Source: Gluconacetobacter asukensis
GTDB lineage: Bacteria; Pseudomonadota; Alphaproteobacteria; Acetobacterales; Acetobacteraceae
Length of the DNA stretch: 64,000 nucleotides
Reading direction: 5' to 3'
Assembly (NCBI RefSeq): GCF_014174375.1
Contig: NZ_JABEQE010000014.1
Span: 1-64,000, forward strand
Shown: positions 1-64,000 of the stretch, piece by piece
Position numbering within the stretch: position 1 is the stretch's first letter
Layout: each line of letters starts with the position of its first letter
The notes under the pieces: model-generated
Databases searched by the model: none
Seen by the model: only the letters and a program-made list of their open reading frames with translations
Told to the model about the DNA's origin: nothing
Position numbers and translations under genes: made by a program

Positions 1-311
1 AACTGGTGTGGGACGAGACGGGCCGGCTGCGTACCCATGCCCCCAGCACCTACAAGATCCCGGCCTGTTCCGATCGGCCGCGTATCTTCAATGTCGCGCT
101 GCTGGAGCGCGGGCCCAATCGCGAGGAGACGATCTTTCGGTCCAAGGCGGTGGGCGAGCCGCCGTTTGTGCATGGCGTGGCGGTGCTGCACGCGATCTCT
201 GACGCGCTGGCCAGCCTGGATGGCTATCGGTCCTGCCCCGGGCTGGATGCGCCGGCAACGCCCGAGGCGATCCTGCGCGCGGCCGAGCGGATGCGCGGAG
301 CGACGGTCTAA
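1..311 (+). CDS. xdhB: Xanthine dehydrogenase molybdopterin-binding subunit, C-terminal end (partial)
   Basis: This is the last 100 or so residues of a gene that begins before the window; the reading frame is open from base 3 to a TAA at 309-311. The fragment contains the THAPSTYKIP and SKAVGEPP stretches typical of the C-terminal end of the molybdenum-cofactor subunit of xanthine dehydrogenase, which oxidises hypoxanthine and xanthine to urate. The immediately following gene is xdhC, the dedicated cofactor-insertion factor, which supports the assignment. The subunit is cytoplasmic. The upstream FAD/FeS subunit is expected outside the window. Confidence 0.9.
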   Translation, partial: LVWDETGRLRTHAPSTYKIPACSDRPRIFNVALLERGPNREETIFRSKAVGEPPFVHGVAVLHAISDALASLDGYRSCPGLDAPATPEAILRAAERMRGATV

Positions 312-315
312 GCCC

Positions 316-1143
316 ATGTCCCGGCTCGCCGACATGATCGCCCGTGCCCGCGCCACCGGATCTGCCGTCGCGCGTGTGACGCTCGTGCAGGCGCGCGGGT
401 CTACGCCGCGCGAGGCGGGGGCGTTCATGCTGGTGACGGCGGGTGCCCTGGCGGGGACGATCGGCGGCGGCCGGCTGGAATGGGACTGCGTGCAGGACGC
501 GCGCGCGCTGCTGGCTTCGGGCGGGGCTTCCGTGGATCGCGTCATCGCCCTGGGCCCCGAGATCGGGCAATGCTGCGGCGGCGCCGTGACGGCCCGTATC
601 GAGCGGCTGGATGACGCGTCCATGGACGCTCTTCTATGCGCGGAGGCGCGCGCGCGTCAGGATCGTCCCGCCCTGCTGCTGTTTGGCGCGGGCCATGTGG
701 GGCGGGCACTGGCGCGGACGCTGGCCCTGTTGCCGCTGCGGCTGATCTGGATCGACGCGCGCGCGGAGGAATTCGGCGACGATGTGCCCGACGGTGTGGA
801 GGTCCGGATCAGCGTCGACTGGGAAGGTGCGATTGCCTCGGCACCGGCTGGCGCGGGGACTCTGGTCCTGACACAGAGTCACGCGCTGGATGCTCTGATC
901 GTGGCCGCCGCGCTGGAGCGGGGCGATTTCCGCTATGTCGGGCTGATCGGCTCGAAGACCAAACGGCGCCGTTTCGAGGCTGGCTTTCGCGATCTGGGCA
1001 TTGCCGAGGATCGGATCGCGACCCTGGTCTGCCCGATCGGGGATCGCGGCATCCGCGACAAACGGCCGGAAATCATTGCGGCGCTGGTGGCGGCGGAAAT
1101 CGTCGAACGCCTGTTGCACCCTGCGCAGAGTGAACCATCATGA
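316..1143 (+). CDS. xdhC: Xanthine dehydrogenase accessory protein XdhC
   Basis: A 275-residue protein that in this family binds the molybdenum cofactor, promotes its sulfuration and inserts it into xanthine dehydrogenase. The frame stays open far upstream inside xdhB, but the ATG at 316 lies four bases after the xdhB stop and begins MSRLADMIARA, the usual family start. Visible landmarks are GSTPREAGAFML, the glycine-rich GTIGGGRLE, the paired cysteines in GQCCGGAV and a Rossmann-like LLFGAGHVGRAL near residue 120. It ends in YVGLIGSKTKRRRF and CPIGDRGIRDKRPEIIA, hallmarks of the C-terminal XdhC domain. It is surely cotranscribed with xdhB. Confidence 0.93.
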   Translation: MSRLADMIARARATGSAVARVTLVQARGSTPREAGAFMLVTAGALAGTIGGGRLEWDCVQDARALLASGGASVDRVIALGPEIGQCCGGAVTARIERLDDASMDALLCAEARARQDRPALLLFGAGHVGRALARTLALLPLRLIWIDARAEEFGDDVPDGVEVRISVDWEGAIASAPAGAGTLVLTQSHALDALIVAAALERGDFRYVGLIGSKTKRRRFEAGFRDLGIAEDRIATLVCPIGDRGIRDKRPEIIAALVAAEIVERLLHPAQSEPS

Positions 1144-2255
1144 AAAAGGAAGCGGAACATCGCATGAGCAAACATGATCGGAGTGGGTGGCACGTGGCGC
1201 GAGTCGCCTCCGTCCTTCTTGCAGGAGCGGCGTGCCTGTCAGCCTGTGCGGCACCGGCGCGCGCGGCGGAGGAGGTGAAGTTCGTTGTTGTTGCCAACTG
1301 GGAGAATGGCGCGGATCGCGGCGACGCGCCGGGCGAGTATCAGAACTGGGTGGAACGGGAGCATCTTGACGAGAAGGTACCGGTTCGGGGGGCGCCGGAT
1401 GTCGTTCGACGCAACAAGGCGGGACTGTATGGGGTCGTCCTGCGCCATGGGGTGACGGACCTTGCGGCCTTCGTTATCGATCCACGCTTCGATTTTCATC
1501 ACACCTATTGGCTGTTTACCGGAATTTCGGGCGTCAATCCGAATGCCGCCTCGGTCGGCAGCGTCGCCTGGGCGCGCTGGGTGGTCGACGGCGACGCACT
1601 GCGTGAGATCGACGACCGCACGATCCCGAAGGACTGGCCCTATGGCCTGTATGCGATCGGTGCCTCACGCCCCGACACGTTGCCCGCGAATCCCAATCAT
1701 TACGGGTCGGTGACCGATGTTGCGGAACTGAGCAAGGCCTATACGCTGAACCAGGGGCTGGCACGCTGGGCCTATCAGATCAGCCGCACCGTCGTGCTGG
1801 CCGACGATCCGGAGGTTGCGGCACGGCGCAAGGCGTGGGTGGGCTTCCCCGCGGCGCAGAGGCCGCCATCCATCCTGATGGGCGAGACGCTGGGGGCGGA
1901 ACGCTACTGGCATGGCGCGCCGCGCAATCTCTGGGCCGAGAACTGGGTGAAACTATGGACGAAGGGGCAGGGCCTGTTCGTGATGACGAACGAGGAAAGC
2001 CAGACCTACCAGCGTGAAATGCGGACCCTGGCGTCACTGGGCTTCGTGGATGCGAACCGGATCATGCTGCTGCGATCGGGCAGCAATTTTTCCATGCCGC
2101 CGCCGGGGGGCGACGTGACCCAGTCCATGGGGGATGAGGGCCCGGGGCAGGCGGTCGCGTTCGATAATAATGAACGGGCCGGCGCGCCGGTGGTCGCGGA
2201 AATCCTCGATCATTGGGGGCGGTATCGCGATCATATTCCTTCGGCGCCGTTCTGA
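1140..2255 (+). CDS. Purine nucleoside permease-like exported protein (NUP family)
   Basis: A 371-residue protein resembling the NUP family (PF06516), which was named from a fungal purine nucleoside permease and is related in fold to nucleoside phosphorylases. An N-terminal signal-like segment (hydrophobic VASVLLAGAACLSACAAPARA) suggests export or a lipoprotein; the mature part has no other clear membrane span, so it may be a periplasmic nucleoside-binding or phosphorylase-like protein and not a true permease. The start ATG at 1140 overlaps the xdhC stop as ATGA; an internal ATG at 1164 is an alternative. Context with xanthine dehydrogenase and a purine permease supports a purine role. The precise activity is inferred. 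Confidence 0.8.
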   Translation: MKKEAEHRMSKHDRSGWHVARVASVLLAGAACLSACAAPARAAEEVKFVVVANWENGADRGDAPGEYQNWVEREHLDEKVPVRGAPDVVRRNKAGLYGVVLRHGVTDLAAFVIDPRFDFHHTYWLFTGISGVNPNAASVGSVAWARWVVDGDALREIDDRTIPKDWPYGLYAIGASRPDTLPANPNHYGSVTDVAELSKAYTLNQGLARWAYQISRTVVLADDPEVAARRKAWVGFPAAQRPPSILMGETLGAERYWHGAPRNLWAENWVKLWTKGQGLFVMTNEESQTYQREMRTLASLGFVDANRIMLLRSGSNFSMPPPGGDVTQSMGDEGPGQAVAFDNNERAGAPVVAEILDHWGRYRDHIPSAPF

Positions 2256-2264
2256 GGGGGATTC

Positions 2265-2301
2265 GGGCGCTGCCCGGATCGCAAGGGGCCTTGAGCCCCT
2301 T
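2265..2301. terminator. Tandem hairpins between convergent genes, terminator-like
   Basis: Two adjacent hairpins lie between the convergent permease genes: CGGGC-GCT-GCCCG at 2265-2277 and AAGGGGC-CTTGA-GCCCCTT at 2283-2301, followed by gaccccgcttt. There is no long T run, so intrinsic termination is only suggested. Similar GC hairpin strings recur between genes in acetic acid bacteria, so this may also be an intergenic repeat. Confidence 0.45.
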
Positions 2302-2339
2302 GACCCCGCTTTGTCTGGAGATCCCGCGGCACCGGACGC

Positions 2340-3716
2340 CTATCTTCCCTGAATCTGGCTTTCAAGGATCAGGAACACCGAAAATACCATATCGAGGCCG
2401 ATCAGCATGGGTGTCAGCCGCTGCCACCTGCGTGTCACGATGATGAGGCCAGTATAAAGGAGCAGCCCGAAGGCGAGGCTGACCATGAAATTGCCGGTCA
2501 TGACGGTGACGAGTACCATCAGGATTGGCGGTAAAACATCGTCCGTCGTCTTGCGGGGCAGAGACGTCAGACCGGCAAGCATGTTCAATCCGACGATCAT
2601 CAAAGCTGGTGCTGTGGCGATCGCCGGGATCGCCGTGATGAGTGGCCAGAAGAAAGCCGATAGCCCGAATAGCACGCCAACGACAACGCTCGACAAGCCG
2701 GTGCGGCCACCGGCTTCAACACCAACCAGCGATTCCAGGTAGGCCGACACGGTGCAGGTTCCGAGTGTCGCACCGACGACGCTGGCGATGCCGTCACTGA
2801 CGAACGCCGCACGCCCAGGCACGATACGGCCGTCTTCTCGCGCCAGTTGTGCCTGCTGCGTAACGGCCATCATCGTTCCGGTGGCATCGAAGAAATCGCT
2901 GAGAAAGAAATAGGCCAGAATTGGAAGAATGATCGGCAATTCTGTCAGAAGGCCGCCGAAATCGAATGGAAACAGGAGGTGTGCCGGATAGGTCGGCCAT
3001 TCCACGATTCGCGCCGGAAGGTGCATAATGACGTCTCCGTCCGGCTTGTGAAGGAAACATCCCGCGACGGTCAGGGCCAGGATGACGATGAGCATCGCCG
3101 CCGGAATGCGCAGTCTCATCAGGAGCGCGGTCGCCAGGAGCCCGGCGGCAACCAATTGGGTCGATGCATTCGCCAACGATCCGAATGTCAGGCCTTCATG
3201 TGAGGGTACAGCCAGACCGCCTGTCGTCATGCCGATGCGCGCGATGAAGGCGCCGATGGCAAAACGAATGCCGTGGGCGATGGGTTCGGGAAATCCCAGT
3301 ACGATTTTCTGCCGCCATTGCGTGAGCGAGAGCAGCGTGAAGATCAGACCGCTGAGAAACACCGCGGCAAAGGCGACGCGCGGCGCGATGCCCATATGGA
3401 CCACCACGATCTGCGCAAAGACGATGTTGCTGCTCATTGTCGGAGCAAGGGCGATCGGAAGGTTGGCGAACAGTGCCATCAGCAGCGTTCCAAAAGCGGC
3501 CGCGGCGATCGTCGTCATGACCATGTCGTGGCGATCCAGGCCGGCTGTCGCCATGATGGCCGGATTGACTGCCAGGATGTAGGCCATCGCGCCAAATGTG
3601 CTGAGACCGGCGATGAACTCCCGCATTGCCGTTGTGCGGCGTACGGACAGATGAAAGGTTCGGTCCAGCCGGCTATTATTCCTGGAGATGTGGTCTATCT
3701 GATCAATTCGATTCAT
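2340..3716 (-). CDS. NCS2-family purine permease, AzgA type
   Basis: A 458-residue inner-membrane transporter of the AzgA branch of the nucleobase-cation symporter 2 family, expected to import adenine, guanine or hypoxanthine with protons. Evidence includes the N-terminal FIAGLSTFGAMAYILAVNPAI, the central DFFDATGTM and the TCTVSAYLESLVGVEAGGRTGL stretch, all characteristic of AzgA proteins, plus about a dozen hydrophobic segments. The length fits the family. It converges on the nucleoside permease-like gene, and together with xdhBC forms a purine uptake and oxidation locus. The ATG at 3716 is used; an ATG at residue 31 would remove a normal part of the N-terminus. Confidence 0.88.
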   Translation of the reverse strand: MNRIDQIDHISRNNSRLDRTFHLSVRRTTAMREFIAGLSTFGAMAYILAVNPAIMATAGLDRHDMVMTTIAAAAFGTLLMALFANLPIALAPTMSSNIVFAQIVVVHMGIAPRVAFAAVFLSGLIFTLLSLTQWRQKIVLGFPEPIAHGIRFAIGAFIARIGMTTGGLAVPSHEGLTFGSLANASTQLVAAGLLATALLMRLRIPAAMLIVILALTVAGCFLHKPDGDVIMHLPARIVEWPTYPAHLLFPFDFGGLLTELPIILPILAYFFLSDFFDATGTMMAVTQQAQLAREDGRIVPGRAAFVSDGIASVVGATLGTCTVSAYLESLVGVEAGGRTGLSSVVVGVLFGLSAFFWPLITAIPAIATAPALMIVGLNMLAGLTSLPRKTTDDVLPPILMVLVTVMTGNFMVSLAFGLLLYTGLIIVTRRWQRLTPMLIGLDMVFSVFLILESQIQGR

Positions 3717-4117
3717 TATGCGCCGGTCATCGTTCGGGCGATAACCCCTTCCAGGAATTCATGAAGTGGTTCAGTGGTCGCGACAGATCGCCACAACACC
3801 CTCTCGCGCGGTATTAAGCGAATTCGGACGCTACGGAAATGCACTGGGCGTAGCCTTTAACGCAACGGCTTGCTGAGTTTTTTCTGCTTCTAAATTGCCG
3901 TCCACATCCGCATATTTCGCTAACGAACCGTGTGATGGCTTTTTGCGCTCGTAATTCAATGGATTACAGCATTGGAGAGAGTCGCAGGCATGTCAGATAC
4001 TCATGGTAATTCCTGGGACACTGTTGCCGATTGACCGGGGGGTGGTCGGGGCAGCTTTCGGCATGCGGGGCGCATCGCCCGGCTGTGCTCTAGAATCTTG
4101 AAATATTGGGGGACAGA
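3717..4117. other. Intergenic promoter region between divergent permease and TonB receptor genes
   Basis: About 400 bases without a convincing gene separate the divergent purine permease and TonB receptor genes. The stretch 3830-3960 is clearly richer in A and T than the surroundings and probably holds both promoters. The TonB gene is preceded by GGGGGAC at a suitable distance. I see no operator or riboswitch that I could name. Confidence 0.4.
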
Positions 4118-6487
4118 ATGGTGGATCAGAGATTTCGTGTGTGTTTGCTTGCGGCAACAATGCTCGGAAGTTGTGCGATTATGGTGCCTGTGGCGTCGCA
4201 GGCGGACGCACCTCAGGTGCGGCGACCTGCCGCGCCGAGTGCGGATAAGAGCGCACACGCAGCGCCGGCACCCAAGTCCGGTGAAGAAATCAATGTTTCC
4301 GCCTTCCATTCCGGCGGTGGCGGCATGATGCGTCACGAAACCGCACCGCATTCAGTGCAGACCGTGACCAAACAATATATCGAAATGCAGAGCCCGACGA
4401 ATACGGCGCTGGATCTTGTCAAGAATCTGCCGAGCATCAGCGTCTCGACCGTTGATTCCTCGGGTATTCTGGGTGGCCAGATCAACAGCCGCAGCCTGAC
4501 CGATTCCGACATGGGCATCCTGCTCAACGGTGTCCCGGTCGCAACCGCCTATTATCTGAACCAGAATGTCGATTCCGAAAATCTGGATCATGTGACGGTG
4601 ACTCCGGGATCGGCAGCGATTGAACTGCCCGTGACGTCTGCCGCCGTCGGCGTCATGGATGCGCAGACCTACACGCCGGGGCACAAGTTCGGTGGGCTGA
4701 TGGATTTTGCGTATGGCACGAACAATCTGTCGCGTGAATTCATGCGTGTCGAAAGCGGTGATATCGGCAATAGCGGCATCCGTGGCTATTTCTCGTTCTC
4801 GCATGAGCATGCGCGAAACTGGACCGGCCCATGGACCAACGAGCGGCGTCATCTGGATTTCGGCGCGGTAAAGGATTTCGATAACGGCTCTTCCGTCAAC
4901 CTGTTCGTTTCCTGGAATCATCAGTTTACCGCAGCGCCGAAATATCCGACGGCTACCCAGTTCTTTAACAAGAAGCACGGGCTTGGAACCTACAATTACC
5001 AGGCGACCTACGACCCGTCGAACCCTTCGATGTACGGCGGCCTGGATGGAAACATGTGGGACCAGGTGTTCATCACCACGCCGGTTCACCTGCATCTGCC
5101 GGATAATTTCTCGTTCGATTTCAAGCCTTATTACGTCTATAACGGCGGCTACACCTACAATGGCACGTTGTTCAACGCCAATGTCACGCCTGTGACGCTG
5201 GGGCCGGATGGCAGTGCCCTGAGTGGCAAGGTGCCGGCGGCGTCCTATTACAGCGTCTTCCGTCCGCATGCGGGGGCCGTCGCCAAGCTCAATTACGATG
5301 TCGGCAGGCAGCATCACATCGAACTCGGATACTGGTTCGACTATCAGGACAATCAGGTGGTCAATCGCTATTCGGTCCTGTCCGCGACCGGGCAGCAGGC
5401 ATTTCCGTACGCGGCGTCCACCGGGCTCTTTCAGGCCGGCTCTCGCTATATGCCCTACCAGGGTGATTCCGGATGGAAGAATCATTCCCTGTTCCTTCAG
5501 GATACGTCCAAATTCCTCGACAACAGGCTGGTCGTGAATGCCGGCTTCAAGGTCTCGATGATCAACCGCTGGAGCCAGAATTTCGCGTCCACGGCGCCGA
5601 AGGTCCAGAGCAACTTCGTCGTGCCGCTGCCGCAGCTTTCCATCGGCTATCAGATCGACACGCATAACCAGATCTATGTGAATGCCGAAGGCGATTATCG
5701 CATGCCAGATCCGGGATCGCTGTCACAGGTCTTCGACGCGGAAGCCGGCCGATATGTCGGAAATCCCTATAACGCGAAACCCCAATATTCCATCAAGGAA
5801 GAGCTGGGTTGGCGTTATGACAACCGCTATTTCATGACCGACCTGGAATTCTTTAATTATGCGATCACCGATCGTCTGGTTTCGACAAGTGTCTATGTGA
5901 ACAACCAGTCCATCGGCACCACGATCAACGCCGGCAACCAGACGGCGCGCGGCTTCGATGCGATGATTTCCGGACACCCGTTCCATCACTGGAGCCCTTA
6001 TGCGTCGGTCGAATATCTCGACGCGACCATGGATTCCAATTTGCCGGCGACAGGGATGCTCGCGAACGGCCAGACGATTGGCGATTACCTGCCCACCAAG
6101 GGGAAGACGGCTGTCCAGGCGCCGCACGTGCTGGCGAATTTCGGATTGACCTATGACGACGGAAAATTCTTCGGGAATGTCGGCGTTCATTACACGTCGT
6201 CTCAGTATGCGACCTTCATGAACGACCAGAAAATGCCGGGTTTCGTCACCGATTCGCTGTCGGTCGGCTACCACTTCCCGTCCTTCCGCTTCGTCAAGGC
6301 GCCTACGTTCCGGCTGAACTTCAACAATCTGGCCGGTGGGTTCGTCCGGACCGGTGTCAACGGGCTGGTCAATAATGCTGTCGCGGTGCGCGGCGTTCGT
6401 GGCAGCATGATCTCCGCCAGCGGTTCGCCGACCTATTATCTCTATCCCCGCTTCAACGTGACCGCGACGCTCTCCATGGCGTTCTGA
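4118..6487 (+). CDS. TonB-dependent outer-membrane receptor
   Basis: A 789-residue receptor for energy-dependent import through the outer membrane. The ATG at 4118 follows a GGGGGAC ribosome binding site; an upstream TTG at 4106 is less likely. The first 29 residues form a signal peptide (VCLLAATMLGSC core, cut after ASQA). Next come a TonB-box-like EINVSAF, a GGGGMM segment, a plug domain to about residue 190 and a long beta-barrel rich in aromatic residues ending in phenylalanine (SMAF). It is followed by a secreted GH31 glycosidase, which hints that the ligand is an oligosaccharide or glycoside; this is inference. GC content is lower than in the neighbouring housekeeping genes. Confidence 0.88.
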   Translation: MVDQRFRVCLLAATMLGSCAIMVPVASQADAPQVRRPAAPSADKSAHAAPAPKSGEEINVSAFHSGGGGMMRHETAPHSVQTVTKQYIEMQSPTNTALDLVKNLPSISVSTVDSSGILGGQINSRSLTDSDMGILLNGVPVATAYYLNQNVDSENLDHVTVTPGSAAIELPVTSAAVGVMDAQTYTPGHKFGGLMDFAYGTNNLSREFMRVESGDIGNSGIRGYFSFSHEHARNWTGPWTNERRHLDFGAVKDFDNGSSVNLFVSWNHQFTAAPKYPTATQFFNKKHGLGTYNYQATYDPSNPSMYGGLDGNMWDQVFITTPVHLHLPDNFSFDFKPYYVYNGGYTYNGTLFNANVTPVTLGPDGSALSGKVPAASYYSVFRPHAGAVAKLNYDVGRQHHIELGYWFDYQDNQVVNRYSVLSATGQQAFPYAASTGLFQAGSRYMPYQGDSGWKNHSLFLQDTSKFLDNRLVVNAGFKVSMINRWSQNFASTAPKVQSNFVVPLPQLSIGYQIDTHNQIYVNAEGDYRMPDPGSLSQVFDAEAGRYVGNPYNAKPQYSIKEELGWRYDNRYFMTDLEFFNYAITDRLVSTSVYVNNQSIGTTINAGNQTARGFDAMISGHPFHHWSPYASVEYLDATMDSNLPATGMLANGQTIGDYLPTKGKTAVQAPHVLANFGLTYDDGKFFGNVGVHYTSSQYATFMNDQKMPGFVTDSLSVGYHFPSFRFVKAPTFRLNFNNLAGGFVRTGVNGLVNNAVAVRGVRGSMISASGSPTYYLYPRFNVTATLSMAF

Positions 6488-6662
6488 CCCTCCCTGGACC
6501 CGGCAGAGCCCGAGACCCTGCCACCCCGGTCATTGGATAACGATCGGGTTTTGGCAGGGATATCCCGGCGCATGCCCTGAAAACCATGCAGGCGGGCAAT
6601 CTGGCGCATTTTCGCACATGCATGACTCGCACATTCCGGTGTCCGTTCGAAGGAAACGATAG

Positions 6663-9255
6663 ATGAATGGATGCCGGGATATTTGCGGCTGGTGTGGTGG
6701 ACTGGCGCTCACGCTGCTGCTGTCCACATCGCCACTGGCGACGCGCAGCGCATGTGCAGCGGGCGCGTCGGCGCCGGTCGTGGTGCTCGCGTCCGGTGCG
6801 CCTGCCTTCCATGCACTGCCGTCGGGTGTCGAATGGCGCCGTGGCGAAACGGTCGTTCGGGTCACGGCACTGAGCGAGACCATCGTGCGGGTGCGCATCG
6901 GCCGCGACGGCAGCCTGCCGGAGGACGCGTCCTGGGCAGTGCGGCCTTCCAGTCGGACCACCTCCGTGCCGATACATGGCATCGACACGCCCAATGCGGC
7001 AGGCTTTTCCACGCGTGGGCTGACGGTCCTGGTCGCCCGCGCGAATGGCGGGGTCACGGTCGCCGATGCCAAGGGGCATGTCCCTGCTGGCCGACCCGGG
7101 CGCGCCCTTTGTCGCGCACGACAAGGCGGGCTTCGAACTGGTAAAGTCCATTCCCGGCGACGGGCATTATTTCGGCCTGGGCGACAAGTTCGGCCCGCTG
7201 GACCGGCTGGGCCGGACGTACGCGATGTGGAACAGCGACAGTTACGCCTACCGGGAGGGGCAGGACCCGCTCTACAAGGATATTCCCTTCTTCATCGGCT
7301 TTACCGGCGGCGCGTATTTCGGGATGTTCCTGGACAATACGTGGCGGACGACCTTCGATTTCGGCCATCTCGACCCGGGCAGGCTGCGGATTGCCGCGCC
7401 GGACGGGCCGATAGATTATTATGTCATGGCCGGACCGACGGCCAGGGATGTCGAGGTGCAATATGCCCAGTTGACCGGAACGCCGGCGATGCCGCCGCGC
7501 TGGGCGCTGGGCTTCCAGCAATCGCGCTGGCGTTATCCGACCGAGAAGGATCTGCGTGGAATCGTCGGGCGGCTGCGCAAGGACCGTATTCCGTCCGACG
7601 CGGTATGGATGGACATCGACTACCAGCAGAAATTCCGTCCCTTCACGGTCGATCCGCAGGCCTTCCCCACCTTCGGGAAGATGGTCGCGGATTTCACCGC
7701 ACGGCACATGCACACGGTGGCGATCACCGACCTGCATGTCGCCGAGCTGCCGAACGCGGGCTACGCCCCCTATGACAGCGGCATGGCGCAGGACCGTTTC
7801 GTCAGGACAGCGGACGGCAAGCCCTATGTCGGCCCGGTCTGGCCGGGCCCGACGCTCTTTCCGGACTTCACCCAGGCAGCCACGCGGGCCTGGTGGGGTG
7901 GACTCTACAAAGGGTTCGTGCAGCAGGGCATTTCCGGCTTCTGGAACGATATGAACGAACCGGCGGTCTTCTCCTACCCGACCAAGACCATGCCGCTGGA
8001 CAATCGCCATCGCATCGACGAGCCCGGCTTTGCATCAAGGGTCGCAACCCATGCGGAGTTGCACAATCTCTACGGCATGCAGAATCAGCGCGCGACCTAC
8101 GAGGGCGTGCTGGCGCTGAAGCCCGGCGAGCGCCCCTTCGTCATGACCCGGGCATCCTACGCGGGCGGCCAGCGCTATGGCGTGACATGGACGGGGGACA
8201 ATGTCTCGACCTGGAATCATCTGGCACTGGCGGTGCCGATGCTGGAAAGTCTCGGACTGGGTGGCTTCGCCTTTGCGGGGGCCGATATCGGCGGGTTCGC
8301 CGGCATCGCGTCGCCCGAATTGCTGACGAAATGGTATGAGGTGGCCATGTTCACGCCGATCGCACGCTCGCATGCGGACCCGTGGAGCCATCCGCAGGAG
8401 CCCTGGGCGGACGGCAAGCGGCATGAGGACATCCGCCGCCGCTTCATCGAGGCCCGCTATCGCCTGCTGCCCTACAACGACACGCTGGCCGAGGAAGCCG
8501 CGCGTACCGGCGTGCCGATGATGCGCCCGCTCTTCATGGAATTCCCGGCGACGCTGATCGACGGGGCACCGATGGATCTGGCATCGGGGTCGGAATTCAT
8601 GTGGGGGCGTGCCCTGCTGGTGGCCCCGGCCCCGGCACCGGAATCGCCGGGGGCGTACGATGTGACCCTCCCGCCCGGCGAATGGTACGATTACTGGACC
8701 GGTCGGAAAGTGACGGGCCTGCAGACGCTGCGGGTATGGGGCGCTGGCGGCTCCGTGATCGACATGAAAGACATGGACGCGACGACGCCGCACCAGGTTT
8801 CCGTCACCCCGCGCCTCGACCAGTTGCCCGTCTATGTTCGCGCCGGCAGTATCGTTCCTCACCAGCCGCTGGTGCAAAGCACGGACGAGACCCCGGCGGG
8901 GCCGCTGCAATTGGACGTCTATCCCGGCCCCGATTGTCACGGCAGCGTCTATACCGACGACGGGCACAGCTTCGCCTTCCGCACCGGCGCCTATAGTCGC
9001 ACGGACCTGACCTGCACGACAGGGGCGGACGATCGTGTCACGGTGACGATCGATCGGCCGCAGGGGACCTATCACCCGTGGTGGACGGCCTATCGCGTCG
9101 TCGTTCATGGCGTTTCCCCCCTGGAGGGCCACGCGGTGAATCTCGATGGCCACGATATTGGCGCGGCACCCGCCAGGCCGGCAGACCGGTCATCTCTGGC
9201 GGTGACGATTCCCGCCGATGGGCACCGTGCAACGTTAATCGTAAGAAAGATATGA
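6663..9255 (+). pseudogene. Glycoside hydrolase family 31 (alpha-glucosidase-like), frameshifted
   Basis: One GH31 enzyme is split over two frames. The first frame starts at ATG 6663 after AAGGA and encodes a signal peptide and the N-terminal beta-sandwich as far as VTVADAKG; the rest continues in another frame from about 7078 to 9255 (MSLLADPGAPF onward). The switch falls in the GGGG run 7073-7076, and removing one G restores an intact protein of about 863 residues. The catalytic parts are complete: WMDIDYQQKF, the nucleophile motif GFWNDMNEPAVF and the acid/base motif TWTGDNVSTW, then C-terminal beta-sandwiches. The family cleaves alpha-glucosides or xylosides. Either the gene is recently inactivated or this is a sequencing error in a homopolymer; the intact remainder favours a very recent event or an error. 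Confidence 0.85.
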
Positions 9256-9343
9256 GCCGAAGGCGACGGCAATCGTAACGTGACGGGAAAATGCCGGGCG
9301 GAGCCGACGACCACCCCAGCGCGCTGATCGCGCTTGCGTCTCC

Positions 9344-10606
9344 CTACTCCCGCACCCGCTCGATCTGCGCCCCGCACTGCGCCAGCTTCCGCTCCACGGC
9401 TTCATAGCCACGATCCAGATGATAAACCCGGCTCAGGATCGTTTCGCCATGCGCCGCCAGCCCCGCCAGGATCAGCGAGAACGAAGCCCGCAGGTCGGTC
9501 GCCATCACCGGCGCGCCCGACAGCGAATGCACGCCGCGAATGATGGCAGACGAGCCATGGACGTTGATACGCGCGCCCATGCGGTTCAACTCGGGCACAT
9601 GCATGAAGCGGTTTTCGAAGATCGTCTCTGTCACCATCGAGGCCCCTTCGGCGACCGACAGCATGGCCATGAACTGGGCCTGCATGTCGGTGGGGAAGCC
9701 CGGATAGGGTTCGGTCATGATGTCCACGCCGCGCAGCGCCCCGGTGCGGCGCACGCGCAGGGCGTCGTCCTCCTGGAACACTTCCACGCCGGCTTCCTCC
9801 AGCGTGCGGACCACCGCACCCAGATGATCGGCGCGGCCGCCGACGAGGCGCAGTTCGCCGCCGGTGATGGCGGCGGCGCAGGCATAGGTGCCGCATTCGA
9901 TGCGGTCGGGCATCACGCTGTGCGTGGTGCCGTGCAGGGCTTCCACGCCCTCGATCGTCAGCGTGCCGGAGCCCGAGCCGGTGATGCGTGCGCCCATGCT
10001 GTTGAGGCAGGCGACCAGGTCGGCGATTTCCGGCTCACGCGCCGCGTTGATGATCTCGGTCCGGCCGCGCGCCAGGCAGGACGCCATCAGCAGGTTCTCG
10101 GTCGCCCCGACCGAGGCGAAGGGCAGGACGATGCGGTCGCCCACCAGCCCGCGCGAGGCACGGGCGTTGATATAGCCGCCTTCCAGCGAGATCTCGGCGC
10201 CCAGCGCCTCCAGCCCCTTCAGGTGCATGTCCACCGGGCGGGTGCCGATGGCGCAGCCGCCGGGCAGCGACACGCGGGCCTCGCCGCAGCGGGCCAGCAG
10301 CGGGCCCAGCACCAGGATCGAGGCGCGCATCTGCGACACGATGTCGTAGGGTGCCACGGTATTGGTGATGCGGCCGCCGACGGCCAGCGTGCCGCCGTCG
10401 CCTTCGATGTCCTCGACCGTCACGCCGTGCTGTTCCAGCAGGCGGCGCATGGTCGTGATGTCGGCGATGCGCGGCACGTTGCGCAGCACCAGCCGCTCCG
10501 ACGTCAGCAGGCCGGCGACCAGCAGCTTCAGCGCCGCGTTCTTGGCGCCGCCGATGACGATGTCGCCGCGCAGCCGGTGGCCGCCGTGAATGATGAAACG
10601 GTCCAT
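9344..10606 (-). CDS. murA: UDP-N-acetylglucosamine 1-carboxyvinyltransferase
   Basis: A 420-residue enzyme that transfers enolpyruvate from PEP to UDP-GlcNAc, the first committed step of peptidoglycan synthesis, in the cytoplasm. The ATG at 10606 gives the standard N-terminus [16 protein letters not shown] followed by GGAKNAALK. The catalytic cysteine is about residue 118 in [12 protein letters not shown], the residue targeted by fosfomycin. Further conserved stretches include [14 protein letters not shown] and [15 protein letters not shown]. It lies 11 bases downstream of dcd on the same strand and is probably cotranscribed with it. The open frame upstream of 10606 overlaps dcd and is not part of the protein. 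Confidence 0.97.
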
Positions 10607-10617
10607 GGCGGGGTGTC

Positions 10618-11172
10618 CTACATCCGGGGGGTGGCGACGCCGCGCTGGCCCATATATTTGCCCGCACGGTCGGCATAGCTGACCTCGCAGGGCGAGGCAC
10701 CCTGGAAGAACAGGAACTGGCAGATGCCTTCGTTGGCGTAGATGCGCGCCGGCAGCGGGGTGGTGTTGCTGATCTCGATCGTCACCTGGCCTTCCCATTC
10801 GGGCTCCAGCGGCGTGACGTTCACGATGATGCCGCAGCGGGCATAGGTCGACTTGCCCAGGCAGACCACCAGCGTATCGCGCGGAATGCGGAAATATTCT
10901 ACCGTGTGCGCCAGCGCGAAGCTGTTGGGCGGGATGATGCAGGTCGGCCCGGTGCGGGTGACGAAGCTGTTGGACGCGAAATCCTTGGGGTCGACCAGGG
11001 CGTTGTCGACATCGGTGAAGATCTTGAATTCCTCGGCCACCCGCGCGTCATAGCCGTAGGAGGACAGGCCGTAGGAAATCACGCCGTCGCGCTTCTGCTG
11101 TTCCACGAAGGGTTCGATCATCCCGCCCTCCTGGGCCATGCGTCGAATCCAGCTGTCGGGCATAATAGGCAT
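10618..11172 (-). CDS. dcd: dCTP deaminase
   Basis: A 184-residue trimeric enzyme that deaminates dCTP to dUTP, supplying the thymidylate pathway. The ATG at 11172 gives [13 protein letters not shown]; the second ATG (11163) is an alternative start. Key family stretches are [13 protein letters not shown], the [18 protein letters not shown] segment and [25 protein letters not shown] split around the catalytic glutamate, ending in [11 protein letters not shown] and [12 protein letters not shown]. The length is as expected. The frame remains open upstream of the start but that part has no family similarity. It precedes murA on the minus strand. Confidence 0.96.
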
Positions 11173-11251
11173 GTACGGTCCCTTGCGTCGCGTGGGGCGA
11201 ATATCGTCTCGTATCTGCCCGACCACTAGCGAAGGCCGGGCCCGACCGCAA

Positions 11252-11446
11252 TCAACTCCCGCTGTTTGTCGTCCCGGCGGCGGGGGCAGGCGTCTCGTCG
11301 GCGGCCGTGTCGGCGCGGGCGCGGGATTGCTGCTTGCGGCGGCGCAGGTTCGCCCGCAGGGCCGCGGCCTCGCGCGCCAGGCGCTCCTGCCGCGCAATCT
11401 CGGCCTTCTCGGCCTTGGTCAGGGGAGGGGGGGAGGAATCGGTCAT
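11252..11446 (-). CDS. Small charged hypothetical protein
   Basis: A 64-residue protein of unknown function. It contains a highly charged, probably helical central stretch ([18 protein letters not shown], then [12 protein letters not shown]) and a low-complexity alanine- and proline-rich tail. It sits between the membrane protein at 11472-11717 and dcd, on the same strand with short gaps, so it is probably cotranscribed. The helical part looks like a short coiled coil or nucleic-acid binding segment, but I recognise no family. Confidence 0.6.
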
Positions 11447-11471
11447 TGAAACGGGTCCGTATTCGGAAAGA

Positions 11472-11717
11472 TCAGCGGCCGCGGCGTCGGCCGGCCCACA
11501 GTATGACGAGGGATGCCGCCATCAGCAGCGCGCCGGCAATGTCCAGCCCCAGGATGGGCCAGCCCCGGCCCAGCAGCGGCCAGTGCCATTGCGATTGCCC
11601 GACTTCCAGCAGGATGCTGGCGCCGAAGCAGAACAGGGCGGCACTCTGGGCCCACGACACCAGGCGCGGCGTGGGGTGCTTGCGCGGCGGGGCGGCGCGG
11701 AACGGATCATTCGACAT
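11472..11717 (-). CDS. Small membrane protein, unknown function
   Basis: An 81-residue protein with two predicted transmembrane segments (VSWAQSAALFCFGASILLEV around 22-40 and GLDIAGALLMAASLVILWAG near the C-terminus) and a basic RRRGR end, suggesting a positive-inside tail. The ATG at 11717 lies within the last codons of the upstream glycosyltransferase gene, an 11-base overlap that suggests translational coupling. No family is recognised; the pairing with a glycosyltransferase is only positional. Confidence 0.65.
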   Translation of the reverse strand: MSNDPFRAAPPRKHPTPRLVSWAQSAALFCFGASILLEVGQSQWHWPLLGRGWPILGLDIAGALLMAASLVILWAGRRRGR

Positions 11718-12972
11718 CGGTCTGTAGGGTCGCTTCCTGTAGGGGGGGCGTCTCGTGAAGAGCGTCCCCGGCCGGCTGGGCCACCTGCCAGGCGAACCAG
11801 TCCGCCAGGCTCGAGCCCAGGATTTCATCATAGACCGCCAGCGTCGCCTGCTGCATCGCCTGGGTGGTATAGCGGGCCAGCACATGGGCGCGGGCGGCGG
11901 CCCCCAATGTTTCGGCCTCGTCCGGCGTCAGGCGCAGCATGGCGCCGATCGCCTCCGCCAGCGCATCGGGGTCGCCGGGCGGTACCAGCAGGCCGGTCTG
12001 CCCGTCCACCACGGTTTCCATCGCCGCGCCATGGGCGGCGACCACGACCGGGCGGCCCATCGCCTGGGCCTCGACCACCACCCGGCCGAACGGTTCGGGC
12101 TCCAGCGAAGGCACGACCACCACGTCCGCCATCGCCAGCGCCGCCGGCATGTCGGCACAATGGCCGGCGAAGAACACCCGCCCGCGCAGGGCCGGGCGAG
12201 CCTGCGCCATCTGTTTCAGGCTGTCGCCGAACCGGTCGCGCCGGCGCGACGGGCCCACGAAGACGCACACCCAGGGGCGCCCGCAACCCCCTTCGGCTTC
12301 CATCCGCGCCAGGGCTTCCAGCAGCAGCGCCTGGCCCTTCCAGCGCGTGAGCCGGCCCGGCAGCATGATGATCGCGGCATCCTCGGGCAGGCCCCATTGA
12401 TCGGCCAGCGCCTGGATGCGGGGGCCGCGTACCACGGCCGGGTCGAAGCGGGCGGTATCGGCGCCGCGCGGAATCACGCGCAGCCGGTCGGGCCCTACCC
12501 GGTAGTCGCGGGCCAGACGCCGCGCGATGAAGGCGCTGATGGCGATCACCCGCCTGCCGGACGCCATGACGGCATTATAGCGCCGCTTGCCCGGTACATT
12601 CTCGCGATAGACGCCATGCCACGTCGTCACCAGCGGCACGCCGGTCAGCCGGCAGGCCAGCGCCGCCGACCAGCCCGGCGCGCGCGAGCGCGCATGGACC
12701 AGATGCACGCCGCGCTCGCGGATCACCTGCGCCAGCCGCCGCGCGTTGAGCAGGATCGAGACCGGGTTCTTGGGCCGCAGGTCCAGCGGCACATGGACAC
12801 CGCCGGCATAGGCCAGGCGCGGCAGCATGCGGCCGCCGGCACAGGCCGCGAGCGCCACGCCCCCGGCCTGCGCAATGGCCTGGGCCATGTCGACCGTGCC
12901 CTGTTCGATCCCGCCGGCATCGAGCGCGGGCAGAACCTGAAGAATGACAGGGCGGGCGACAGGCATGTCCAT
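11707..12972 (-). CDS. Glycosyltransferase family 4
   Basis: A 421-residue GT-B fold glycosyltransferase. The N-terminal acceptor domain begins with ILQVLPALDAGGIEQGTVDMA, typical of WaaG/PimA-like GT4 enzymes. The C-terminal nucleotide-sugar domain has LPGRLTRWKGQALLLEAL, then PSLEPEPFGRVVVEAQAMG, the E-x7-E motif that holds the donor. It probably adds a sugar to lipopolysaccharide core, capsule or exopolysaccharide at the inner face of the cytoplasmic membrane; the acceptor cannot be told. The start ATG at 12972 is used, with an ATG two codons on. A GT9 heptosyltransferase-like gene starts 381 bases away on the other strand, supporting an envelope-glycan role. Confidence 0.85.
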   Translation of the reverse strand: MDMPVARPVILQVLPALDAGGIEQGTVDMAQAIAQAGGVALAACAGGRMLPRLAYAGGVHVPLDLRPKNPVSILLNARRLAQVIRERGVHLVHARSRAPGWSAALACRLTGVPLVTTWHGVYRENVPGKRRYNAVMASGRRVIAISAFIARRLARDYRVGPDRLRVIPRGADTARFDPAVVRGPRIQALADQWGLPEDAAIIMLPGRLTRWKGQALLLEALARMEAEGGCGRPWVCVFVGPSRRRDRFGDSLKQMAQARPALRGRVFFAGHCADMPAALAMADVVVVPSLEPEPFGRVVVEAQAMGRPVVVAAHGAAMETVVDGQTGLLVPPGDPDALAEAIGAMLRLTPDEAETLGAAARAHVLARYTTQAMQQATLAVYDEILGSSLADWFAWQVAQPAGDALHETPPLQEATLQTDVE

Positions 12973-13353
12973 CCTGCCTCTCTAGCACGAACGGACCGGT
13001 CACGCATCGGCCGGGGAAGGTGGCTTTTCTGGAATTATCACGATTACGTGATATGTGATCGTGTAACATCGACACGGGCATCGTCCTTGGGTATAGAGAG
13101 GGTCAAGGGGCCGAAGCGCCTCCAAGAAGAGAGAAGAACAAGAAGAATCAAGAAGAGACGGAAACCTTCATGAAGAAGGGCCAGCATTTGCTGTCGTCCC
13201 TTTTCCCGGTGCCGCCCTGCCTGTGACCGACCTGTGTCGGCTTCCGGGGGCGGCGCCGGGCTATCCCCTGTTTCCTCTCCCGCTCCCATCCCGTTCGCCC
13301 TGCCGCCGCCCGGTGCTGTTTGCATCCCGGACGTTCTGGATTAATCAGGGCAC
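12973..13353. other. Intergenic region between divergent glycosyltransferases, with dyad and purine tract
   Basis: No credible gene lies in these 381 bases between divergent glycosyltransferase genes. Two things stand out. A perfect 7-base inverted repeat TATCACG-ATTA-CGTGATA at 13036-13053 looks like an operator. A tract at about 13121-13162 is almost purely purine on the plus strand (repeated AAGAA and GAAGAG units). A short open frame on the minus strand (13044-13325) has unusual composition and I do not call it. Confidence 0.5.
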
Positions 13354-14256
13354 ATGACGCGCGTTCTCGTGATCAAGCTTGGGGCGCTGGGCGACCTCGT
13401 CCTGGCCTTCGCGCCCTTCGCGGCCATCCGCGCGCGCTATCCCGATGCCGACATCACCCTCCTGACCACCGCCCCGTTCGCGGCGCTGATGGAAGCCGCC
13501 CCATGGTTCGACCATGTGGTGGTGGATTCGCGTCCTGCCTGGCGCGACCTGCGCGGCCTGCTGCGCCTGCGCCGGCAGATGGCGGGGTTCGACGCGGTGT
13601 ACGACCTCCAGACCTCCGGCCGCTCCTCGCGCTATTTCCGGCTGGCCGGCCGTCCGCGCTGGTCGGGTATCGCGGCCGGCGCCTGCTGGCCGCACGACAA
13701 TCCGCAGCGCGACTTCATGCACACCCGGGCCCGCCAGCGCGACCAGTTGCGCCGGGCCGGGATCGATCAAGTCCCCGACCCCGATCTGTCCTGGCTGGCC
13801 GAAGGCGGCCCGATGCTGCCCGGCCCATACGCCCTGCTGGTGCCGGGGGCCGCACCCCATCGGCCCGCCAAACGCTGGCCCGCCGAACGGTTCGGCGCCC
13901 TGGCCCGCCTGCTGGCGGCGCGTGGGCTGACGCCGGTCGTCGTCGGCACGGGGGGTGAATCCGCCCTGGCCGCCACCATCCGCACAGCCTGTCCCGAAGC
14001 CGTGGACCTGACGGGCCGGACCAGCCTGGTCGAACTGGCGGGGCTGGCCGCGCGGGCCGCGCTGGCGGTGGGCAACGATACCGGGCCCATGCACCTGGCC
14101 GCCGCCATGGGCTGCCCCAGTACCGTCCTGTTTTCGCGCGACAGCGACCCGGCCCGCACCGCGCCGCAGGGCCGCACGCCCGGCCAGGTGCGGGTGCTGC
14201 GCGTTGACGATCTTGCCCTTCTGAGCGTGGATAGGGTTGCGGCCTCGGTCGCCTGA
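13354..14256 (+). CDS. Glycosyltransferase family 9 (ADP-heptose:LPS heptosyltransferase-like)
   Basis: A 300-residue GT9 enzyme. The N-terminus [19 protein letters not shown] is the family signature, and the C-terminal domain has [18 protein letters not shown] and [18 protein letters not shown], the ADP-heptose binding region. Such enzymes add heptose to the inner core of lipopolysaccharide on the cytoplasmic side of the inner membrane. The protein is a little shorter than WaaC or WaaF (about 320-350). The start ATG at 13354 fits the family. It runs into thrS with a 41-base gap. Confidence 0.85.
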
Positions 14257-14297
14257 CGCCATTACAGGCTCTTCCTGTTTATCGGAGCATCGACATC

Positions 14298-16241
14298 ATG
14301 CCTGCCATCACCCTGCCTGACGGATCCGTTCGCCATTTCGACGGGCCGGTGACGGGGACGAGTGTGGCGGCCTCCATCGGGCCCGGCCTGGCCCGCGCGG
14401 CCCTGGCGATGGTGGTCGACGGCGCCGAGATGGACCTGTCGCGCGAAATCGCCCATGACGCCTCGGTGCGCTTCATCACCCGCAAGGACGATGCGGCGCT
14501 GGAGATGATCCGCCACGACGCCGCCCATGTGCTGGCCGAGGCCGTGCAGTCGCTGTGGCCGGGCACACAGGTCACGATCGGCCCGTCGATCGAAAACGGC
14601 TTCTATTACGATTTCTATCGCAACGAGCCCTTCTCGCCCGAGGATTTCGCGGCCATCGAGGCCCGCATGCGCGAGATCGTGGCGGCCAACGCCCCCTTCG
14701 AGCGCGAGGAGTGGCCTCGTGAGGAGGCGATCCGCTTCTTCGAGGCCAAGGGCGAGCGCTTCAAGGCGGAGCTGATCCGCGACCTGCCGGAGAGCGAGAC
14801 GATCTCGATCTACCGCCAGGGCGAGTGGCTGGATCTGTGCCGTGGCCCGCATATGCGCGGCACCGGCGATATCGGCACCGCCTTCAAGCTGATGAAGGTG
14901 GCCGGCGCCTACTGGCGCGGCGACCATCGCAACCCGATGCTGACCCGCATCTACGGCACAGCCTGGCGCGACCAGAAGGAGCTGGACGCCCACCTGCACC
15001 GGCTGGAAGAGGCCGAGCGCCGCGACCATCGCCGCATCGGCCGTGAGATGGACCTGTTCCATATCCAGGAAGAGGCCGTGGGTTCGATCTTCTGGCACGC
15101 CAAGGGCTGGCGGATCTACACCGCGCTGCAGGACTATATGCGCCGCGCCCAGATCCGGGGCGGGTACGAGGAAGTCCGCACCCCGCAGCTCGTCGACCGC
15201 GCCCTGTGGGAGGCCTCGGGCCACTGGGACAAATACCGCGAGCACATGTTCATCGCGACCGTCGAGGATGAGGACAAGACCCTCGCCCTGAAGCCGATGA
15301 ACTGCCCGTGCCACGTGCAGATCTTCCGCCACGGCCTGCGCTCGTATCGCGAACTGCCGCTGCGCATGGCGGAATTCGGCGCCTGCCATCGCTACGAGCC
15401 CTCGGGCGCGCTGCACGGCATCATGCGCGTGCGCTCCTTCACCCAGGACGACGCGCACATCTTCTGCACCGACGACCAGATCGCCGGCGAGACCGCGCGC
15501 TTCGTGCGCATGCTGGCCGAAGTCTATGCCGATCTGGGCTTCGAGAGCTTCCGCGTGAAGTTCGCCGACCGGCCCGAGGCGCGCGCCGGCAGCGACGAGA
15601 CCTGGGACAAGGCCGAGGGCGCGCTGATCGAGGCCTGCCGCCTGGCCGGCGTGGAATATGAGCATAATCCCGGCGAGGGCGCCTTCTACGGCCCGAAGCT
15701 GGAATTCGTGCTGCGCGACGCCATCGGCCGCGACTGGCAGTGCGGCACGCTGCAGGTCGATTACGTCCTGCCCGAGCGTCTGGACGCCAGCTATGTGGGC
15801 GAGGACAGCGCCCGTCATCGGCCAGTGATGCTGCACCGGGCCATCCTGGGCTCGTTCGAACGCTTCCTGGGCATCCTGATCGAGCAATATGCGGGCCGGT
15901 TCCCGCTGTGGCTGGCGCCGGTCCAGGTGGTGGTGGCCTCGATCGTCACCGACGCCGCGCCCTATGCCGAGCAGGTGGCGGCGGAACTGCGCGCGGCGGG
16001 CCTGACGGTCGAGACCGACACGCGCAGCGACAAGATCAACGCCAAGATCCGCGAGCACAGCCTGGCCCGCGTGCCGGTGATCCTGGTCGTGGGCCGCAAG
16101 GAGGCCGAAGACGGCACGGTGGCCATGCGCCGCCTGGGCGGCGCGGCGCAGGAGGTCCTGTCGCTGGACGCGGCGGTCGAAAGCCTGGCGCAGGAAGCCC
16201 TGCCGCCCGATCTCCGCCGGGTGGCCGCGCCCGCGGCATAA
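14298..16241 (+). CDS. thrS: Threonine-tRNA ligase
   Basis: A 647-residue class II aminoacyl-tRNA synthetase that charges tRNA-Thr. Domains in order are an N-terminal TGS domain ([18 protein letters not shown] onward), the editing domain with [12 protein letters not shown] and [13 protein letters not shown], then the catalytic core with the zinc-binding [13 protein letters not shown] and motif 2 [21 protein letters not shown], and the anticodon-binding domain near the end. Length and order are normal. It starts 41 bases after the GT9 gene and precedes infC by 345 bases, the common bacterial thrS-infC neighbourhood. No T-box or other tRNA-sensing leader is visible in the short upstream gap. 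Confidence 0.97.
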
Positions 16242-16586
16242 GCCGGACTTTTCGTCCCGGACGCGGCCCGCCAGGGTCGCATCCAAGGCAAGAGGGAATG
16301 GCGGATGCGGGTCGTCTGCTGCCCGCGCATGGCTGAATCGAACGCCCATGCGACGAGAATGCTTGATCTGGATGGCCTCTTTGGGTCAATAACGGCCAGT
16401 CCGGAAAGCCATCGCGCCGTTCCGGCCCTATAGCTGGAACAGGTCCCGGGGGTGGATACCGCCCGGGGCGCGCGGGATGCGGTCACGCTTCATCCCGCAG
16501 ACGCGGACGCGGCAGGCGAACGCGCCGGTCCTGGCGGGCTCGGGCGACAGATGCTCCGGACATGAAGACAAATACAGGAGCCGACC
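16242..16586. other. thrS-infC spacer with a GC hairpin
   Basis: 345 bases with no gene. A hairpin of CCCGGG-GGT paired with ACC-CCCGGG (one bulged G, loop GGAT) lies at 16445-16467, without a following T run. The spacer could be the infC leader, since infC expression is autoregulated in many bacteria. Nothing else here is convincing. Confidence 0.35.
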
Positions 16587-16589
16587 ATA
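16576..16589 (+). promoter_or_regulatory. Ribosome binding site and AUA start codon of infC
   Basis: AGGAG at 16576-16580 is six bases before ATA at 16587-16589, an ideal distance. The first in-frame ATG (16602) has no ribosome binding site at the right distance. IF-3 discriminates against AUU, AUC and AUA starts, so a rare start on its own message is the known basis of autoregulation in E. coli (AUU). Confidence 0.75.
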
Positions 16590-17123
16590 GCCAGACCTCC
16601 GATGCCCACTCCGCCTAACCGCGAGGGCCCCCGTGTCAATGAGGAAATCCGCGTTCCGCAGGTGCGTCTGATCGACGCGGAGGGCGAGATGCTCGGCGTC
16701 ATGCCCACGCGTGATGCTCTGGCACGTGCTTATGCCGTTGGCCTCGACCTGCTGGAAATCAGCCCGAACGCCGAACCGCCGGTCGCCAAGATCCTCGACT
16801 ACGGCAAGTTCAAGTACGAGCAGCAGAAGAAGCGGAACGAGGCCCGCAAGAAGCAGAAGGTCATCGAGATCAAGGAGGTCAAGGTCCGGCCGAACATCGA
16901 TGAAAACGACTATCAGGTGAAGATGCGCGCCATGAAGTCGTTCATCGGCGAGGGCGACAAGGTCAAGGTGACCCTGCGCTTCCGTGGCCGCGAGATGGCT
17001 CACCAGGACCTCGGCATCAAGGTGCTGGAACGCATCCGCACCGAGATGGACGAACAGGCGAAGGTCGAGCAGATGCCCAAGCTCGAAAATCGCCAGATGA
17101 TCATGGTGCTCTCGCCCCGCTGA
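16587..17123 (+). CDS. infC: Translation initiation factor IF-3
   Basis: A 178-residue IF-3, which binds the 30S subunit, prevents premature 50S joining and checks the start codon-anticodon pair. From the ATA start the N-terminus reads (M)[21 protein letters not shown], matching the usual alphaproteobacterial form, with the N-domain to about residue 80, a lysine-rich linker helix ([15 protein letters not shown]) and the C-domain including [19 protein letters not shown]. Starting at ATG 16602 would remove five residues. The choice of ATA rests on the AGGAG spacing. The expected partners rpmI and rplT do not follow; a strong terminator does. Confidence 0.95.
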
Positions 17124-17146
17124 GCGGGACGATCCCCTGACCAAAG

Positions 17147-17180
17147 AAAAAAAGCCCGGACGTTTGTCCGGGCTTTTTTT
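17147..17180. terminator. Bidirectional intrinsic terminator after infC
   Basis: A perfect 10-base stem AAGCCCGGAC / GTCCGGGCTT with a GTTT loop (17152-17175) is flanked by seven T on the right and a run of A on the left. It can therefore end transcription of infC on the plus strand and of the convergent YaiI-family gene on the minus strand; the T run touches the stop codon of that gene. Confidence 0.93.
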
Positions 17181-17682
17181 ATGGCGTGTCGGCGTCCGGC
17201 AGCGGTCTCCACTGGGGTCGGGCGGCGCCCGCACCGCGCTTTTTGGCCCGGACCACGGCGGTATCCAGCGCCGAGAGGAAGGTCGAGCGATCCGCGCGGG
17301 TGAAGCCACGCCCGCCCTGCATGATCGCCCCCGTGGAGCGCAGGTCCTCCATCAGGTTGCGCATCGCCAGCGCCATGCCGATCGCGTCCGCGTCCAGGAT
17401 CCGTCCGCGCGGGTCCAGCACGCAGGCCCCCCGCGCCACGCACCGCGCGGCCAGCGGAATATCGGCCGAGATGATGATATCGTGCGCACCCGCCTGTTCG
17501 GCGATCCAGTCATCGGCGACATCCATCCCCTGGGTCACCACCACCCGCTCGATCAGGGGAGAGGACGGAATGGCGATCATCCGGTTCGACACCACGAATG
17601 TGTGCAGCCCATGCCGCAGCGCCACGCGATAGGTCTCGTCCCGGACGGGGCAGGCATCGGCATCGATGAAAATCCGGGTCAC
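17179..17682 (-). CDS. YaiI/YqxD family protein (UPF0178)
   Basis: A 167-residue protein of the YaiI/YqxD (DUF188) family, whose fold resembles PIN-type nucleases but whose function is not established. The N-terminus MTRIFIDADACPVRDETYRVA and the later VTQGMDVADDWI, DIIISADIPLAARCV and RNLMEDLRSTG are all family hallmarks; the aspartates in DADACP and SADIPLA would form the metal site. I place the start at the GTG at 17682, because it gives the standard family N-terminus; a TTG four codons upstream (17694) is the alternative. It converges on infC and shares its terminator. Confidence 0.88.
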   Translation of the reverse strand: MTRIFIDADACPVRDETYRVALRHGLHTFVVSNRMIAIPSSPLIERVVVTQGMDVADDWIAEQAGAHDIIISADIPLAARCVARGACVLDPRGRILDADAIGMALAMRNLMEDLRSTGAIMQGGRGFTRADRSTFLSALDTAVVRAKKRGAGAARPQWRPLPDADTP

Positions 17683-17773
17683 ATGTAGGGGCAAACGATC
17701 GTCAATCCGGTAGCGATGGTTTCAGAAGGGGGCGGGGCACAAGAAACGTGCCCGAACGGCCACGACCATGCCC

Positions 17774-18520
17774 TCAGGGCGTGAGCATGAAGGTCGCCGA
17801 GGCACTGGCCGAGACATCCTGCTCTTCGGCCGGCGCGCCGGGTGCCACGGGTGCCGAGGCGGCGCGGGCCATCATCATCATCGGCATCGGGCGCGGCATG
17901 CCATGGTCGGAGAGCGTGATGGAGCGGATCGAGGCGATCTTCAGCCCCAGCACCTTCGCGGCCGCTTCGGCCCGCTGCCGCACATCGGTCAGGGCGCCGG
18001 CCTCGGCCTGGCGGGTCAGGCTCTGGCGCCGGTCGGGCGACAGCGACCAGTCGAGCCCGCTCAGGGCCAGCCCCTTGGCCTGAAGCTGCCCGACCAGGGC
18101 CAGCAGCGCCGCGCCGTCGGCGCCTGTCAGGCGGACGGTTTGACGGGCCGTCCAGGCCGGTGCCTTGCCCCCTTCATTATGCTCGGCCGAATAATCCTCG
18201 GTCACGGTCGTGATGCCGCCGGCCGCCTTGGCAGCGTCGATGGCCATGCCGGCCAGGGCATTCACGCGCTCCTGCGCCGCCGCGGCACTGGCGGCGCTGG
18301 CCTCGGCAAACAGCGTGGCCGTCAGCCGGTCGGGCGCGGCATGGACGGTGCCGGTGCCCGACAGGGTCAGCGCGGTGCCGGCCGGGGCGTGGCGGGGCAG
18401 CATCTCCGGCATGCCCGGCCCCGGATCGGGCGGCATGTCCTGGGCGGAGGCGGCGAAGGGCAGCAGGGTTGCGGCGGTCAGGGCAAACACCCCAAGGGCA
18501 GGAAGGCGGAACTCGGTCAT
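17774..18520 (-). CDS. SIMPL-domain (DUF541) periplasmic protein
   Basis: A 248-residue exported protein with a signal peptide (VFALTAATLLPFAASAQ) followed by a SIMPL domain: LSGTGTVHAAPDRLTATLFAE is split over the typical first strand, and ATVxxDYSAE-like and GLDWSLSPDRRQSLTRQA stretches follow. SIMPL proteins such as YggE and BP26 are periplasmic, form oligomeric rings and are linked to oxidative or envelope stress, but their activity is not settled. The start overlaps the end of the small exported protein upstream by four bases. A methionine-rich patch MPRPMPMMMMAR near residue 210 is odd and might bind metal. Confidence 0.83.
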   Translation of the reverse strand: MTEFRLPALGVFALTAATLLPFAASAQDMPPDPGPGMPEMLPRHAPAGTALTLSGTGTVHAAPDRLTATLFAEASAASAAAAQERVNALAGMAIDAAKAAGGITTVTEDYSAEHNEGGKAPAWTARQTVRLTGADGAALLALVGQLQAKGLALSGLDWSLSPDRRQSLTRQAEAGALTDVRQRAEAAAKVLGLKIASIRSITLSDHGMPRPMPMMMMARAASAPVAPGAPAEEQDVSASASATFMLTP

Positions 18521-18870
18521 GAATGCGTGTCTTCCTTCAGCGCCATCAGGGCCCGGCGCAGTTGAACGATGCCCGAACGCACCTTGCCTTCATGGCACAG
18601 ATGCGTGCCCTGGGCGCGCAGATCGTCGACCTCATGCCGCAGGGGCGGCCCATAGGCGTCGATGACGGCAGCCAGCCGGTTGCAGAATGCGCGGCTGTCG
18701 CTGGTGATGATGACGGGGTGATTGGGGTCGGCCGCGCCCCGGCCGCCCGTGGCCAGCGACGCATCCATGTCCGGCGGCGGGGCCATGCCGCACAGGCACA
18801 GGCCCATGACCGCCAGTGCCGTGATTGAAAGAGGCTGTGAATTCATGGGCTGGAGCCTAGGGTTCGTCAT
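18517..18870 (-). CDS. Small exported hypothetical protein
   Basis: A 117-residue protein with a short signal segment (ITALAVMGLCLCGMA) that ends in a cysteine-containing region, so it could be a lipoprotein, though no clean lipobox is present. The mature part contains two cysteines (in RAFCNRL and GTHLCHEG) and a helical RSGIVQLRRALMALKED tail. It overlaps the histidine kinase stop and the SIMPL start by four bases each (ATGA arrangement), so it is translationally coupled in the operon. Function unknown; a periplasmic regulator of the kinase is one possibility. Confidence 0.7.
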   Translation of the reverse strand: MTNPRLQPMNSQPLSITALAVMGLCLCGMAPPPDMDASLATGGRGAADPNHPVIITSDSRAFCNRLAAVIDAYGPPLRHEVDDLRAQGTHLCHEGKVRSGIVQLRRALMALKEDTHS

Positions 18871-20426
18871 GTGTCGCCCTTGTGGGGCGATCGTGAAGTC
18901 TGCGTCACCCGGGTCGGGACCTGCGTGGGGGCGGCGGCGCGCCGGGGCTGCCGGCCGGTCTTGGGGGCTTCGCGCGGCACCGGCATCACCATCCGCACCG
19001 CCAGCCCCGGCTGGCGTGGATACAGGCGCAGCGTGCCGCCATGCAGTTGGACGATCGCCTGCACCAGCGACAGGCCCAGCCCGGCACCGGGCGTATTGCG
19101 CGCGGCCTCGGCGCGAAAGAACCGTTCCGAGGCACGGGCCAGGTCGGCCTCGTTCATGCCGATCCCCTCGTCGGTGACGGCGATCGAGACCACGTCGCGC
19201 GTCGGCGTGCCCAGGGTCAGCCCCGGCAGCGCCGGCCCCAGGGCGGCGGCCAGGGTCACGGTGCCGCCTTCGGGCGAGAATTTGATGGCATTGTCCAGCA
19301 GGTTGGCCACCGCCTGCTGCATCATCGCCCGGTCGCCATGGAAGGGCAGGCTGGGCGGCAGGCGCAACACCAGATGGATATGCTGCTCTTCGGCCACGGC
19401 TTCGTACAGGTCGCCGATATCGGTCAGCAGCGGCACAAGGTCGAACGGCGCGAAGGCCGACCGGCGGGACCCGGCCTCGATCTGCGCGATGCGCAGCAGG
19501 GCCTCGAACACGGCAGTCACATTGTCCAGGTCGCCCACCGCGCGCTCGACGGCCGCACGCAGCTCGTCCGTGTCGCGGGCATGCAGGGCGGCATCTTCAA
19601 GCTGGGTCCGGGCACGGGTGATCGGCGTGCGCAGGTCGTGGGCAATGGCGTTGGAGACCTGCCGCACGCCATCCATCAGCCGCACGATGCGGTCCAGCAT
19701 CTCGTTGATCGCCTCGGCCACCTGGTCCAGCTCGTCGCCATTGCCCACCAGCGGCATGCGGCGCGACAGGTCGCCATGCGCGATGGCCTGCGTGGTCTGG
19801 GCCACCGACTTGATCATGCGGCGGAACATGCTGTGGACCAGCGCGGCACCGCTGATCGCCAGCAGCGTGACCATCATCCACGCCCAGATCAGCGAATCCG
19901 TCAGCAGCCGGCGCAGCACCGCCCGCGCCCGCACATCGCGCCCCACCAGCAGGCGAAAGCCCCCGGGCAGGCTGAAGGCATGGATCTGCGCCGTATCGCG
20001 CATGCCCGCACGCGTGACTTCCAGCGAATACCACCGGTCGTTGCGCACCACCTGCGCCGGCCATTCCGACAGATTGCCCGCCAGGCGGCGGCCGGTCGGG
20101 TCGACCATCAGGTAGATCGCGTCGTCGTCCAGATTCTGTTCCAGCCGGTCGTCGATCGTCAGCGCCAGCGTCGGCAGCCCGCCCTCCGCCCAGCGCTGGC
20201 TCAGCGCCCGCGCGTCGGCATTGATCGCGGTTTCCACCTGCCGTTCCAGAAAGCCGATCGTGCCCCACCAGATGAAGGACATGAACAGGATCGACGACAG
20301 GGCGAACAGCAGCCCATAGCCCAGCGAGAAACGCAGCCCGGCCGAGCGTGGCAGGCGGAATCGCCGCTGTGACCGTTCCGCGCTGCCCTGGGGCTTGGCT
20401 GGAAGCGTCTGCGGGGCAGAGGACAT
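18867..20426 (-). CDS. HAMP-domain sensor histidine kinase
   Basis: A 519-residue membrane kinase. Two transmembrane helices (about 31-54 and 179-199) flank a periplasmic sensor of roughly 125 residues. Then come a HAMP linker, the dimerisation and phosphoacceptor domain with AIAHDLRTPITRAR (histidine near residue 264) and a GHKL ATPase domain with the N box NLLDNAIKFSPEGG, VTDEGIGM and GAGLGLSLVQAIV. All catalytic motifs are intact. It follows its response regulator by 22 bases. Grouping with an HtrA protease and a SIMPL protein suggests an envelope-stress signal; the stimulus is not known. Confidence 0.9.
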   Translation of the reverse strand: MSSAPQTLPAKPQGSAERSQRRFRLPRSAGLRFSLGYGLLFALSSILFMSFIWWGTIGFLERQVETAINADARALSQRWAEGGLPTLALTIDDRLEQNLDDDAIYLMVDPTGRRLAGNLSEWPAQVVRNDRWYSLEVTRAGMRDTAQIHAFSLPGGFRLLVGRDVRARAVLRRLLTDSLIWAWMMVTLLAISGAALVHSMFRRMIKSVAQTTQAIAHGDLSRRMPLVGNGDELDQVAEAINEMLDRIVRLMDGVRQVSNAIAHDLRTPITRARTQLEDAALHARDTDELRAAVERAVGDLDNVTAVFEALLRIAQIEAGSRRSAFAPFDLVPLLTDIGDLYEAVAEEQHIHLVLRLPPSLPFHGDRAMMQQAVANLLDNAIKFSPEGGTVTLAAALGPALPGLTLGTPTRDVVSIAVTDEGIGMNEADLARASERFFRAEAARNTPGAGLGLSLVQAIVQLHGGTLRLYPRQPGLAVRMVMPVPREAPKTGRQPRRAAAPTQVPTRVTQTSRSPHKGDT

Positions 20427-20448
20427 GGCCAGTTCGTGCGTTCCCGCC

Positions 20449-21129
20449 CTAATCCGCCCGCAGCATGTAGCCGGCGTTGCGGATGGTGTGGATCAGCGGC
20501 GTGTCGAAGGGCTTGTCCACCTTCTGCCGCAGGCGCGAGACATGGACGTCGATGACGTTGGTCTGCGGGTCGAAATGGTAGTCCCACACGCCTTCCAGCA
20601 GCATGGTGCGGGTCACGACCTGGCCCGCATGGCGCATCAGATATTCCAGCAGCCTGAATTCGCGCGGCTGCAGGTCGATCCGCTGGCCGCCGCGCCGCAC
20701 GCTGCGCGACAGCAGGTCGATCTCCAGGTCCGCCACGGTCAGGCGCGTCTGCGGCGCGTTGTCGCTGCGCCCGCGACGCGACAGCGCCTCGACTCGCGCC
20801 AGCAATTCGCTGAAGGCGAAGGGCTTGGTCACGTAATCGTCGCCGCCCGCCTTCAGGCCCTGCACCCGGTCGTCGACATCGGCCAGCGCCGACAGCAGCA
20901 GGACCGGGGTGGTGTTGTTCTGCGCGCGGATGGTCTCCAGCAGGCGCAGCCCGTCGATGCCGCCGGGCAGCATGCGATCCAGGATGATCAGGTCGAAATT
21001 CTCGCTGACCGCCAGGAACAGCCCGTCCTTGCCGTTGTCCACCGGCTCGACCAGATGCCCGGCCTCGCGCAGGCCCTTGGCGACGAAATTGCGTACGGTC
21101 GGATCATCCTCGACGACCAGGATATGCAT
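20449..21129 (-). CDS. OmpR/PhoB-family response regulator
   Basis: A 226-residue two-component regulator. The receiver domain begins MHILVVEDDPTVRNFV, with acidic pocket residues 7-9, phosphoacceptor Asp51 in LIILDRMLPGG and the conserved lysine in DDYVTKPFAFSELL. The C-terminal winged-helix DNA-binding domain contains LTVADLEIDLLSRSVRRGG and ends in DTPLIHTIRNAGYMLRAD. It is directly upstream of the sensor kinase and about 110 bases downstream of the HtrA-like protease gene, so these are probably one transcription unit or share regulation. Confidence 0.93.
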   Translation of the reverse strand: MHILVVEDDPTVRNFVAKGLREAGHLVEPVDNGKDGLFLAVSENFDLIILDRMLPGGIDGLRLLETIRAQNNTTPVLLLSALADVDDRVQGLKAGGDDYVTKPFAFSELLARVEALSRRGRSDNAPQTRLTVADLEIDLLSRSVRRGGQRIDLQPREFRLLEYLMRHAGQVVTRTMLLEGVWDYHFDPQTNVIDVHVSRLRQKVDKPFDTPLIHTIRNAGYMLRAD

Positions 21130-21240
21130 GTCGGTCCCGCTCCGCTATGGCTTCGCATCGGCACGGTCGAAGCTCGCTTCTCCGCACCAAACGAGGATCT
21201 TACCCCGCATGCGGGGGGGCTGGCCAGAGCGGGCAGGTTG

Positions 21241-22347
21241 CTAGTCGTCCATGTCCGCCGGGCGGTGGCCGACAATGACCGGTACCGTCAGCTCGGTGCC
21301 GCGGCGGCGGATATGCACCTGTACGGTCGATCCCGGATGTTCCGCCGCCACCGCGCGGATCAGCGTCCGCGCGCTGTCGACCGGTTCCTCGCCCACGGTC
21401 AGCACGATGTCGCCGGTCCGCAGCTTCGCCTTTTCCGCCGGGCCGCCCCGGTCGATGTCGGTGATGCGCACGCCGGCATGCCCGTCGCCATCGGCCAGGG
21501 TCACGCCCAGCCAGCCGCGATCGATATGCCCGCTGCGGCGCAGTTCGGCCACGATGGGGGCCACGATTTCCGACGGAATGCCGAAGCCGATCCCCACCGA
21601 TCCGCCGGTGGGCGAGACGATGGCGGTATTCAGCGCCACCACCTGCCCGCCCAGATTGAAGGACGGCCCCCCCGAATTGCCCGGATTGATCGGGGCGTCG
21701 AGCTGCAGGAAATCGTCGAACGGGCTGGCGCCGATATCGCGCCCGCGCGCCGAGACGATGCCCGCCGTCACCGACGAACCGAGCCCGAACGGGTTGCCCG
21801 CCGCCATGATCCAGTCGCCGACATTGACCTGCCTACTGTCGCCCCAGGTGACATAGGGCAGCGGATTCGGCGCCTGGATGGAGATGACCGCGATGTCGGT
21901 CAGATCGTCGCTGCCCACCAGCCGCGCCGGATATTCGGTGCCGTCGGACAGCGAGACGGTGATGCGGTCGGCCTCGCCCACCACATGGGTATTGGTCACG
22001 ATCACGCCGCCAGGGTCGATGATGAAGCCCGACCCGGCGCCGATCATCTCTTCACCGCGCGAGCGCATCCGGTCGCGGAACCGGTGCTCGAAGGGCGTGC
22101 CCTTCACGCCCGGCGGCACCGGCTGTCGTTTGGCCCGATCGTCCGCATCCTGCGTCACCGCGATGTTGACCACCGCCGGCACCACCTTGCGCACCAGCGG
22201 CGCGAAGGTCAGCGGCCCCGAGGTGACGATTGCAGGCACGGGGGGCGCGAGCAGCGCCGTGTCGTCGGCCCGCGCCGGCCCGCCCGGCAGGGCAACGGCC
22301 AGGGCGGACGCAGCGAGGAAAAAGAGCCGGCTAGCCGTCCGCCGCAT
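21241..22347 (-). CDS. HtrA/Deg-family periplasmic serine protease
   Basis: A 368-residue protease of the DegP/DegS type. A signal peptide (LFFLAASALAVALPGGPARA) is followed by a trypsin-like domain with an intact triad: His121 in VTNTHVV, Asp151 in SDDLTDIAVI and Ser225 in INPGNSGGPS. A single PDZ domain follows (RGWLGVTLADGDGHAG, DIVLTVGEEPVDSA). One PDZ domain and about 370 residues resemble DegS more than DegP. I chose ATG 22347 because AGGA lies upstream and the signal peptide starts there; ATG 22374 has no ribosome binding site. It heads the group with the two-component system. Confidence 0.9.
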   Translation of the reverse strand: MRRTASRLFFLAASALAVALPGGPARADDTALLAPPVPAIVTSGPLTFAPLVRKVVPAVVNIAVTQDADDRAKRQPVPPGVKGTPFEHRFRDRMRSRGEEMIGAGSGFIIDPGGVIVTNTHVVGEADRITVSLSDGTEYPARLVGSDDLTDIAVISIQAPNPLPYVTWGDSRQVNVGDWIMAAGNPFGLGSSVTAGIVSARGRDIGASPFDDFLQLDAPINPGNSGGPSFNLGGQVVALNTAIVSPTGGSVGIGFGIPSEIVAPIVAELRRSGHIDRGWLGVTLADGDGHAGVRITDIDRGGPAEKAKLRTGDIVLTVGEEPVDSARTLIRAVAAEHPGSTVQVHIRRRGTELTVPVIVGHRPADMDD

Positions 22348-22422
22348 GGGCTGGGAATCCTGATCAGGGCGCATGGTCGGCGCGTTGTGCTAGGCCCACG
22401 ATACCGCAGGATAATGTCGCCG

Positions 22423-24981
22423 TCATGATCGTCCGCCCCGCCGCGCGCCTGTCGGCGGCGCGGCCTCGGCCGGGTTCTCGGGCCAGTCGTGCCGCGGGTA
22501 GCGGCCGCGCATATCGCGGCGCATGTCCGCCCAGCCCCCGGTCCAGAAACCGGCCAGGTCCGCCGTGATGGCCTGCGGCCGCCCGGCCGGCGACAGCAGG
22601 GCGATCAGCAGCTTCACCTGCCCGTCGGCCAGGCGCGGCGTCGCGCGCAGCCCGTAGAAGGTCTGGGCCCGTGCCGAGGCCGTGGGCACCGGCTGCATAT
22701 AGTCGATCGGCACCCGCCCGCCCGGCAGGTCCAGTGCGGTGGGCAGGGCCCGGTCCAGCCAGGTCAGGCGCTGATGGTCCAGCCGCGCCCGCAGCATGGC
22801 CAGCACATCCAGCGCCGCGACCTCGGACAGGCGGCTCAGCCCGCCCAGCCACGGGGCCAGCCACGTCGCGGCCTCTGCCGCCAGCGCGGTATCGGACAGG
22901 TCGGGCAGGTCCTCCTGCCCCGGCAGGGCGCGGGCCAGCGCGACACGGGCCTGGAACTGCCGCGCCGCCGGCGTCCAGCCCAGCGTGGTGTCCAGCCGGT
23001 CGGCCGTCTGGCGCAGCAGCAGATCCGCCACTTCGTCGGCCGCGGCCGTTACCGTGCGGTCGCGCAGCACCAGCGCCCCCAGCCGCAGGCGGTGCCGGGC
23101 CAGCACCGCGCCGGTCACCGGGTCCAGCGTCGTTTCCACCTGTTCGGTGGCGCGGCGGCGGATGGTCTCGGGCAGATTGTCCGGGTCCAGCTTCGCGGCC
23201 AGCCGGATTTCGGCCGCCGTGCGCACATGCAGCGTGGCCACCGCCAGCAGGCCGGAATCCGCCAGCCGGTCGGCGCGCCCCAGCTTCGCCCCACCGCCGC
23301 CCGACAGGCGAAAGCTGCCGGCCTCACCCCGCCGCTGGGCGATGCGGTCGGGGAAGGCGGCGGCCAGCAGCGCCGCCGCATCGCCCTGTGCGGCGACATT
23401 GGCGCGCAGCCCCAGCCGCCGGCGATACTGGTTCGCCGCCTGGCGGATACGCACCAGCGCGCCGCGATCGGCATCCGGATGGTCGCCGCCCGCGATCAGC
23501 TCCAGCCGCAGGGCGATGTCGGCGGGCGGCACGGCAGGGGCGCCCCCTCTGCCGCCCGGTGCCGGGCGGGCGCGCAGCGGGTCGCGTTCTTCCAGCAGCG
23601 CGGCCAGGTCGGCGGCCAGCGCGGCCTCGTTCGCATCGCGGGCCGACAGCATCATCGCCGCCAGGCGCGGATGCGCGCCAAGGGCTGCCATCCGCTCGCC
23701 TTCCTCGGTGACACGCGCATCCTCGTCCATCGCCCCCAACGCCGTCAGCAGCGCGCGCGCGGCCTCGAACGCGCCATTGGGCGGGGCATCGGGCAGGGGC
23801 AGTTGCTCGGGTGGCGTGCCCATGGCGGCCTGCCAGGCGGCGCTATCCAGCCGCAGGCCGGTCAGTTCGGCGTCCAGAATCTCCGGCCGGTCATGCGGGG
23901 CCATGCCGCGCCCGGTCGCCTCGCTCCACAGCCGTATCCCCACACCCGGCGCCTCGCGCCCGGCACGGCCGGCGCGCTGGGTGGCGGCGGCGCGCGAGAT
24001 CCGTACCGTATCCAGCCGCGTCAGTCCGGTACCGGGGTCCAGGCGCGGGCTGCGCCGCCAGCCGCCATCCACCACCACCCGCACGCCGGGCACGGTCAGC
24101 GAGGTCTCGGCGATCGAGGTCGCGAGGATCACGCGCCGTCCGGTCCCCGGCCGGGGCCGCAGCACGCGGTCCTGCTCGCCCGGCGGCATCTCGCCATACA
24201 GGGGCAGGATCTCGGCCGGCGCACCCGCCAGCGCCGTCTGGGCCCGGCGGATCTCGCCCACGCCGGGCAGGAAGGCCAGGATGTCGCCCTCATGCTCGGC
24301 CAGGGCGGCGCGGATCGCGCGCGCCATGGCGTCGGGCAATTCGCGCAGATGGGTGATGTCGCGCGGCGCGTGGTGGATGGTGACCGGAAAGGCCCGGCCC
24401 GCGCTTTCGATCAGGTTGGCGCCCATCAGCGCGGACAGGGCGGCACCATCCATGGTGGCCGACATCGCCACCAGCCGCAGGTCGGGCCGCAGGCTGCGCT
24501 GGGTATCGAGGCAGAAGGCCAGCGCCGCATCGGCATCCAGCGAGCGTTCGTGGATTTCGTCCAGGATCACGCAGGCCACGCCGTCCAGCGTCGGGTCGGA
24601 CAGCAGGCGCCGCACCATCAGCCCCTCGGTCACCACCTCGATCCGCGTGCGGTCCGAAACGGCGGATTCCAGCCTGGTGCGATAGCCCACCAGCCCGCCC
24701 GCCTCCTCGCCGATCAGGGCCGCCATGCGCTGGGCCGCCGCGCGGGCGGCCAACCGGCGCGGCTCCAGCATCACGATCCGCCCGTCGCCGCGCCACGGCG
24801 CATCCAGCAGCGCCAGCGGCACGGTGGTGGTCTTGCCCGCGCCCGGTGGGGCCACCAGCACGGCGGACGGGGTCTCCATCAGGCTGGCGCACAGCTCGGG
24901 CAGGATCGCGCTCACCGGCAGTTCGGCCGGAATCGAAAGCCGGGGATGGGCGGGGCTTTGCAGGGCGGGGTCGAATTCCAT
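22423..24981 (-). CDS. hrpB: ATP-dependent helicase HrpB
   Basis: An 852-residue DExH-box helicase. Visible motifs are Walker A VAPPGAGKTTTVPLALL, MLEPRRLAARAAA, motif II DEIHERSLDADAAL, motif III AMSATMDG and the C-terminal motif VI region RISRAAATQRAGRAGREAPG, then the HrpB-specific C-terminal domain. HrpB proteins are widespread in proteobacteria; their RNA target is not well established. The ATG at 24981 gives the normal length; the open frame extends much further upstream, antisense to the dsbD-like gene, and is not coding there. It is divergent from that gene. Confidence 0.94.
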   Translation of the reverse strand: MEFDPALQSPAHPRLSIPAELPVSAILPELCASLMETPSAVLVAPPGAGKTTTVPLALLDAPWRGDGRIVMLEPRRLAARAAAQRMAALIGEEAGGLVGYRTRLESAVSDRTRIEVVTEGLMVRRLLSDPTLDGVACVILDEIHERSLDADAALAFCLDTQRSLRPDLRLVAMSATMDGAALSALMGANLIESAGRAFPVTIHHAPRDITHLRELPDAMARAIRAALAEHEGDILAFLPGVGEIRRAQTALAGAPAEILPLYGEMPPGEQDRVLRPRPGTGRRVILATSIAETSLTVPGVRVVVDGGWRRSPRLDPGTGLTRLDTVRISRAAATQRAGRAGREAPGVGIRLWSEATGRGMAPHDRPEILDAELTGLRLDSAAWQAAMGTPPEQLPLPDAPPNGAFEAARALLTALGAMDEDARVTEEGERMAALGAHPRLAAMMLSARDANEAALAADLAALLEERDPLRARPAPGGRGGAPAVPPADIALRLELIAGGDHPDADRGALVRIRQAANQYRRRLGLRANVAAQGDAAALLAAAFPDRIAQRRGEAGSFRLSGGGGAKLGRADRLADSGLLAVATLHVRTAAEIRLAAKLDPDNLPETIRRRATEQVETTLDPVTGAVLARHRLRLGALVLRDRTVTAAADEVADLLLRQTADRLDTTLGWTPAARQFQARVALARALPGQEDLPDLSDTALAAEAATWLAPWLGGLSRLSEVAALDVLAMLRARLDHQRLTWLDRALPTALDLPGGRVPIDYMQPVPTASARAQTFYGLRATPRLADGQVKLLIALLSPAGRPQAITADLAGFWTGGWADMRRDMRGRYPRHDWPENPAEAAPPTGARRGGRS

Positions 24982-25095
24982 ATCCTGCTTATGCGTCCAT
25001 GGCCTGGAACCGGCAATCCACTGGCTTGCACCGCCGTTCCGCCACTCGCTCTTCCTGATTTTCCGGAGCCTCCGTTCTTGATCCTGTCCCGGTTC

Positions 25096-27267
25096 ATGTC
25101 CGCGTTCGCGGCGCCTTGCCAACCCCGCCCGCTGCTGTCGTGGCTGGTGCCGATGCTGGTCGTCCTGTCCCTCGCCCCCGGCGCCGCGACCCACGCCCTG
25201 GCGGCCGAAAGCGCCGCGCAGACGAGCGAGCGCGATGTCGCGACCCTGGTGACCGATACCGACCATTATCGCCCCGGCACGAAGCTGCATGTCGGCCTGC
25301 GGCTGCGGCTGAAGCCCGGCTGGCACACCTACTGGATCAATCCCGGCGACGCGGGCGAGGCGCCGACCCTGTCGGTACAGGCCAGCGGTGGCGCCTCCGG
25401 GGCCTCCGGCGCCATCGCATGGCCGGCGCCGGAGCGCCTGCGCGACGGACCGCTGATGTCCTACGGCTATACGGGCGACGTACTCCTGCCCGCCGAATTG
25501 CAGCCCTCGGGCACCGGCGACGCGCCGATGGTGCTGAAGGCAACCGCCGAGTGGCTGGTCTGTGCCGCGGTCTGCGTGCCCGAACAGGGGCAGTTCACCC
25601 TGACCCTGCCGGCCGGCGACCCCGCGCCTTCGGCTGAAGCGCCGCTGTTCGCGCATGCGGCGTCGGCGCAGCCCGTGGCCTCGCCCTTCGCCGCCACCAT
25701 CGCGCCCGACGGCCTGCTGAGCCTGACGGGCGCGGGCCTGACCCCGGCCGCCGTGCGCGAGGCATGGTTCATGCCCCTCACCACCGGCGCCATCGACCAG
25801 GACGCCGACCAGCCGCTGAAGATCGCGGACGGCACGCTGACCCTGGCGCTGAAACCCGGCGACGCCTTCCATGCCGCCCCGACGCTGGACGGCGTGCTGA
25901 TGCTGAAGGACCCGGCGGGCGAGACACGCGCGCTGTCGATCGCGGCCCGCCCGGGCCCGGCGACGGCCGCCCCGGTCGCCCCTGCGGGCGCGCCGGCCGT
26001 TGCAATGCCCCTGCCCGCACCGGAAGGCGCGGCGGGCGGCCCGCGCATGCTGCTGCTGGCCTTCGCGGGCGGGCTGATCCTGAACCTGATGCCCTGCGTG
26101 TTCCCGGTCCTGATGATGAAAGCAATGGCGCTGACCCGTCTGGCCGGCGCGCAGACCATGGCCCGCCTGGCCGGGGCCGGGGCCTACGCCGCCGGCGTGG
26201 TCGGCGCCTTCATGGCGCTGGGCGGCATCATGCTGACCCTGCGCGCCGCCGGGGCGGTGGCCGGCTGGGGCTTCCAGTTCCAGTCCGCCGCCTTCGTCGC
26301 CGCCGTGTGCTGGCTGCTGTTCGCCGTGGCGCTCAACCTGCTGGGCGTGTTCGGCATGGGCAACGGCATCGCGGCCCTGGGCGGGGCAGGGGTCACGCGC
26401 GGCGGCTATCTGGGCGACGCGATGACCGGCGTGCTGGCGGTGCTGGTGGCTACCCCCTGCACCGCGCCGTTCATGGGGGCGGCCATCGCGGGCGCGCTCA
26501 CGGCACCGGCCTGGTTGGCCATGGCGGTGTTCATCGCCATGGGCGCGGGGCTGGCCGCGCCTTACCTGGTCCTGGCCGGGGTTCCGGCGCTGGCGCGCCA
26601 CCTGCCGCGTCCGGGGGCGTGGATGGATATCCTGCGCCAGGGGCTGGCCTTTCCCATCCTCGCCACCTGTGTGTGGCTGATGTGGGTGCTGGCCCTGCAG
26701 GCCGGCGCGACCGCCATCGCGGTGCTGGGCGCCGGGCTGGTGCTGGTCGGGCTGGCGGCGTGGCTGACCGGGCTGGCCCAGGGCATGGCCATGCGCGACG
26801 GTCCGGCGCGGCAGATCCGGCTGTGCCGCGCCCTGGCCCTGGCGGCGCTGGCGGTGGCCATGGCGATGCTGCCCGGCCTGCGGGCGGGCCGGGCCGGTGC
26901 CGATGCGGGCCTGGTCGCCTCCGGCCCGGCGGGCACCGAGGCCTTTTCGCCCACGCGGCTGGCGGCGTTGCGGGCGGAGGGGCGGCCGGTCTTCGTCGAC
27001 ATGACGGCCGCGTGGTGTATTTCCTGCCTGGTGAACGAGCGGGTGGCGTTGTCATCCGCCCCCGTGCAGGCGGCCTTCCGCGACCGGCATGTGGTCTACA
27101 TGAAGGGCGACTGGACCAATCGCGACGCCACCATCAGCGCCTTCCTGGAGGCGCATGGCAGGGCAGGGGTCCCGTTCTACGTCTATTACGCGCCGGGCGA
27201 CGCGCAGGGCCATGTCCTGCCGCAGATCCTGACCAGCGGGCTGGTCCTCGACGCGCTGAAAGGATAG
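25096..27267 (+). CDS. DsbD/ScsB-type thiol:disulfide interchange protein
   Basis: A 723-residue inner-membrane protein that carries electrons from cytoplasmic thioredoxin to periplasmic thiols. Order: signal peptide, an N-terminal periplasmic domain with the cysteine pair in LVCAAVCVPEQGQ, a membrane domain of about eight helices with the two conserved cysteines in LMPCVFPVLMMKAM and ATPCTAPFMGAA, and a C-terminal thioredoxin-like domain with AWCISCLVNE. The long N-terminal part resembles the ScsB branch. The ATG at 25096 is used; TTG 25078, after a GGAG, and ATG 24991 are possible in-frame starts. The two divergent gene starts are close, so the promoters overlap. Confidence 0.9.
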   Translation: MSAFAAPCQPRPLLSWLVPMLVVLSLAPGAATHALAAESAAQTSERDVATLVTDTDHYRPGTKLHVGLRLRLKPGWHTYWINPGDAGEAPTLSVQASGGASGASGAIAWPAPERLRDGPLMSYGYTGDVLLPAELQPSGTGDAPMVLKATAEWLVCAAVCVPEQGQFTLTLPAGDPAPSAEAPLFAHAASAQPVASPFAATIAPDGLLSLTGAGLTPAAVREAWFMPLTTGAIDQDADQPLKIADGTLTLALKPGDAFHAAPTLDGVLMLKDPAGETRALSIAARPGPATAAPVAPAGAPAVAMPLPAPEGAAGGPRMLLLAFAGGLILNLMPCVFPVLMMKAMALTRLAGAQTMARLAGAGAYAAGVVGAFMALGGIMLTLRAAGAVAGWGFQFQSAAFVAAVCWLLFAVALNLLGVFGMGNGIAALGGAGVTRGGYLGDAMTGVLAVLVATPCTAPFMGAAIAGALTAPAWLAMAVFIAMGAGLAAPYLVLAGVPALARHLPRPGAWMDILRQGLAFPILATCVWLMWVLALQAGATAIAVLGAGLVLVGLAAWLTGLAQGMAMRDGPARQIRLCRALALAALAVAMAMLPGLRAGRAGADAGLVASGPAGTEAFSPTRLAALRAEGRPVFVDMTAAWCISCLVNERVALSSAPVQAAFRDRHVVYMKGDWTNRDATISAFLEAHGRAGVPFYVYYAPGDAQGHVLPQILTSGLVLDALKG

Positions 27268-27271
27268 GCGC

Positions 27272-27301
27272 GGCGGGGGCGGATCGTCTCTCCGCCCCGC
27301 C
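27272..27301. terminator. GC hairpin between convergent genes
   Basis: An 11-base stem with one bulged G (GGCGGGGGCGGA against TCCGCCCCGCC, loop TCGTCTC) fills the gap between the convergent dsbD-like and lipoprotein genes. It lacks a T tract, so it may be a Rho-assisted or partial terminator. Confidence 0.4.
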
Positions 27302-27308
27302 CGTCGGC

Positions 27309-28217
27309 TCAGTAGCCGTTGCTGGTGTTGGGCGCGCTGGTCGCGGCGCCCGTGGTCGCGGTCCCGGGCGGCAGGGTCAGGTAGCCGGGCTGGGGCGATT
27401 TCACGCGCGGCGCCGGGGCGGCGCTGCTGTCGGTGGCCGGGCCGCCAGTCGGGAAGATCGCATTGGGCTCGCTGGGAACCACGGCCGGCGCCGGTGTCGC
27501 GGGTGCAGGCGCGGCCGGGGCAGCAACGGCCGCGGGCGCGGCGGCAGTCGGGGCGGGCGCGAGGGAAGCCGTGGCCGGAGCCGCCGCCGCCTCGGGGCTG
27601 CCGGGCAGACCGAGCTGCTGCTGCTGGATCGCGCTGGGCGTGGTGCCGGCGGTATCGACCAGCCAGTCCGTCAGATGATGCCGGATCTGGAACTCCAGCT
27701 CGACATTCATGTCCTTCATCATCTGCGACGTGATCGCATACAGGTTGGCCGGCGAATCCGCATTGCCGTCGCTGTCCGAAGCCGTCGAGCTGAAGGTGCG
27801 CCGGACATGGGCCTCGGCATAGCCCTGGCGCTGGCCGTTGGGGCTGGAGACGTCGAGATGCACGTCCATCTGCCCCTCCAGCGTGCCGCCAGGCTGGTGC
27901 AGGATCGAGGCCCGGTCGATGGTGAAGACGGCGCCGCCGGTGCTGCCGGCCGCCATCAGCCGGTCGGTGGCCATCTGGTGCAGCGCCTGGTCGGGCGGTG
28001 TGGGCGCGCGGCCGGAAATATCGCCCGGCACCGCGCCCGGCTGCCCGTTATCGACAATGTTGATCGTCGCCACATTCAGGCGCAGCACCGGCAGGTAATC
28101 GTAGCGCATCGGCGCGAAATTGGGCGGCGGCGCGTCGCTGCACGCCGCAAGCGGCAGGAGCGGGCAGGCGAGCAGAAGCAGCATGGGCAACCGGGCAGCC
28201 CGGCGGGACGGACGCAT
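27309..28217 (-). CDS. Lipoprotein with low-complexity Ala/Pro tail
   Basis: A 302-residue predicted lipoprotein. The signal ends in a lipobox (LPLAACSD), giving a lipidated cysteine at about residue 26. The globular part (about 30-190) includes YDYLPVLRLNVATINIVDN and a helical region ending LEFQIRHHLTDWLVDTAG; the remainder is an alanine/proline-rich linker ending in PGTATTGAATSAPNTSNGY. I recognise no named family, though such proteins are common in alphaproteobacteria next to hslO. Start ATG 28217 follows GGAG, which lies inside a perfect hairpin. It is 68 bases downstream of hslO on the same strand. Confidence 0.8.
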   Translation of the reverse strand: MRPSRRAARLPMLLLLACPLLPLAACSDAPPPNFAPMRYDYLPVLRLNVATINIVDNGQPGAVPGDISGRAPTPPDQALHQMATDRLMAAGSTGGAVFTIDRASILHQPGGTLEGQMDVHLDVSSPNGQRQGYAEAHVRRTFSSTASDSDGNADSPANLYAITSQMMKDMNVELEFQIRHHLTDWLVDTAGTTPSAIQQQQLGLPGSPEAAAAPATASLAPAPTAAAPAAVAAPAAPAPATPAPAVVPSEPNAIFPTGGPATDSSAAPAPRVKSPQPGYLTLPPGTATTGAATSAPNTSNGY

Positions 28218-28224
28218 GAAGGAG

Positions 28225-28261
28225 TTCTCCGACGGTGGGATCGACACAGGACGTCGGAGAA
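28225..28261 (-). promoter_or_regulatory. Perfect hairpin enclosing the ribosome binding site of the lipoprotein gene
   Basis: A 10-base perfect inverted repeat (TTCTCCGACG at 28225-28234, CGTCGGAGAA at 28252-28261, 17-base loop). On the minus strand the second arm contains GGAG, nine bases before the ATG at 28217, so folding would hide the ribosome binding site. No T run follows, so it is not a typical terminator of hslO. Confidence 0.55.
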
Positions 28262-28285
28262 AACTGCCGCTCCAGCCCTGTCCGG

Positions 28286-29245
28286 TCAATCCGTTACGGG
28301 GCCGCCCACCTCGTCGCGACCGAAGCGGAAGCTGATATTGCAGAACGCGCAATGCATGCTGATGGTGCCGTCCTCGGCCATATGGTCCAGATCCTCGCGG
28401 CCGAAGGTCTCCAGGATGCCGGACAGCCGCGCCCGGCTGCACCGGCAGCCGAAGGCCAGCGCGCGGGGGCGGTCGGCGCAGACATCCTCGGAATGGAACA
28501 GGCGATAGAGCAGGTCGTCGGACGACAGATTATCGTCCAGCAGTTCCGCGTCGGTCACCGTCGCCGCCAGCGTGACGGCGGTGGACCATGTCTCGTCCTC
28601 GTCGCTGTCGGGCGGCGTTTCGGCCGCGATGCCGCCTTCGGTCGCGATGCGTTCCAGGATCAGGGCCGACGCGCGCCAGCCGGCATCGGTATGCGCGCAG
28701 GCCAGTCGCACCCAGCAGGCATGCTGCTCACTGGTCTCGAAATAATGGGCGGCCATGTCCGACAGCGACGCACCGGCAATCGCGACGATGCCCTGGTGCA
28801 GGTCGGTATCCGGCCCCTGGTCGACCGTAAAGGCCAGATAGCCGCTGCCCAGCAGCCGGGCCGCATCGGCATCCGGCTCGCTCACTGCCAGCGCCGCCAC
28901 CGCATCGTCGTCGGAATGGGCATGGAAACGCAGCGCGCCGGCATTGGTGCAGTCCGCCACCAGCAGCGAGACCGGGCCGTCCCCCTTGGCCTGGAGCGAG
29001 AACGAGCCCTGGAATTTCAGCGCCGAGGCCAGGCCGCCCACCAGCGCCAGCGCCTCGCCCGCCAGGCGCAGCACGATGTCGGGATTGTCGTGCCGGCTCA
29101 GCAGCGCATCCGCCAGCGCCCCCAGCCGCACCAGCCGCCCGCGCACCGGCCGCCCGGCCAGATAGAACGGCGTCACCCCCTGCGGGATCACCAGGTCGGG
29201 TACATCCGGTCGATGGGCGTCGAGAAAGGCAGGGGTATCGATCAT
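28286..29245 (-). CDS. hslO: Redox-regulated chaperone Hsp33
   Basis: A 319-residue Hsp33 family protein, a cytoplasmic holdase activated when its zinc cysteines are oxidised. The N-terminal domain includes FYLAGRPVRGRLVRLG and LSRHDNPDIVLRLAGEALAL, and the C-terminal zinc switch is complete: GCRCSR and MHCAFCN, i.e. C-x-C and C-x-x-C. The ATG at 29245 gives the usual start MIDTPAFLDAH; the open frame extends upstream without similarity. It is slightly longer than E. coli Hsp33 (292), as usual in alphaproteobacteria. It precedes the lipoprotein gene. Confidence 0.94.
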   Translation of the reverse strand: MIDTPAFLDAHRPDVPDLVIPQGVTPFYLAGRPVRGRLVRLGALADALLSRHDNPDIVLRLAGEALALVGGLASALKFQGSFSLQAKGDGPVSLLVADCTNAGALRFHAHSDDDAVAALAVSEPDADAARLLGSGYLAFTVDQGPDTDLHQGIVAIAGASLSDMAAHYFETSEQHACWVRLACAHTDAGWRASALILERIATEGGIAAETPPDSDEDETWSTAVTLAATVTDAELLDDNLSSDDLLYRLFHSEDVCADRPRALAFGCRCSRARLSGILETFGREDLDHMAEDGTISMHCAFCNISFRFGRDEVGGPVTD

Positions 29246-29388
29246 ATTGAGATCCGGTTGCGGTGGCACGGCGTGGCCGAAACCGACACCGACACGCGTT
29301 GGCGATTGCTGTCTGCCAGATCTTATAGGTGATGATGAACGGAACGTGCCACCTTCAATGCCAGCATGACGTCCTGCGGGGCTTTCCC

Positions 29389-29417
29389 TTGTCATGCGCA
29401 TTCACCATGCGCATATT
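29389..29417 (+). promoter_or_regulatory. ccdAB promoter with paired palindromic operator
   Basis: A -35 like TTGTCA (29389-29394) and -10 like CATATT (29412-29417) are 17 bases apart. Two copies of the palindrome ATGCGCAT (29394-29401 and 29407-29414), spaced by TCACC, overlap both boxes. CcdA antitoxins bind palindromic sites through a ribbon-helix-helix domain, so this is a plausible autoregulatory operator. A ribosome binding site AAGGAG follows at 29429-29434. Confidence 0.7.
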
Positions 29418-29441
29418 GACCGGGTTGCAAGGAGCCATCCC

Positions 29442-29678
29442 ATGCCGCGTTCGACCGATATCCGGCGTGCCACCAATGTCACGCTGCCGGTCCATCTGCT
29501 GACCGAAGCGCGCGCGCTGGGCCTCAATATTTCCCAGGCATGCGAGCAGGGTCTGCTTGCCGCGCTTGCGGCGCGCCGGCGCGAGAACTGGCTCGCGAGG
29601 AATGAAGGGGCGATCCAGTCCTGGAATGACCATGTCGAGGCACACGGCCTGCCGCTTGCCGCGTATCGGGCCTTCTGA
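29442..29678 (+). CDS. ccdA: Type II antitoxin CcdA
   Basis: A 78-residue CcdA-type antitoxin. The N-terminal half (RRATNVTLPVHLLTEARALG) is a ribbon-helix-helix DNA-binding domain. The C-terminal half (RRRENWLARNEGAIQSWNDH) matches the toxin-binding tail, including the conserved ENW and AIxxWN residues. In this family CcdA neutralises CcdB and represses its own promoter. ATG 29442 follows AAGGAG by seven bases. The stop codon overlaps the ccdB start by one base (TGATG), indicating coupled translation. It sits alone between hslO and the arginine genes, as chromosomal TA pairs often do. Confidence 0.9.
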   Translation: MPRSTDIRRATNVTLPVHLLTEARALGLNISQACEQGLLAALAARRRENWLARNEGAIQSWNDHVEAHGLPLAAYRAF

Positions 29679-29983
29679 TGGCGCGCCTGGATATCTATCC
29701 GATGCCGGGCAAGCAGCGCACGGGCTATGTGGTCGACGTCCAGGCGGAACTCCTGTCCAGACTGGCGACCCGCATGGTCATTCCCCTCCTGCCGGTCGCG
29801 GACGCACCCCCGCCGATCAGCGAATTGAATCCCGTTATCGCGATCAAGGACGTGCCGCACGTCCTGCTGACACAGGCCCTGGCCAGCATTCCCGTCTCGG
29901 AACTCCGCAAACCCGTGGCTTCCATGGACGCGCATCACGACATCATCACCCGCGCACTGGATACGCTGTTCGTCGGGTTCTGA
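29678..29983 (+). CDS. ccdB: Type II toxin CcdB (gyrase poison)
   Basis: A 101-residue CcdB-type toxin, matching the F-plasmid protein in length. It has the family pattern DIYPMPGKQRTGYVVDVQAEL, the basic patch TRMVIPLLP and the ending ITRALDTLFVGF. In F CcdB the last three residues (WGI) contact gyrase and are needed for toxicity; here they are VGF, so the Trp is replaced and potency may be altered. The start ATG overlaps the ccdA stop. It inhibits DNA gyrase in studied cases; that this copy does so is inferred. Confidence 0.9.
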   Translation: MARLDIYPMPGKQRTGYVVDVQAELLSRLATRMVIPLLPVADAPPPISELNPVIAIKDVPHVLLTQALASIPVSELRKPVASMDAHHDIITRALDTLFVGF

Positions 29984-30018
29984 CAGGCCGCCGCCAGCGG
30001 GGCTTTTGAAACCGCCTC

Positions 30019-30339
30019 TTAAATACGGGCGCTGATCTCGGCTTCCACCGCTTCCAGCCGGGTTTCGAAGGCGCGCAGCGCCTCGGGGCCGATTTTTTCC
30101 CGCGCCGCCAGCGCCTTCAGCAGCGCCTGCCGGCAGCGGTCATGCGCCGCGTCCAGGTCTTCGGTGCGGGGGGCGTTGGCCAGGCAGTCCAGATAGGCGT
30201 TGCGCAGCACCATCACCCCCGGCCCGGAGCAGGGCAGGGTGGCGAAGGCGGCCTCGACGCTGCCTTCCACCCAACCGGGGGTGGACGGAACATCCTCGGT
30301 TGTCGTCGGGTGGGCGGGCGTCTCGGCCGGTCCGGTCAT
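30019..30339 (-). CDS. Small hypothetical protein cotranscribed with argF
   Basis: A 106-residue protein of unknown function. The first 30 residues are Thr/Pro-rich and probably disordered; the rest is predicted helical ([23 protein letters not shown], then [16 protein letters not shown]). The start ATG (30339) overlaps the argF stop by four bases, so it belongs to the argD-argF operon. It converges on ccdB. The conserved-looking helical region suggests a real gene, but I know no family for it. Confidence 0.65.
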
Positions 30340-31331
30340 CGCGACGGTTCCTCTTCTCCGTAATCCTGCCAATGCTCGCCGCCCAGGGCCCAGACCAGCA
30401 GGCCCTTCTGCGCGTGCAGGCGGTTCTCGGCTTCGTCGAACACCACCGAACGGGGGCCTTCGAACACGTCCTCGGTCACTTCCTCGCCGATATGGGCCGG
30501 CAGGCAGTGCATGAACAGGGCATCGGGTGCGGCCAGCGCCATCAGCCCCGCCGTGACCCGGTAGGGATCGAAATCCAGCAGCCGCTGCGCCGACCCGCTG
30601 TCGGACATGCTGACCCAGGTGTCGGTCACCACGCAATCCGCCCCCGCCACGGCCTCGCGCGGGTCGGTGGTCAGGGTGATGTCGGCGCCGCCCTCCCGGG
30701 CCCACGCCACGGCCTCGGTCGACGGCGCGTGGCGGTCGGGGGTGGCGAGGCGCAGGCGGAAGCCGAACAGCCGCGCCGCCTCGATGAAGGAGGTGGCGAC
30801 ATTGTTGCCGTCCCCGATCCAGGCGATCGTGCGGCCGGCGATCGGTCCGCGATGCTCCTCGAACGTCATGATGTCGGCCAGGATCTGCACCGGGTGCGAA
30901 TGCGGCGTCAGGCCGTTGATGACCGGCACGCTCGACCAGTGCGCCAGTTCGCGCAGCGCCGCCGCATTGCCGGTGCGCAGCACGATGGCATCGACGAAGC
31001 GCGACAGCACGCGGGCGGTATCGGCGACGGTCTCGCCGCGCCCAAGCTGCATGTCGGCGGGCGACAGCAGGATCACCTCGCCGCCCAACTGACGCATCCC
31101 GACCTCGAAGGACACGCGGGTCCGCGTCGAGGGCTTGGACAGCATCAGCCCCAGCGTGCGGCCCAGCAGCGGCAGGCGCGGGTGCAGCGGGCGCGCCCGT
31201 CCATGCTGCATCCGCTTGATGCGGCTGCCCAGGTCCAGGATGGCGCGCAGGGTCGCGCCATCGAAATCGCGCAGTTCCAGAAAGTGGCGCGGCGCGGGGT
31301 GCGTGACGGGGGTGGCAGGCAGCGCGTTCAT
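30336..31331 (-). CDS. argF: Ornithine carbamoyltransferase
   Basis: A 331-residue enzyme that makes citrulline from ornithine and carbamoyl phosphate in arginine biosynthesis. Carbamoyl phosphate motif [12 protein letters not shown], the [12 protein letters not shown] region and the ornithine motif [12 protein letters not shown] are all present. The ATG at 31331 overlaps the argD stop by four bases, so the pair is translationally coupled; the frame open beyond it is antisense-like. The length is normal (about 310-335). It is followed by a small protein gene with another four-base overlap. Confidence 0.95.
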
Positions 31332-32530
31332 GCCGCGTCCTCCGCCGAAGCAGCCAGGTGGGCCCGCACGCGCAGCGCCGCACGGCGCAGCCGGCGTCCG
31401 GCCTCGGCGCAATCCTCCTCGGTCAGCACCAGCGGCGGCACCAGGCGCAGCACATTGTCGCCGGCGGTGACGCTTAGCACGCCTTCATGCATCGCCGCGT
31501 CCTGCATCAGCGCAACCGGCGCGATGCAGCGCAGGCCCAGCAGCAGGCCGATGCCGCGCCACTGGGCGAACAGGTCGGGGAACTCACCGACCAGCGCATC
31601 CAGCACCTGCCCCAGCTGGGTGCCGCGTGTCTGTACCTGGTCCAGGAAGCCCGGGGCCAGAATCACGTCCAGCACCGTGTTCGCGGCGGTGCAGGCCAGC
31701 GGGCCGCCGCCGAACGTGGTGCCGTGCGAGCCCGCCGTCAGGTATTTCGCCGTCGCCTCGGTGGCCAGGATGGCCCCCATGGGAAAGCCGCCGGCAATGC
31801 CCTTGGCGGTCGACAGCACGTCGGGCGTCACCCCCGACCATTCATGGGCGAACAGCCGGCCGGTCCGGCCCATGCCGCTCTGCACCTCGTCCATGCCCAG
31901 GAACAGGCCGAACTCGTTACAGGCGGCGCGCAGCTCCTGCAGAAAGCGCGGATCGGCGACGTTGACGCCGCTTTCACCCTGCACCGGCTCGATCATGATG
32001 CCGGCGGTCTCGGGCGTGATCGCGGCGCGCAGGGCGTTCATGTTGTTCATCGGCACATGGTCGAACCCTTCGACCACGGGCCCGAACCCGTCGAGATATT
32101 TCGGATTGCCGGTGGCCGACAGCATCGCCAGCGTGCGGCCGTGGAAGGCGCCGTTGAAGCAGATGATCCGCGTGCGCTCCGGATGGCCGCCATGGGCCTG
32201 CGCGCGGCGGATGATCTTGACCATGCCTTCGTTCGCCTCGGCGCCCGAATTGCAGAAGAAGACACTGTCGGCAAAGCTGGCGGCGACCAGCCGCGCGGCC
32301 AGCCGCTCGGCCTGCGGCACCCGGTACAGGTTCGACACATGCATCACCCGCGCCGCCTGCCCGGCAATGGCCGCGACCAGCTGCGGATGGTCATGCCCCA
32401 GGGACGAGGTCGCGATCCCCGCCCCGAGATCCAGGAATCGTCGCCCGTCCGCCGTGTACAGCCAGGAGCCTTCGCCCCGCTCGAAAGCGAGATCGGCACG
32501 GTTGTAGGTGGGCATCAGGGCGGGAATCAT
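31328..32530 (-). CDS. argD: Acetylornithine/succinyldiaminopimelate aminotransferase
   Basis: A 400-residue class III PLP aminotransferase. N-terminal [20 protein letters not shown], the cofactor region [14 protein letters not shown], the Asp motif [16 protein letters not shown] and the Schiff-base lysine in [14 protein letters not shown] mark it as ArgD. It catalyses N-acetylornithine formation, and often the diaminopimelate step. It heads the arginine operon with argF. ATG 32530 is used; an ATG five codons in is possible. Two strong dyads lie 70-220 bases upstream. Confidence 0.95.
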
Positions 32531-32771
32531 GGAGGTCGGAACCTTATCGTTTCGTTGTCCGGCTTCGTCGGATGTCGGTAGGGTTGATCATGTCGAACGC
32601 GAAATGGCCCACGCGCCGCGGCGGGTGGGCCATTTCGCCTCCACCCGCATGATGTGGGTTGGCACGGCTTCAAGTCAAATTCTCTGTGCATCACAGGCCG
32701 CGCAACGGCCATGCGGCAGGCGGCCCACACGCGCCGGGCCGTGCCCGGCGCGCGTTCTCGACGGTCCTTGA
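32531..32771. other. argD upstream region with two strong inverted repeats
   Basis: No gene is seen. Two perfect inverted repeats are present: a 13-base stem CGAAATGGCCCAC / GTGGGCCATTTCG (32600-32612 and 32625-32637, 12-base loop) and a 10-base stem CGCGCCGGGC / GCCCGGCGCG with loop CGT (32730-32752). Neither is followed by a T run on either strand. They lie in what would be the argD leader or promoter. Confidence 0.6.
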
Positions 32772-32934
32772 GAGCCTGACCGAAAATGTGGGCTGGCGAG
32801 CGAGAGCGGCCCGGAACGGGCCGCGCCCGTCGTGTGTTTCCGAGCATCGGAGCGGAGCGGCCTTGATGGCCGCCCGCCGCGAAGCGCAGGAAACGCGCGC
32901 CGGATCGCCGCCAGCGCGCATTTTGGTCAGGCTC
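32772..32934. repeat. Structured intergenic repeat, copy A
   Basis: A 163-nt element whose ends are a 25-base-pair imperfect inverted repeat (GAGCCTGACC at the left, GGTCAGGCTC at the right). Inside lie a hairpin GCGGCCCG-GAA-CGGGCCGC (32806-32824), CCGA-GCA-TCGG (32840-32850) and GCGGCC-TTGAT-GGCCGC (32857-32873). The core, from about 32842 to 32910, is nearly identical to copy B at 55427-55586, while the arms differ but still pair. It abuts and slightly overlaps the stop codon of the porin gene (32933-32935). Confidence 0.85.
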
Positions 32935-34585
32935 AGAGCGAGGCGATCACTTTCAGGCCCACCACGGCCGCATTGGGAATATGCGAGGTCTCACCGGGGC
33001 GGATCATGTACTGGAATTCGGGCTGGATCAGCAGCCCCGGATAGGCGTCGATTCCGTAATAGGCCTCGATGACGTGGGAGTCGGTCTGCGGTCCCCGCAC
33101 CGTGCTGCCCAGCGACAGGCCGGCATCCTGGGCGATCATCTGCCCTTCCCGCTTGCGGTCGCTGACATGATACCAGGAATACAGGATGCCCAGCCGGTCG
33201 GTCACCCGCCCCGGGATCAGCCCGTTGAACGAAATGCCGCCATAGGCCTCGTCGGAAATCGACGCCACATGCGGCGTGTTGTGGATGTAGCCGGCCATCA
33301 GGTAGCCGCCGGCCATCTGGCCGCGCCCACCCATGCGGTAGATCATCTGGTCGCTTTCGAACCAGAACATGTCCATCGGCGCGCTGCGCTCACGCCCCGG
33401 CTGCGCGACCAGCGCGGCCGGCTTGGTCCCCAGCGCGTCCGGGTACCGCGTGGTGTCATGCGCATAGCCGACGACATAATGGCCGGGCAGCTTGTCGTGC
33501 GTCAGGAAGGGCTCCCACGTGAATTCCGTCGGCAGCATCAGGCCGGTGGGCGTTTCGCTGGCCCACGCCCAGCCGCTGGGACCGTCGGCCAGCGGCTGGA
33601 CCTCGTAGGCGCCCACTTGGATGGCCGTGTCGCGCGTGGGGCGGAAGCGCGCCCGCGCGCCCCAGGTCGCCTTGGGATACACGGCAAAGCCGGGGTCGAC
33701 CTTCAGCGCCACGGGCGCCGAACAGGTGACCATGAACGAGCAGATCAGCGGCGAGGTCGCGAAGACGTGGGTCAGCGACATGCGGCCGAACGTGACGTCG
33801 AGCCGATTGTTCAGCATCTTCTTCTCGGCATAGAAATCGACAAGATGCGCCACGACATGGCCCGACAGGCCATAGACCTCCATCAGGTTCACATAGTAAT
33901 CGCCGACCAGATCATGCGAGACCTCGCGTCCGGCGCGGTTCATCACCAGCGTATGGATGGTCCACCCATCCAGGGATCGTGACATCTTTCCCAGGTCGAA
34001 ATTCATCTGCAGCGTGAATTCGTGCACGTAATCCATGCCGCGACGGATGCCGCCGTCGATGTCGGCCATTCCTTCTCCCTTGTAGGTCAGGGAGAAGGTG
34101 AAGCCCTTTTTCTGCAGGCGCTCGCGGAAAGGCATGATCTGCGGCAGCAGATGCCCGGCGGCCCCGGTCGGCACGTAATAGGGGTCCGCCATGTCGGTGC
34201 GGCGCTGGGCATCCACCTCCGACGGCAGCAGCCATGACAGGCCTTCCTGGTCGGTCAGCGCGTCCAGTTCGATCGCATGATGATGGTTGGTGCGATCATA
34301 GGCATTCGCGGCACTGGTGCCCGTCGCGGTCTGGCCGGCCTTGGTCGTCCGCACGGTGCTGCGCGGCGGAAACACCACGCCCGGACTGGACGGATCGGTG
34401 CCGGTGTCGATCCCTGTCTTGGTGGTGGGGGCCGCAACCTGCGTGGCGGCCTGCGCGGCGGAAAGGGCTCCGGCTTCACCGGCCAACCCGACAAGAGCGG
34501 CCAGGCAGACACCGCCGACAGTCAACCGGCGGAACGAATGGGGGAATAAAGTTTCGCCGTTTGTTCTGGCAGTGAAAGTTATCAC
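32933..34585 (-). CDS. OprB-family carbohydrate-selective porin
   Basis: A 550-residue outer-membrane porin. The GTG at 34585 has GGAG about ten bases upstream and gives a long, positively charged N-terminus with a signal segment (VGGVCLAALVGLAGEAGA). A threonine/alanine-rich linker follows, then the OprB domain: KKGFTFSLTYKGEGMADIDGG, GHVVAHLVDFYAEKKMLNN and the ending IEAYYGIDAYPGLLIQPEFQ. OprB porins pass glucose and other sugars, fitting the nearby periplasmic glucose dehydrogenase. It lacks the terminal Phe (ends ASL), unusual for an outer-membrane barrel. Its 3' end touches a structured repeat. Confidence 0.86.
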   Translation of the reverse strand: MITFTARTNGETLFPHSFRRLTVGGVCLAALVGLAGEAGALSAAQAATQVAAPTTKTGIDTGTDPSSPGVVFPPRSTVRTTKAGQTATGTSAANAYDRTNHHHAIELDALTDQEGLSWLLPSEVDAQRRTDMADPYYVPTGAAGHLLPQIMPFRERLQKKGFTFSLTYKGEGMADIDGGIRRGMDYVHEFTLQMNFDLGKMSRSLDGWTIHTLVMNRAGREVSHDLVGDYYVNLMEVYGLSGHVVAHLVDFYAEKKMLNNRLDVTFGRMSLTHVFATSPLICSFMVTCSAPVALKVDPGFAVYPKATWGARARFRPTRDTAIQVGAYEVQPLADGPSGWAWASETPTGLMLPTEFTWEPFLTHDKLPGHYVVGYAHDTTRYPDALGTKPAALVAQPGRERSAPMDMFWFESDQMIYRMGGRGQMAGGYLMAGYIHNTPHVASISDEAYGGISFNGLIPGRVTDRLGILYSWYHVSDRKREGQMIAQDAGLSLGSTVRGPQTDSHVIEAYYGIDAYPGLLIQPEFQYMIRPGETSHIPNAAVVGLKVIASL

Positions 34586-35558
34586 AACGACGAGGCTCCA
34601 TTATTGTTATATATTAACCTAACTAACGATAACAAGAACACGATGCTCCGCCTTTTTTCAAGGGGAGGTCCCGTTACATGCCTTGTGCAGACTTGTTATT
34701 ACATAAAAGCGCCCAGTAAGGCCGCAATAATGGCGGCGCAATACGGCCGACAGCCATATGCAGGCCCGATGCAGGCAAGATCGCGGTTTTTTCAGAATGG
34801 GGGCAGGCGCGCATGCCCGGATCGAACCGGCATGAAAACGAAATACCGCCGCCGGAATCAAGCCGGGCAGGGGGCTGCCTTGTACGGTTTCAATTAATTT
34901 TTATTCATGTTTTATAACCAGAAATGAACTGGGTGTAATGTTCTCTCCCGCCCTCCCGGGCCACGCTCCCATCATGATGCGGGAGGTACCTGACAGGCAT
35001 GACGCGACGAAAATTGCCCCTGTGAAGCAGAAATCCTGTTTTTCCTGCTCCGAAAACAGAGCAATCCGGCACCGGTGTAAAATACTTAAACCGTCATCCA
35101 TCAATACCTGATCGGTATCAATGATCGCGGCGGCATCTTGCTGCGACCCGGCATCCGTCCGGAGAAAAACTAAAAAATATTATAAAAACAAGATGATGCG
35201 TTGAAATCTCTTGCAGGATGCCGGGCGGCCGGACCATTGACGCGGCTCCGCATGGCACCGGAAAGCTGGCCATCACAAGCATGTGAGAGGGACTCTCTAC
35301 CCCGTGGATGCCCTCGCCGCGACCGGATGAAGCAACGCGTCACGCGCAAAAGAGGACGATCAGGTATCAATTAAAAAGTTTTAATAAAAATCGTAACAAT
35401 GTTTCCCTTCCCGTTATGGAAAGAGCGCGGGAACAGGCGTAGACATCCCGGACATTATCGGGTGGAGGATGAAAGCATTCCCATGCGTCTGCTCCCGATC
35501 CGGCTTGGCCCGAACGCGATGCGTGTGACAGCGAAGCCTGCAACCTTGGAACGATAGA
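34586..35558. other. 970-base AT-richer spacer between porin and gcd
   Basis: No convincing gene: several short open frames have no start context or family. The region is far richer in A and T than the rest, with runs such as ttatatatta near 34608 and a perfect 7-base dyad ATTAAAA-AG-TTTTAAT at 35370-35385. It likely carries the divergent promoters of the porin and the glucose dehydrogenase, possibly an sRNA. It could also be a remnant of inserted DNA. Confidence 0.5.
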
Positions 35559-37991
35559 ATGGACAATACAGCAAATCAGCGATCTATGATCAGTGACGGA
35601 TGCCGGATTGCGTTCGTCCTGATCAGCCTGGCCGTCGGGCTGGCCCTTGTCGCCGGCGGGTTCCAGCTCGTCACTCTTGGCGGCTCCTTCTATTATTTTC
35701 TGGCCGGCATCGCCTATGTGGCGCTGGGCGCGCTCTTCCTGGTCAGGAGCCGGGTCTCATGGGCGCTCTCCCTCTCGGTCGCGATCTTCGTCGCAACGGT
35801 CCTGTGGGCGCTTTACGACGCGCCGCAGCTTGCCTTCTGGCCGCTGCTGCCGCGCCTGATGGTGCCTGCCATCCTGTTCATGCTCAGCCTGCTGCTGGCG
35901 GCGGTGCTGCCCTATGTGCCGTCGTCCACCCGGCGGATCAGCGCGGGCGGCGGCCTGGCGCTGCTGCTCGGGGTGGTCGTCACCCTGGTCGAAATGTTCT
36001 CGCCCCATGGCGGAATCCAGGGCGAGGCGCTGGACAAGAATGCGCGCGTCGCCTCCGCCGTGCCGGCCCAGCCGGACGACTGGCAGTTCTACGGGCGCAA
36101 CGCCAGCGGCACGCGCTACGTGCCCTATACGCAGATCACCCCGCACAACGTCACCGACCTGAAGGTGGCCTGGGTGTATCACACCGGCCGCCGTACCAAG
36201 GGTCCCGGTGCCGGCGTCGATGAAAACACGCCCGCGCAGATCGGCTCGGTCCTGTATTCCTGCACGCCGGAAGACGTGATTTCCGCGATCGATGCCGATA
36301 GCGGCAAGCAGATCTGGCGCTTCGATCCGCACGCCCATAGCGCCGAGCATGTCTCGTGCCGTGGCGTGGGCTATTACGACATCACCAAGGATGACAGCCT
36401 GACCGATGAGGACCGGCAGGCCGCTTCCGACCAGCCCTGCCAGCAGCGTATCCTGGTCTCGGCCATCGATGCCCGCCTGTTCGCGCTGGATGCCCATACC
36501 GGCCAGCTCTGCCCGGGCTTCGGCGAAAACGGTTATGTCGACGTCAAGAAGAACATGGGCCCGACGGAAAACGGCAAGCGCTATCACCCGACGGCGGTGC
36601 CGGTCGTCATGGGCCATCTGGCCGTGATCGGCGGCTGGGTGCGCGACATCGTGCATGGCGAGCCCTCGGGCGCGGTCCGTGCCTATGACGTGCGCACCGG
36701 CGCCCTGGCCTGGGCGTGGGATGTCGGCAACCCCGACAGCCCGGTTCCGCCCGATGCCGACAGGCAGTTCACGCTGGAAACGCCGAATGTCTGGGCCATC
36801 CCGACCTATGACAAGGCGCTGAACCAGGTCTACCTGCCCACCGGCAACGGCCCGCCCGACTATTGGGGTGGTGACCGCGACGCGGTGAAGAACAAGTTCG
36901 GCGCGGCCGTCGTCGCCGTCGACGCCACGACCGGCAAGACCAAATGGGTCCGCCAGTTGATCCATCATGACGTGTGGGATTTCGACCTGCCGTCGCAGCC
37001 GGTGATGTACGATGTGACCAACCCGCAGGGTGAGAAGGTCCCGTCGCTGATCCAGACCACCAAGACCGGCCATATCTTCGTCATCGACCGCCGCACGGGC
37101 GAATTCGTGACCCCGGTCGAAGAGCGGCCCGTCCCGACCACGCCGGCCGCGCAGGGTGAACATCTGTCGCCGACGCAGCCCTTCTCGGTCGGTATGCCCA
37201 CCATCGGCGCCGATCCGCTGTCCGAGCAGGCGATGTGGGGCGTCAGCACCTTCGACCAGCTCTATTGCCGGATCATGTTCAAGAACTCGGTCTATGAGGG
37301 CCCCTTCACGCCGCCCGGCGAGAAGCCCTATATCGAGTGGCCCAGCCTGCTGGGCGGCATGAACTGGGGCGGCATTTCGATCGACGAGGCGAACGACATC
37401 ATGTTCGTCAATGACATGCGCATGCCGCTGCGGATGATGCTGGTGAACCATGAGGACGCCAAGCATTACAAGATCTCGACCGACGAGGTCCCGGGCTTCA
37501 TGGGCACGCTGCGTCCGCAGATCGCCGGCCCCTATTCCGGCGTGCGCATCGACATCCTCCAGTCGCCGCTGCAGGTGCCATGCAACACGCCGCCCTTCGG
37601 CACCATGAGCGCCATCGACCTGCGCACCAAGAAGCTGCTGTGGCAGGTGCCGATGGGAACGGCCGAGCAGCTCGGGCCGATGGGGATCAAGAGCCACCTG
37701 CCGATGCCGATGGGCATGCCCACCCTGGGCGGCCCGACGACGACGGCCTCCGGCCTGCTCTTCTTCGCCGGCACGCAGGATTACTATCTGCGCGCGCTGG
37801 ACAGCATGACCGGCAAGGAACTGTGGAAGGCCCCGCTGCCCGCCGGCGCGGTCGCGGCTCCGCTGATCTACAAATCTCCCAAGACGGGCAAGGAATATGT
37901 CGTGATCTCGGTCGGCGGCGCCAGCCATTCGCCCGACGTGGCCGACGACGTGATCGCCTACGCCCTTCCCGAAGGGACCACTGCCCAGTAA
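35559..37991 (+). CDS. gcd: Membrane-bound PQQ-dependent glucose dehydrogenase
   Basis: An 810-residue quinoprotein that oxidises glucose to gluconolactone in the periplasm and passes electrons to ubiquinone. The first 150 residues hold about five membrane helices; the rest is an eight-bladed propeller. It shares with E. coli Gcd the sequence HVSCRGVGYYD (E. coli His262 region), VWDFDLPSQPV (catalytic Asp466 region) and SPTQPFSVG. The length is close to E. coli Gcd (796). The ATG at 35559 gives a short cytoplasmic head. A strong terminator follows. It underlies the oxidative sugar metabolism of acetic acid bacteria. Confidence 0.96.
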   Translation: MDNTANQRSMISDGCRIAFVLISLAVGLALVAGGFQLVTLGGSFYYFLAGIAYVALGALFLVRSRVSWALSLSVAIFVATVLWALYDAPQLAFWPLLPRLMVPAILFMLSLLLAAVLPYVPSSTRRISAGGGLALLLGVVVTLVEMFSPHGGIQGEALDKNARVASAVPAQPDDWQFYGRNASGTRYVPYTQITPHNVTDLKVAWVYHTGRRTKGPGAGVDENTPAQIGSVLYSCTPEDVISAIDADSGKQIWRFDPHAHSAEHVSCRGVGYYDITKDDSLTDEDRQAASDQPCQQRILVSAIDARLFALDAHTGQLCPGFGENGYVDVKKNMGPTENGKRYHPTAVPVVMGHLAVIGGWVRDIVHGEPSGAVRAYDVRTGALAWAWDVGNPDSPVPPDADRQFTLETPNVWAIPTYDKALNQVYLPTGNGPPDYWGGDRDAVKNKFGAAVVAVDATTGKTKWVRQLIHHDVWDFDLPSQPVMYDVTNPQGEKVPSLIQTTKTGHIFVIDRRTGEFVTPVEERPVPTTPAAQGEHLSPTQPFSVGMPTIGADPLSEQAMWGVSTFDQLYCRIMFKNSVYEGPFTPPGEKPYIEWPSLLGGMNWGGISIDEANDIMFVNDMRMPLRMMLVNHEDAKHYKISTDEVPGFMGTLRPQIAGPYSGVRIDILQSPLQVPCNTPPFGTMSAIDLRTKKLLWQVPMGTAEQLGPMGIKSHLPMPMGMPTLGGPTTTASGLLFFAGTQDYYLRALDSMTGKELWKAPLPAGAVAAPLIYKSPKTGKEYVVISVGGASHSPDVADDVIAYALPEGTTAQ

Positions 37992-38034
37992 GGCGAGAAC
38001 AATCGCGCCTTGATCTGAAAGGGTACAGACTTCG

Positions 38035-38063
38035 CCCCGCCGCACTTGCGGCGGGGTTTTTTT
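38035..38063 (+). terminator. Intrinsic terminator after gcd
   Basis: A perfect 9-base stem CCCCGCCGC / GCGGCGGGG with loop ACTT is followed directly by seven T. It lies 44 bases after the gcd stop and would end that transcript before the extensin-like gene. Confidence 0.95.
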
Positions 38064-38206
38064 GTCGACGATACCGTTGCGGGCAGAACAAATTGCGGCT
38101 CAGTTGCCGCCTTTTTCAAAGTCGAAGCCTCATTGAATGAAAAATCGCAACAAAAGGGTGCGATAACCCGTTAGCCTTGCATGCAGGGAGCGGGCAGGAA
38201 CGCATC

Positions 38207-38893
38207 ATGAGAACACGGCGTCTCATCTTACTGTTTCTCTGCCTCGCCCTGATTCTCCTCGCCATGTTCCACCGGCGCTGGCTGCCGGCGGCCTACGATC
38301 CCACCCGGCCGCTCGATCTCAGGGCGGGCTGGACCTTCATGACGCCCGTAAAGCTCAGCCTGTTGTCCCATTCGCCAGAACTGTGCGATGCGGCCCTTCG
38401 CACATCCGCCCTGCATGTTCAGGAACATGCACTCAGCGGTACCGCCGCCTGTCCGCTGCATGACGTCTTTACGGTCAGCGGCCAGGATATTCCCCTGCAC
38501 CCCGCCAGCTTTCTGGCGTCGTGCAATCTCGCGGTGCGCTGGTCCCTGTTCGAAACCCGGGTTGCCGAACCGGTGACGCAGGATGTGTTCCATACCGGCC
38601 TCGGGCGCATCCGGCATGAGGGCAGCTTCGCCTGTCGCGACGTCCGCGACCGGCCCGGTTCCCAGAGCAGCCATGCCACGGCCGACGCGATCGACGTCTC
38701 GGCATTCATTCTTGCCGACGGGCGGGAAATTCCGATCAGCGCCTGGAACGAGGCCGGGATCCGCGGCCTCTACCTGCATCGGATGCGCGACAAGGCCTGC
38801 CCAATTTTCGGGACTGTCCTGTCGCCCGATTATAACAGCCTGCATGCCGGGCATTTCCATCTGCAGGTCACCGGTTTCGGCCTCTGTCGCTGA
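38207..38893 (+). CDS. Extensin-like C-terminal domain protein
   Basis: A 228-residue protein with an N-terminal membrane anchor or signal (LILLFLCLALILLAMF) and a periplasmic domain of the extensin-like C-terminal family (PF06904). The histidine and aspartate pattern SSHATADAIDVSAFILADG and the ending LHAGHFHLQV resemble the M15 peptidase metal site, so peptidoglycan hydrolysis is plausible but not shown. Cysteines are numerous, fitting periplasmic disulfides. ATG 38207 follows AGGAA; a TTG at 38177 is less likely. It stands alone after the gcd terminator. Confidence 0.8.
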   Translation: MRTRRLILLFLCLALILLAMFHRRWLPAAYDPTRPLDLRAGWTFMTPVKLSLLSHSPELCDAALRTSALHVQEHALSGTAACPLHDVFTVSGQDIPLHPASFLASCNLAVRWSLFETRVAEPVTQDVFHTGLGRIRHEGSFACRDVRDRPGSQSSHATADAIDVSAFILADGREIPISAWNEAGIRGLYLHRMRDKACPIFGTVLSPDYNSLHAGHFHLQVTGFGLCR

Positions 38894-38920
38894 GGAAATC
38901 TCCCCTGCACGAAAGCGTCT

Positions 38921-40078
38921 TCACGTTTCGGCGGGTACCGGCGCAGCCTGCGCAATCAGCTTTTCCTGTTTCAGATCGCTCCAGAACGCGGATGGAATCG
39001 CGACTTCCATGGATTGCGCATTGGCCTGCGCCTGCGCGGCATTGCGTGCGCCCGGAATGACGGCCGCGACGGTCGGGTTGGCGGCAGCGAACTGAAGTGC
39101 TGCCGTGCGCAGGTCGATACCGTGGCGCTTGGCGATGGCATTCATCTGCGTGCGCTTGCGTTCCATGCCGGCCGGAATACTGCCCCCATAATCATAGCGC
39201 GCGCGGCCAGCCGCAAAACCGGCATTCAGCGGTGCGCCCACCACGACGGAAATCCCCCGCCGGGCGAGAGCGGGGAGCGTGCGCTCAAGCGCCTCCTGAT
39301 GGTGGAAGATGGAATATTGCGTCGCCAGCAGAATGATGTCGGGGTTGCCGATGTCCAGCGTGCGGAACGCCGCCTCGGGCGTATTGATGCCAAGCCCCCA
39401 GGCCTTGATCATGCCCTCTTCGCGCAGTCTGGTCAGCGCGGGGATCGCGCCCTTGGCGGCCTGCTCGAAATAGCTTGTCCATTTCGCCCCCATGTCCCTG
39501 TTCCCGGGGGACAGATCATGGATATAGACGATATCGATCCGGGAAATGCCTAGCCGCTGCAGGCTGTCCTCGATGGATCGCTTCACGCCGTCTGCCGAAT
39601 AATCGTAGCGATAGGCGAAGGGCGAGGGGTCCTGCCACATTGTCCCGCCGGGCGGCTGGGGGGCCGCCGTCAGCAGCCGGCCGACCTTGGTGGACAGTAC
39701 GAATTCATCGCGCGGCCTCGTGTGCAGGAAATGGCCGAACCGCCGCTCGCTGAGCCCCAGCCCATACCAGGGCGAGGTATCGAAATAGCGAACCCCGGAC
39801 GCCCACGCGGCCTCAAGGGCGGCTTCGGCATCCTGGTCCGTGGCGGGGGCGAAGCCATTGCCGATCGGCACCCCGCCGATGCCAAGCCGCGTGGCGGGCC
39901 GGAAGCGCTGCCCCGGCTGGCCCGCATTCAGCGGGAGCGCATTCCGGGTCACACGCCCCAGCGTGGGCATGACGTCCCCAGCATGCTGGGCATCCTGCGC
40001 GTGCGCGCTGCGGGACATCAGGACCGCAGCACCCCCAAGGGCAGAGATGGCGAGAAGATCGCGTCGGGTTGCTGTCAT
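38921..40078 (-). CDS. Aldo/keto reductase with Tat-like signal
   Basis: A 385-residue aldo/keto reductase. The TIM-barrel part has FDTSPWYGLGLSERRFG, with the catalytic Asp and Tyr, STKVGRLL with the Lys, and IVYIHDLSP. Unlike most of the family it begins with a putative twin-arginine signal (TRRDLLAISALGG, ending in SAHAQ), suggesting export as a folded cofactor-loaded protein. Start ATG 40078 follows GAGGG; ATG 40096 is an alternative. It resembles the D-threo-aldose 1-dehydrogenase group. The divergent neighbour is a VOC-family gene. Confidence 0.86.
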   Translation of the reverse strand: MTATRRDLLAISALGGAAVLMSRSAHAQDAQHAGDVMPTLGRVTRNALPLNAGQPGQRFRPATRLGIGGVPIGNGFAPATDQDAEAALEAAWASGVRYFDTSPWYGLGLSERRFGHFLHTRPRDEFVLSTKVGRLLTAAPQPPGGTMWQDPSPFAYRYDYSADGVKRSIEDSLQRLGISRIDIVYIHDLSPGNRDMGAKWTSYFEQAAKGAIPALTRLREEGMIKAWGLGINTPEAAFRTLDIGNPDIILLATQYSIFHHQEALERTLPALARRGISVVVGAPLNAGFAAGRARYDYGGSIPAGMERKRTQMNAIAKRHGIDLRTAALQFAAANPTVAAVIPGARNAAQAQANAQSMEVAIPSAFWSDLKQEKLIAQAAPVPAET

Positions 40079-40240
40079 CGGGCCCTCACATGACATGGAC
40101 CCCCCTACAATGCCCGTGGCACGGTATCCGTTCCCGATCCTGAGCGGACGAACGAACGGCCCGGCCTTGAAACAGGTCCATGGCGCTCCACGTCCTGACT
40201 GTTCGCACCGATCGTGCGCTGGGGCTCGGGGAGAATATCC

Positions 40241-40735
40241 ATGCCCGGAAAAATCGTGACCTGCTTGTGGTTCGACCATGGCGAGGCGCGGAAAGCGGCG
40301 GAATTCTACGCGGCCACCTTTCCGGACAGCCATGTCGGGCAGACGCTTCGATCGCCCGCCGATTATCCGGGCGGGCAGGAGGGCAGCGAGCTGACGGTGG
40401 AATTCACCGTGCTGGGCCAGGCCTTCGTCGGCCTGAATGGCGGGCGCGGCTTCATGCCGAACGAGGCGGTGAGTTTCCAGGTGATGACCGAAGACCAGGC
40501 GGAAACCGACCGCTACTGGGATGCCATCGTCGGGAATGGCGGCAGTGAGAGCGCGTGCAGCTGGTGCAAGGACCGCTGGGGCTTTTCATGGCAGATCGTG
40601 CCCCGCATCCTGCTGGCCGCATTGCAGGACCCGGATCGCGCGGCCGCGAAGCGGGCAATGGAAGCCATGATGACCATGGGCCGGATCGACATCGCGCGGA
40701 TCGAAGCCGCACGAGCGGGCGCCGGCACAGCCTGA
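40241..40735 (+). CDS. VOC-family (PhnB-like) protein
   Basis: A 164-residue protein of the vicinal-oxygen-chelate superfamily, of the PhnB / 3-demethylubiquinone-methyltransferase-like group. N-terminal [20 protein letters not shown], then [21 protein letters not shown] and [17 protein letters not shown] are diagnostic. Despite the family label most members have no known activity; a metal-binding or antibiotic-binding role is possible. Start ATG 40241 lies after GGGGAG. It is convergent with the aldo/keto reductase at 40786-41742. Confidence 0.85.
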
Positions 40736-40785
40736 CGCCCGATGAGGGGGCCGCCCGGCCCCGGATGGCAGGGCGGCCGGCCGCG

Positions 40786-41742
40786 TCAGGGCGCGCTCGC
40801 CTGGTCCAGTGCGGCGATATCCTCCGCGCCCAGCGCCAGCGCGACGGCCTTCGCGAAGCTTTCCACATGGCTGCGCTTCGTGGCGCTGGCGATCGGTGCC
40901 GTCACGCCTTCGCGGGCGATCAGCCAGGCCAGCGCCACCTCCGCATCGCTCGCGCCATGGCGGGCTGCGACGTCATCCAGCGCCGCGAGAATCCGCAACC
41001 CGCGCGCATCGAGATATTTCCCGATCCCCTCGCCACGCCGGCTCTGCCCCAGATCGTCCTTGCTGCGATATTTCCCCGAGAGAAAGCCCGAAGCGAGACT
41101 GTAATAGGTCACGACCCCCAGCCCCTCGCGCAGGCAGAGATCGCGCAGCGGGCCGTCGAAGCTGCTCCGGTCGTAGAGGTTATATTCCGGCTGGAGCACC
41201 TGATAGGCCGGCAGATCCTTGGCCCGCGCGACGTGCAGGGCCTCGTCCAGTTGCATGGCGTCGAGGTTCGACGCCCCGATGGCGCGGATCTTGCCGGCCT
41301 TCAGCAGCTTGTCATACGCCCCCAGCGTTTCGGCATAGGGCGTGTGCGGGTCGGGCCAGTGGGAGAAATACAGGTCGATCCGCTCCACCCCCAGCCGCGC
41401 GAGCGAGGCCTCGACGGCCTGGAGGATCCACGTCTCCGAAAGGCCCTTCTGGCCCGGCACGCCCAGGTCGGAGCCGACCTTGGTGAAGATCTTCACCTTG
41501 TCGCGCATGCCGGGCCGCGCCTTCAGCCAGTTGCCGATGATCGTTTCCGACTCGCCACCCTTGTTGCCCGGCGCCCATGCCGAATAGACATCGGCGGTGT
41601 CGATGGCATCGAACCCGTGATCGACGAAGGCATCGAGCACGTCGAAACTCGCCTTCTCGTCGATCGTCCAGCCGAAGACATTGCCGCCGAAGACGATCGG
41701 CGCGATCTCGAAGCCCGCATGGCCCAGCGAACGTTTCTGCAT
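40786..41742 (-). CDS. Cytoplasmic aldo/keto reductase
   Basis: A 318-residue aldo/keto reductase of the Tas/YajO-like group, without a signal peptide. The N-terminus MQKRSLGHAGFEIAPIVFGG and FDAIDTADVYSAWAPG carry the catalytic Asp and Tyr; IFTKVGSDLG has the Lys; YFSHWPDPHTP the His. NADPH-dependent reduction of aldehydes or sugars is expected; substrate not predictable. Adjacent to a porin gene but 148 bases apart, so linkage is uncertain. Confidence 0.9.
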   Translation of the reverse strand: MQKRSLGHAGFEIAPIVFGGNVFGWTIDEKASFDVLDAFVDHGFDAIDTADVYSAWAPGNKGGESETIIGNWLKARPGMRDKVKIFTKVGSDLGVPGQKGLSETWILQAVEASLARLGVERIDLYFSHWPDPHTPYAETLGAYDKLLKAGKIRAIGASNLDAMQLDEALHVARAKDLPAYQVLQPEYNLYDRSSFDGPLRDLCLREGLGVVTYYSLASGFLSGKYRSKDDLGQSRRGEGIGKYLDARGLRILAALDDVAARHGASDAEVALAWLIAREGVTAPIASATKRSHVESFAKAVALALGAEDIAALDQASAP

Positions 41743-41890
41743 GGCGTTGGCTCTCCTGTCTTTCTGTTTCAGGAAGGCGGGCGGCGAGAAGGCGCCTGCA
41801 GAATCGCGGGGCCCTCCCGTGCCTTCCGCCCGGTCGGAGCACGCATCGCGCCATGGGCCGGGCGGTTCCCCGCTCCGGCCCGCACAGGCT

Positions 41891-43435
41891 TCAGAACAGC
41901 ACGTTCAGCGCGGTGCTCAGGACCACGGCATCCTTGAACACCGTCGTCCCGCCGACATGGTTGACATACTGGAAATCGGGCTGAAGCGACACGCCGGTCA
42001 TCAGATGGGCCGAATAGAAGGCCTCGTAGATGCTTTCATGCCCCTGGATGCCATAGGGCGTGCCGAAATTGGCCCCCTGGAACGGCAGCCCATAGGCTGC
42101 CGCCGCTTCCTGCGCCAGCGTGGCGCTGCGGCTGAAATTGGCCCACTGGAAGTTGATGCCGACACTGTCCAGCGGCCGGCCCCACAGATAGCCGGTATCC
42201 AGCAGGGCGGCGACCAGATGGTGGTTCATCTGCGACGTCCGGCCGTCGGCGTAGGAATATTGCCCGGCCAGCACCAGCCCGTTCGACTCGCCCGGCCCAT
42301 GGCGGATCAGCATCTGGTCGGCCATGACCCAGGCCGATGTCTGTCCGCTGTGCCGGCGGGCCGGCAGGCCGCTCACGATCCACGGCCGGCCGTTCACGCC
42401 CTCGTACAGATCGTCATAGCGCGAATTGTCGTAGAGGAAGCCGACCTTGTAATGGCCGACCAGCTTGTCGGGCCCGAATTCCGGAATCCAGCCGATCTCG
42501 ACCTCGGTGCCCAGCTTGCCCAGATTGTCCTGCCCCCAGGCCCAGCCTGAAATGCCGCCATTGTAGGAATGCGGCGACACGGCAAACAGCCCGCCCATGA
42601 CATAGAAATGACGGGTCGGCATCAGGCGCAGCACCGAGCCGATATTGCCCGACGGCCAGTCGCGCCCCGATGTCAGGTATTTCGTCGGCGTCACGTTGCC
42701 GCACAGCCAGACGTTCATGAAGCTGCACACCCAGGGCGAGTTGTTGAAGAACGTCCCGGTCGGAATCCAGCCCACGGCCAGGTCGACCTTGTGCTGAAAC
42801 CACGATTTCTCGAAATAGGCCCAGACCAGATGCGCCACCACGTTGCCGCGCGCGCCATAGATCTGCTGCACCTGGTTGCCGTTGTCGCCGAACAGCCGGC
42901 TGAGATTCTGCCCGTTGCCGTTCACCGCCAGCATATGCAGCCACAGATCGTTGGACCACGCGCCCGCGCCCAGCAGCTTCTGCCAGTCGATATCGACCGT
43001 GCCGCCGACCTGGCCGGCCAGCGTGTAGCTCTGCGTCTTGCCGCCCGAGACATTGCCGGAAATGCCCTCATAGAGGGCGAGGGCGACATAGACGCCATGC
43101 TTCTGCAGCCAGGGCTGCGCGCCGCCCCAGTCGCCCAACGCATGGGTGGTGCCATAGGGCGCGCCGAAGGACGGGGGCCCGTAGGGCGATTGCAGGAAGC
43201 CGGGGATCGTCTGTTCCAGATTGCCGGCCGGCTGGGTATCCGCCGCCGTCTGGCTCGGCCGGGCGAAGGGCGACGTGGCCGGGGCATCCGGGTCGGCGGC
43301 CCGGGCCGGAAGGGCGCCCGGCGCCACGAAGGCGGCCGCCAGCGCCAGCGCCAGCGCGGCCAGGCCGGCACGCCGCGTGGCGGTCAGCCGGCGCGAGAGG
43401 GCGCGCAGGGCCCGGGCTCCGGGAAAATTGGTCAC
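41891..43435 (-). CDS. OprB-family carbohydrate-selective porin
   Basis: A 514-residue porin of the OprB family, ending in the aromatic outer-membrane signature NVLF. The signal peptide (AGLAALALALAAAFVAPGALPARA) follows an Arg-rich head. I start at GTG 43435, preceded by AAGG; the open frame upstream is not signal-like. Family blocks include WLQKHGVYVALALYEGISGN, NVVAHLVWAYFEKSWFQHKVD and GHESIYEAFYSAHLMTGVSL. It should form sugar-permeable channels. It differs considerably from the porin at 32933-34585 and is not a recent duplicate. Confidence 0.88.
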   Translation of the reverse strand: MTNFPGARALRALSRRLTATRRAGLAALALALAAAFVAPGALPARAADPDAPATSPFARPSQTAADTQPAGNLEQTIPGFLQSPYGPPSFGAPYGTTHALGDWGGAQPWLQKHGVYVALALYEGISGNVSGGKTQSYTLAGQVGGTVDIDWQKLLGAGAWSNDLWLHMLAVNGNGQNLSRLFGDNGNQVQQIYGARGNVVAHLVWAYFEKSWFQHKVDLAVGWIPTGTFFNNSPWVCSFMNVWLCGNVTPTKYLTSGRDWPSGNIGSVLRLMPTRHFYVMGGLFAVSPHSYNGGISGWAWGQDNLGKLGTEVEIGWIPEFGPDKLVGHYKVGFLYDNSRYDDLYEGVNGRPWIVSGLPARRHSGQTSAWVMADQMLIRHGPGESNGLVLAGQYSYADGRTSQMNHHLVAALLDTGYLWGRPLDSVGINFQWANFSRSATLAQEAAAAYGLPFQGANFGTPYGIQGHESIYEAFYSAHLMTGVSLQPDFQYVNHVGGTTVFKDAVVLSTALNVLF

Positions 43436-43867
43436 GCCTTCGCATCTTGTCGGGGCGGATAAGCCAAAACGACAGTCCTTTTCAAGGGAAACGGGGAAAG
43501 AGGGGATGGCGGATGGGGCATTGCCGCGTGATTTTGTCCACATCGTCGATATTTCTATGTATTTTTATTGCGGAGTTCTAGCCCAAACCTCGGGTACGCC
43601 ACGTTTTTCCTTGTCGGGTATGGCGCAAACCCCACGGTACGACATTTTATGTTGTACGGCGCGGCGATTGGAAAGTTCTTATCTTTGTGGCCAATCCTGG
43701 GGAATATCATTTTCGTCCGCCCGTGCCATGCACATGAAAGCGTGATTCCGACGCGGGAAAGGGAAACCGGCGCCTGCGCGTCATAAACATGCACGGAGGG
43801 GCGCGGTTCCGCATGGCCTCGCACCCTGGCCGCTCCCAGCCCGGCGCCACCCCCTGTCAGAGACGGA
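43436..43867. other. Intergenic region upstream of porin, with a dyad
   Basis: No convincing gene in these 430 bases; part of it (43530-43700) is AT-richer and likely holds the porin promoter. A near-perfect dyad GTACGACA-TTTTA-TGTTGTAC (43637-43657, one mismatch) could be an operator. Short open frames on both strands here look spurious. Confidence 0.4.
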
Positions 43868-44338
43868 ATGACCGGTCCTGCCGCCGCAGACGCAGGTCTG
43901 GGTGTGGCTGGCGGCGATGGTCGTCTACCGGCCGGTGATCTGGTTCCTCAACAGCGCGCAGCCGGGCCGCCCCGGCAGCGTGGCGATGGTCAACCGCGCC
44001 ATCGGCATGATGTGGAGTGGGCTGGGGACCGGGATCGGCGTGATGTTCCTCGCCGGCATGATCCTGGCCTGGCGCTGTACGGGGCGGGATGGAGCGCCAC
44101 GGCCTTCATCTCCGGCCAGGCATGGCTGCGGGCGGTGGCGGTGGGGGCGTTCGCCGGCGCGCCGGCCGTGGCGGCTGCGATCGACAGCCCTGCCATCCTC
44201 CTGCTCTACGGGCTGCTGGTCCTGCTGGTCCTGCTGATCCTGCTGCGCCGCGAAGGCGGGGCGGCGTGGCAGATTGACGACGTGATCCACGGCCGCGTGC
44301 GGCCGGTCCGCCTTCATCAGAATGCGCCGGGGGACTGA
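43868..44338 (+). pseudogene. Small membrane protein gene, frameshifted
   Basis: A membrane-protein gene appears in two frames. The N-terminal half is read from about 43872 (VWVWLAAMVVYRPVIWFLN through GVMFLAGMILAWRCTG), the C-terminal half in the frame of ATG 43868 (AGWSATAFISGQAWLR through ILLLYGLLVLLVLLILLRR). Adding one G to the GGGG at 44081-44084 joins the halves. The ATG at 43868 would need one base fewer near 43872 to enter the first frame, so two compensating indels or a GTG 43902 start are possible. The product would have about three membrane helices; no family recognised. Confidence 0.5.
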
Positions 44339-44371
44339 GGCCCGTCCCCCGGCGGCGCGCAGCGGGCGGCG

Positions 44372-46273
44372 TCAGTCCTGTGGCGGATGGTCGACGCCGT
44401 CGCCCACGACCGTTGCCGGCAGGACGGGCAGGATGACCGACGAACGGTGCGTTGCGTCATGCCAGATGGTCTGGTTGGCGATCACCGCCGTGCGCGCCGT
44501 GGCGAGCGGCTCCCCTGTATTGGGGTTGGGCGCGAACTGCGGATAGTCGCTGGAGGAAATTTCCAGCCTTATCCGGTGGCCCGGCTTGAACAGGTTGGAG
44601 GTCGGCCAGACCTTGATGTGATATTCATAGACCTTGCCGGGAACGATCGGGGTTGGATGACTGAGCGAATCCCGGTAGGCGGCGCGGATGATGCCGTTGT
44701 TCAGGTTGATCGCCCGGCCGTCGGGCAGGACATCGATCAGCTTGGCCGTGAAGTCGGTATCTTTCGCGTCCGTCGCCGCGAACAGGTCGACCGTGATCGG
44801 GCCGGTGACATCGAGCGCCTCCTTCAAGGGGGCGCTGGTATAGACCAGGATGTCGGGACGCTGCTCGATGGCCGACTGGTCGAACTGTCCCTGCGGCCCC
44901 GACGTCCAGGAGCAGCAGGAATGACCGCCCAGGCTGGGAACCGGGTTGGCGGGATTGTAGATGAAGTGATCGGACGGGGAGCCGGCGGGTTTGTCCAGTG
45001 TCAGGCTGCCGTCGCCCATCGAGGAATTCGCCCGTCCCTCGCTGCCCAGATACCAGGTGCGGTATTGCGTGCCCGCGACGGGGAAGGACGTTGCCGTGTG
45101 CCACCGGTTTTCGCCCATCGTGAAGTAATCGACGCGCGGACCGTCGGTGTAGCCGTTATCCTTGCCTTTCAGCACATGGTCGAGGAAGCGGACGGTCAGT
45201 TCGTTGACGGGGCTGTTCGCGACGGGCCCGATATCCTTCAGCATGGGGCTGACAACCGCGTCGGGGCGTCCCCAGCCGATATGTTCCCACGGGCCGAGCA
45301 CGAGCCGCTGGTTGGCGCGCGCCTGCGCGCTGCCGCCCGACACTCTCATGCCGTTGAAATTGTTGATGGCACCGGTCAGGAACGAATCATACCAGCCGTC
45401 GAAGGCCAGGACGGGTACCTTGACGCGGTCGTAATGGGTGCGGATCTGAAACGCCTCCCAGAAACTGTCGCGTGTCGGGTGGGCGACCGTATCGTAGAAA
45501 TAGGGGGCGACCTCGGGCTTTTCCGGATGAAGCGGCGGGAAGGCACCGTAGGGCGTGAAGGACAGCCAGGTGGACGGGTTCTTGCCATCGGCGAAGAGCG
45601 CCTTCGACAGGTCCTTGTCGCCGCGATTGGCGGCGGCGGAGGAGGCGATGGTCTCCATCATCCAGGGCGTGATGAAGGCCAGGCGGAAGGCGCCGTCCTC
45701 GTAGCTCCAGCCATCGTAGTAATCGTCGCCCGTGTTGGAGGGGATGATGGCCTTCAGTGCCGGCGGCGTCGCGGTGGCGGCCAGCCACTGGGTCGCGCCG
45801 ACATAGGAAGAACCGTACATCGCGACCTGCCCGTCCGCGCCCGGCAGCGCGGCGGCCCATTGCACGGTGTCGTACCCGTCGTCGCGATCATAGCGATATT
45901 CATAGAACGTACCGCCGGATTTTCCCTGTCCCCTGATGTCCTGGACAACGACGATGTAGCATTGCGACGCGAACCAGGCGGGTGACTGGAAGCGCGAAGG
46001 CTGCACCTGCGCGGCCTCCTTGCCGTACTGGGTGCGCATCAGCAGGACGGGCACCTTCCCGGTGGTGGCCGGGGTGTAGACATCCGCGCGGAGAATGGTG
46101 CCGTCGCGCATCTTCGCCGGAACATTCGATGTCTTGGTGACGGCGCAGGCTCCGCTCCCCTCACTGGTCGGCCAGGGGCCGGACGCGGCCAGGGAGGGGG
46201 TGACGAGGGAGGGGGTGGCGAGGGCGGTCGAGGCCATCATGGCGGCGAGGCCCAGGAAGGAAAATCGAGACAT
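44372..46273 (-). CDS. CocE/NonD-family hydrolase (X-Pro dipeptidyl-peptidase-like)
   Basis: A 633-residue alpha/beta hydrolase with a signal peptide (FLGLAAMMASTALATPSL). The core has MRDGTILRADVYTP, the nucleophile elbow MYGSSYVGATQW, FDGWYDSFLTGA (Asp) and LVLGPWEHIGWGRP (His); the C-terminal jelly roll starts after about residue 380. The family includes X-prolyl dipeptidases, cocaine esterase and glutaryl-acylases, so it cleaves an ester or amide in the periplasm or outside. It follows a TonB receptor gene by 26 bases, presumably processing what that receptor imports. ATG 46273 gives the signal. Confidence 0.87.
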   Translation of the reverse strand: MSRFSFLGLAAMMASTALATPSLVTPSLAASGPWPTSEGSGACAVTKTSNVPAKMRDGTILRADVYTPATTGKVPVLLMRTQYGKEAAQVQPSRFQSPAWFASQCYIVVVQDIRGQGKSGGTFYEYRYDRDDGYDTVQWAAALPGADGQVAMYGSSYVGATQWLAATATPPALKAIIPSNTGDDYYDGWSYEDGAFRLAFITPWMMETIASSAAANRGDKDLSKALFADGKNPSTWLSFTPYGAFPPLHPEKPEVAPYFYDTVAHPTRDSFWEAFQIRTHYDRVKVPVLAFDGWYDSFLTGAINNFNGMRVSGGSAQARANQRLVLGPWEHIGWGRPDAVVSPMLKDIGPVANSPVNELTVRFLDHVLKGKDNGYTDGPRVDYFTMGENRWHTATSFPVAGTQYRTWYLGSEGRANSSMGDGSLTLDKPAGSPSDHFIYNPANPVPSLGGHSCCSWTSGPQGQFDQSAIEQRPDILVYTSAPLKEALDVTGPITVDLFAATDAKDTDFTAKLIDVLPDGRAINLNNGIIRAAYRDSLSHPTPIVPGKVYEYHIKVWPTSNLFKPGHRIRLEISSSDYPQFAPNPNTGEPLATARTAVIANQTIWHDATHRSSVILPVLPATVVGDGVDHPPQD

Positions 46274-46299
46274 GGTGCGTCTTGAACCCTTGAATGAAA

Positions 46300-48732
46300 T
46301 CAGAAGCCGGTGCTGAGCGATGCGATGGCGGCCACGCCGCCGGCGCTGAGATAAAGCGGCGAGGAGCCGGCGATGGTGGTGCCGCGAATGCCCTGCGTGG
46401 GTTGCGCGTTGGTGGAGATGCTCTGGAACCCGGACAGGTAGTTCTTGGCTCCGATATTGACGACGTTGAGCTGGAATTGCGGATGCTCGGCAAACCACAG
46501 TTTGCGCATACGATAGCCGAGCGTGATGTTGGCGGTCTCGTAGCCGGGAATCTTCTCGTCGTTCATGATCGTGGAGTATTGGGAACTGACGTAATTGAAC
46601 GCAAAGTTTCCGAAGACCGAACCATCGTCATACGAAATCCCGACGGCGGCCGAGAATTCGGGGCTCTGCACGGCGCGCTTGCCGCGCGTGGGCAGCAGGT
46701 CGTTGCCCTTTATGATATTGTTATCCGTCGTCGCGTGCAGATACTGGGCGGAGACATAGGGGCTCCAGTGATGCCAGGGGCGCAGGCCGATTTCGCCCTG
46801 TGCGCCGCGCGACGTCTTGCCACCCGCCTCGATCGGCGAGGGGAGGGGAATGCCGTTGATATATTGCGACGAGGTGATCTGGTTGTTGGTGATGTTGTAG
46901 TTGAACAGAGAGAGGGCGACGTTGACCGTCGAATAGTGGCGATAGCCGATTTCCTCGCCGATCGCATATTCACCCTTGAGCGACGATTGCTTCGAGGCCG
47001 GATTGGGGCTGGAGGTGGAGAAGACCTCGCCATAGACCTGAACGGAGGCGGGCGCGCGGTAGGAGGTCGTTCCGTCGATATAGATCTGGTCGTTGGGCGT
47101 GATCTGGTAGCTGGCGGAAACCTGGGGCAGGGGTTGGGAATAGCTGCCACCGACATTGTAGTGGGTGACGCCAGGGATCAGGTTGGTCGCCCAGCGGGTG
47201 ATCATCAGATAGCGCAATCCGGCATCCAGCGTCAGTCGCCCTCCCAGAAGCTTCAGCTCGTCATCGATGAAGATCTCGTTCATCTGATGCTTGAAATTCA
47301 TGTCGAGCGTTCTGTACTCGCGGCCGTCGGGAAGGGTGACCATGTATTTGCTGTATCGGTTGGCGATGCCGCCGTCATAACCGACGGGCGCGTAGTAGAT
47401 GGGCTCTTCCAGGGCGATATAGCTGTAGATATATCCGGCGCGGAAGGTATTGGTTCCGGCTTTCCACGTCAGGGCCGCGTTGAGGAACCCCGTCTTCTGC
47501 GGAACGGGGTTGATGCTGGAGGCGGTCATGACGCCATTGGTCTGGTAGGGCAGGTTCAGGTCGGGAATGGCCTGGTTCCCGAAATACGAGCCCTGGTTCT
47601 TTATATTTACACCTCCGAAATAGAACTCGGAATAGTTCATGTAGGCAGGTGTGATGTCCAGCGTCGTGGAGCGGCTCAGCTTCAGCTTGATCGGGGCGAT
47701 CAGCACGGTCGACCGGCGCTGGTACTGCTGCAGGCCGATCCAGTTCGTATTCCCCGGGAAATATTCCTTCGTATAGTTGAAGGATGTCCCATATTGTTCC
47801 CACTGCGTCAGCGTCACGGGGCGGTAATTCCCCTGCTGCCAGTTGTCGTAGGAAAAGGTCAGGCCCGCACTGCTGCCTTCGCCCCAGTTCTTGATAAGTT
47901 TCGAATCGACATGATATTTCTTGAAGACGCCCGATCCGCGCCACTGGTCGTTGGTGGTGGAGGAGAAGGAGGCGAACGCCTTGACCCCGCTATGGCCGAT
48001 CTCACCCGTGTCGTAGCGGATATATTCCCGCTGCAGGGATTTCGAGCCGAAGCTGAAATCGACCATGCCGCCCCGGTGATCCTGCGGGCCGCGCAGGGCG
48101 ACGGTCACCAGGCCGCCGACATCGTTATAGACCGGCGCGCCGATATCGGGCGCGCCCTGGGCGACCGTGACGGACTGGATGTTGTCGGTATCCACCATCG
48201 CCTGTGTATAGGGCGTGTAGTTGATGCTGTCGTTCAGCGGAATCCCTTCATAGACGAAGCCGATTTCCGCCTGCTGCAGGCCCCGGATCGACATGGCGGT
48301 GTTCGATTGGCCCAGCGGGTCGGTGCTGGCGGAAATGACGCCCGGCAACGCGGAAATCATGGCGATCGCGTTGCCGGTCGGCGCCTGCTTGGCGATGAAA
48401 TCGCGCGTCACCGTGCTCTGCGAGCGTGCCAGGGTCTGCCGCGCCATCAGGCCGCCGCCGGGCGTGGTGTTGGTCACGCCGTTGGCCGTGCGCATGCCGC
48501 CGATGACCGAGACGTCTTCGCCCCTGGCGGCCTGGATACCGGCGGGCGGCTTATGCGCGGCCGCCGGGGTTGTTGCCTTCGCCGGCGCGGCGGTGGCCGG
48601 CGTGGCGTGCCGTGAAACGGGATGAGGGGGTGCGTGCCTGGAATCGTACGGCACGCGGGCCTGCGCCGTGACGGAAATCAGGGTGGTCGAGACAAGGAGC
48701 AGGGCAAGGAGGGGGCTGGGCGAGCAGGACAA
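46300..48732 (-). CDS. TonB-dependent receptor (TTG start)
   Basis: An 810-residue outer-membrane receptor. No ATG precedes the signal peptide; TTG at 48732 lies seven bases after GAGGA and yields MSCSPSPLLALLLVSTTL, ending in TAQA. After a His/Ala/Pro-rich stretch come a TonB-box-like DVSVIGGM, the shared NTTPGGGLM signature, a plug (SALPGVISASTDPL, GFVYEGIPLNDS) and a barrel ending in Phe (LSTGF). It is the closest paralogue in this window of the receptor at 60734-63199. It diverges from a LysR gene and is followed by a CocE-type hydrolase, making a regulated uptake-and-cleavage unit. Confidence 0.88.
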   Translation of the reverse strand: MSCSPSPLLALLLVSTTLISVTAQARVPYDSRHAPPHPVSRHATPATAAPAKATTPAAAHKPPAGIQAARGEDVSVIGGMRTANGVTNTTPGGGLMARQTLARSQSTVTRDFIAKQAPTGNAIAMISALPGVISASTDPLGQSNTAMSIRGLQQAEIGFVYEGIPLNDSINYTPYTQAMVDTDNIQSVTVAQGAPDIGAPVYNDVGGLVTVALRGPQDHRGGMVDFSFGSKSLQREYIRYDTGEIGHSGVKAFASFSSTTNDQWRGSGVFKKYHVDSKLIKNWGEGSSAGLTFSYDNWQQGNYRPVTLTQWEQYGTSFNYTKEYFPGNTNWIGLQQYQRRSTVLIAPIKLKLSRSTTLDITPAYMNYSEFYFGGVNIKNQGSYFGNQAIPDLNLPYQTNGVMTASSINPVPQKTGFLNAALTWKAGTNTFRAGYIYSYIALEEPIYYAPVGYDGGIANRYSKYMVTLPDGREYRTLDMNFKHQMNEIFIDDELKLLGGRLTLDAGLRYLMITRWATNLIPGVTHYNVGGSYSQPLPQVSASYQITPNDQIYIDGTTSYRAPASVQVYGEVFSTSSPNPASKQSSLKGEYAIGEEIGYRHYSTVNVALSLFNYNITNNQITSSQYINGIPLPSPIEAGGKTSRGAQGEIGLRPWHHWSPYVSAQYLHATTDNNIIKGNDLLPTRGKRAVQSPEFSAAVGISYDDGSVFGNFAFNYVSSQYSTIMNDEKIPGYETANITLGYRMRKLWFAEHPQFQLNVVNIGAKNYLSGFQSISTNAQPTQGIRGTTIAGSSPLYLSAGGVAAIASLSTGF

Positions 48733-48840
48733 GGGAAGGTCCTCAGATTGGGCGGGTAGCCGGGAATTTTTCCTTCGCACACTGTTTTGGTTTCGAAAGG
48801 GATCGTCAAATAACGAGTTTTCTGCTTTATTATAAATCTT
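48733..48840. promoter_or_regulatory. Divergent promoter region between TonB receptor and LysR gene
   Basis: A 108-base gap with an 8-base palindrome TTTCGAAA at 48791-48798 and an AT-rich block just before the LysR ATG (TATTAT at 48828-48833). LysR regulators usually bind such a divergent gap. The LysR gene has no visible ribosome binding site, and TATTAT would place transcription start at or near its ATG, so the mRNA may be leaderless. Confidence 0.45.
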
Positions 48841-49749
48841 ATGAATATCTCGCGGATAGACCTGAATCTGGCCCAGGTGTTCCTCGCCCTGTGGCATGAA
48901 CGCAGTGTCAGTCGCGCGGCGGAGCGGCTGGCCCTGACCCAGCCGGCTGTCAGCGCGTCCCTGCGGCGCCTGCGCGCCCTGTGCGGTGACGAGCTGTTCG
49001 TCAGGACGCGCTACGGCATGCAGCCGACGTCCCGGGCGACGACGATGGCCTCGATCCTGGAGGAATGCGTCGATACGTTGCGCGGCGCCCTGGGGCAGCG
49101 GGGTGAGTTCAATCCGGCGTTTTCGTCGCGCAGCTTCGTGGTCGGCTGCGATGGCGGTCTGGATTATGCGCTTGGACCGCACCTGATGGCGAAAATCAGG
49201 GAGGTGGCGCCAAACGTGACGCTGACGGCCCGGGCCGTTCCGGCCGATACGATGAACCTGACGCTGGACCGCCGGGAAATCGACCTTGCCGTCACGATCT
49301 ATCCGTTGACGCGCCCTGATTGCGTCACGCTGTCCCTGGCATCGTACCGCATGGTGTGCGTGGGGGACCCGGAATTCGTCAATCTGCCCGAGACCCTGCG
49401 GCTCGAGGAACTCTGCGTGTGGGATCAGATCCTGATCGAAGGCGCGCGGCAGCATAGCGTGTTCGACCACGCCCTGCGCAATCTGGGATTCAGCCGGACC
49501 ATCCGTACGGTGGTGCCGTCTTTCGGACATCTTCCGTTGTTTCTGCGAAAGGCGCGGACGGTGGCCGTGGTGCCCGAATATATAGCCCATGCGTTCCGCG
49601 AGATGACCGGGCTGTGTGTTGCCGGCCTGCCCGATATCGTGGGGCCGCGCGAGATCCGTCTGCTGTCCCCCGTCGCGAACAGGAACGATGCCGGGCTGTG
49701 CTGGCTTCAGGGCCTGGTTCTGGACGCGCGCCATGTCTGGTCCGTCTGA
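48841..49749 (+). CDS. LysR-family transcriptional regulator
   Basis: A 302-residue regulator. The winged helix at the N-terminus (MNISRIDLNLAQVFLALWHE, SVSRAAERLALTQPAVSASL) and the helix GDELFVRTRYGMQPTS resemble the NodD/PcpR branch of LysR proteins. The effector domain fills the rest. It is transcribed away from the TonB receptor/CocE hydrolase genes and very probably regulates them, responding to a ligand in that pathway; the ligand is unknown. Length normal. The ATG is only eight bases from a -10-like TATTAT. Confidence 0.9.
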   Translation: MNISRIDLNLAQVFLALWHERSVSRAAERLALTQPAVSASLRRLRALCGDELFVRTRYGMQPTSRATTMASILEECVDTLRGALGQRGEFNPAFSSRSFVVGCDGGLDYALGPHLMAKIREVAPNVTLTARAVPADTMNLTLDRREIDLAVTIYPLTRPDCVTLSLASYRMVCVGDPEFVNLPETLRLEELCVWDQILIEGARQHSVFDHALRNLGFSRTIRTVVPSFGHLPLFLRKARTVAVVPEYIAHAFREMTGLCVAGLPDIVGPREIRLLSPVANRNDAGLCWLQGLVLDARHVWSV

Positions 49750-49863
49750 AACGAAAAACCGGGCGGAACGTTCGAAACGACATGATGACGGGTTGCTGGT
49801 CGCGGACGAAGGGGGGCGGTTTTCGCACGTGACGGGGGCATTGCGACCTGCAAGGATCGGGAA

Positions 49864-51279
49864 ATGACCGCCTATCCCGCCGATTTCCCGACCCTGAGCC
49901 GGGCCGCCGCTCTTTCCACCCGGCGCGAACGCCATGCCGGCGGCCGCGCCCTGCGGCATAGCCTGCCGCGCGGCGCCCATGCCGACTGGACGCCGCCGCC
50001 CGGCCGCGCCGACCCGGTCGCGATCCTGGAACGGCAGGGGGCGGACCGGATCGCCGGCCTGCTGCCCATCCGCCATCAGCGCATGGCGGCCTCGCCCTTC
50101 GCCTTCCTGCGCGGCGCGGCGGCGGTGATGGCGGCGGACCTGGCGCAGACGGTCTGGACCGGCCCGCGCGTGCAGGGCTGCGGCGACTGCCACCTGGCCA
50201 ATTTCGGCGCCTATGCCTCGCCCGAGGGCGCCCCTGTCTTCGACATCAACGATTTCGACGAAACCCTGCCCGCCCCCTTCGAATGGGACATCAAGCGCCT
50301 GGGGGCATCCCTGGTGCTGGCGGGGCAGGAGACCGGCCTGTCGGACAAGGCGGCGCGCGCGCTGGCCGTTCTGGCGGCACAGGCCTACGCCACCGAGATG
50401 GCGCGCCTGGCCCCGCTGACGCCGCTGGAGATCTGGACCAACCGGATCGACCTCGCCGCCGCGATTGACGCGTTCGACGACAAACGGGCGCGGCGGCGCG
50501 CGGGGATGCTGCTGGCCGAACGGATGGACAGCGCGCGCCGCCATTTCGGGCTGGTGGCCGACAATGGCGGCACGCCGTCACTGCGCGAAAAGCCGCCGCT
50601 GGTGATGCGCCTGCCCGAGCATGACGAGATCGTGCGTGGCGCCTTCGCCCGCTATGTCGCCACCCAGCCGCCCGAGCGCGCCATCCTGCTGGCGCAGTAC
50701 CGCCTGCGCGACGTGATCTTCAAGGTCGTGGGGGTGGGCAGCGTCGGCACGTTCTGCGCCATCGGCCTGTTCACCACCGCCGATGGCGACAGCCTGCTGC
50801 TGCAGATCAAGGAGGCACAGGATTCCGTGCTCGCGCCCTTCGCCGGGGTTTCGGCCTTCCGCAACCAGGGGCAGCGGGTGGTGGCCGGCCAGCGCATGAT
50901 GCAGGCGGCGTCGGATGTCTTCCTGGGCTGGACCCACACGCAGGACGAGGCCGAGGATGCGCATTACGATCTCTCGGGCGCCGGCCGGCAATTCTATGTC
51001 CGCCGCCTCAAGGATTCCCGCCTGGCCGCCATCGGCACCGAAGTCGCGCAGGACGGGCTGGCCGATTACGCGCCACTCTGCGGCCGCACGCTGGCCCGCG
51101 CCCACGCCCGCACCGGCGATGTGGTGGCGCTGTCGGCCTATCTGGGCCGGGGCCGCGCCTTTGCCGATGCGATCGGCGGCTTCTCGCTGCTCTATGCCGC
51201 ACAGACCCACCGCGACTGGGCGGCGTTCCGGGCAGCGATCGCCGCCGGGCGCCTGCCGGCGGGGAATGGAGGGGTCTGA
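49864..51279 (+). CDS. DUF2252-family protein
   Basis: A 471-residue protein of the DUF2252 family (PF10009), which looks like a divergent protein-kinase-like or phosphotransferase fold. Family blocks: MAASPFAFLRGAAAVMAADL, the CGDCHLANFGAYASPEG motif, FDINDFDETLPAPFEWDIKRL and VVGVGSVGTFCAIGL. The HxxNFG and DxND pattern is like the catalytic and metal sites of aminoglycoside phosphotransferase-like kinases. The substrate is unknown. ATG 49864 follows AAGGA. It ends three bases before a SulP transporter gene, so the two are cotranscribed. Confidence 0.88.
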   Translation: MTAYPADFPTLSRAAALSTRRERHAGGRALRHSLPRGAHADWTPPPGRADPVAILERQGADRIAGLLPIRHQRMAASPFAFLRGAAAVMAADLAQTVWTGPRVQGCGDCHLANFGAYASPEGAPVFDINDFDETLPAPFEWDIKRLGASLVLAGQETGLSDKAARALAVLAAQAYATEMARLAPLTPLEIWTNRIDLAAAIDAFDDKRARRRAGMLLAERMDSARRHFGLVADNGGTPSLREKPPLVMRLPEHDEIVRGAFARYVATQPPERAILLAQYRLRDVIFKVVGVGSVGTFCAIGLFTTADGDSLLLQIKEAQDSVLAPFAGVSAFRNQGQRVVAGQRMMQAASDVFLGWTHTQDEAEDAHYDLSGAGRQFYVRRLKDSRLAAIGTEVAQDGLADYAPLCGRTLARAHARTGDVVALSAYLGRGRAFADAIGGFSLLYAAQTHRDWAAFRAAIAAGRLPAGNGGV

Positions 51280-51282
51280 ATC

Positions 51283-53022
51283 ATGACGGCCGGAACCGGG
51301 CCGCAAGACGGGGCCGCGCCGCCTGGGGGCCTGCTGGCACGCCTGCGGGCGCAGGGGCCCAGGGCGGCGGCGGCCCTGCGCGCGCCTGGCGGGTGGCACG
51401 ACGCGCTGGCCGGGCTGACGCTGGCCTCGATGAACATCCCGCAGGTCCTGGGCTATGCCGCCATTGCCGGCATGCCGGCGGTCACGGGCCTGTATACGGT
51501 GCTGCTGCCGCTGGTGGCCTTCGCCCTGCTGGGGTCGTCGCGGCATCTGGTGGTGGCGGCCGATTCCGCCACCGCCGCCATCATCGCCAGCGGGCTGGCG
51601 GGCATGGCGGCGGCGGGCAGCCCGCGCTACGTGGCGCTGGTCGGCGCGGTGGCGTGGCTGGTGGCGTCGTTCCTGCTGGGCGCGCGGCTGTTCCGGCTGG
51701 GCTTCCTGGCCGATTTCTTCTCGCGCACCGTGCTGGTCGGCTTCCTCACCGGGGTCGGGGTGCAGGTCTGCATCGCCATGTCGCGCGACATGCTGGGCGT
51801 GACGGCCCCGGCGCATAATCCGCTGGCGCAGCTGCTGCAGGTCGCGCGCGGGCTGCCGGGGGCCAGCTTCCTGTGCGCCGGGCTGTCGCTGCTGGTGGTG
51901 GCGCTGATCCTGGCGGGCGGCCGCCTGCTGCCGCGCGCGCCGATGGCGCTGGTCGCGGTGGTGGGCGCCATCGTGGCCAGCCGGGCGCTGGACCTGGCGG
52001 GGCACGGGGTAGCGGTCATCGGCCCGATCGCCGGCGGCCTGCCGTCGCTGCGCCCGCCGAACGTGACGTGGAACCAGATGCTGGCCCTGCTGCCGGTCGC
52101 AGGCTCCTGCGTGGTGGTGATCATCGCGCAGAGCGCCGCCACCTCGCGCGCCTTCGCCCTGCGCTGCCACGAAGAGGTGGACGAGAACGCCGACATACTG
52201 GGCCTGTCCGCGGCCAACGCCGCCGCCGCGCTGACCGGGGCCTTCGTGGTCAATGGCAGCCCCACCCAGACGGCGATGGCGCTGCGGGCGGGCGCGCGCA
52301 GCCAGCGGGCGCAGCTTGTCTTCGCGCTGGCCACGCTGGTCGTGCTGCTGGTGCTGACCGGCCCGTTGCGCGACCTGCCGCGCTGCGTGCTGTCCGCCAT
52401 CGTCTTCGCCGTCGCCGCGGGCATGATCGACTGGCGCGGCCTGCTGGCCATCCGCCGCGAGAGCCCCGGCGAATTCCAGCTGGCCCTGGCCACCGCCGCG
52501 GCCGTGGTGGGGGTGGGGGTGGAACAGGGCATCTTCCTGGCGATCGCGCTGTCGCTGTTCCGCCATGTCCGCCACAGCTACCGCCCGCACAGCATGGTAC
52601 TGCTGGTGGATGACGCCACCGGCATGCTGGAGCCGGTACCGGTCGGCCGGGGCATGCAGACCGAGCCCGGACTGATCATCTATCGTTTCGGCGCCGACCT
52701 CTTCTATGCCAACTGCTCCCGTTTCGCGGACGATGCGCGGTTGCTGGCCGACAGTGCGCCGGCCCGGCTGCGCTGCCTGATCGTCGATGCCAGCGCGATC
52801 ACCGACCTCGATTTCTCGGCCGCCGGCACGCTGCGCGACCTGCTGGCGGAGCTGCGCGGGCGAGGCGTGCGCGTGCTGTTCGGCCGCGTTTCGCCCTATC
52901 TGCGCGCCGACATGGACCGGCACCGGATCACGGCGGTCGCCGGAGCGGACGCCTATTTCACCGCCCTGCATCCCGCGATCCGCGCCGGCCGCGCCATCGT
53001 CCAGGCGGCCGGGGAGATTTGA
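51283..53022 (+). CDS. SulP-family anion transporter with STAS domain
   Basis: A 579-residue transporter. The SulP membrane domain begins DALAGLTLASMNIPQVLGYA with further helices to about residue 440; the STAS domain at 455-575 has RFGADLFYANCSRFADDARLL and LIVDASAITDLDFSAAGTL, with the conserved serine replaced by aspartate and alanine neighbours. SulP members carry sulfate, bicarbonate or other anions; which one cannot be told here. It is coupled to a DUF2252 gene with only three bases between. ATG 51283 follows GGAGGGG. Confidence 0.9.
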   Translation: MTAGTGPQDGAAPPGGLLARLRAQGPRAAAALRAPGGWHDALAGLTLASMNIPQVLGYAAIAGMPAVTGLYTVLLPLVAFALLGSSRHLVVAADSATAAIIASGLAGMAAAGSPRYVALVGAVAWLVASFLLGARLFRLGFLADFFSRTVLVGFLTGVGVQVCIAMSRDMLGVTAPAHNPLAQLLQVARGLPGASFLCAGLSLLVVALILAGGRLLPRAPMALVAVVGAIVASRALDLAGHGVAVIGPIAGGLPSLRPPNVTWNQMLALLPVAGSCVVVIIAQSAATSRAFALRCHEEVDENADILGLSAANAAAALTGAFVVNGSPTQTAMALRAGARSQRAQLVFALATLVVLLVLTGPLRDLPRCVLSAIVFAVAAGMIDWRGLLAIRRESPGEFQLALATAAAVVGVGVEQGIFLAIALSLFRHVRHSYRPHSMVLLVDDATGMLEPVPVGRGMQTEPGLIIYRFGADLFYANCSRFADDARLLADSAPARLRCLIVDASAITDLDFSAAGTLRDLLAELRGRGVRVLFGRVSPYLRADMDRHRITAVAGADAYFTALHPAIRAGRAIVQAAGEI

Positions 53023-53117
53023 TTGTCCTCATGATCGAACATGGCTGTCACCCGGTTCCCGAGGCGGCCAAGGTCGGCTATGAAAGTTAACGGGGGATGT
53101 ACGGGGTTTGATGGCGC

Positions 53118-54419
53118 GTGGTGGACGATTTTCATGACGTCATGGCACTGGCGATCGAGGGGAGCGGGACCGGCATCTGGGACCGCGACGTCATCAGCGG
53201 TACAATCAGGTATTCAGCCGGCTGGGCCGAAATACTGGGTTATGCGCGCGACGAGATCTCGGCACGGGTAGAGGACAGCTACGGCCGCGTGCATCCCGAC
53301 GACCTGGCCTATGTCCAGGCGACCATGCAGGATCATTTCGAGGGGCGCACATCGGTCTACGAGGTCGAGCACCGGCTGCGCTGCAAGGATGGCAGCTACA
53401 AATGGGTGCTGAGTCGCGGCATGGTCATCAGCCGCGATGAGCAGGGCCGGGCGCAGCGCATGGTCGGCACGACCGCCGACATCACCTCCACCCATCTCAT
53501 GGCCGAGCGGCTGCGGCAAACGACCAATCTGGTCGCCAACCTGACCAACAAGATCCCCGGGCTGATCTTCGAGTCCCGGCGCGCGCCCGACGGCGTGGCC
53601 CGCATGACCTATGTCAGTTCCGGCATCGGCGAGATCTTCGGGCTGACGGCCGAAGATGTGGCGATCAGCACCGCGGCCATTCATGACCGTATCCATCCCG
53701 ACGACCGGGCGATGTATCATGCGTCGCTGGATGCATCCCAACGCGATCTTGTGTCCTGGCAATGCATCTTTCGTGTCGACCTGCCGGCGCGGGGACTCTG
53801 CTGGCGGCAGATCGATGCCCGGCCGGCCCGGCTGCCGGATGGCGACACGCTGTGGCACGGGCTGGTGACGGACGTGACCGAGCGCATGGAGATGGAGCAG
53901 CAGCTTCACGACCTGGCGCGGCTGGATCATCTGAGCGGCCTGGCAAACCGGCGGGCTTTCCTGGAACGGATGGAAAAGACCTGGTCCGCCCTGATGCAGG
54001 AACGGCACGACCGGGTGGCGGTGATGATGATCGACGTCGATCATTTCAAATCGATCAACGACCGGTACGGCCACGCGGCGGGCGACGAGGTGATCCGCCA
54101 TGTCGCCGCGATCATGTGTTCCGTCCTGCGGTCCAGCGACATGACCGGACGCATGGGGGGCGAGGAATTCGCCGTCTGCCTGCCCGGTCTCGGCCTGGAG
54201 GAAGCCGGTCGCATCGGCGACCGCCTGCGGGCCGAGATCGCGGAAACGCAGGCCTGGTTCGAGGACATTGCCATTTCGCTGACGGTCAGCATCGGCATTG
54301 CCCCGATGCTGCCCACCGACAGGAACGGCGAGCAGGTTCTGGCGCGGGCGGACAAGGCTTTGTACGCGGCCAAGCAGGCGGGCCGAAACCGGCTGGCCTT
54401 CGCCGAGAACACGGACTGA
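53118..54419 (+). CDS. PAS-PAS-GGDEF diguanylate cyclase
   Basis: A 433-residue soluble signalling protein that should make cyclic di-GMP. Two PAS domains, each with PAC motif (YSAGWAEILGYARDEIS; HPDDLAYV; CKDGSYKWVLSRG and later ADITS; HPDDRAMYHAS), precede the GGDEF domain with LDHLSGLANRRAFLERM, DVDHFKSINDRYGHAAGD and the active GGEEF motif. No EAL domain or membrane span. The active A-site looks intact, so it is probably functional; no clear RxxD inhibitory site. GTG 53118 is taken as start; ATG 53142 is an alternative. Signal unknown. Confidence 0.88.
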   Translation: MVDDFHDVMALAIEGSGTGIWDRDVISGTIRYSAGWAEILGYARDEISARVEDSYGRVHPDDLAYVQATMQDHFEGRTSVYEVEHRLRCKDGSYKWVLSRGMVISRDEQGRAQRMVGTTADITSTHLMAERLRQTTNLVANLTNKIPGLIFESRRAPDGVARMTYVSSGIGEIFGLTAEDVAISTAAIHDRIHPDDRAMYHASLDASQRDLVSWQCIFRVDLPARGLCWRQIDARPARLPDGDTLWHGLVTDVTERMEMEQQLHDLARLDHLSGLANRRAFLERMEKTWSALMQERHDRVAVMMIDVDHFKSINDRYGHAAGDEVIRHVAAIMCSVLRSSDMTGRMGGEEFAVCLPGLGLEEAGRIGDRLRAEIAETQAWFEDIAISLTVSIGIAPMLPTDRNGEQVLARADKALYAAKQAGRNRLAFAENTD

Positions 54420-54462
54420 GCGGCGGCATGGGGCATGACAGGCGGCGTGCCGGGGGCGGGTC

Positions 54463-55419
54463 GTGACGGCCGGACTCGGGGCGGGGCTGGGATACGGCGT
54501 GGCGGCCGGTGCGTTCTGGGGGCTGGCGTTCCTGGCACCGGCGCTGGCAGGCGATTTCACGCCGGTGCAGATCTCGATCGGCCGTTATCTGGCCTATGGC
54601 GCGTTCTCGCTGCTGGCGCTGGCGCCGCGCTGGCCGACGGTGCGCGCGATGGTCGGAGCGCGGGAAATCCGGGCCCTGTTCGTGCTCGGCCTGCTGGGCA
54701 ACATCCTCTATTACGTGCTGCTGTCCTATGCGGTGCGGCTGGGCGGGATCGCCGCCACCTCGCTGATCATCGGCCTGCTGCCGGCGGTGCTGACGCTGAT
54801 CGGCAGCCGTGACGACGGCGCGGTGTCGCTGGGGCGGCTGGCGCCCTCGCTGCTGTTCAGCCTGGCGGCGATAGGCTGTATCGGCTGGGGGGCGATCGGC
54901 GTGGCCGGCCAGGCGGCGCCCGGGGCGCCCCTGCTGGGCTGGCTGTGCGCCCTGGGCGCGATGCTGTCCTGGGCGGCCTATGCCGTCAGCAACCAGCGCT
55001 GGCTGGCGCGGCTGGGCCACATCTCGGCACAGGACTGGAACCTGCTGACCGGGGCCGCCACCGGCATCCTGGCGGTGCTGGCCGCGGGGCCGGCCTTCCT
55101 GCTCGGGGTGCCGGGCACGGCCGGCGGATGGGACTGGGCGCGGTTCGTGGCCGTGGCGGCTGGCAGCGGCCTCCTGGTGTCGATCGTGGGCAATGCCTTC
55201 TGGAACCGCATGAGCCGCCTGCTGCCGCTGACGCTGGCGGGACAGATGATCCTGTTCGAAACCCTGTTCGCGCTCCTCTACGGTTTCCTGTGGGACCAGC
55301 GCCTGCCGACCGCGATCGAAATTGCGGCGATGCTGCTGGTCTGCGCCAGCGTGCTATCCGGCATGGCCGTCCACCGCCCGGCCGCCGGAATCCCGGCCAC
55401 CGCGCCCGAACCATCCTGA
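54463..55419 (+). CDS. EamA/DMT-family transporter
   Basis: A 318-residue membrane protein with ten predicted helices arranged as two EamA repeats (VAAGAFWGLAFLAPALAGDF at the start of the first, LGWLCALGAMLSWAAYAVSN at the second). DMT members export amino acids, purines or other metabolites. The GTG at 54463 follows GGGGGCGGG. The gene is preceded by the GGDEF cyclase and followed by structured repeat copy B. Substrate unknown. Confidence 0.88.
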   Translation: MTAGLGAGLGYGVAAGAFWGLAFLAPALAGDFTPVQISIGRYLAYGAFSLLALAPRWPTVRAMVGAREIRALFVLGLLGNILYYVLLSYAVRLGGIAATSLIIGLLPAVLTLIGSRDDGAVSLGRLAPSLLFSLAAIGCIGWGAIGVAGQAAPGAPLLGWLCALGAMLSWAAYAVSNQRWLARLGHISAQDWNLLTGAATGILAVLAAGPAFLLGVPGTAGGWDWARFVAVAAGSGLLVSIVGNAFWNRMSRLLPLTLAGQMILFETLFALLYGFLWDQRLPTAIEIAAMLLVCASVLSGMAVHRPAAGIPATAPEPS

Positions 55420-55426
55420 TCTTCAC

Positions 55427-55586
55427 AGGCTACTTGAAAAGCCGGTCTGCCGAGCCAGAGTGCCGCGGAGCGGCACGCCCGGCGTGTATTTTTGAGCATC
55501 GGAGCGGAGTGGCCTTGATGGCCATGAGCACCGAAGCGCAGGAAATGCGCGTCGGATCGCCGGCAGACCGGCTTTTCAGGCAGCCT
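55427..55586. repeat. Structured intergenic repeat, copy B
   Basis: A 160-nt element in the same design as copy A. The 26-base-pair terminal stem pairs AGGCT...AAAAGCCGGTCTGCCG (55427-55452) with CGGCAGACCGGCTTTT...AGCCT (55561-55586). Inside are GTGCCGC-GGA-GCGGCAC (55460-55476), TTGA-GCA-TCGG and GTGGCC-TTGAT-GGCCAT (55509-55525). The core 55494-55568 is nearly identical to copy A. Its right arm includes the stop codon and last codons of the GNAT gene. Confidence 0.85.
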
Positions 55587-56073
55587 GGTCGTCCAGGTGG
55601 CGGTACATCACATGACAATCCACCGGCCCCAGCGTGGCGTGGCGATAGGCGCCGGGCAGGGTGCCGACGATCAGGAACCCGTGCCGGCGCCACAGCCGCA
55701 CCGCAACCTGGTTGCTGGCCACCACCATGTTGAACTGCATGGCCGCAAATCCCATCCGCGCGGCCTCGGCCAGCGAATGCGCGCACAGCGCGGCCGCCAC
55801 ACCCTGCCCGCGCGCCGCCGGCGCCACGATATAGCCGGCATTGCAGACATGGTCGCCCGGCCCGGCGGCATTGGGCTTGATGTAGTAGCTGCCCAGGATG
55901 ACCCCATCGCGCTCGGCGACGAAGGTAGCGCGCGGCGCCTCGCCCCATAGGGCCCAGCCCGCCGCGCGGTCCAGTTCGGGGTCCAGCGCATAGGTTTCGC
56001 GCGCGCGGGCAATGTCGCGCAGGACGGGCCAGACCGCATCGAAATCGGCCGGGATCATGGGGCGGATCAGCAT
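55576..56073 (-). CDS. GNAT-family N-acetyltransferase
   Basis: A 165-residue acetyltransferase. The first strand MLIRPMIPADFDAVWPVL and the acetyl-CoA site VAPAARGQGVAAALCAHSL are typical; the C-terminal RHGFLIVGTLPGAYRHATLG is the usual final sheet. Substrate unknown. It is the last gene of the operon including the SSS symporter and amidase (32-base gap), so it may act on the same compound. Its final codons lie in repeat copy B. Confidence 0.9.
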   Translation of the reverse strand: MLIRPMIPADFDAVWPVLRDIARARETYALDPELDRAAGWALWGEAPRATFVAERDGVILGSYYIKPNAAGPGDHVCNAGYIVAPAARGQGVAAALCAHSLAEAARMGFAAMQFNMVVASNQVAVRLWRRHGFLIVGTLPGAYRHATLGPVDCHVMYRHLDDQAA

Positions 56074-56104
56074 GGTCTTCCATCGCGCCCTTTCCCCCGG
56101 GGCG

Positions 56105-56374
56105 TCAAGGCGGGGCGGGCGGTTCGTCTCCCGTCCGCTCGGGCAGGCGGCAGGTGGCGAAATAGCCGCGTTTCTCGTCGTCGCGATAGGCGGCCAGCAG
56201 GCAGAGGACGATCGACAGGCCCAGCACCGGAAAATAGACGATCGAGCCCGGCAGGCCCGGCAGGACCGGGGCGGCGGTGCCCAGCGCCAGATAGACCGGC
56301 GGCAGCAGGGCGGCGGCCAGGTTGCCGATCATCCACGCCACGACCATCGTGGCACGGGGGCGGGCGGGGCTCAT
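56105..56374 (-). CDS. Small membrane protein, partner of the symporter (DUF3311-like)
   Basis: An 89-residue protein with two membrane spans (VVAWMIGNLAAALLPPVYLAL and SIVYFPVLGLSIVLCLLAAY) followed by a soluble tail. Small two-span proteins of the DUF3311 or DUF485 type are often encoded beside sodium:solute symporters. ATG 56374 overlaps the symporter stop by four bases. Which family it belongs to I cannot prove by eye. Confidence 0.65.
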   Translation of the reverse strand: MSPARPRATMVVAWMIGNLAAALLPPVYLALGTAAPVLPGLPGSIVYFPVLGLSIVLCLLAAYRDDEKRGYFATCRLPERTGDEPPAPP

Positions 56375-57885
56375 GCGGCATCTCCCTGCGCCAGGGCGAT
56401 GGGGGGCGCGGTGTCACGCCGGCTGGTATCGGCGCCGGCAAACAGCCGGGCCACGCGGCGGGTCTCGGCCACCGGATGGGGGGCCAGAAGCGACAGGGCG
56501 ACATAGGTGGCGGCATTGACCGCCAGCCCGATCACGCCCGAACTCAGCCCCCCGACATGGGCCGCCGCGCCGTGGAAGAATGTTTCCAGCAAAATGGCGG
56601 TGGCAAAGCCCGCGACCATGCCGGCGATGCCGGCGGTGGCGGTGCCCCGGCGCCAGAACAGCCCGCCATATTGCGCAACCGCAACCTGGATGATCCCCTG
56701 ATAGGACAGCAGCGCCAGCATCGACAGATGCGCGATGGGCAGGCAGGCGATCCCGGCCGCCAGCGCGGTGGCGACGACCATGGTTCCCTTCGCCGTCAGG
56801 ATCGACGTCCGGTAGGGCAGGGTCCGCCCCGCCCCCACGATGTCGTTGGCAACCTGCGTGCCCATGGCCTGGATGATGGCATCCACCCCGCCCATCGTCG
56901 CCGCCAGCATCACCGTGCCGGCCAGGCCCAGCCCCACCGGCCCGGCCGCCAGGCGCGCCACCTCGAACCACGCCATGTCCGCCTCGCCATGCAGGCCGGG
57001 CAGGGCGGCGGCCATCAGCCCCATCACCACCAGCGCCATCGAGAACAGCATCGACAGCGGCGCGCTGAACACGCCCGCGCGCAGCATGCTGCGCACGCTG
57101 TCGGCCGTGTAGAGCCGCACGAAGATCGGCGGCCAGCACCAGCCGCCGAGCGTCCCGGTCAGGATCATCGAGAACAGCGTCAGCGGCCCCCCGCCATCGC
57201 CGCCCACGCCCGGCACGCGCAGCATGTGCGCGGGCAGGTGGGAAGGCGACAGGCCCTGGCCGGCCATCCAGGCAATCAGCCCCAGGATCAGCGCCGTGCC
57301 GCCGACATAGGCGACGATGCCCTGGTACATGTCGGAAATGACCAGGCCGCGCATGCCCATGCGAATGGTCCAGACCTGACGCACCAGGATCAGCGCCACG
57401 CCGCAGGCCACCGACTGCCCCGGCGTCAGCCGCCCCATCGACAGGGCGGAGAACATCGCGCCCAGCCCTTTGAAACCCAGCACCAGCCAGGGCATGATCG
57501 ACAGCACGCTGATGACCGAGGACGTGACCGCCAGCGCCGTGGAATCATAGCGCAGCCGCAGCAGGTCGGCCTGGGTCTTCAGGTCGTTCGCCGCCCCCCA
57601 CAGCCACACCCGCCGCGCCATCAGATACATCAGCAGCACGGTGAGCAGGCTGTAGATCGGCATGTAGAAGGCCACCACCCCGCTGCCCAGCGCCATGCCG
57701 GTCAGCGACAGCAGGATGCCGCCGGGCCACCAGCTGTTCAGGAACGACATGGATTGCAGCCACGCCCCGTACGACCGGCCACCGACCGCGTAATCCGAGA
57801 ACGAGCGGTCCTTGCGGTAACTGGCCTGCAGCAGCACCACCAGACCGGCGCAGAACAGTCCGACGATTCCGAACGCGATACCCAT
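56371..57885 (-). CDS. Sodium:solute symporter
   Basis: A 504-residue SSS-family transporter with about 13 helices. Family marks include SFSDYAVGGRSYGAWLQSMS, GLVISDMYQGIVAYVGG, and the ATMGGVDAIIQAMGTQVANDIVG block near residue 320. It should import a carboxylate, amino acid or similar with Na+ or H+. It lies between an amidase gene (24 bases) and the small membrane partner (four-base overlap), so it likely imports what the amidase cleaves. The frame open upstream of 57885 belongs to the amidase antisense. Confidence 0.9.
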   Translation of the reverse strand: MGIAFGIVGLFCAGLVVLLQASYRKDRSFSDYAVGGRSYGAWLQSMSFLNSWWPGGILLSLTGMALGSGVVAFYMPIYSLLTVLLMYLMARRVWLWGAANDLKTQADLLRLRYDSTALAVTSSVISVLSIMPWLVLGFKGLGAMFSALSMGRLTPGQSVACGVALILVRQVWTIRMGMRGLVISDMYQGIVAYVGGTALILGLIAWMAGQGLSPSHLPAHMLRVPGVGGDGGGPLTLFSMILTGTLGGWCWPPIFVRLYTADSVRSMLRAGVFSAPLSMLFSMALVVMGLMAAALPGLHGEADMAWFEVARLAAGPVGLGLAGTVMLAATMGGVDAIIQAMGTQVANDIVGAGRTLPYRTSILTAKGTMVVATALAAGIACLPIAHLSMLALLSYQGIIQVAVAQYGGLFWRRGTATAGIAGMVAGFATAILLETFFHGAAAHVGGLSSGVIGLAVNAATYVALSLLAPHPVAETRRVARLFAGADTSRRDTAPPIALAQGDAA

Positions 57886-57908
57886 TGGCGGGCCTCCCTT
57901 GTCCCTGG

Positions 57909-59324
57909 TTACGCGCCCAGCCGCTCCACGAGTTGCGACGGCGCGCGGCGCCCTTCCACCAGCAGCCCTTCCAGGGCGTAGCAGACGCGCATGACCGTCA
58001 CATCGTCCTGCCAGCGGCCGGTCACCTGCACGCCGACCGGCAGGCCCGAGGCCGAGAACCCGGCCGGGATCGACGCCGCCGGCTGCCCCGTCATGTTGGC
58101 CAGGAACGCAAAGCCCCCCCATTCCAGCCAGTCGGGCCAGGACGGGTCGGGCACCGTCTGCCCGGCGGTGAACGGCAGCACCGACACGCTGGGCGACAGC
58201 ACCACATCCATCGTCTCATGCAGGCGCGCGGCGTCCTGCCGGTAGGTAATGCGCCGCATCTGCGCGTCGATCAGGTCGCCGGTCGCGATGGCCGCGCCCT
58301 TGAAGGCCTCGGTGCGGAATTCCGGATCGACCAGCTCCAGCCGTTCGGGTGGCAGGCGGCGCAGCGCCTGCCACGCCCCGGCCTGCCACAAGGTGCGGTA
58401 GGTGGGCCGCCAATCCTCGAAATCCGGCACCGGCACCAGGGTCGCACCCGCCAGTTCGGCCAATGCCACGCTGGCGCGGAAGACGGCCCGCACATCCGGG
58501 TCGACGGGCAGGAAGCCGTAATCCTCGGCCACGCCCACGCGCAGGCCCGAAAGCGGCAGCGGCCCGGCCAGAAAGGCGCCCGGCGGCGCGGGCGGGAAGC
58601 TGTAAGGGTCGCGGGGATGATACCCTTCCATCACCGAAAGCATCAGCGCCGCGTCGGCGACCGAGCGCGCCAGCGGCCCATAATGCGCCATGTCGGAATA
58701 ATGCGGCCCGATCGGCCATTGCGGCACCCGCCCGAAGGTCGCCTTCAGGCCGAAGACGCCGCTGAAGCTGGCGGGCACGCGCACCGATCCGCCGCCGTCG
58801 CTGCCCAGCGCCAGCGGGCCGCAGCCCGACGCCACGGCAGCCCCGGCGCCGCCGCTGCTGCCGCCGGGGCTGACGGCCGGGTCGTGGGCATTGCGGGTGA
58901 TGCCGGTCAGCGGGCTGTCGGTCACCGCCTTCCATCCATTCTCGCATGTCGTGGTGCAGGCATAGATGATCGCCCCCGCCGCGCGCAGCCGCGCTACAGC
59001 CGGGGCATCCTCCGTGGCGGGCGCCTGGCCGATCGACAGGCGCGATCCGCGCCCCAGCACCCAGCCGCGCGTCATGGCGGTGTCCTTGACCGACACCGGA
59101 ATCCCTTCCAGCGGCCGGGTCGGCAGGCCGGCGCGCCACGCCCGCGCCGACGCGTCGGCGGCGGCCAGGGCCTCGTCGGCATCGATGCGCACGAACGGGT
59201 TCAGCACCCCCTGCATGGCATCGGCGCGCGCCAGCACCGCGCGGGTCACCTCGACCGGCGACGTATCGCCGGCGGCGTACAGCGCCAGCAGGGTCGTGGC
59301 GTCGAGATCGCACAGATCGGTCAT
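57909..59324 (-). CDS. Amidase-signature hydrolase
   Basis: A 471-residue amidase of the amidase-signature family. The Ser-cisSer-Lys triad is intact: Lys in GIPVSVKDTAM, cis-Ser in SPGGSSGGAGAAV, nucleophile Ser in GSDGGGSVRVPAS. It resembles GatA/aryl acylamidase-like enzymes and cleaves an unidentified amide in the cytoplasm. Its ATG overlaps the aminotransferase stop by four bases. No GatB or GatC is nearby, so it is not the tRNA amidotransferase subunit. Confidence 0.93.
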   Translation of the reverse strand: MTDLCDLDATTLLALYAAGDTSPVEVTRAVLARADAMQGVLNPFVRIDADEALAAADASARAWRAGLPTRPLEGIPVSVKDTAMTRGWVLGRGSRLSIGQAPATEDAPAVARLRAAGAIIYACTTTCENGWKAVTDSPLTGITRNAHDPAVSPGGSSGGAGAAVASGCGPLALGSDGGGSVRVPASFSGVFGLKATFGRVPQWPIGPHYSDMAHYGPLARSVADAALMLSVMEGYHPRDPYSFPPAPPGAFLAGPLPLSGLRVGVAEDYGFLPVDPDVRAVFRASVALAELAGATLVPVPDFEDWRPTYRTLWQAGAWQALRRLPPERLELVDPEFRTEAFKGAAIATGDLIDAQMRRITYRQDAARLHETMDVVLSPSVSVLPFTAGQTVPDPSWPDWLEWGGFAFLANMTGQPAASIPAGFSASGLPVGVQVTGRWQDDVTVMRVCYALEGLLVEGRRAPSQLVERLGA

Positions 59325-60691
59325 GGCGTCGCTTCCTTAAGGCAAAGATCGAGCGTGGTGCGCAGGGCCGCGACAATGGCGTCGATCCCCTCGCGGTCGA
59401 TGATCATCGGCGGGCAAAAGGCCAGCGCGTCACCCATTGCGCGTGAAATCACGCCCTGCTGCTGCAGCAGCAGGGCGGCGCGGCGCCCCAGCGCACCCGT
59501 GGGCCACGCCGGCGGGTCGGCCAGGCGCGCGGGCGTCAGCTCCACCGCCGCCATCAGCCCCACGCCCCGGACTTCATCGACCAGCGGGTGGTCGGCCAGC
59601 GTGGCCAGACGCTCCTGCATCCAGGCGCCGGCCTCGGCGGCGCGGGCCACCAGGTCGCGCTCGTCGATGATGCGCAGCGTCTCGATCGCCACTGCGGCGG
59701 CAACGGGGTGGCCGCCGCCGGTAAAGCCATGGCCGAACGTGCCGATACTGTGCGTCAGGTCGGCAATCGGCTCGAACATCCGCTCGTTCAGCAGGATGGC
59801 GGAAATCGGCAGGTAGGATGACGATAATTGCTTGGACAGCACCATCACGTCCGGGCGGATGCCATAGGTCTCGCAGCCGAACATGCAGCCGGTGCGGCCG
59901 AAGCCGCAGATCACCTCGTCGGCGACCAGAAGGATTTCGTATCGTTCAAGAACCGCCTGTATCTTTTCCCAATAGGTCCGTGGCGGCATGATCACGCCGC
60001 CCGCGCCCATCACCGGCTCGCCGAAGAAGGCGGCAATGGTCTCCGGGCCTTCACGCAGGATCAGCTCTTCCAGCTCGGTGGCCAGCCGGGTGGCGAAATC
60101 TTCCTCGCTTTCGCCCGGCAGCGCGAAACGGCGGTAATGCGGGGCGGTCAGGTGCAGAAAACCGGGCAGCGGTAGGTCGAAACCGGTATGATTGGCCGGT
60201 ATGCCCGTCAGGCTGGCGGCCGCGATGGTGATGCCGTGATAGGCGCGATGCCGGCTGATGATCTTCTTGCGCTGCGCCTGGCCCAGCGCGTTCGCGCGAT
60301 ACCACAGCATCTTGATGACGGTATCGTTGGCCTCGGAGCCCGAATTGGTGAAGAACGCCTTGCTCATCGGCACCGGCGCCATCGTTACCAGCCGCTCCGC
60401 CAGATCCACCATCGGGCCATGCCCTTTCTGGCTGAAAGGGTGGTAGTAGGGCAGGCGTTCCATCTGCCGCGTCGCGGCCGCGACCAGCCTGGGCTCGCTG
60501 AAGCCCAGCCCCACGCTCCACAGGCCCGCCATCGCCTCGATATAGCGGTTGCCCGCCAGGTCGTAGACATGGATGCCCTCGCCCCGGTCGATGATGAGCG
60601 GCCCGCTTTGCAGATTGGCGCGGGCATCGGTCAGCGGGTGCATGACGTAGCGTGCGTCACGCATTTCCGGTGTCATGATATCGTCTGTCAT
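59321..60691 (-). CDS. Class III PLP-dependent aminotransferase
   Basis: A 456-residue omega-aminotransferase-like enzyme of the aspartate aminotransferase superfamily group III. The N-terminus VMHPLTDARANLQSGPLIID, FTNSGSEANDTVIK, LLVADEVICGFGRTG and the cofactor lysine in VLSKQLSSSYLP are diagnostic of the beta-alanine/putrescine/taurine-pyruvate transaminase type. It should move an amino group from a terminal amine to pyruvate or an oxoacid. It is the first enzyme after the TonB receptor in this operon. ATG 60691 follows AGGAA. Confidence 0.94.
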   Translation of the reverse strand: MTDDIMTPEMRDARYVMHPLTDARANLQSGPLIIDRGEGIHVYDLAGNRYIEAMAGLWSVGLGFSEPRLVAAATRQMERLPYYHPFSQKGHGPMVDLAERLVTMAPVPMSKAFFTNSGSEANDTVIKMLWYRANALGQAQRKKIISRHRAYHGITIAAASLTGIPANHTGFDLPLPGFLHLTAPHYRRFALPGESEEDFATRLATELEELILREGPETIAAFFGEPVMGAGGVIMPPRTYWEKIQAVLERYEILLVADEVICGFGRTGCMFGCETYGIRPDVMVLSKQLSSSYLPISAILLNERMFEPIADLTHSIGTFGHGFTGGGHPVAAAVAIETLRIIDERDLVARAAEAGAWMQERLATLADHPLVDEVRGVGLMAAVELTPARLADPPAWPTGALGRRAALLLQQQGVISRAMGDALAFCPPMIIDREGIDAIVAALRTTLDLCLKEATP

Positions 60692-60733
60692 GGACTGGAT
60701 GGTTCCTGTCTGTTGCGCACGCTGCCTCCCTCG

Positions 60734-63199
60734 TCAGAACCCGACCGTGACGGCACCGGCAATCGCAAAGCCGCCGCCGATCTGGTAGGTCGGGCTCTTG
60801 CCCGCGATGGTGGTGCCGCGCAGGCCCGTCATGGTGTGCGCGTTGGATGTCAGGCCCGCCGTCTGGGCGTAGTAGAGATTATTCCCGATATTCATCAGGT
60901 TCAGTTGGATCTGCGGCCGGTACAGCGTGGCGTGGGCGACATGGACATTGGGCAGCCGGTAGCCTAGCGTCACGTCCGACGTCAGATAGCCCGGAATGCT
61001 CTCGTCATTCATGAAAGTGCTGTAGCGGCGGCCGATATAGTTCAGGTTGAAATTCCCGAAATACGTGCCGTCATCATAGGCCAGCCCGATCGCGCCGGTG
61101 AAGCTGGGCGTGTTCACCGCGATCTTGCCGGCGGTGGGCAGCACGTCATTGCCCACCTTGAAATCGTTGTCGGTGGTGGCGTGGACATACGAGCCCGAGA
61201 CATAGGGGCTGAAATGATGCCACGGCCGCAGCCCGACCTCGAGCTGCGCGCCACGGATCGTCTGCCCGCCCAGGATGATCGGCGCCGTCACCAGCGATCC
61301 GCCGACGAAGGCGGTCGACAGCACGTCGTGATTGACCATGTTGTAGTTGAACAGGGCGGCCGACACATGCACCAGCCCGCTATGGCGATAGCCCAGCTCC
61401 TCGCCGATCGCATATTCGGGCTTCATGTCCTGCGGATGCCCCTGGATCGGAATGGGCGAGGCCGCGTCGTAAATGTCGATATAGGCTTCGCTGCGGTCGG
61501 GCGCCTTGAAGCTGGTGGTGCCGTTGACATAGATCTGGTCGTTGGGCGTGATGTCGAAACTGGCCGAAACCTGCGGCAGCGGTTCGGCATAGTTCGCGCC
61601 GTTCTTGTAGGTCGCGGCACCGGGGATCAGGTTGCTGACCCAGCGCTGCATCATCACTTCCTTGAATCCGGCATTCAGTTTCAGCCGGTCGTTGAAAGCC
61701 GTAAACGTATCCTCGATGAATATGGCATTGGTCTGCTGGCGGAACACGATGTCCCATCCCGACATCACCTGCCCGTCGGCGGTGGTCACGCCAAAGCGCC
61801 CCCAGGCATTGGCCGGCAGCCCCTGCGCGCTGGTCGCGGCGTAATTGGCGCGCTCGGTCATGTCCAGATACGAATACCAGTAGCCGACGCGCAGCGTATT
61901 GTGGCCATGGGTCCAGGCCAGGTCCGTCATCAGGCTGAGCGTATGCTGGTGCTGTGGATCGACGACCTCGACCGTCTGCTTGCCGTTGGCTCCGACATCG
62001 GGCAGGCTGAGCGGCCCGACCAGGTGGGTTCCGTAATAGCTGTTGTTCTGGCTTATGGCTTCGCCATAGTTGGTCCATTTGTCCCAGTTGATGAAATAGG
62101 GCGTGGCCGACAGCTTGAACCCGCTGCCCAGATTCAGATGCACCGGTGCGATGATGGACAGCACGTCGTTGCGCAGGCGCGCCAGCTGCCAGTAGCTGCC
62201 GACGCCGGGCGTGTAGTGGGTGTTGTAATACAGCGAAGACGTGCCGTACTGTTCGAACGCGGCCTTGGTGGGCGTGGCCGAACCGTTGGCGTTGATGCCG
62301 GCCGAGGTATAATGCCCCCACAAAAAGGTCAGGCCCGCGCTGTTGCCGTGGCCCCATTCCTTGATCGCCTTGGCATCCACATGGTGGCGCATCAGCGAGC
62401 CGGGCGTCTGCCAGAACTGGTTGTAGCTCCACGAATAGGACATGAAGGCCCGCACGCCGGTATGGCCGATCTCGCCGGTATCGATCCGGGCGAATTCCTT
62501 CTTCATGTTCCAGCTGCCATAGCTGGATTCCAGCAGGCCGCCGGCGGTACGCGCCGGGTCGCGCAGGGTGGTGCGGATTTCCGCACCCACCGAATAATAG
62601 GCCGGGCTGCTGATATCGGGCGAACCCTGTGTCAGCGCCACCGACGATACGTTTTCCATGTCCGGGCTGCCGCCGATGGCATCGGGGCTGAGATAGACGC
62701 CGTCGGTCAGCGGCACGCCTTCCACCAGATAGCCGACCTGCGTGTAGTTCAGCCCCCGGACCATGATCCCGCGCGAGATCTGGCCATAGGGATCGGAGCG
62801 CGCATAGGACACGCCCGGCATGCTGGCCAGCATGGCCTGCACGGTGGTGTTGGACGGTTTCTTGGCGATGAAGTCGCGCGTGACCTCGCTGCGGGATTTC
62901 GGCGCGGTCTGCACCGGCATCATGCCGCCGCCGGGCGTGGTGTTGCGCACGCCGGTGGGGGTGGTGATGCCGCCGGTAACCGAAATGGTCTCGGCCGCCG
63001 GCGCGGCACGCGGGGCAGTGCGCGGGGCCGGGCCGGACACGGGGTGGGCAGGCGGCGCGGCAGGGCGCGCATGGCCGGTGGCGGGCGTCGCGGCCTGTGT
63101 CGCGGCCCGGCTGTCGGGGGCCGGTGCCCAGATGCCGGTACAGGCGATCATGGTTCCGGAAATCAGCAGCCGTCGTCGGGAAATGATCGGTGATCGCAT
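60734..63199 (-). CDS. TonB-dependent receptor
   Basis: An 821-residue outer-membrane receptor. ATG 63199 follows a perfect AGGAGG by seven bases. The signal reads SRRRLLISGTMIACTGIW, an RR-type start that resembles a Tat signal, unusual for a barrel protein. After an Ala/Pro-rich stretch come a TonB-box-like TISVTGGI, the NTTPGGGMM signature, the plug (GYLVEGVPLTDGVY) and a barrel ending in Phe (AVTVGF). A paralogue lies at 46300-48732. It heads an operon with aminotransferase, amidase and symporter, so its ligand is probably an amide- or amine-containing compound; that is inference. Confidence 0.9.
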   Translation of the reverse strand: MRSPIISRRRLLISGTMIACTGIWAPAPDSRAATQAATPATGHARPAAPPAHPVSGPAPRTAPRAAPAAETISVTGGITTPTGVRNTTPGGGMMPVQTAPKSRSEVTRDFIAKKPSNTTVQAMLASMPGVSYARSDPYGQISRGIMVRGLNYTQVGYLVEGVPLTDGVYLSPDAIGGSPDMENVSSVALTQGSPDISSPAYYSVGAEIRTTLRDPARTAGGLLESSYGSWNMKKEFARIDTGEIGHTGVRAFMSYSWSYNQFWQTPGSLMRHHVDAKAIKEWGHGNSAGLTFLWGHYTSAGINANGSATPTKAAFEQYGTSSLYYNTHYTPGVGSYWQLARLRNDVLSIIAPVHLNLGSGFKLSATPYFINWDKWTNYGEAISQNNSYYGTHLVGPLSLPDVGANGKQTVEVVDPQHQHTLSLMTDLAWTHGHNTLRVGYWYSYLDMTERANYAATSAQGLPANAWGRFGVTTADGQVMSGWDIVFRQQTNAIFIEDTFTAFNDRLKLNAGFKEVMMQRWVSNLIPGAATYKNGANYAEPLPQVSASFDITPNDQIYVNGTTSFKAPDRSEAYIDIYDAASPIPIQGHPQDMKPEYAIGEELGYRHSGLVHVSAALFNYNMVNHDVLSTAFVGGSLVTAPIILGGQTIRGAQLEVGLRPWHHFSPYVSGSYVHATTDNDFKVGNDVLPTAGKIAVNTPSFTGAIGLAYDDGTYFGNFNLNYIGRRYSTFMNDESIPGYLTSDVTLGYRLPNVHVAHATLYRPQIQLNLMNIGNNLYYAQTAGLTSNAHTMTGLRGTTIAGKSPTYQIGGGFAIAGAVTVGF

Positions 63200-63528
63200 G
63201 ACAGGACCTCCTGGGGGCGAAGTATCTGGCCGCATCCGGCCTGCACAGTCTCGTTCCGCGGAATAGTCGGCGAACAGAAAACAACGACTGTATTGGTCGC
63301 ATGTGTCTTTGGATTTATTCAGAAATGGAGAGAAGAACCATTTCATTACGGTTGACGATATCATCGGTCGAGAATGTTTCGGAAGCGACTTTTTCTTCGC
63401 GCATGGAAACCAGAAGTTTCCACCCAGGGCATGCGCGCGTCGCGCCGGGTCCAAGGTCAGGCGCGCGCGATAATCCGGTACGTTACGGATATGGACGGCG
63501 ATAACGGGCGCCGCTCAGTGTCGGCCGC
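63200..63528. other. Intergenic region upstream of TonB receptor, with tandem duplication
   Basis: No gene in these 329 bases. The part 63290-63400 is AT-richer and probably carries the TonB operon promoter. At the far end a 14-base unit GCCGCTCAGTGTCG is repeated exactly in tandem (63510-63523 and 63524-63537), the second copy including the stop codon of the aldolase gene. Confidence 0.5.
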
Positions 63529-64000
63529 TCAGTGTCGATAGTCGGGCTGTTCCCGGTCCAGCTTGCGCCGCAGCGCCGTCCACGCCAGTCGGCCCTTGTC
63601 GGGCTCGTTCGCGAACTGGGCATGGGTGCGCTCCAGCGTCGCGGCGCCGGGCAGGCTCAGGGGCACGCCGGTCGATTGCGCGGCGATCTGGATACGGCAG
63701 GCCTGCTCCAGATAGTACATGCGATAGAAGGCCTCGGCCACCGTGGTGCCGACGGTCAGCAGCCCGTGATTTTCCAGGATCATCGCCGGATGCGCGCCAA
63801 GGTCGCGCACCAGCCGCTCCCGCTCGCCCAGATTGTCGTCGGCGGCGATGCCTTCGTACGCATGGAAGGCGACATGGTTGGTAAATTCCATGCTGATCTG
63901 GTTCAGCGGCAGGATGCCCTGCGTCTGGGCTGCGACTGCCATGCCCGCCAGGGTGTGGGTGTGCATCACGCAGGCCGCGTCGTGCCGCGCCCGATGAATC
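63529..64000 (-). CDS. Class II aldolase/adducin family protein (partial)
   Basis: The C-terminal part (at least 146 residues) of a class II aldolase-like protein; the start lies beyond the window. Zinc ligands are visible in ACVMHTHTLAGM (two histidines) and ENHGLLTVG (the third), and YRMYYLEQACRIQ is the usual helix. Members include fuculose-phosphate aldolase and many uncharacterised decarboxylases or aldolases. It ends 330 bases before the TonB receptor start on the same strand, but an independent promoter is likely. Confidence 0.9.
   Translation of the reverse strand, partial: IHRARHDAACVMHTHTLAGMAVAAQTQGILPLNQISMEFTNHVAFHAYEGIAADDNLGERERLVRDLGAHPAMILENHGLLTVGTTVAEAFYRMYYLEQACRIQIAAQSTGVPLSLPGAATLERTHAQFANEPDKGRLAWTALRRKLDREQPDYRH

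Follow-up and report, generated by a model that had tools for sequence, protein, structure and literature searches.

The described systems closest to the repeat reported here are the CIR repeats of alphaproteobacteria, reportedly going back to Chen and Shapiro (2003), the RIME repeats of rhizobia, reportedly going back to Osteras (1995), the Correia/NEMIS elements of Neisseria and the IS5-family MITEs considered further below. CIR (Caulobacter CcrM-associated intergenic repeats) are described as RNA-like inverted repeats of ~110 bp, present in several alphaproteobacteria and made of two hairpin arms and a linker, with unpaired 5' and 3' ends and GANTC at a loop (PMC2229807). In the same source, Correia/NEMIS elements are MITE-like, measure 107-155 bp and have a stem formed from their two ends (PMC2229807). 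RIME are presented elsewhere as dispersed intergenic mosaic repeats (PMC2573895, PMC2245857, PMC1273637). Judged from these descriptions, the present repeat is like CIR and RIME in kind and distribution, and like Correia/NEMIS in being MITE-like with ends that form a stem. It is set apart from CIR, as far as that description goes, by its ends, which pair in all three of our consensus structures whereas those of CIR are unpaired, and by the rarity of GANTC, found in only 2 of 42, 18 of 56 and 23 of 58 sequences and thus absent from most. Two real Correia copies scored 19.3 and 19.7 bits under the distant-family model, within the range of reverse-strand palindromes (11.5-29.5); a relationship to Correia is unsupported, the scores being no better than those of the reverse strands of other palindromes. 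The repeat family may overlap the CIR or RIME repeats, both known here by description; among the genera listed for the 36 plasmid records matched by a Rhizobiales-type copy, Ensifer appeared once and Sinorhizobium was absent. In the literature compared, which included PMC2267715 and PMC10969869, we recognised no publication on this repeat family.

The window, i.e. the whole stretch of DNA analysed (64,000 nt, positions 1 to 64,000 of contig NZ_JABEQE010000014.1 of Gluconacetobacter asukensis), holds two copies, A and B (Table 1), each of which is probably a non-autonomous, MITE-like transposable repeat carrying an RNA or single-strand-DNA fold under selection. Their plus strand forms a closed rod made of an outer stem of ~25-30 pairs, a small inner hairpin that is optional, a second stem and the core hairpin, with fold-energy z-scores of -9.25 (A) and -10.60 (B) for 191-nt stretches against 200 dinucleotide shuffles; the reverse strand of copy A folded more weakly than its plus strand (-114.9 vs -129.3 kcal/mol). 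An earlier note, made from the letters of the window, had described two copies with a common core, diverged yet complementary outer arms, an exchanged inner hairpin and a TTGAT-loop hairpin altered pair by pair, and our comparison bears out this description. Both copies lie where it had placed them, B to within 1 nt by alignment and covariance model; the common core is 82% identical over 101 nt; the outer arms have diverged in sequence with their complementarity kept; and the replacement of GCGGCCCG/CGGGCCGC in A by GTGCCGC/GCGGCAC in B is real, like the pairwise changes of the TTGAT-loop hairpin, in both the alignment and the table of 42 copies. Letters occupied the inner-hairpin position in only 2 of the 58 sequences of the distant set described below. 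The consensus from distant relatives shows a core hairpin whose halves almost repeat one another (ACCGGAGC / ACCGGAAGC).

Table 1 Positions of copies A and B, of their parts and of the adjoining open reading frames in the window.
Feature	Positions	Strand	Remark
Copy A, whole element, 163 nt	32772..32934	+ (structured strand)	covariance model R1 matches 1-162 of 162
Copy A left outer arm, starting GAGCCTGACC	32772..32804	+	outer helix
Copy A inner hairpin GCGGCCCG/CGGGCCGC	32806..32824	+	
Copy A second stem, 5' side	32826..32841	+	
Copy A conserved core hairpin with TTGAT loop	32842..32888	+	
Copy A second stem, 3' side	32889..32903	+	
Copy A right outer arm, ending GGTCAGGCTC	32904..32934	+	
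ORF, 550 aa, TGA stop overlapping copy A right end by 2 nt	32933..34585	-	
Copy B, whole element, 162 nt, arms diverged	55426..55587	+	alignment and covariance model
ORF, 318 aa, ending 6 nt left of copy B	54463..55419	+	
ORF, 165 aa, stop codon 12 nt into copy B right arm	55576..56073	-	

The same note knew of no Rfam family of this design, and this agrees with our searches, in which no family reached its gathering score anywhere in the window and nothing appeared at E<=5 in two loci around copies (L001 and L045). Membership was likewise rejected for six distant loci, which gave five matches at E<=1, none of them at gathering score; the best sub-threshold match, to the Caulobacter sRNA CC2171 (38.4 bits vs 75), lay at 7135-7307 of a Sphingosinicella locus (L316), away from the element at ~5696-5835. 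Elsewhere in the window, three similar same-strand pairs lie ~14.4 kb apart (46331-46412 with 60765-60846, 71% identity; 46937-46971 with 61383-61417, 91%; 47853-47913 with 62323-62383, 79%), and are probably paralogous genes.

Searching its own genome with copy A by blastn returned 58 matches, 48 of them long, and a covariance model built from 42 copies found 136 matches at E<=0.001, far more than chance would give and possibly a lower bound since 150 candidates were scored. All 14 genomes of the genus that were searched, the own genome included, held matches (8 to 136 per genome). Wider draws, in which few candidates were scored per genome so that the figures are genomes matched and not copy numbers, gave a match in 50 of 249 genomes and 29 of 102 genera of the taxonomic family, in 37 of 299 genomes of the order, and, among 385 genomes of the class, in 18 with model R2 (E<=1e-4) and 33 with the broader model R3 (E<=1e-6). 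An exact pattern of the core occurred in at least 118 stretches of named genomes; among the matches listed, Mesorhizobium was the most frequent genus, and Rhizobium, Agrobacterium, Bosea, Inquilinus, Devosia, Phyllobacterium, Brucella, Stappia, Asticcacaulis, Sphingobium and Acidocella were found among others, so that the core is known from named genomes of Rhizobiales, Sphingomonadales and Caulobacteraceae. The same pattern was present in 45 stretches of a viral collection (IMG/VR contigs, L417-L461). In a blastn search against plasmids and phages, copy A had no match; a copy from outside the class matched one Halomonas record.

At the level of the phylum, R3 matched 75 of 398 genomes at E<=1e-6, 21 belonging to the class and 54 lying outside it. 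E-values are rough for long palindromes, and 16 non-class matches were therefore read individually: 14 of them carried AGCGSAG...TGAGCA in the core hairpin, and nine of the 16 loci, re-scored without filters, reached 52-69 bits on one strand and 11.5-29.5 on the other. This supports regarding the matches outside the class as putative distant, weaker relatives, a reading of a sample and not a census. Several relatives outside the class (within L478-L493) had a left-hand TAG answered by its complement CTA at the opposite end, and others had ends starting RRCCTGTTC.

Mobility was evident from comparisons of the same site between congeners. At C5_124250, the exact empty site of congener G001 reads TGGC-TCA-GACTTGG where the own genome reads TGGC-TCA[element]TCA-GACTTGG, i.e. 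a 3-bp TCA duplication; a second empty site with a TCA duplication (C19_44913) showed a small extra difference in the left flank; and a site at an rpoD-like 3' end, where the insertion carries one extra C at the left, was filled in the own genome and, of 13 congeners, in G010, the remaining 12 being empty. One copy of the own genome (L019, C3:188174-188336), present at the same place in 1 of 13 congeners, immediately adjoins the stop codon of an ORF that by eye reads as rpoD. Across ten sites tested, a recognisable element was present in 15 of 88 congener sites. Among the 42 full copies, TCA flanked the left end in 18 and the right end in 23, and the same triplet stood on both sides in 13 (11 TCA, 2 TGA); the other 29 lacked identical flanking triplets, so that clean duplications are a minority, and neither A nor B had one. 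The sites of A and of B each lacked a full element in all eight congeners with a match; short palindromes at the site of B in G010, G001 and G009 may be remnants. Some empty-looking sites (C1_170053, C14_55426) are losses rather than original empty sites, since remnants are present. Internal deletions with the arms kept were also seen, as were 57-nt arms-only palindromes. Species thus differ in which sites are filled, and older copies are common to species and decay by internal deletion. The element (~140-165 nt) is short, non-coding and present in many copies, ends in the genus in inverted repeats (GAGCCTG.../...CAGGCTC), and shows a target-site duplication and empty sites (C5_124250, C19_44913), the clean duplication being confined to a minority of copies; these are the features of a MITE.

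We then turned to placement, using the 42 full copies, i.e. 50 aligned rows (blastn matches, a subset of the 136 model matches) minus eight with shortened or tandem-joined arms, and counting ORFs that passed a length and GC3 filter. In 31 copies an opposite-strand ORF had its stop no more than 3 nt from the right end, and in 22 of these exactly there; in the remaining copies the stop was inside the arm (four), the left end was exactly at a plus-strand stop (two), or there was none (five). One of the 31 (C19_24618) had a plus-strand stop at its left end too; at this site in congener G001 (L268), the element stands at the same gene end, inverted relative to the own genome. In copy A, the final two bases of the right arm fall in a TCA which serves the right-hand ORF as its stop. 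Among 93,915 control positions in the flanks, 0.8% lay within 3 nt and 0.1% exactly at a stop, a control that overstates targeting because coding positions, from which an insertion would be lost, are counted too. TCA occurred ~1.9 times per 150 nt to the left of a copy and 21 of the 23 right-hand TCAs were stop codons, still an excess. By a simple ORF rule applied without a control, adjacency to an ORF end was found at 16 of 25 loci in other genera of the taxonomic family and at 13 of 28 loci outside it, and of five annotated plasmid loci, three had a gene end within ~3 to 14 nt of the match and two did not.

A TGA stop reads TCA on the other strand, so that a transposon targeting TCA/TNA can land there while the host gene keeps its stop. 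Clean insertions duplicate 3 bp (mostly TCA, sometimes TGA), and the commonest place is an ORF's stop codon, which is TCA on the structured strand; the host ORF thereby retains a stop, and the element stands at its 3' end in one preferred orientation. A transposase acting in trans would move the element at TNA-type targets, and if TCA were preferred to TGA, an orientation bias would follow. TNA-type 3-bp duplications are known for IS5/IS1031-like enzymes. Mobility alone leaves the conserved core unexplained, because an internal fold is not required for DDE transposition; the folded strand, as RNA or as single-stranded DNA, may be needed for movement, or may make gene-end insertions harmless or useful.

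The fold was followed through alignments of increasing depth. Among the 42 copies of the own genome, double changes that kept pairing were seen in 35 of 63 pairs. In a set of 56 sequences (31 from the genus and 25 from other genera), 51 of 63 pairs changed on both sides and 96.8% of cells paired, with all five measures above those of every one of 500 shuffles and 33-44% pairing in slid controls; in a set of 58 more distant sequences, none of them from the genus, 53 of 62 pairs changed on both sides and 90.7% of cells paired (0 of 500 shuffles). Both alignments were fitted to a model and hence lean towards structure; two others (A2 and A4), in which reverse-strand rows were present, were left out. 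G.U cells outnumbered A.C cells by 272 to 32 in the 56-sequence set and by 252 to 36 in the 58-sequence set (8.5-fold and 7-fold), in 56 of 56 and 53 of 58 individual sequences, respectively, with the reverse in 3 of the 58, and by 63 to 20 in variable pairs having both C-G and U-A types. As G.U far exceeds A.C, the strand drawn as plus is the folded strand.

Orthologous copies gave 38 comparisons passing an identity and gap filter, which was applied because forced global alignment had paired unrelated DNA and overstated presence (e.g. C14_32772). They contained 69 double changes that exchanged one Watson-Crick pair for another, and single changes that turned a Watson-Crick pair into G.U (37), A.C (24) or another mismatch (27); one of the 38, C4_117689 vs G010, is visibly misaligned by a deletion and yields nine of the 24 changes to A.C. 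The double changes often came in blocks, up to nine in one copy, which points to exchange between copies beside stepwise change and weakens a simple covariation argument, since copy exchange or hairpin-templated repair may feed the signal. Statistically, the fold is kept by pairing through change on both sides, on one strand. The further copies with paired arms that had been predicted for related genomes were found in all 14 genomes of the genus that were searched, the own one included, with covariation across genera, and the alternatives offered in the earlier note, an RNA fold under selection and a mobile palindromic element, turned out to hold together, the repeat being both mobile and a compensated, strand-specific fold. 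Two findings go beyond that note, namely how copies are placed and oriented at stop codons and how widely they occur through the class.

Other explanations have to be weighed against this evidence. The covariation could be mainly a matter of DNA, with gene conversion and hairpin-templated repair re-perfecting the palindrome independently of selection on RNA or single strands. The block-wise double changes speak for it, and so do the internal deletions with arms kept and the one inverted copy in a congener, but such processes are expected to be strand-neutral, which the 8.5-fold and 7-fold excesses of G.U over A.C contradict (the asymmetry is milder in the ortholog comparison, 37 to 24); moreover, conserved U.G pairs persist rather than being perfected, and the core survives across the class. 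We consider this explanation highly improbable. Selection acting on the fold could, on the other hand, be that of the host: a multiplied, beneficial structured RNA (3'-UTR element, terminator or processing site) whose structured strand would be read as part of the convergent left-hand gene's transcript and would protect or terminate the transcripts of tail-to-tail genes. Strong strand-specific covariation and the gene-end location agree with such a role, and so do a same-strand filtered ORF ending within 300 nt to the left in 30 of 42 copies and the short palindromes that congeners carry at several of these sites (C3_176849, C4_151574, C14_55426). However, 12 of the 42 copies have no such left-hand ORF and some of the 30 are doubtful, e.g. 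that of copy A, where the same-strand ORF overlaps a minus-strand ORF of 400 aa; no U-tract was visible by eye; and most sites are not common to congeners (15 of 88 filled), unlike those of a regulator that the host requires. The abutting ORF also counts against it, since it lies on the opposite strand and its transcript therefore carries the strand with A.C mismatches. A host RNA of this kind seems to us unlikely.

For integron attC sites and REP/RAYT repeats, recognition depends on the shape that a folded strand takes, and the present element could similarly be a transposon read by a folded single DNA strand or an RNA shape instead of by its end sequence, in which case the fold would be the transposition signal and the arms would be free to drift as long as they paired. 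The arms are indeed very different between genera and still paired over ~25-30 bp, mainly the core keeps its sequence, the strands are asymmetric, and the elements have a preferred orientation at gene ends, as attC sites likewise do. Movement of the attC or IS200/REP type is not known to leave a 3-bp duplication, whereas one was seen here, which departs from the duplication-free movement of those systems; the end consensus is kept within the genus, and some relatives outside the class have ends of a similar kind (RRCCTG). We regard this mode of recognition as quite doubtful. A MITE-like repeat moved in trans, with a selected fold, remains our preferred reading.

A broader proposal, which we put forward tentatively, is that these are phylum-wide transposable repeats, present in alphaproteobacteria and, in a related form, in other Pseudomonadota, whose mobility signal would be a folded single strand with the conserved core AGCGSAG...TGAGCA and not the end sequence, delivery to stop codons allowing a harmless spread at gene ends. 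If our reading is right, genomes of the genus carry up to about a hundred unannotated elements each, all of one old fold that is absent from the Rfam library searched and common to relatives in rhizobia and sphingomonads. The placement at stop codons suggests how mobile DNA may spread without damaging genes, and the strand-specific conservation raises the direct question of what reads the fold. As a caution, covariation screens can pick up mobile palindromes.

A partner that could supply the transposase was sought in the own genome by one Pfam family and one exact end pattern, and neither retrieved an autonomous element sharing the ends of the repeat. IS5-family (IS1031-type) MITEs fit the TNA-type 3-bp duplications and differ in their ends as represented by the six DUF4096 transposase loci of the own genome: an IS5-type partner among these was rejected, with no element-like end within 1.5 kb of any of the six, other inverted ends at three and no convincing ends at the remaining three. 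The end pattern GAGSCTGNYYGRAAA occurred at 54 sites of the own genome, and the reversed control pattern at none. Fourteen end-like sites lying apart from the listed copies, in 13 stretches, had no IS and consisted of solo arms, shortened copies (one of them ended by a contig end) and 57-nt arms-only palindromes; one further site (C1:310824, 66 nt from a listed copy) was left out of this reading, and the rest were in or beside listed copies. The 57-nt palindromes include L500, L507 and L509 (C1:308656-308712, C8:160020-160076 and C15:51147-51203 of the own genome), and are perhaps products of slippage at repeated GGAAA, or else an independent, smaller mobile unit.
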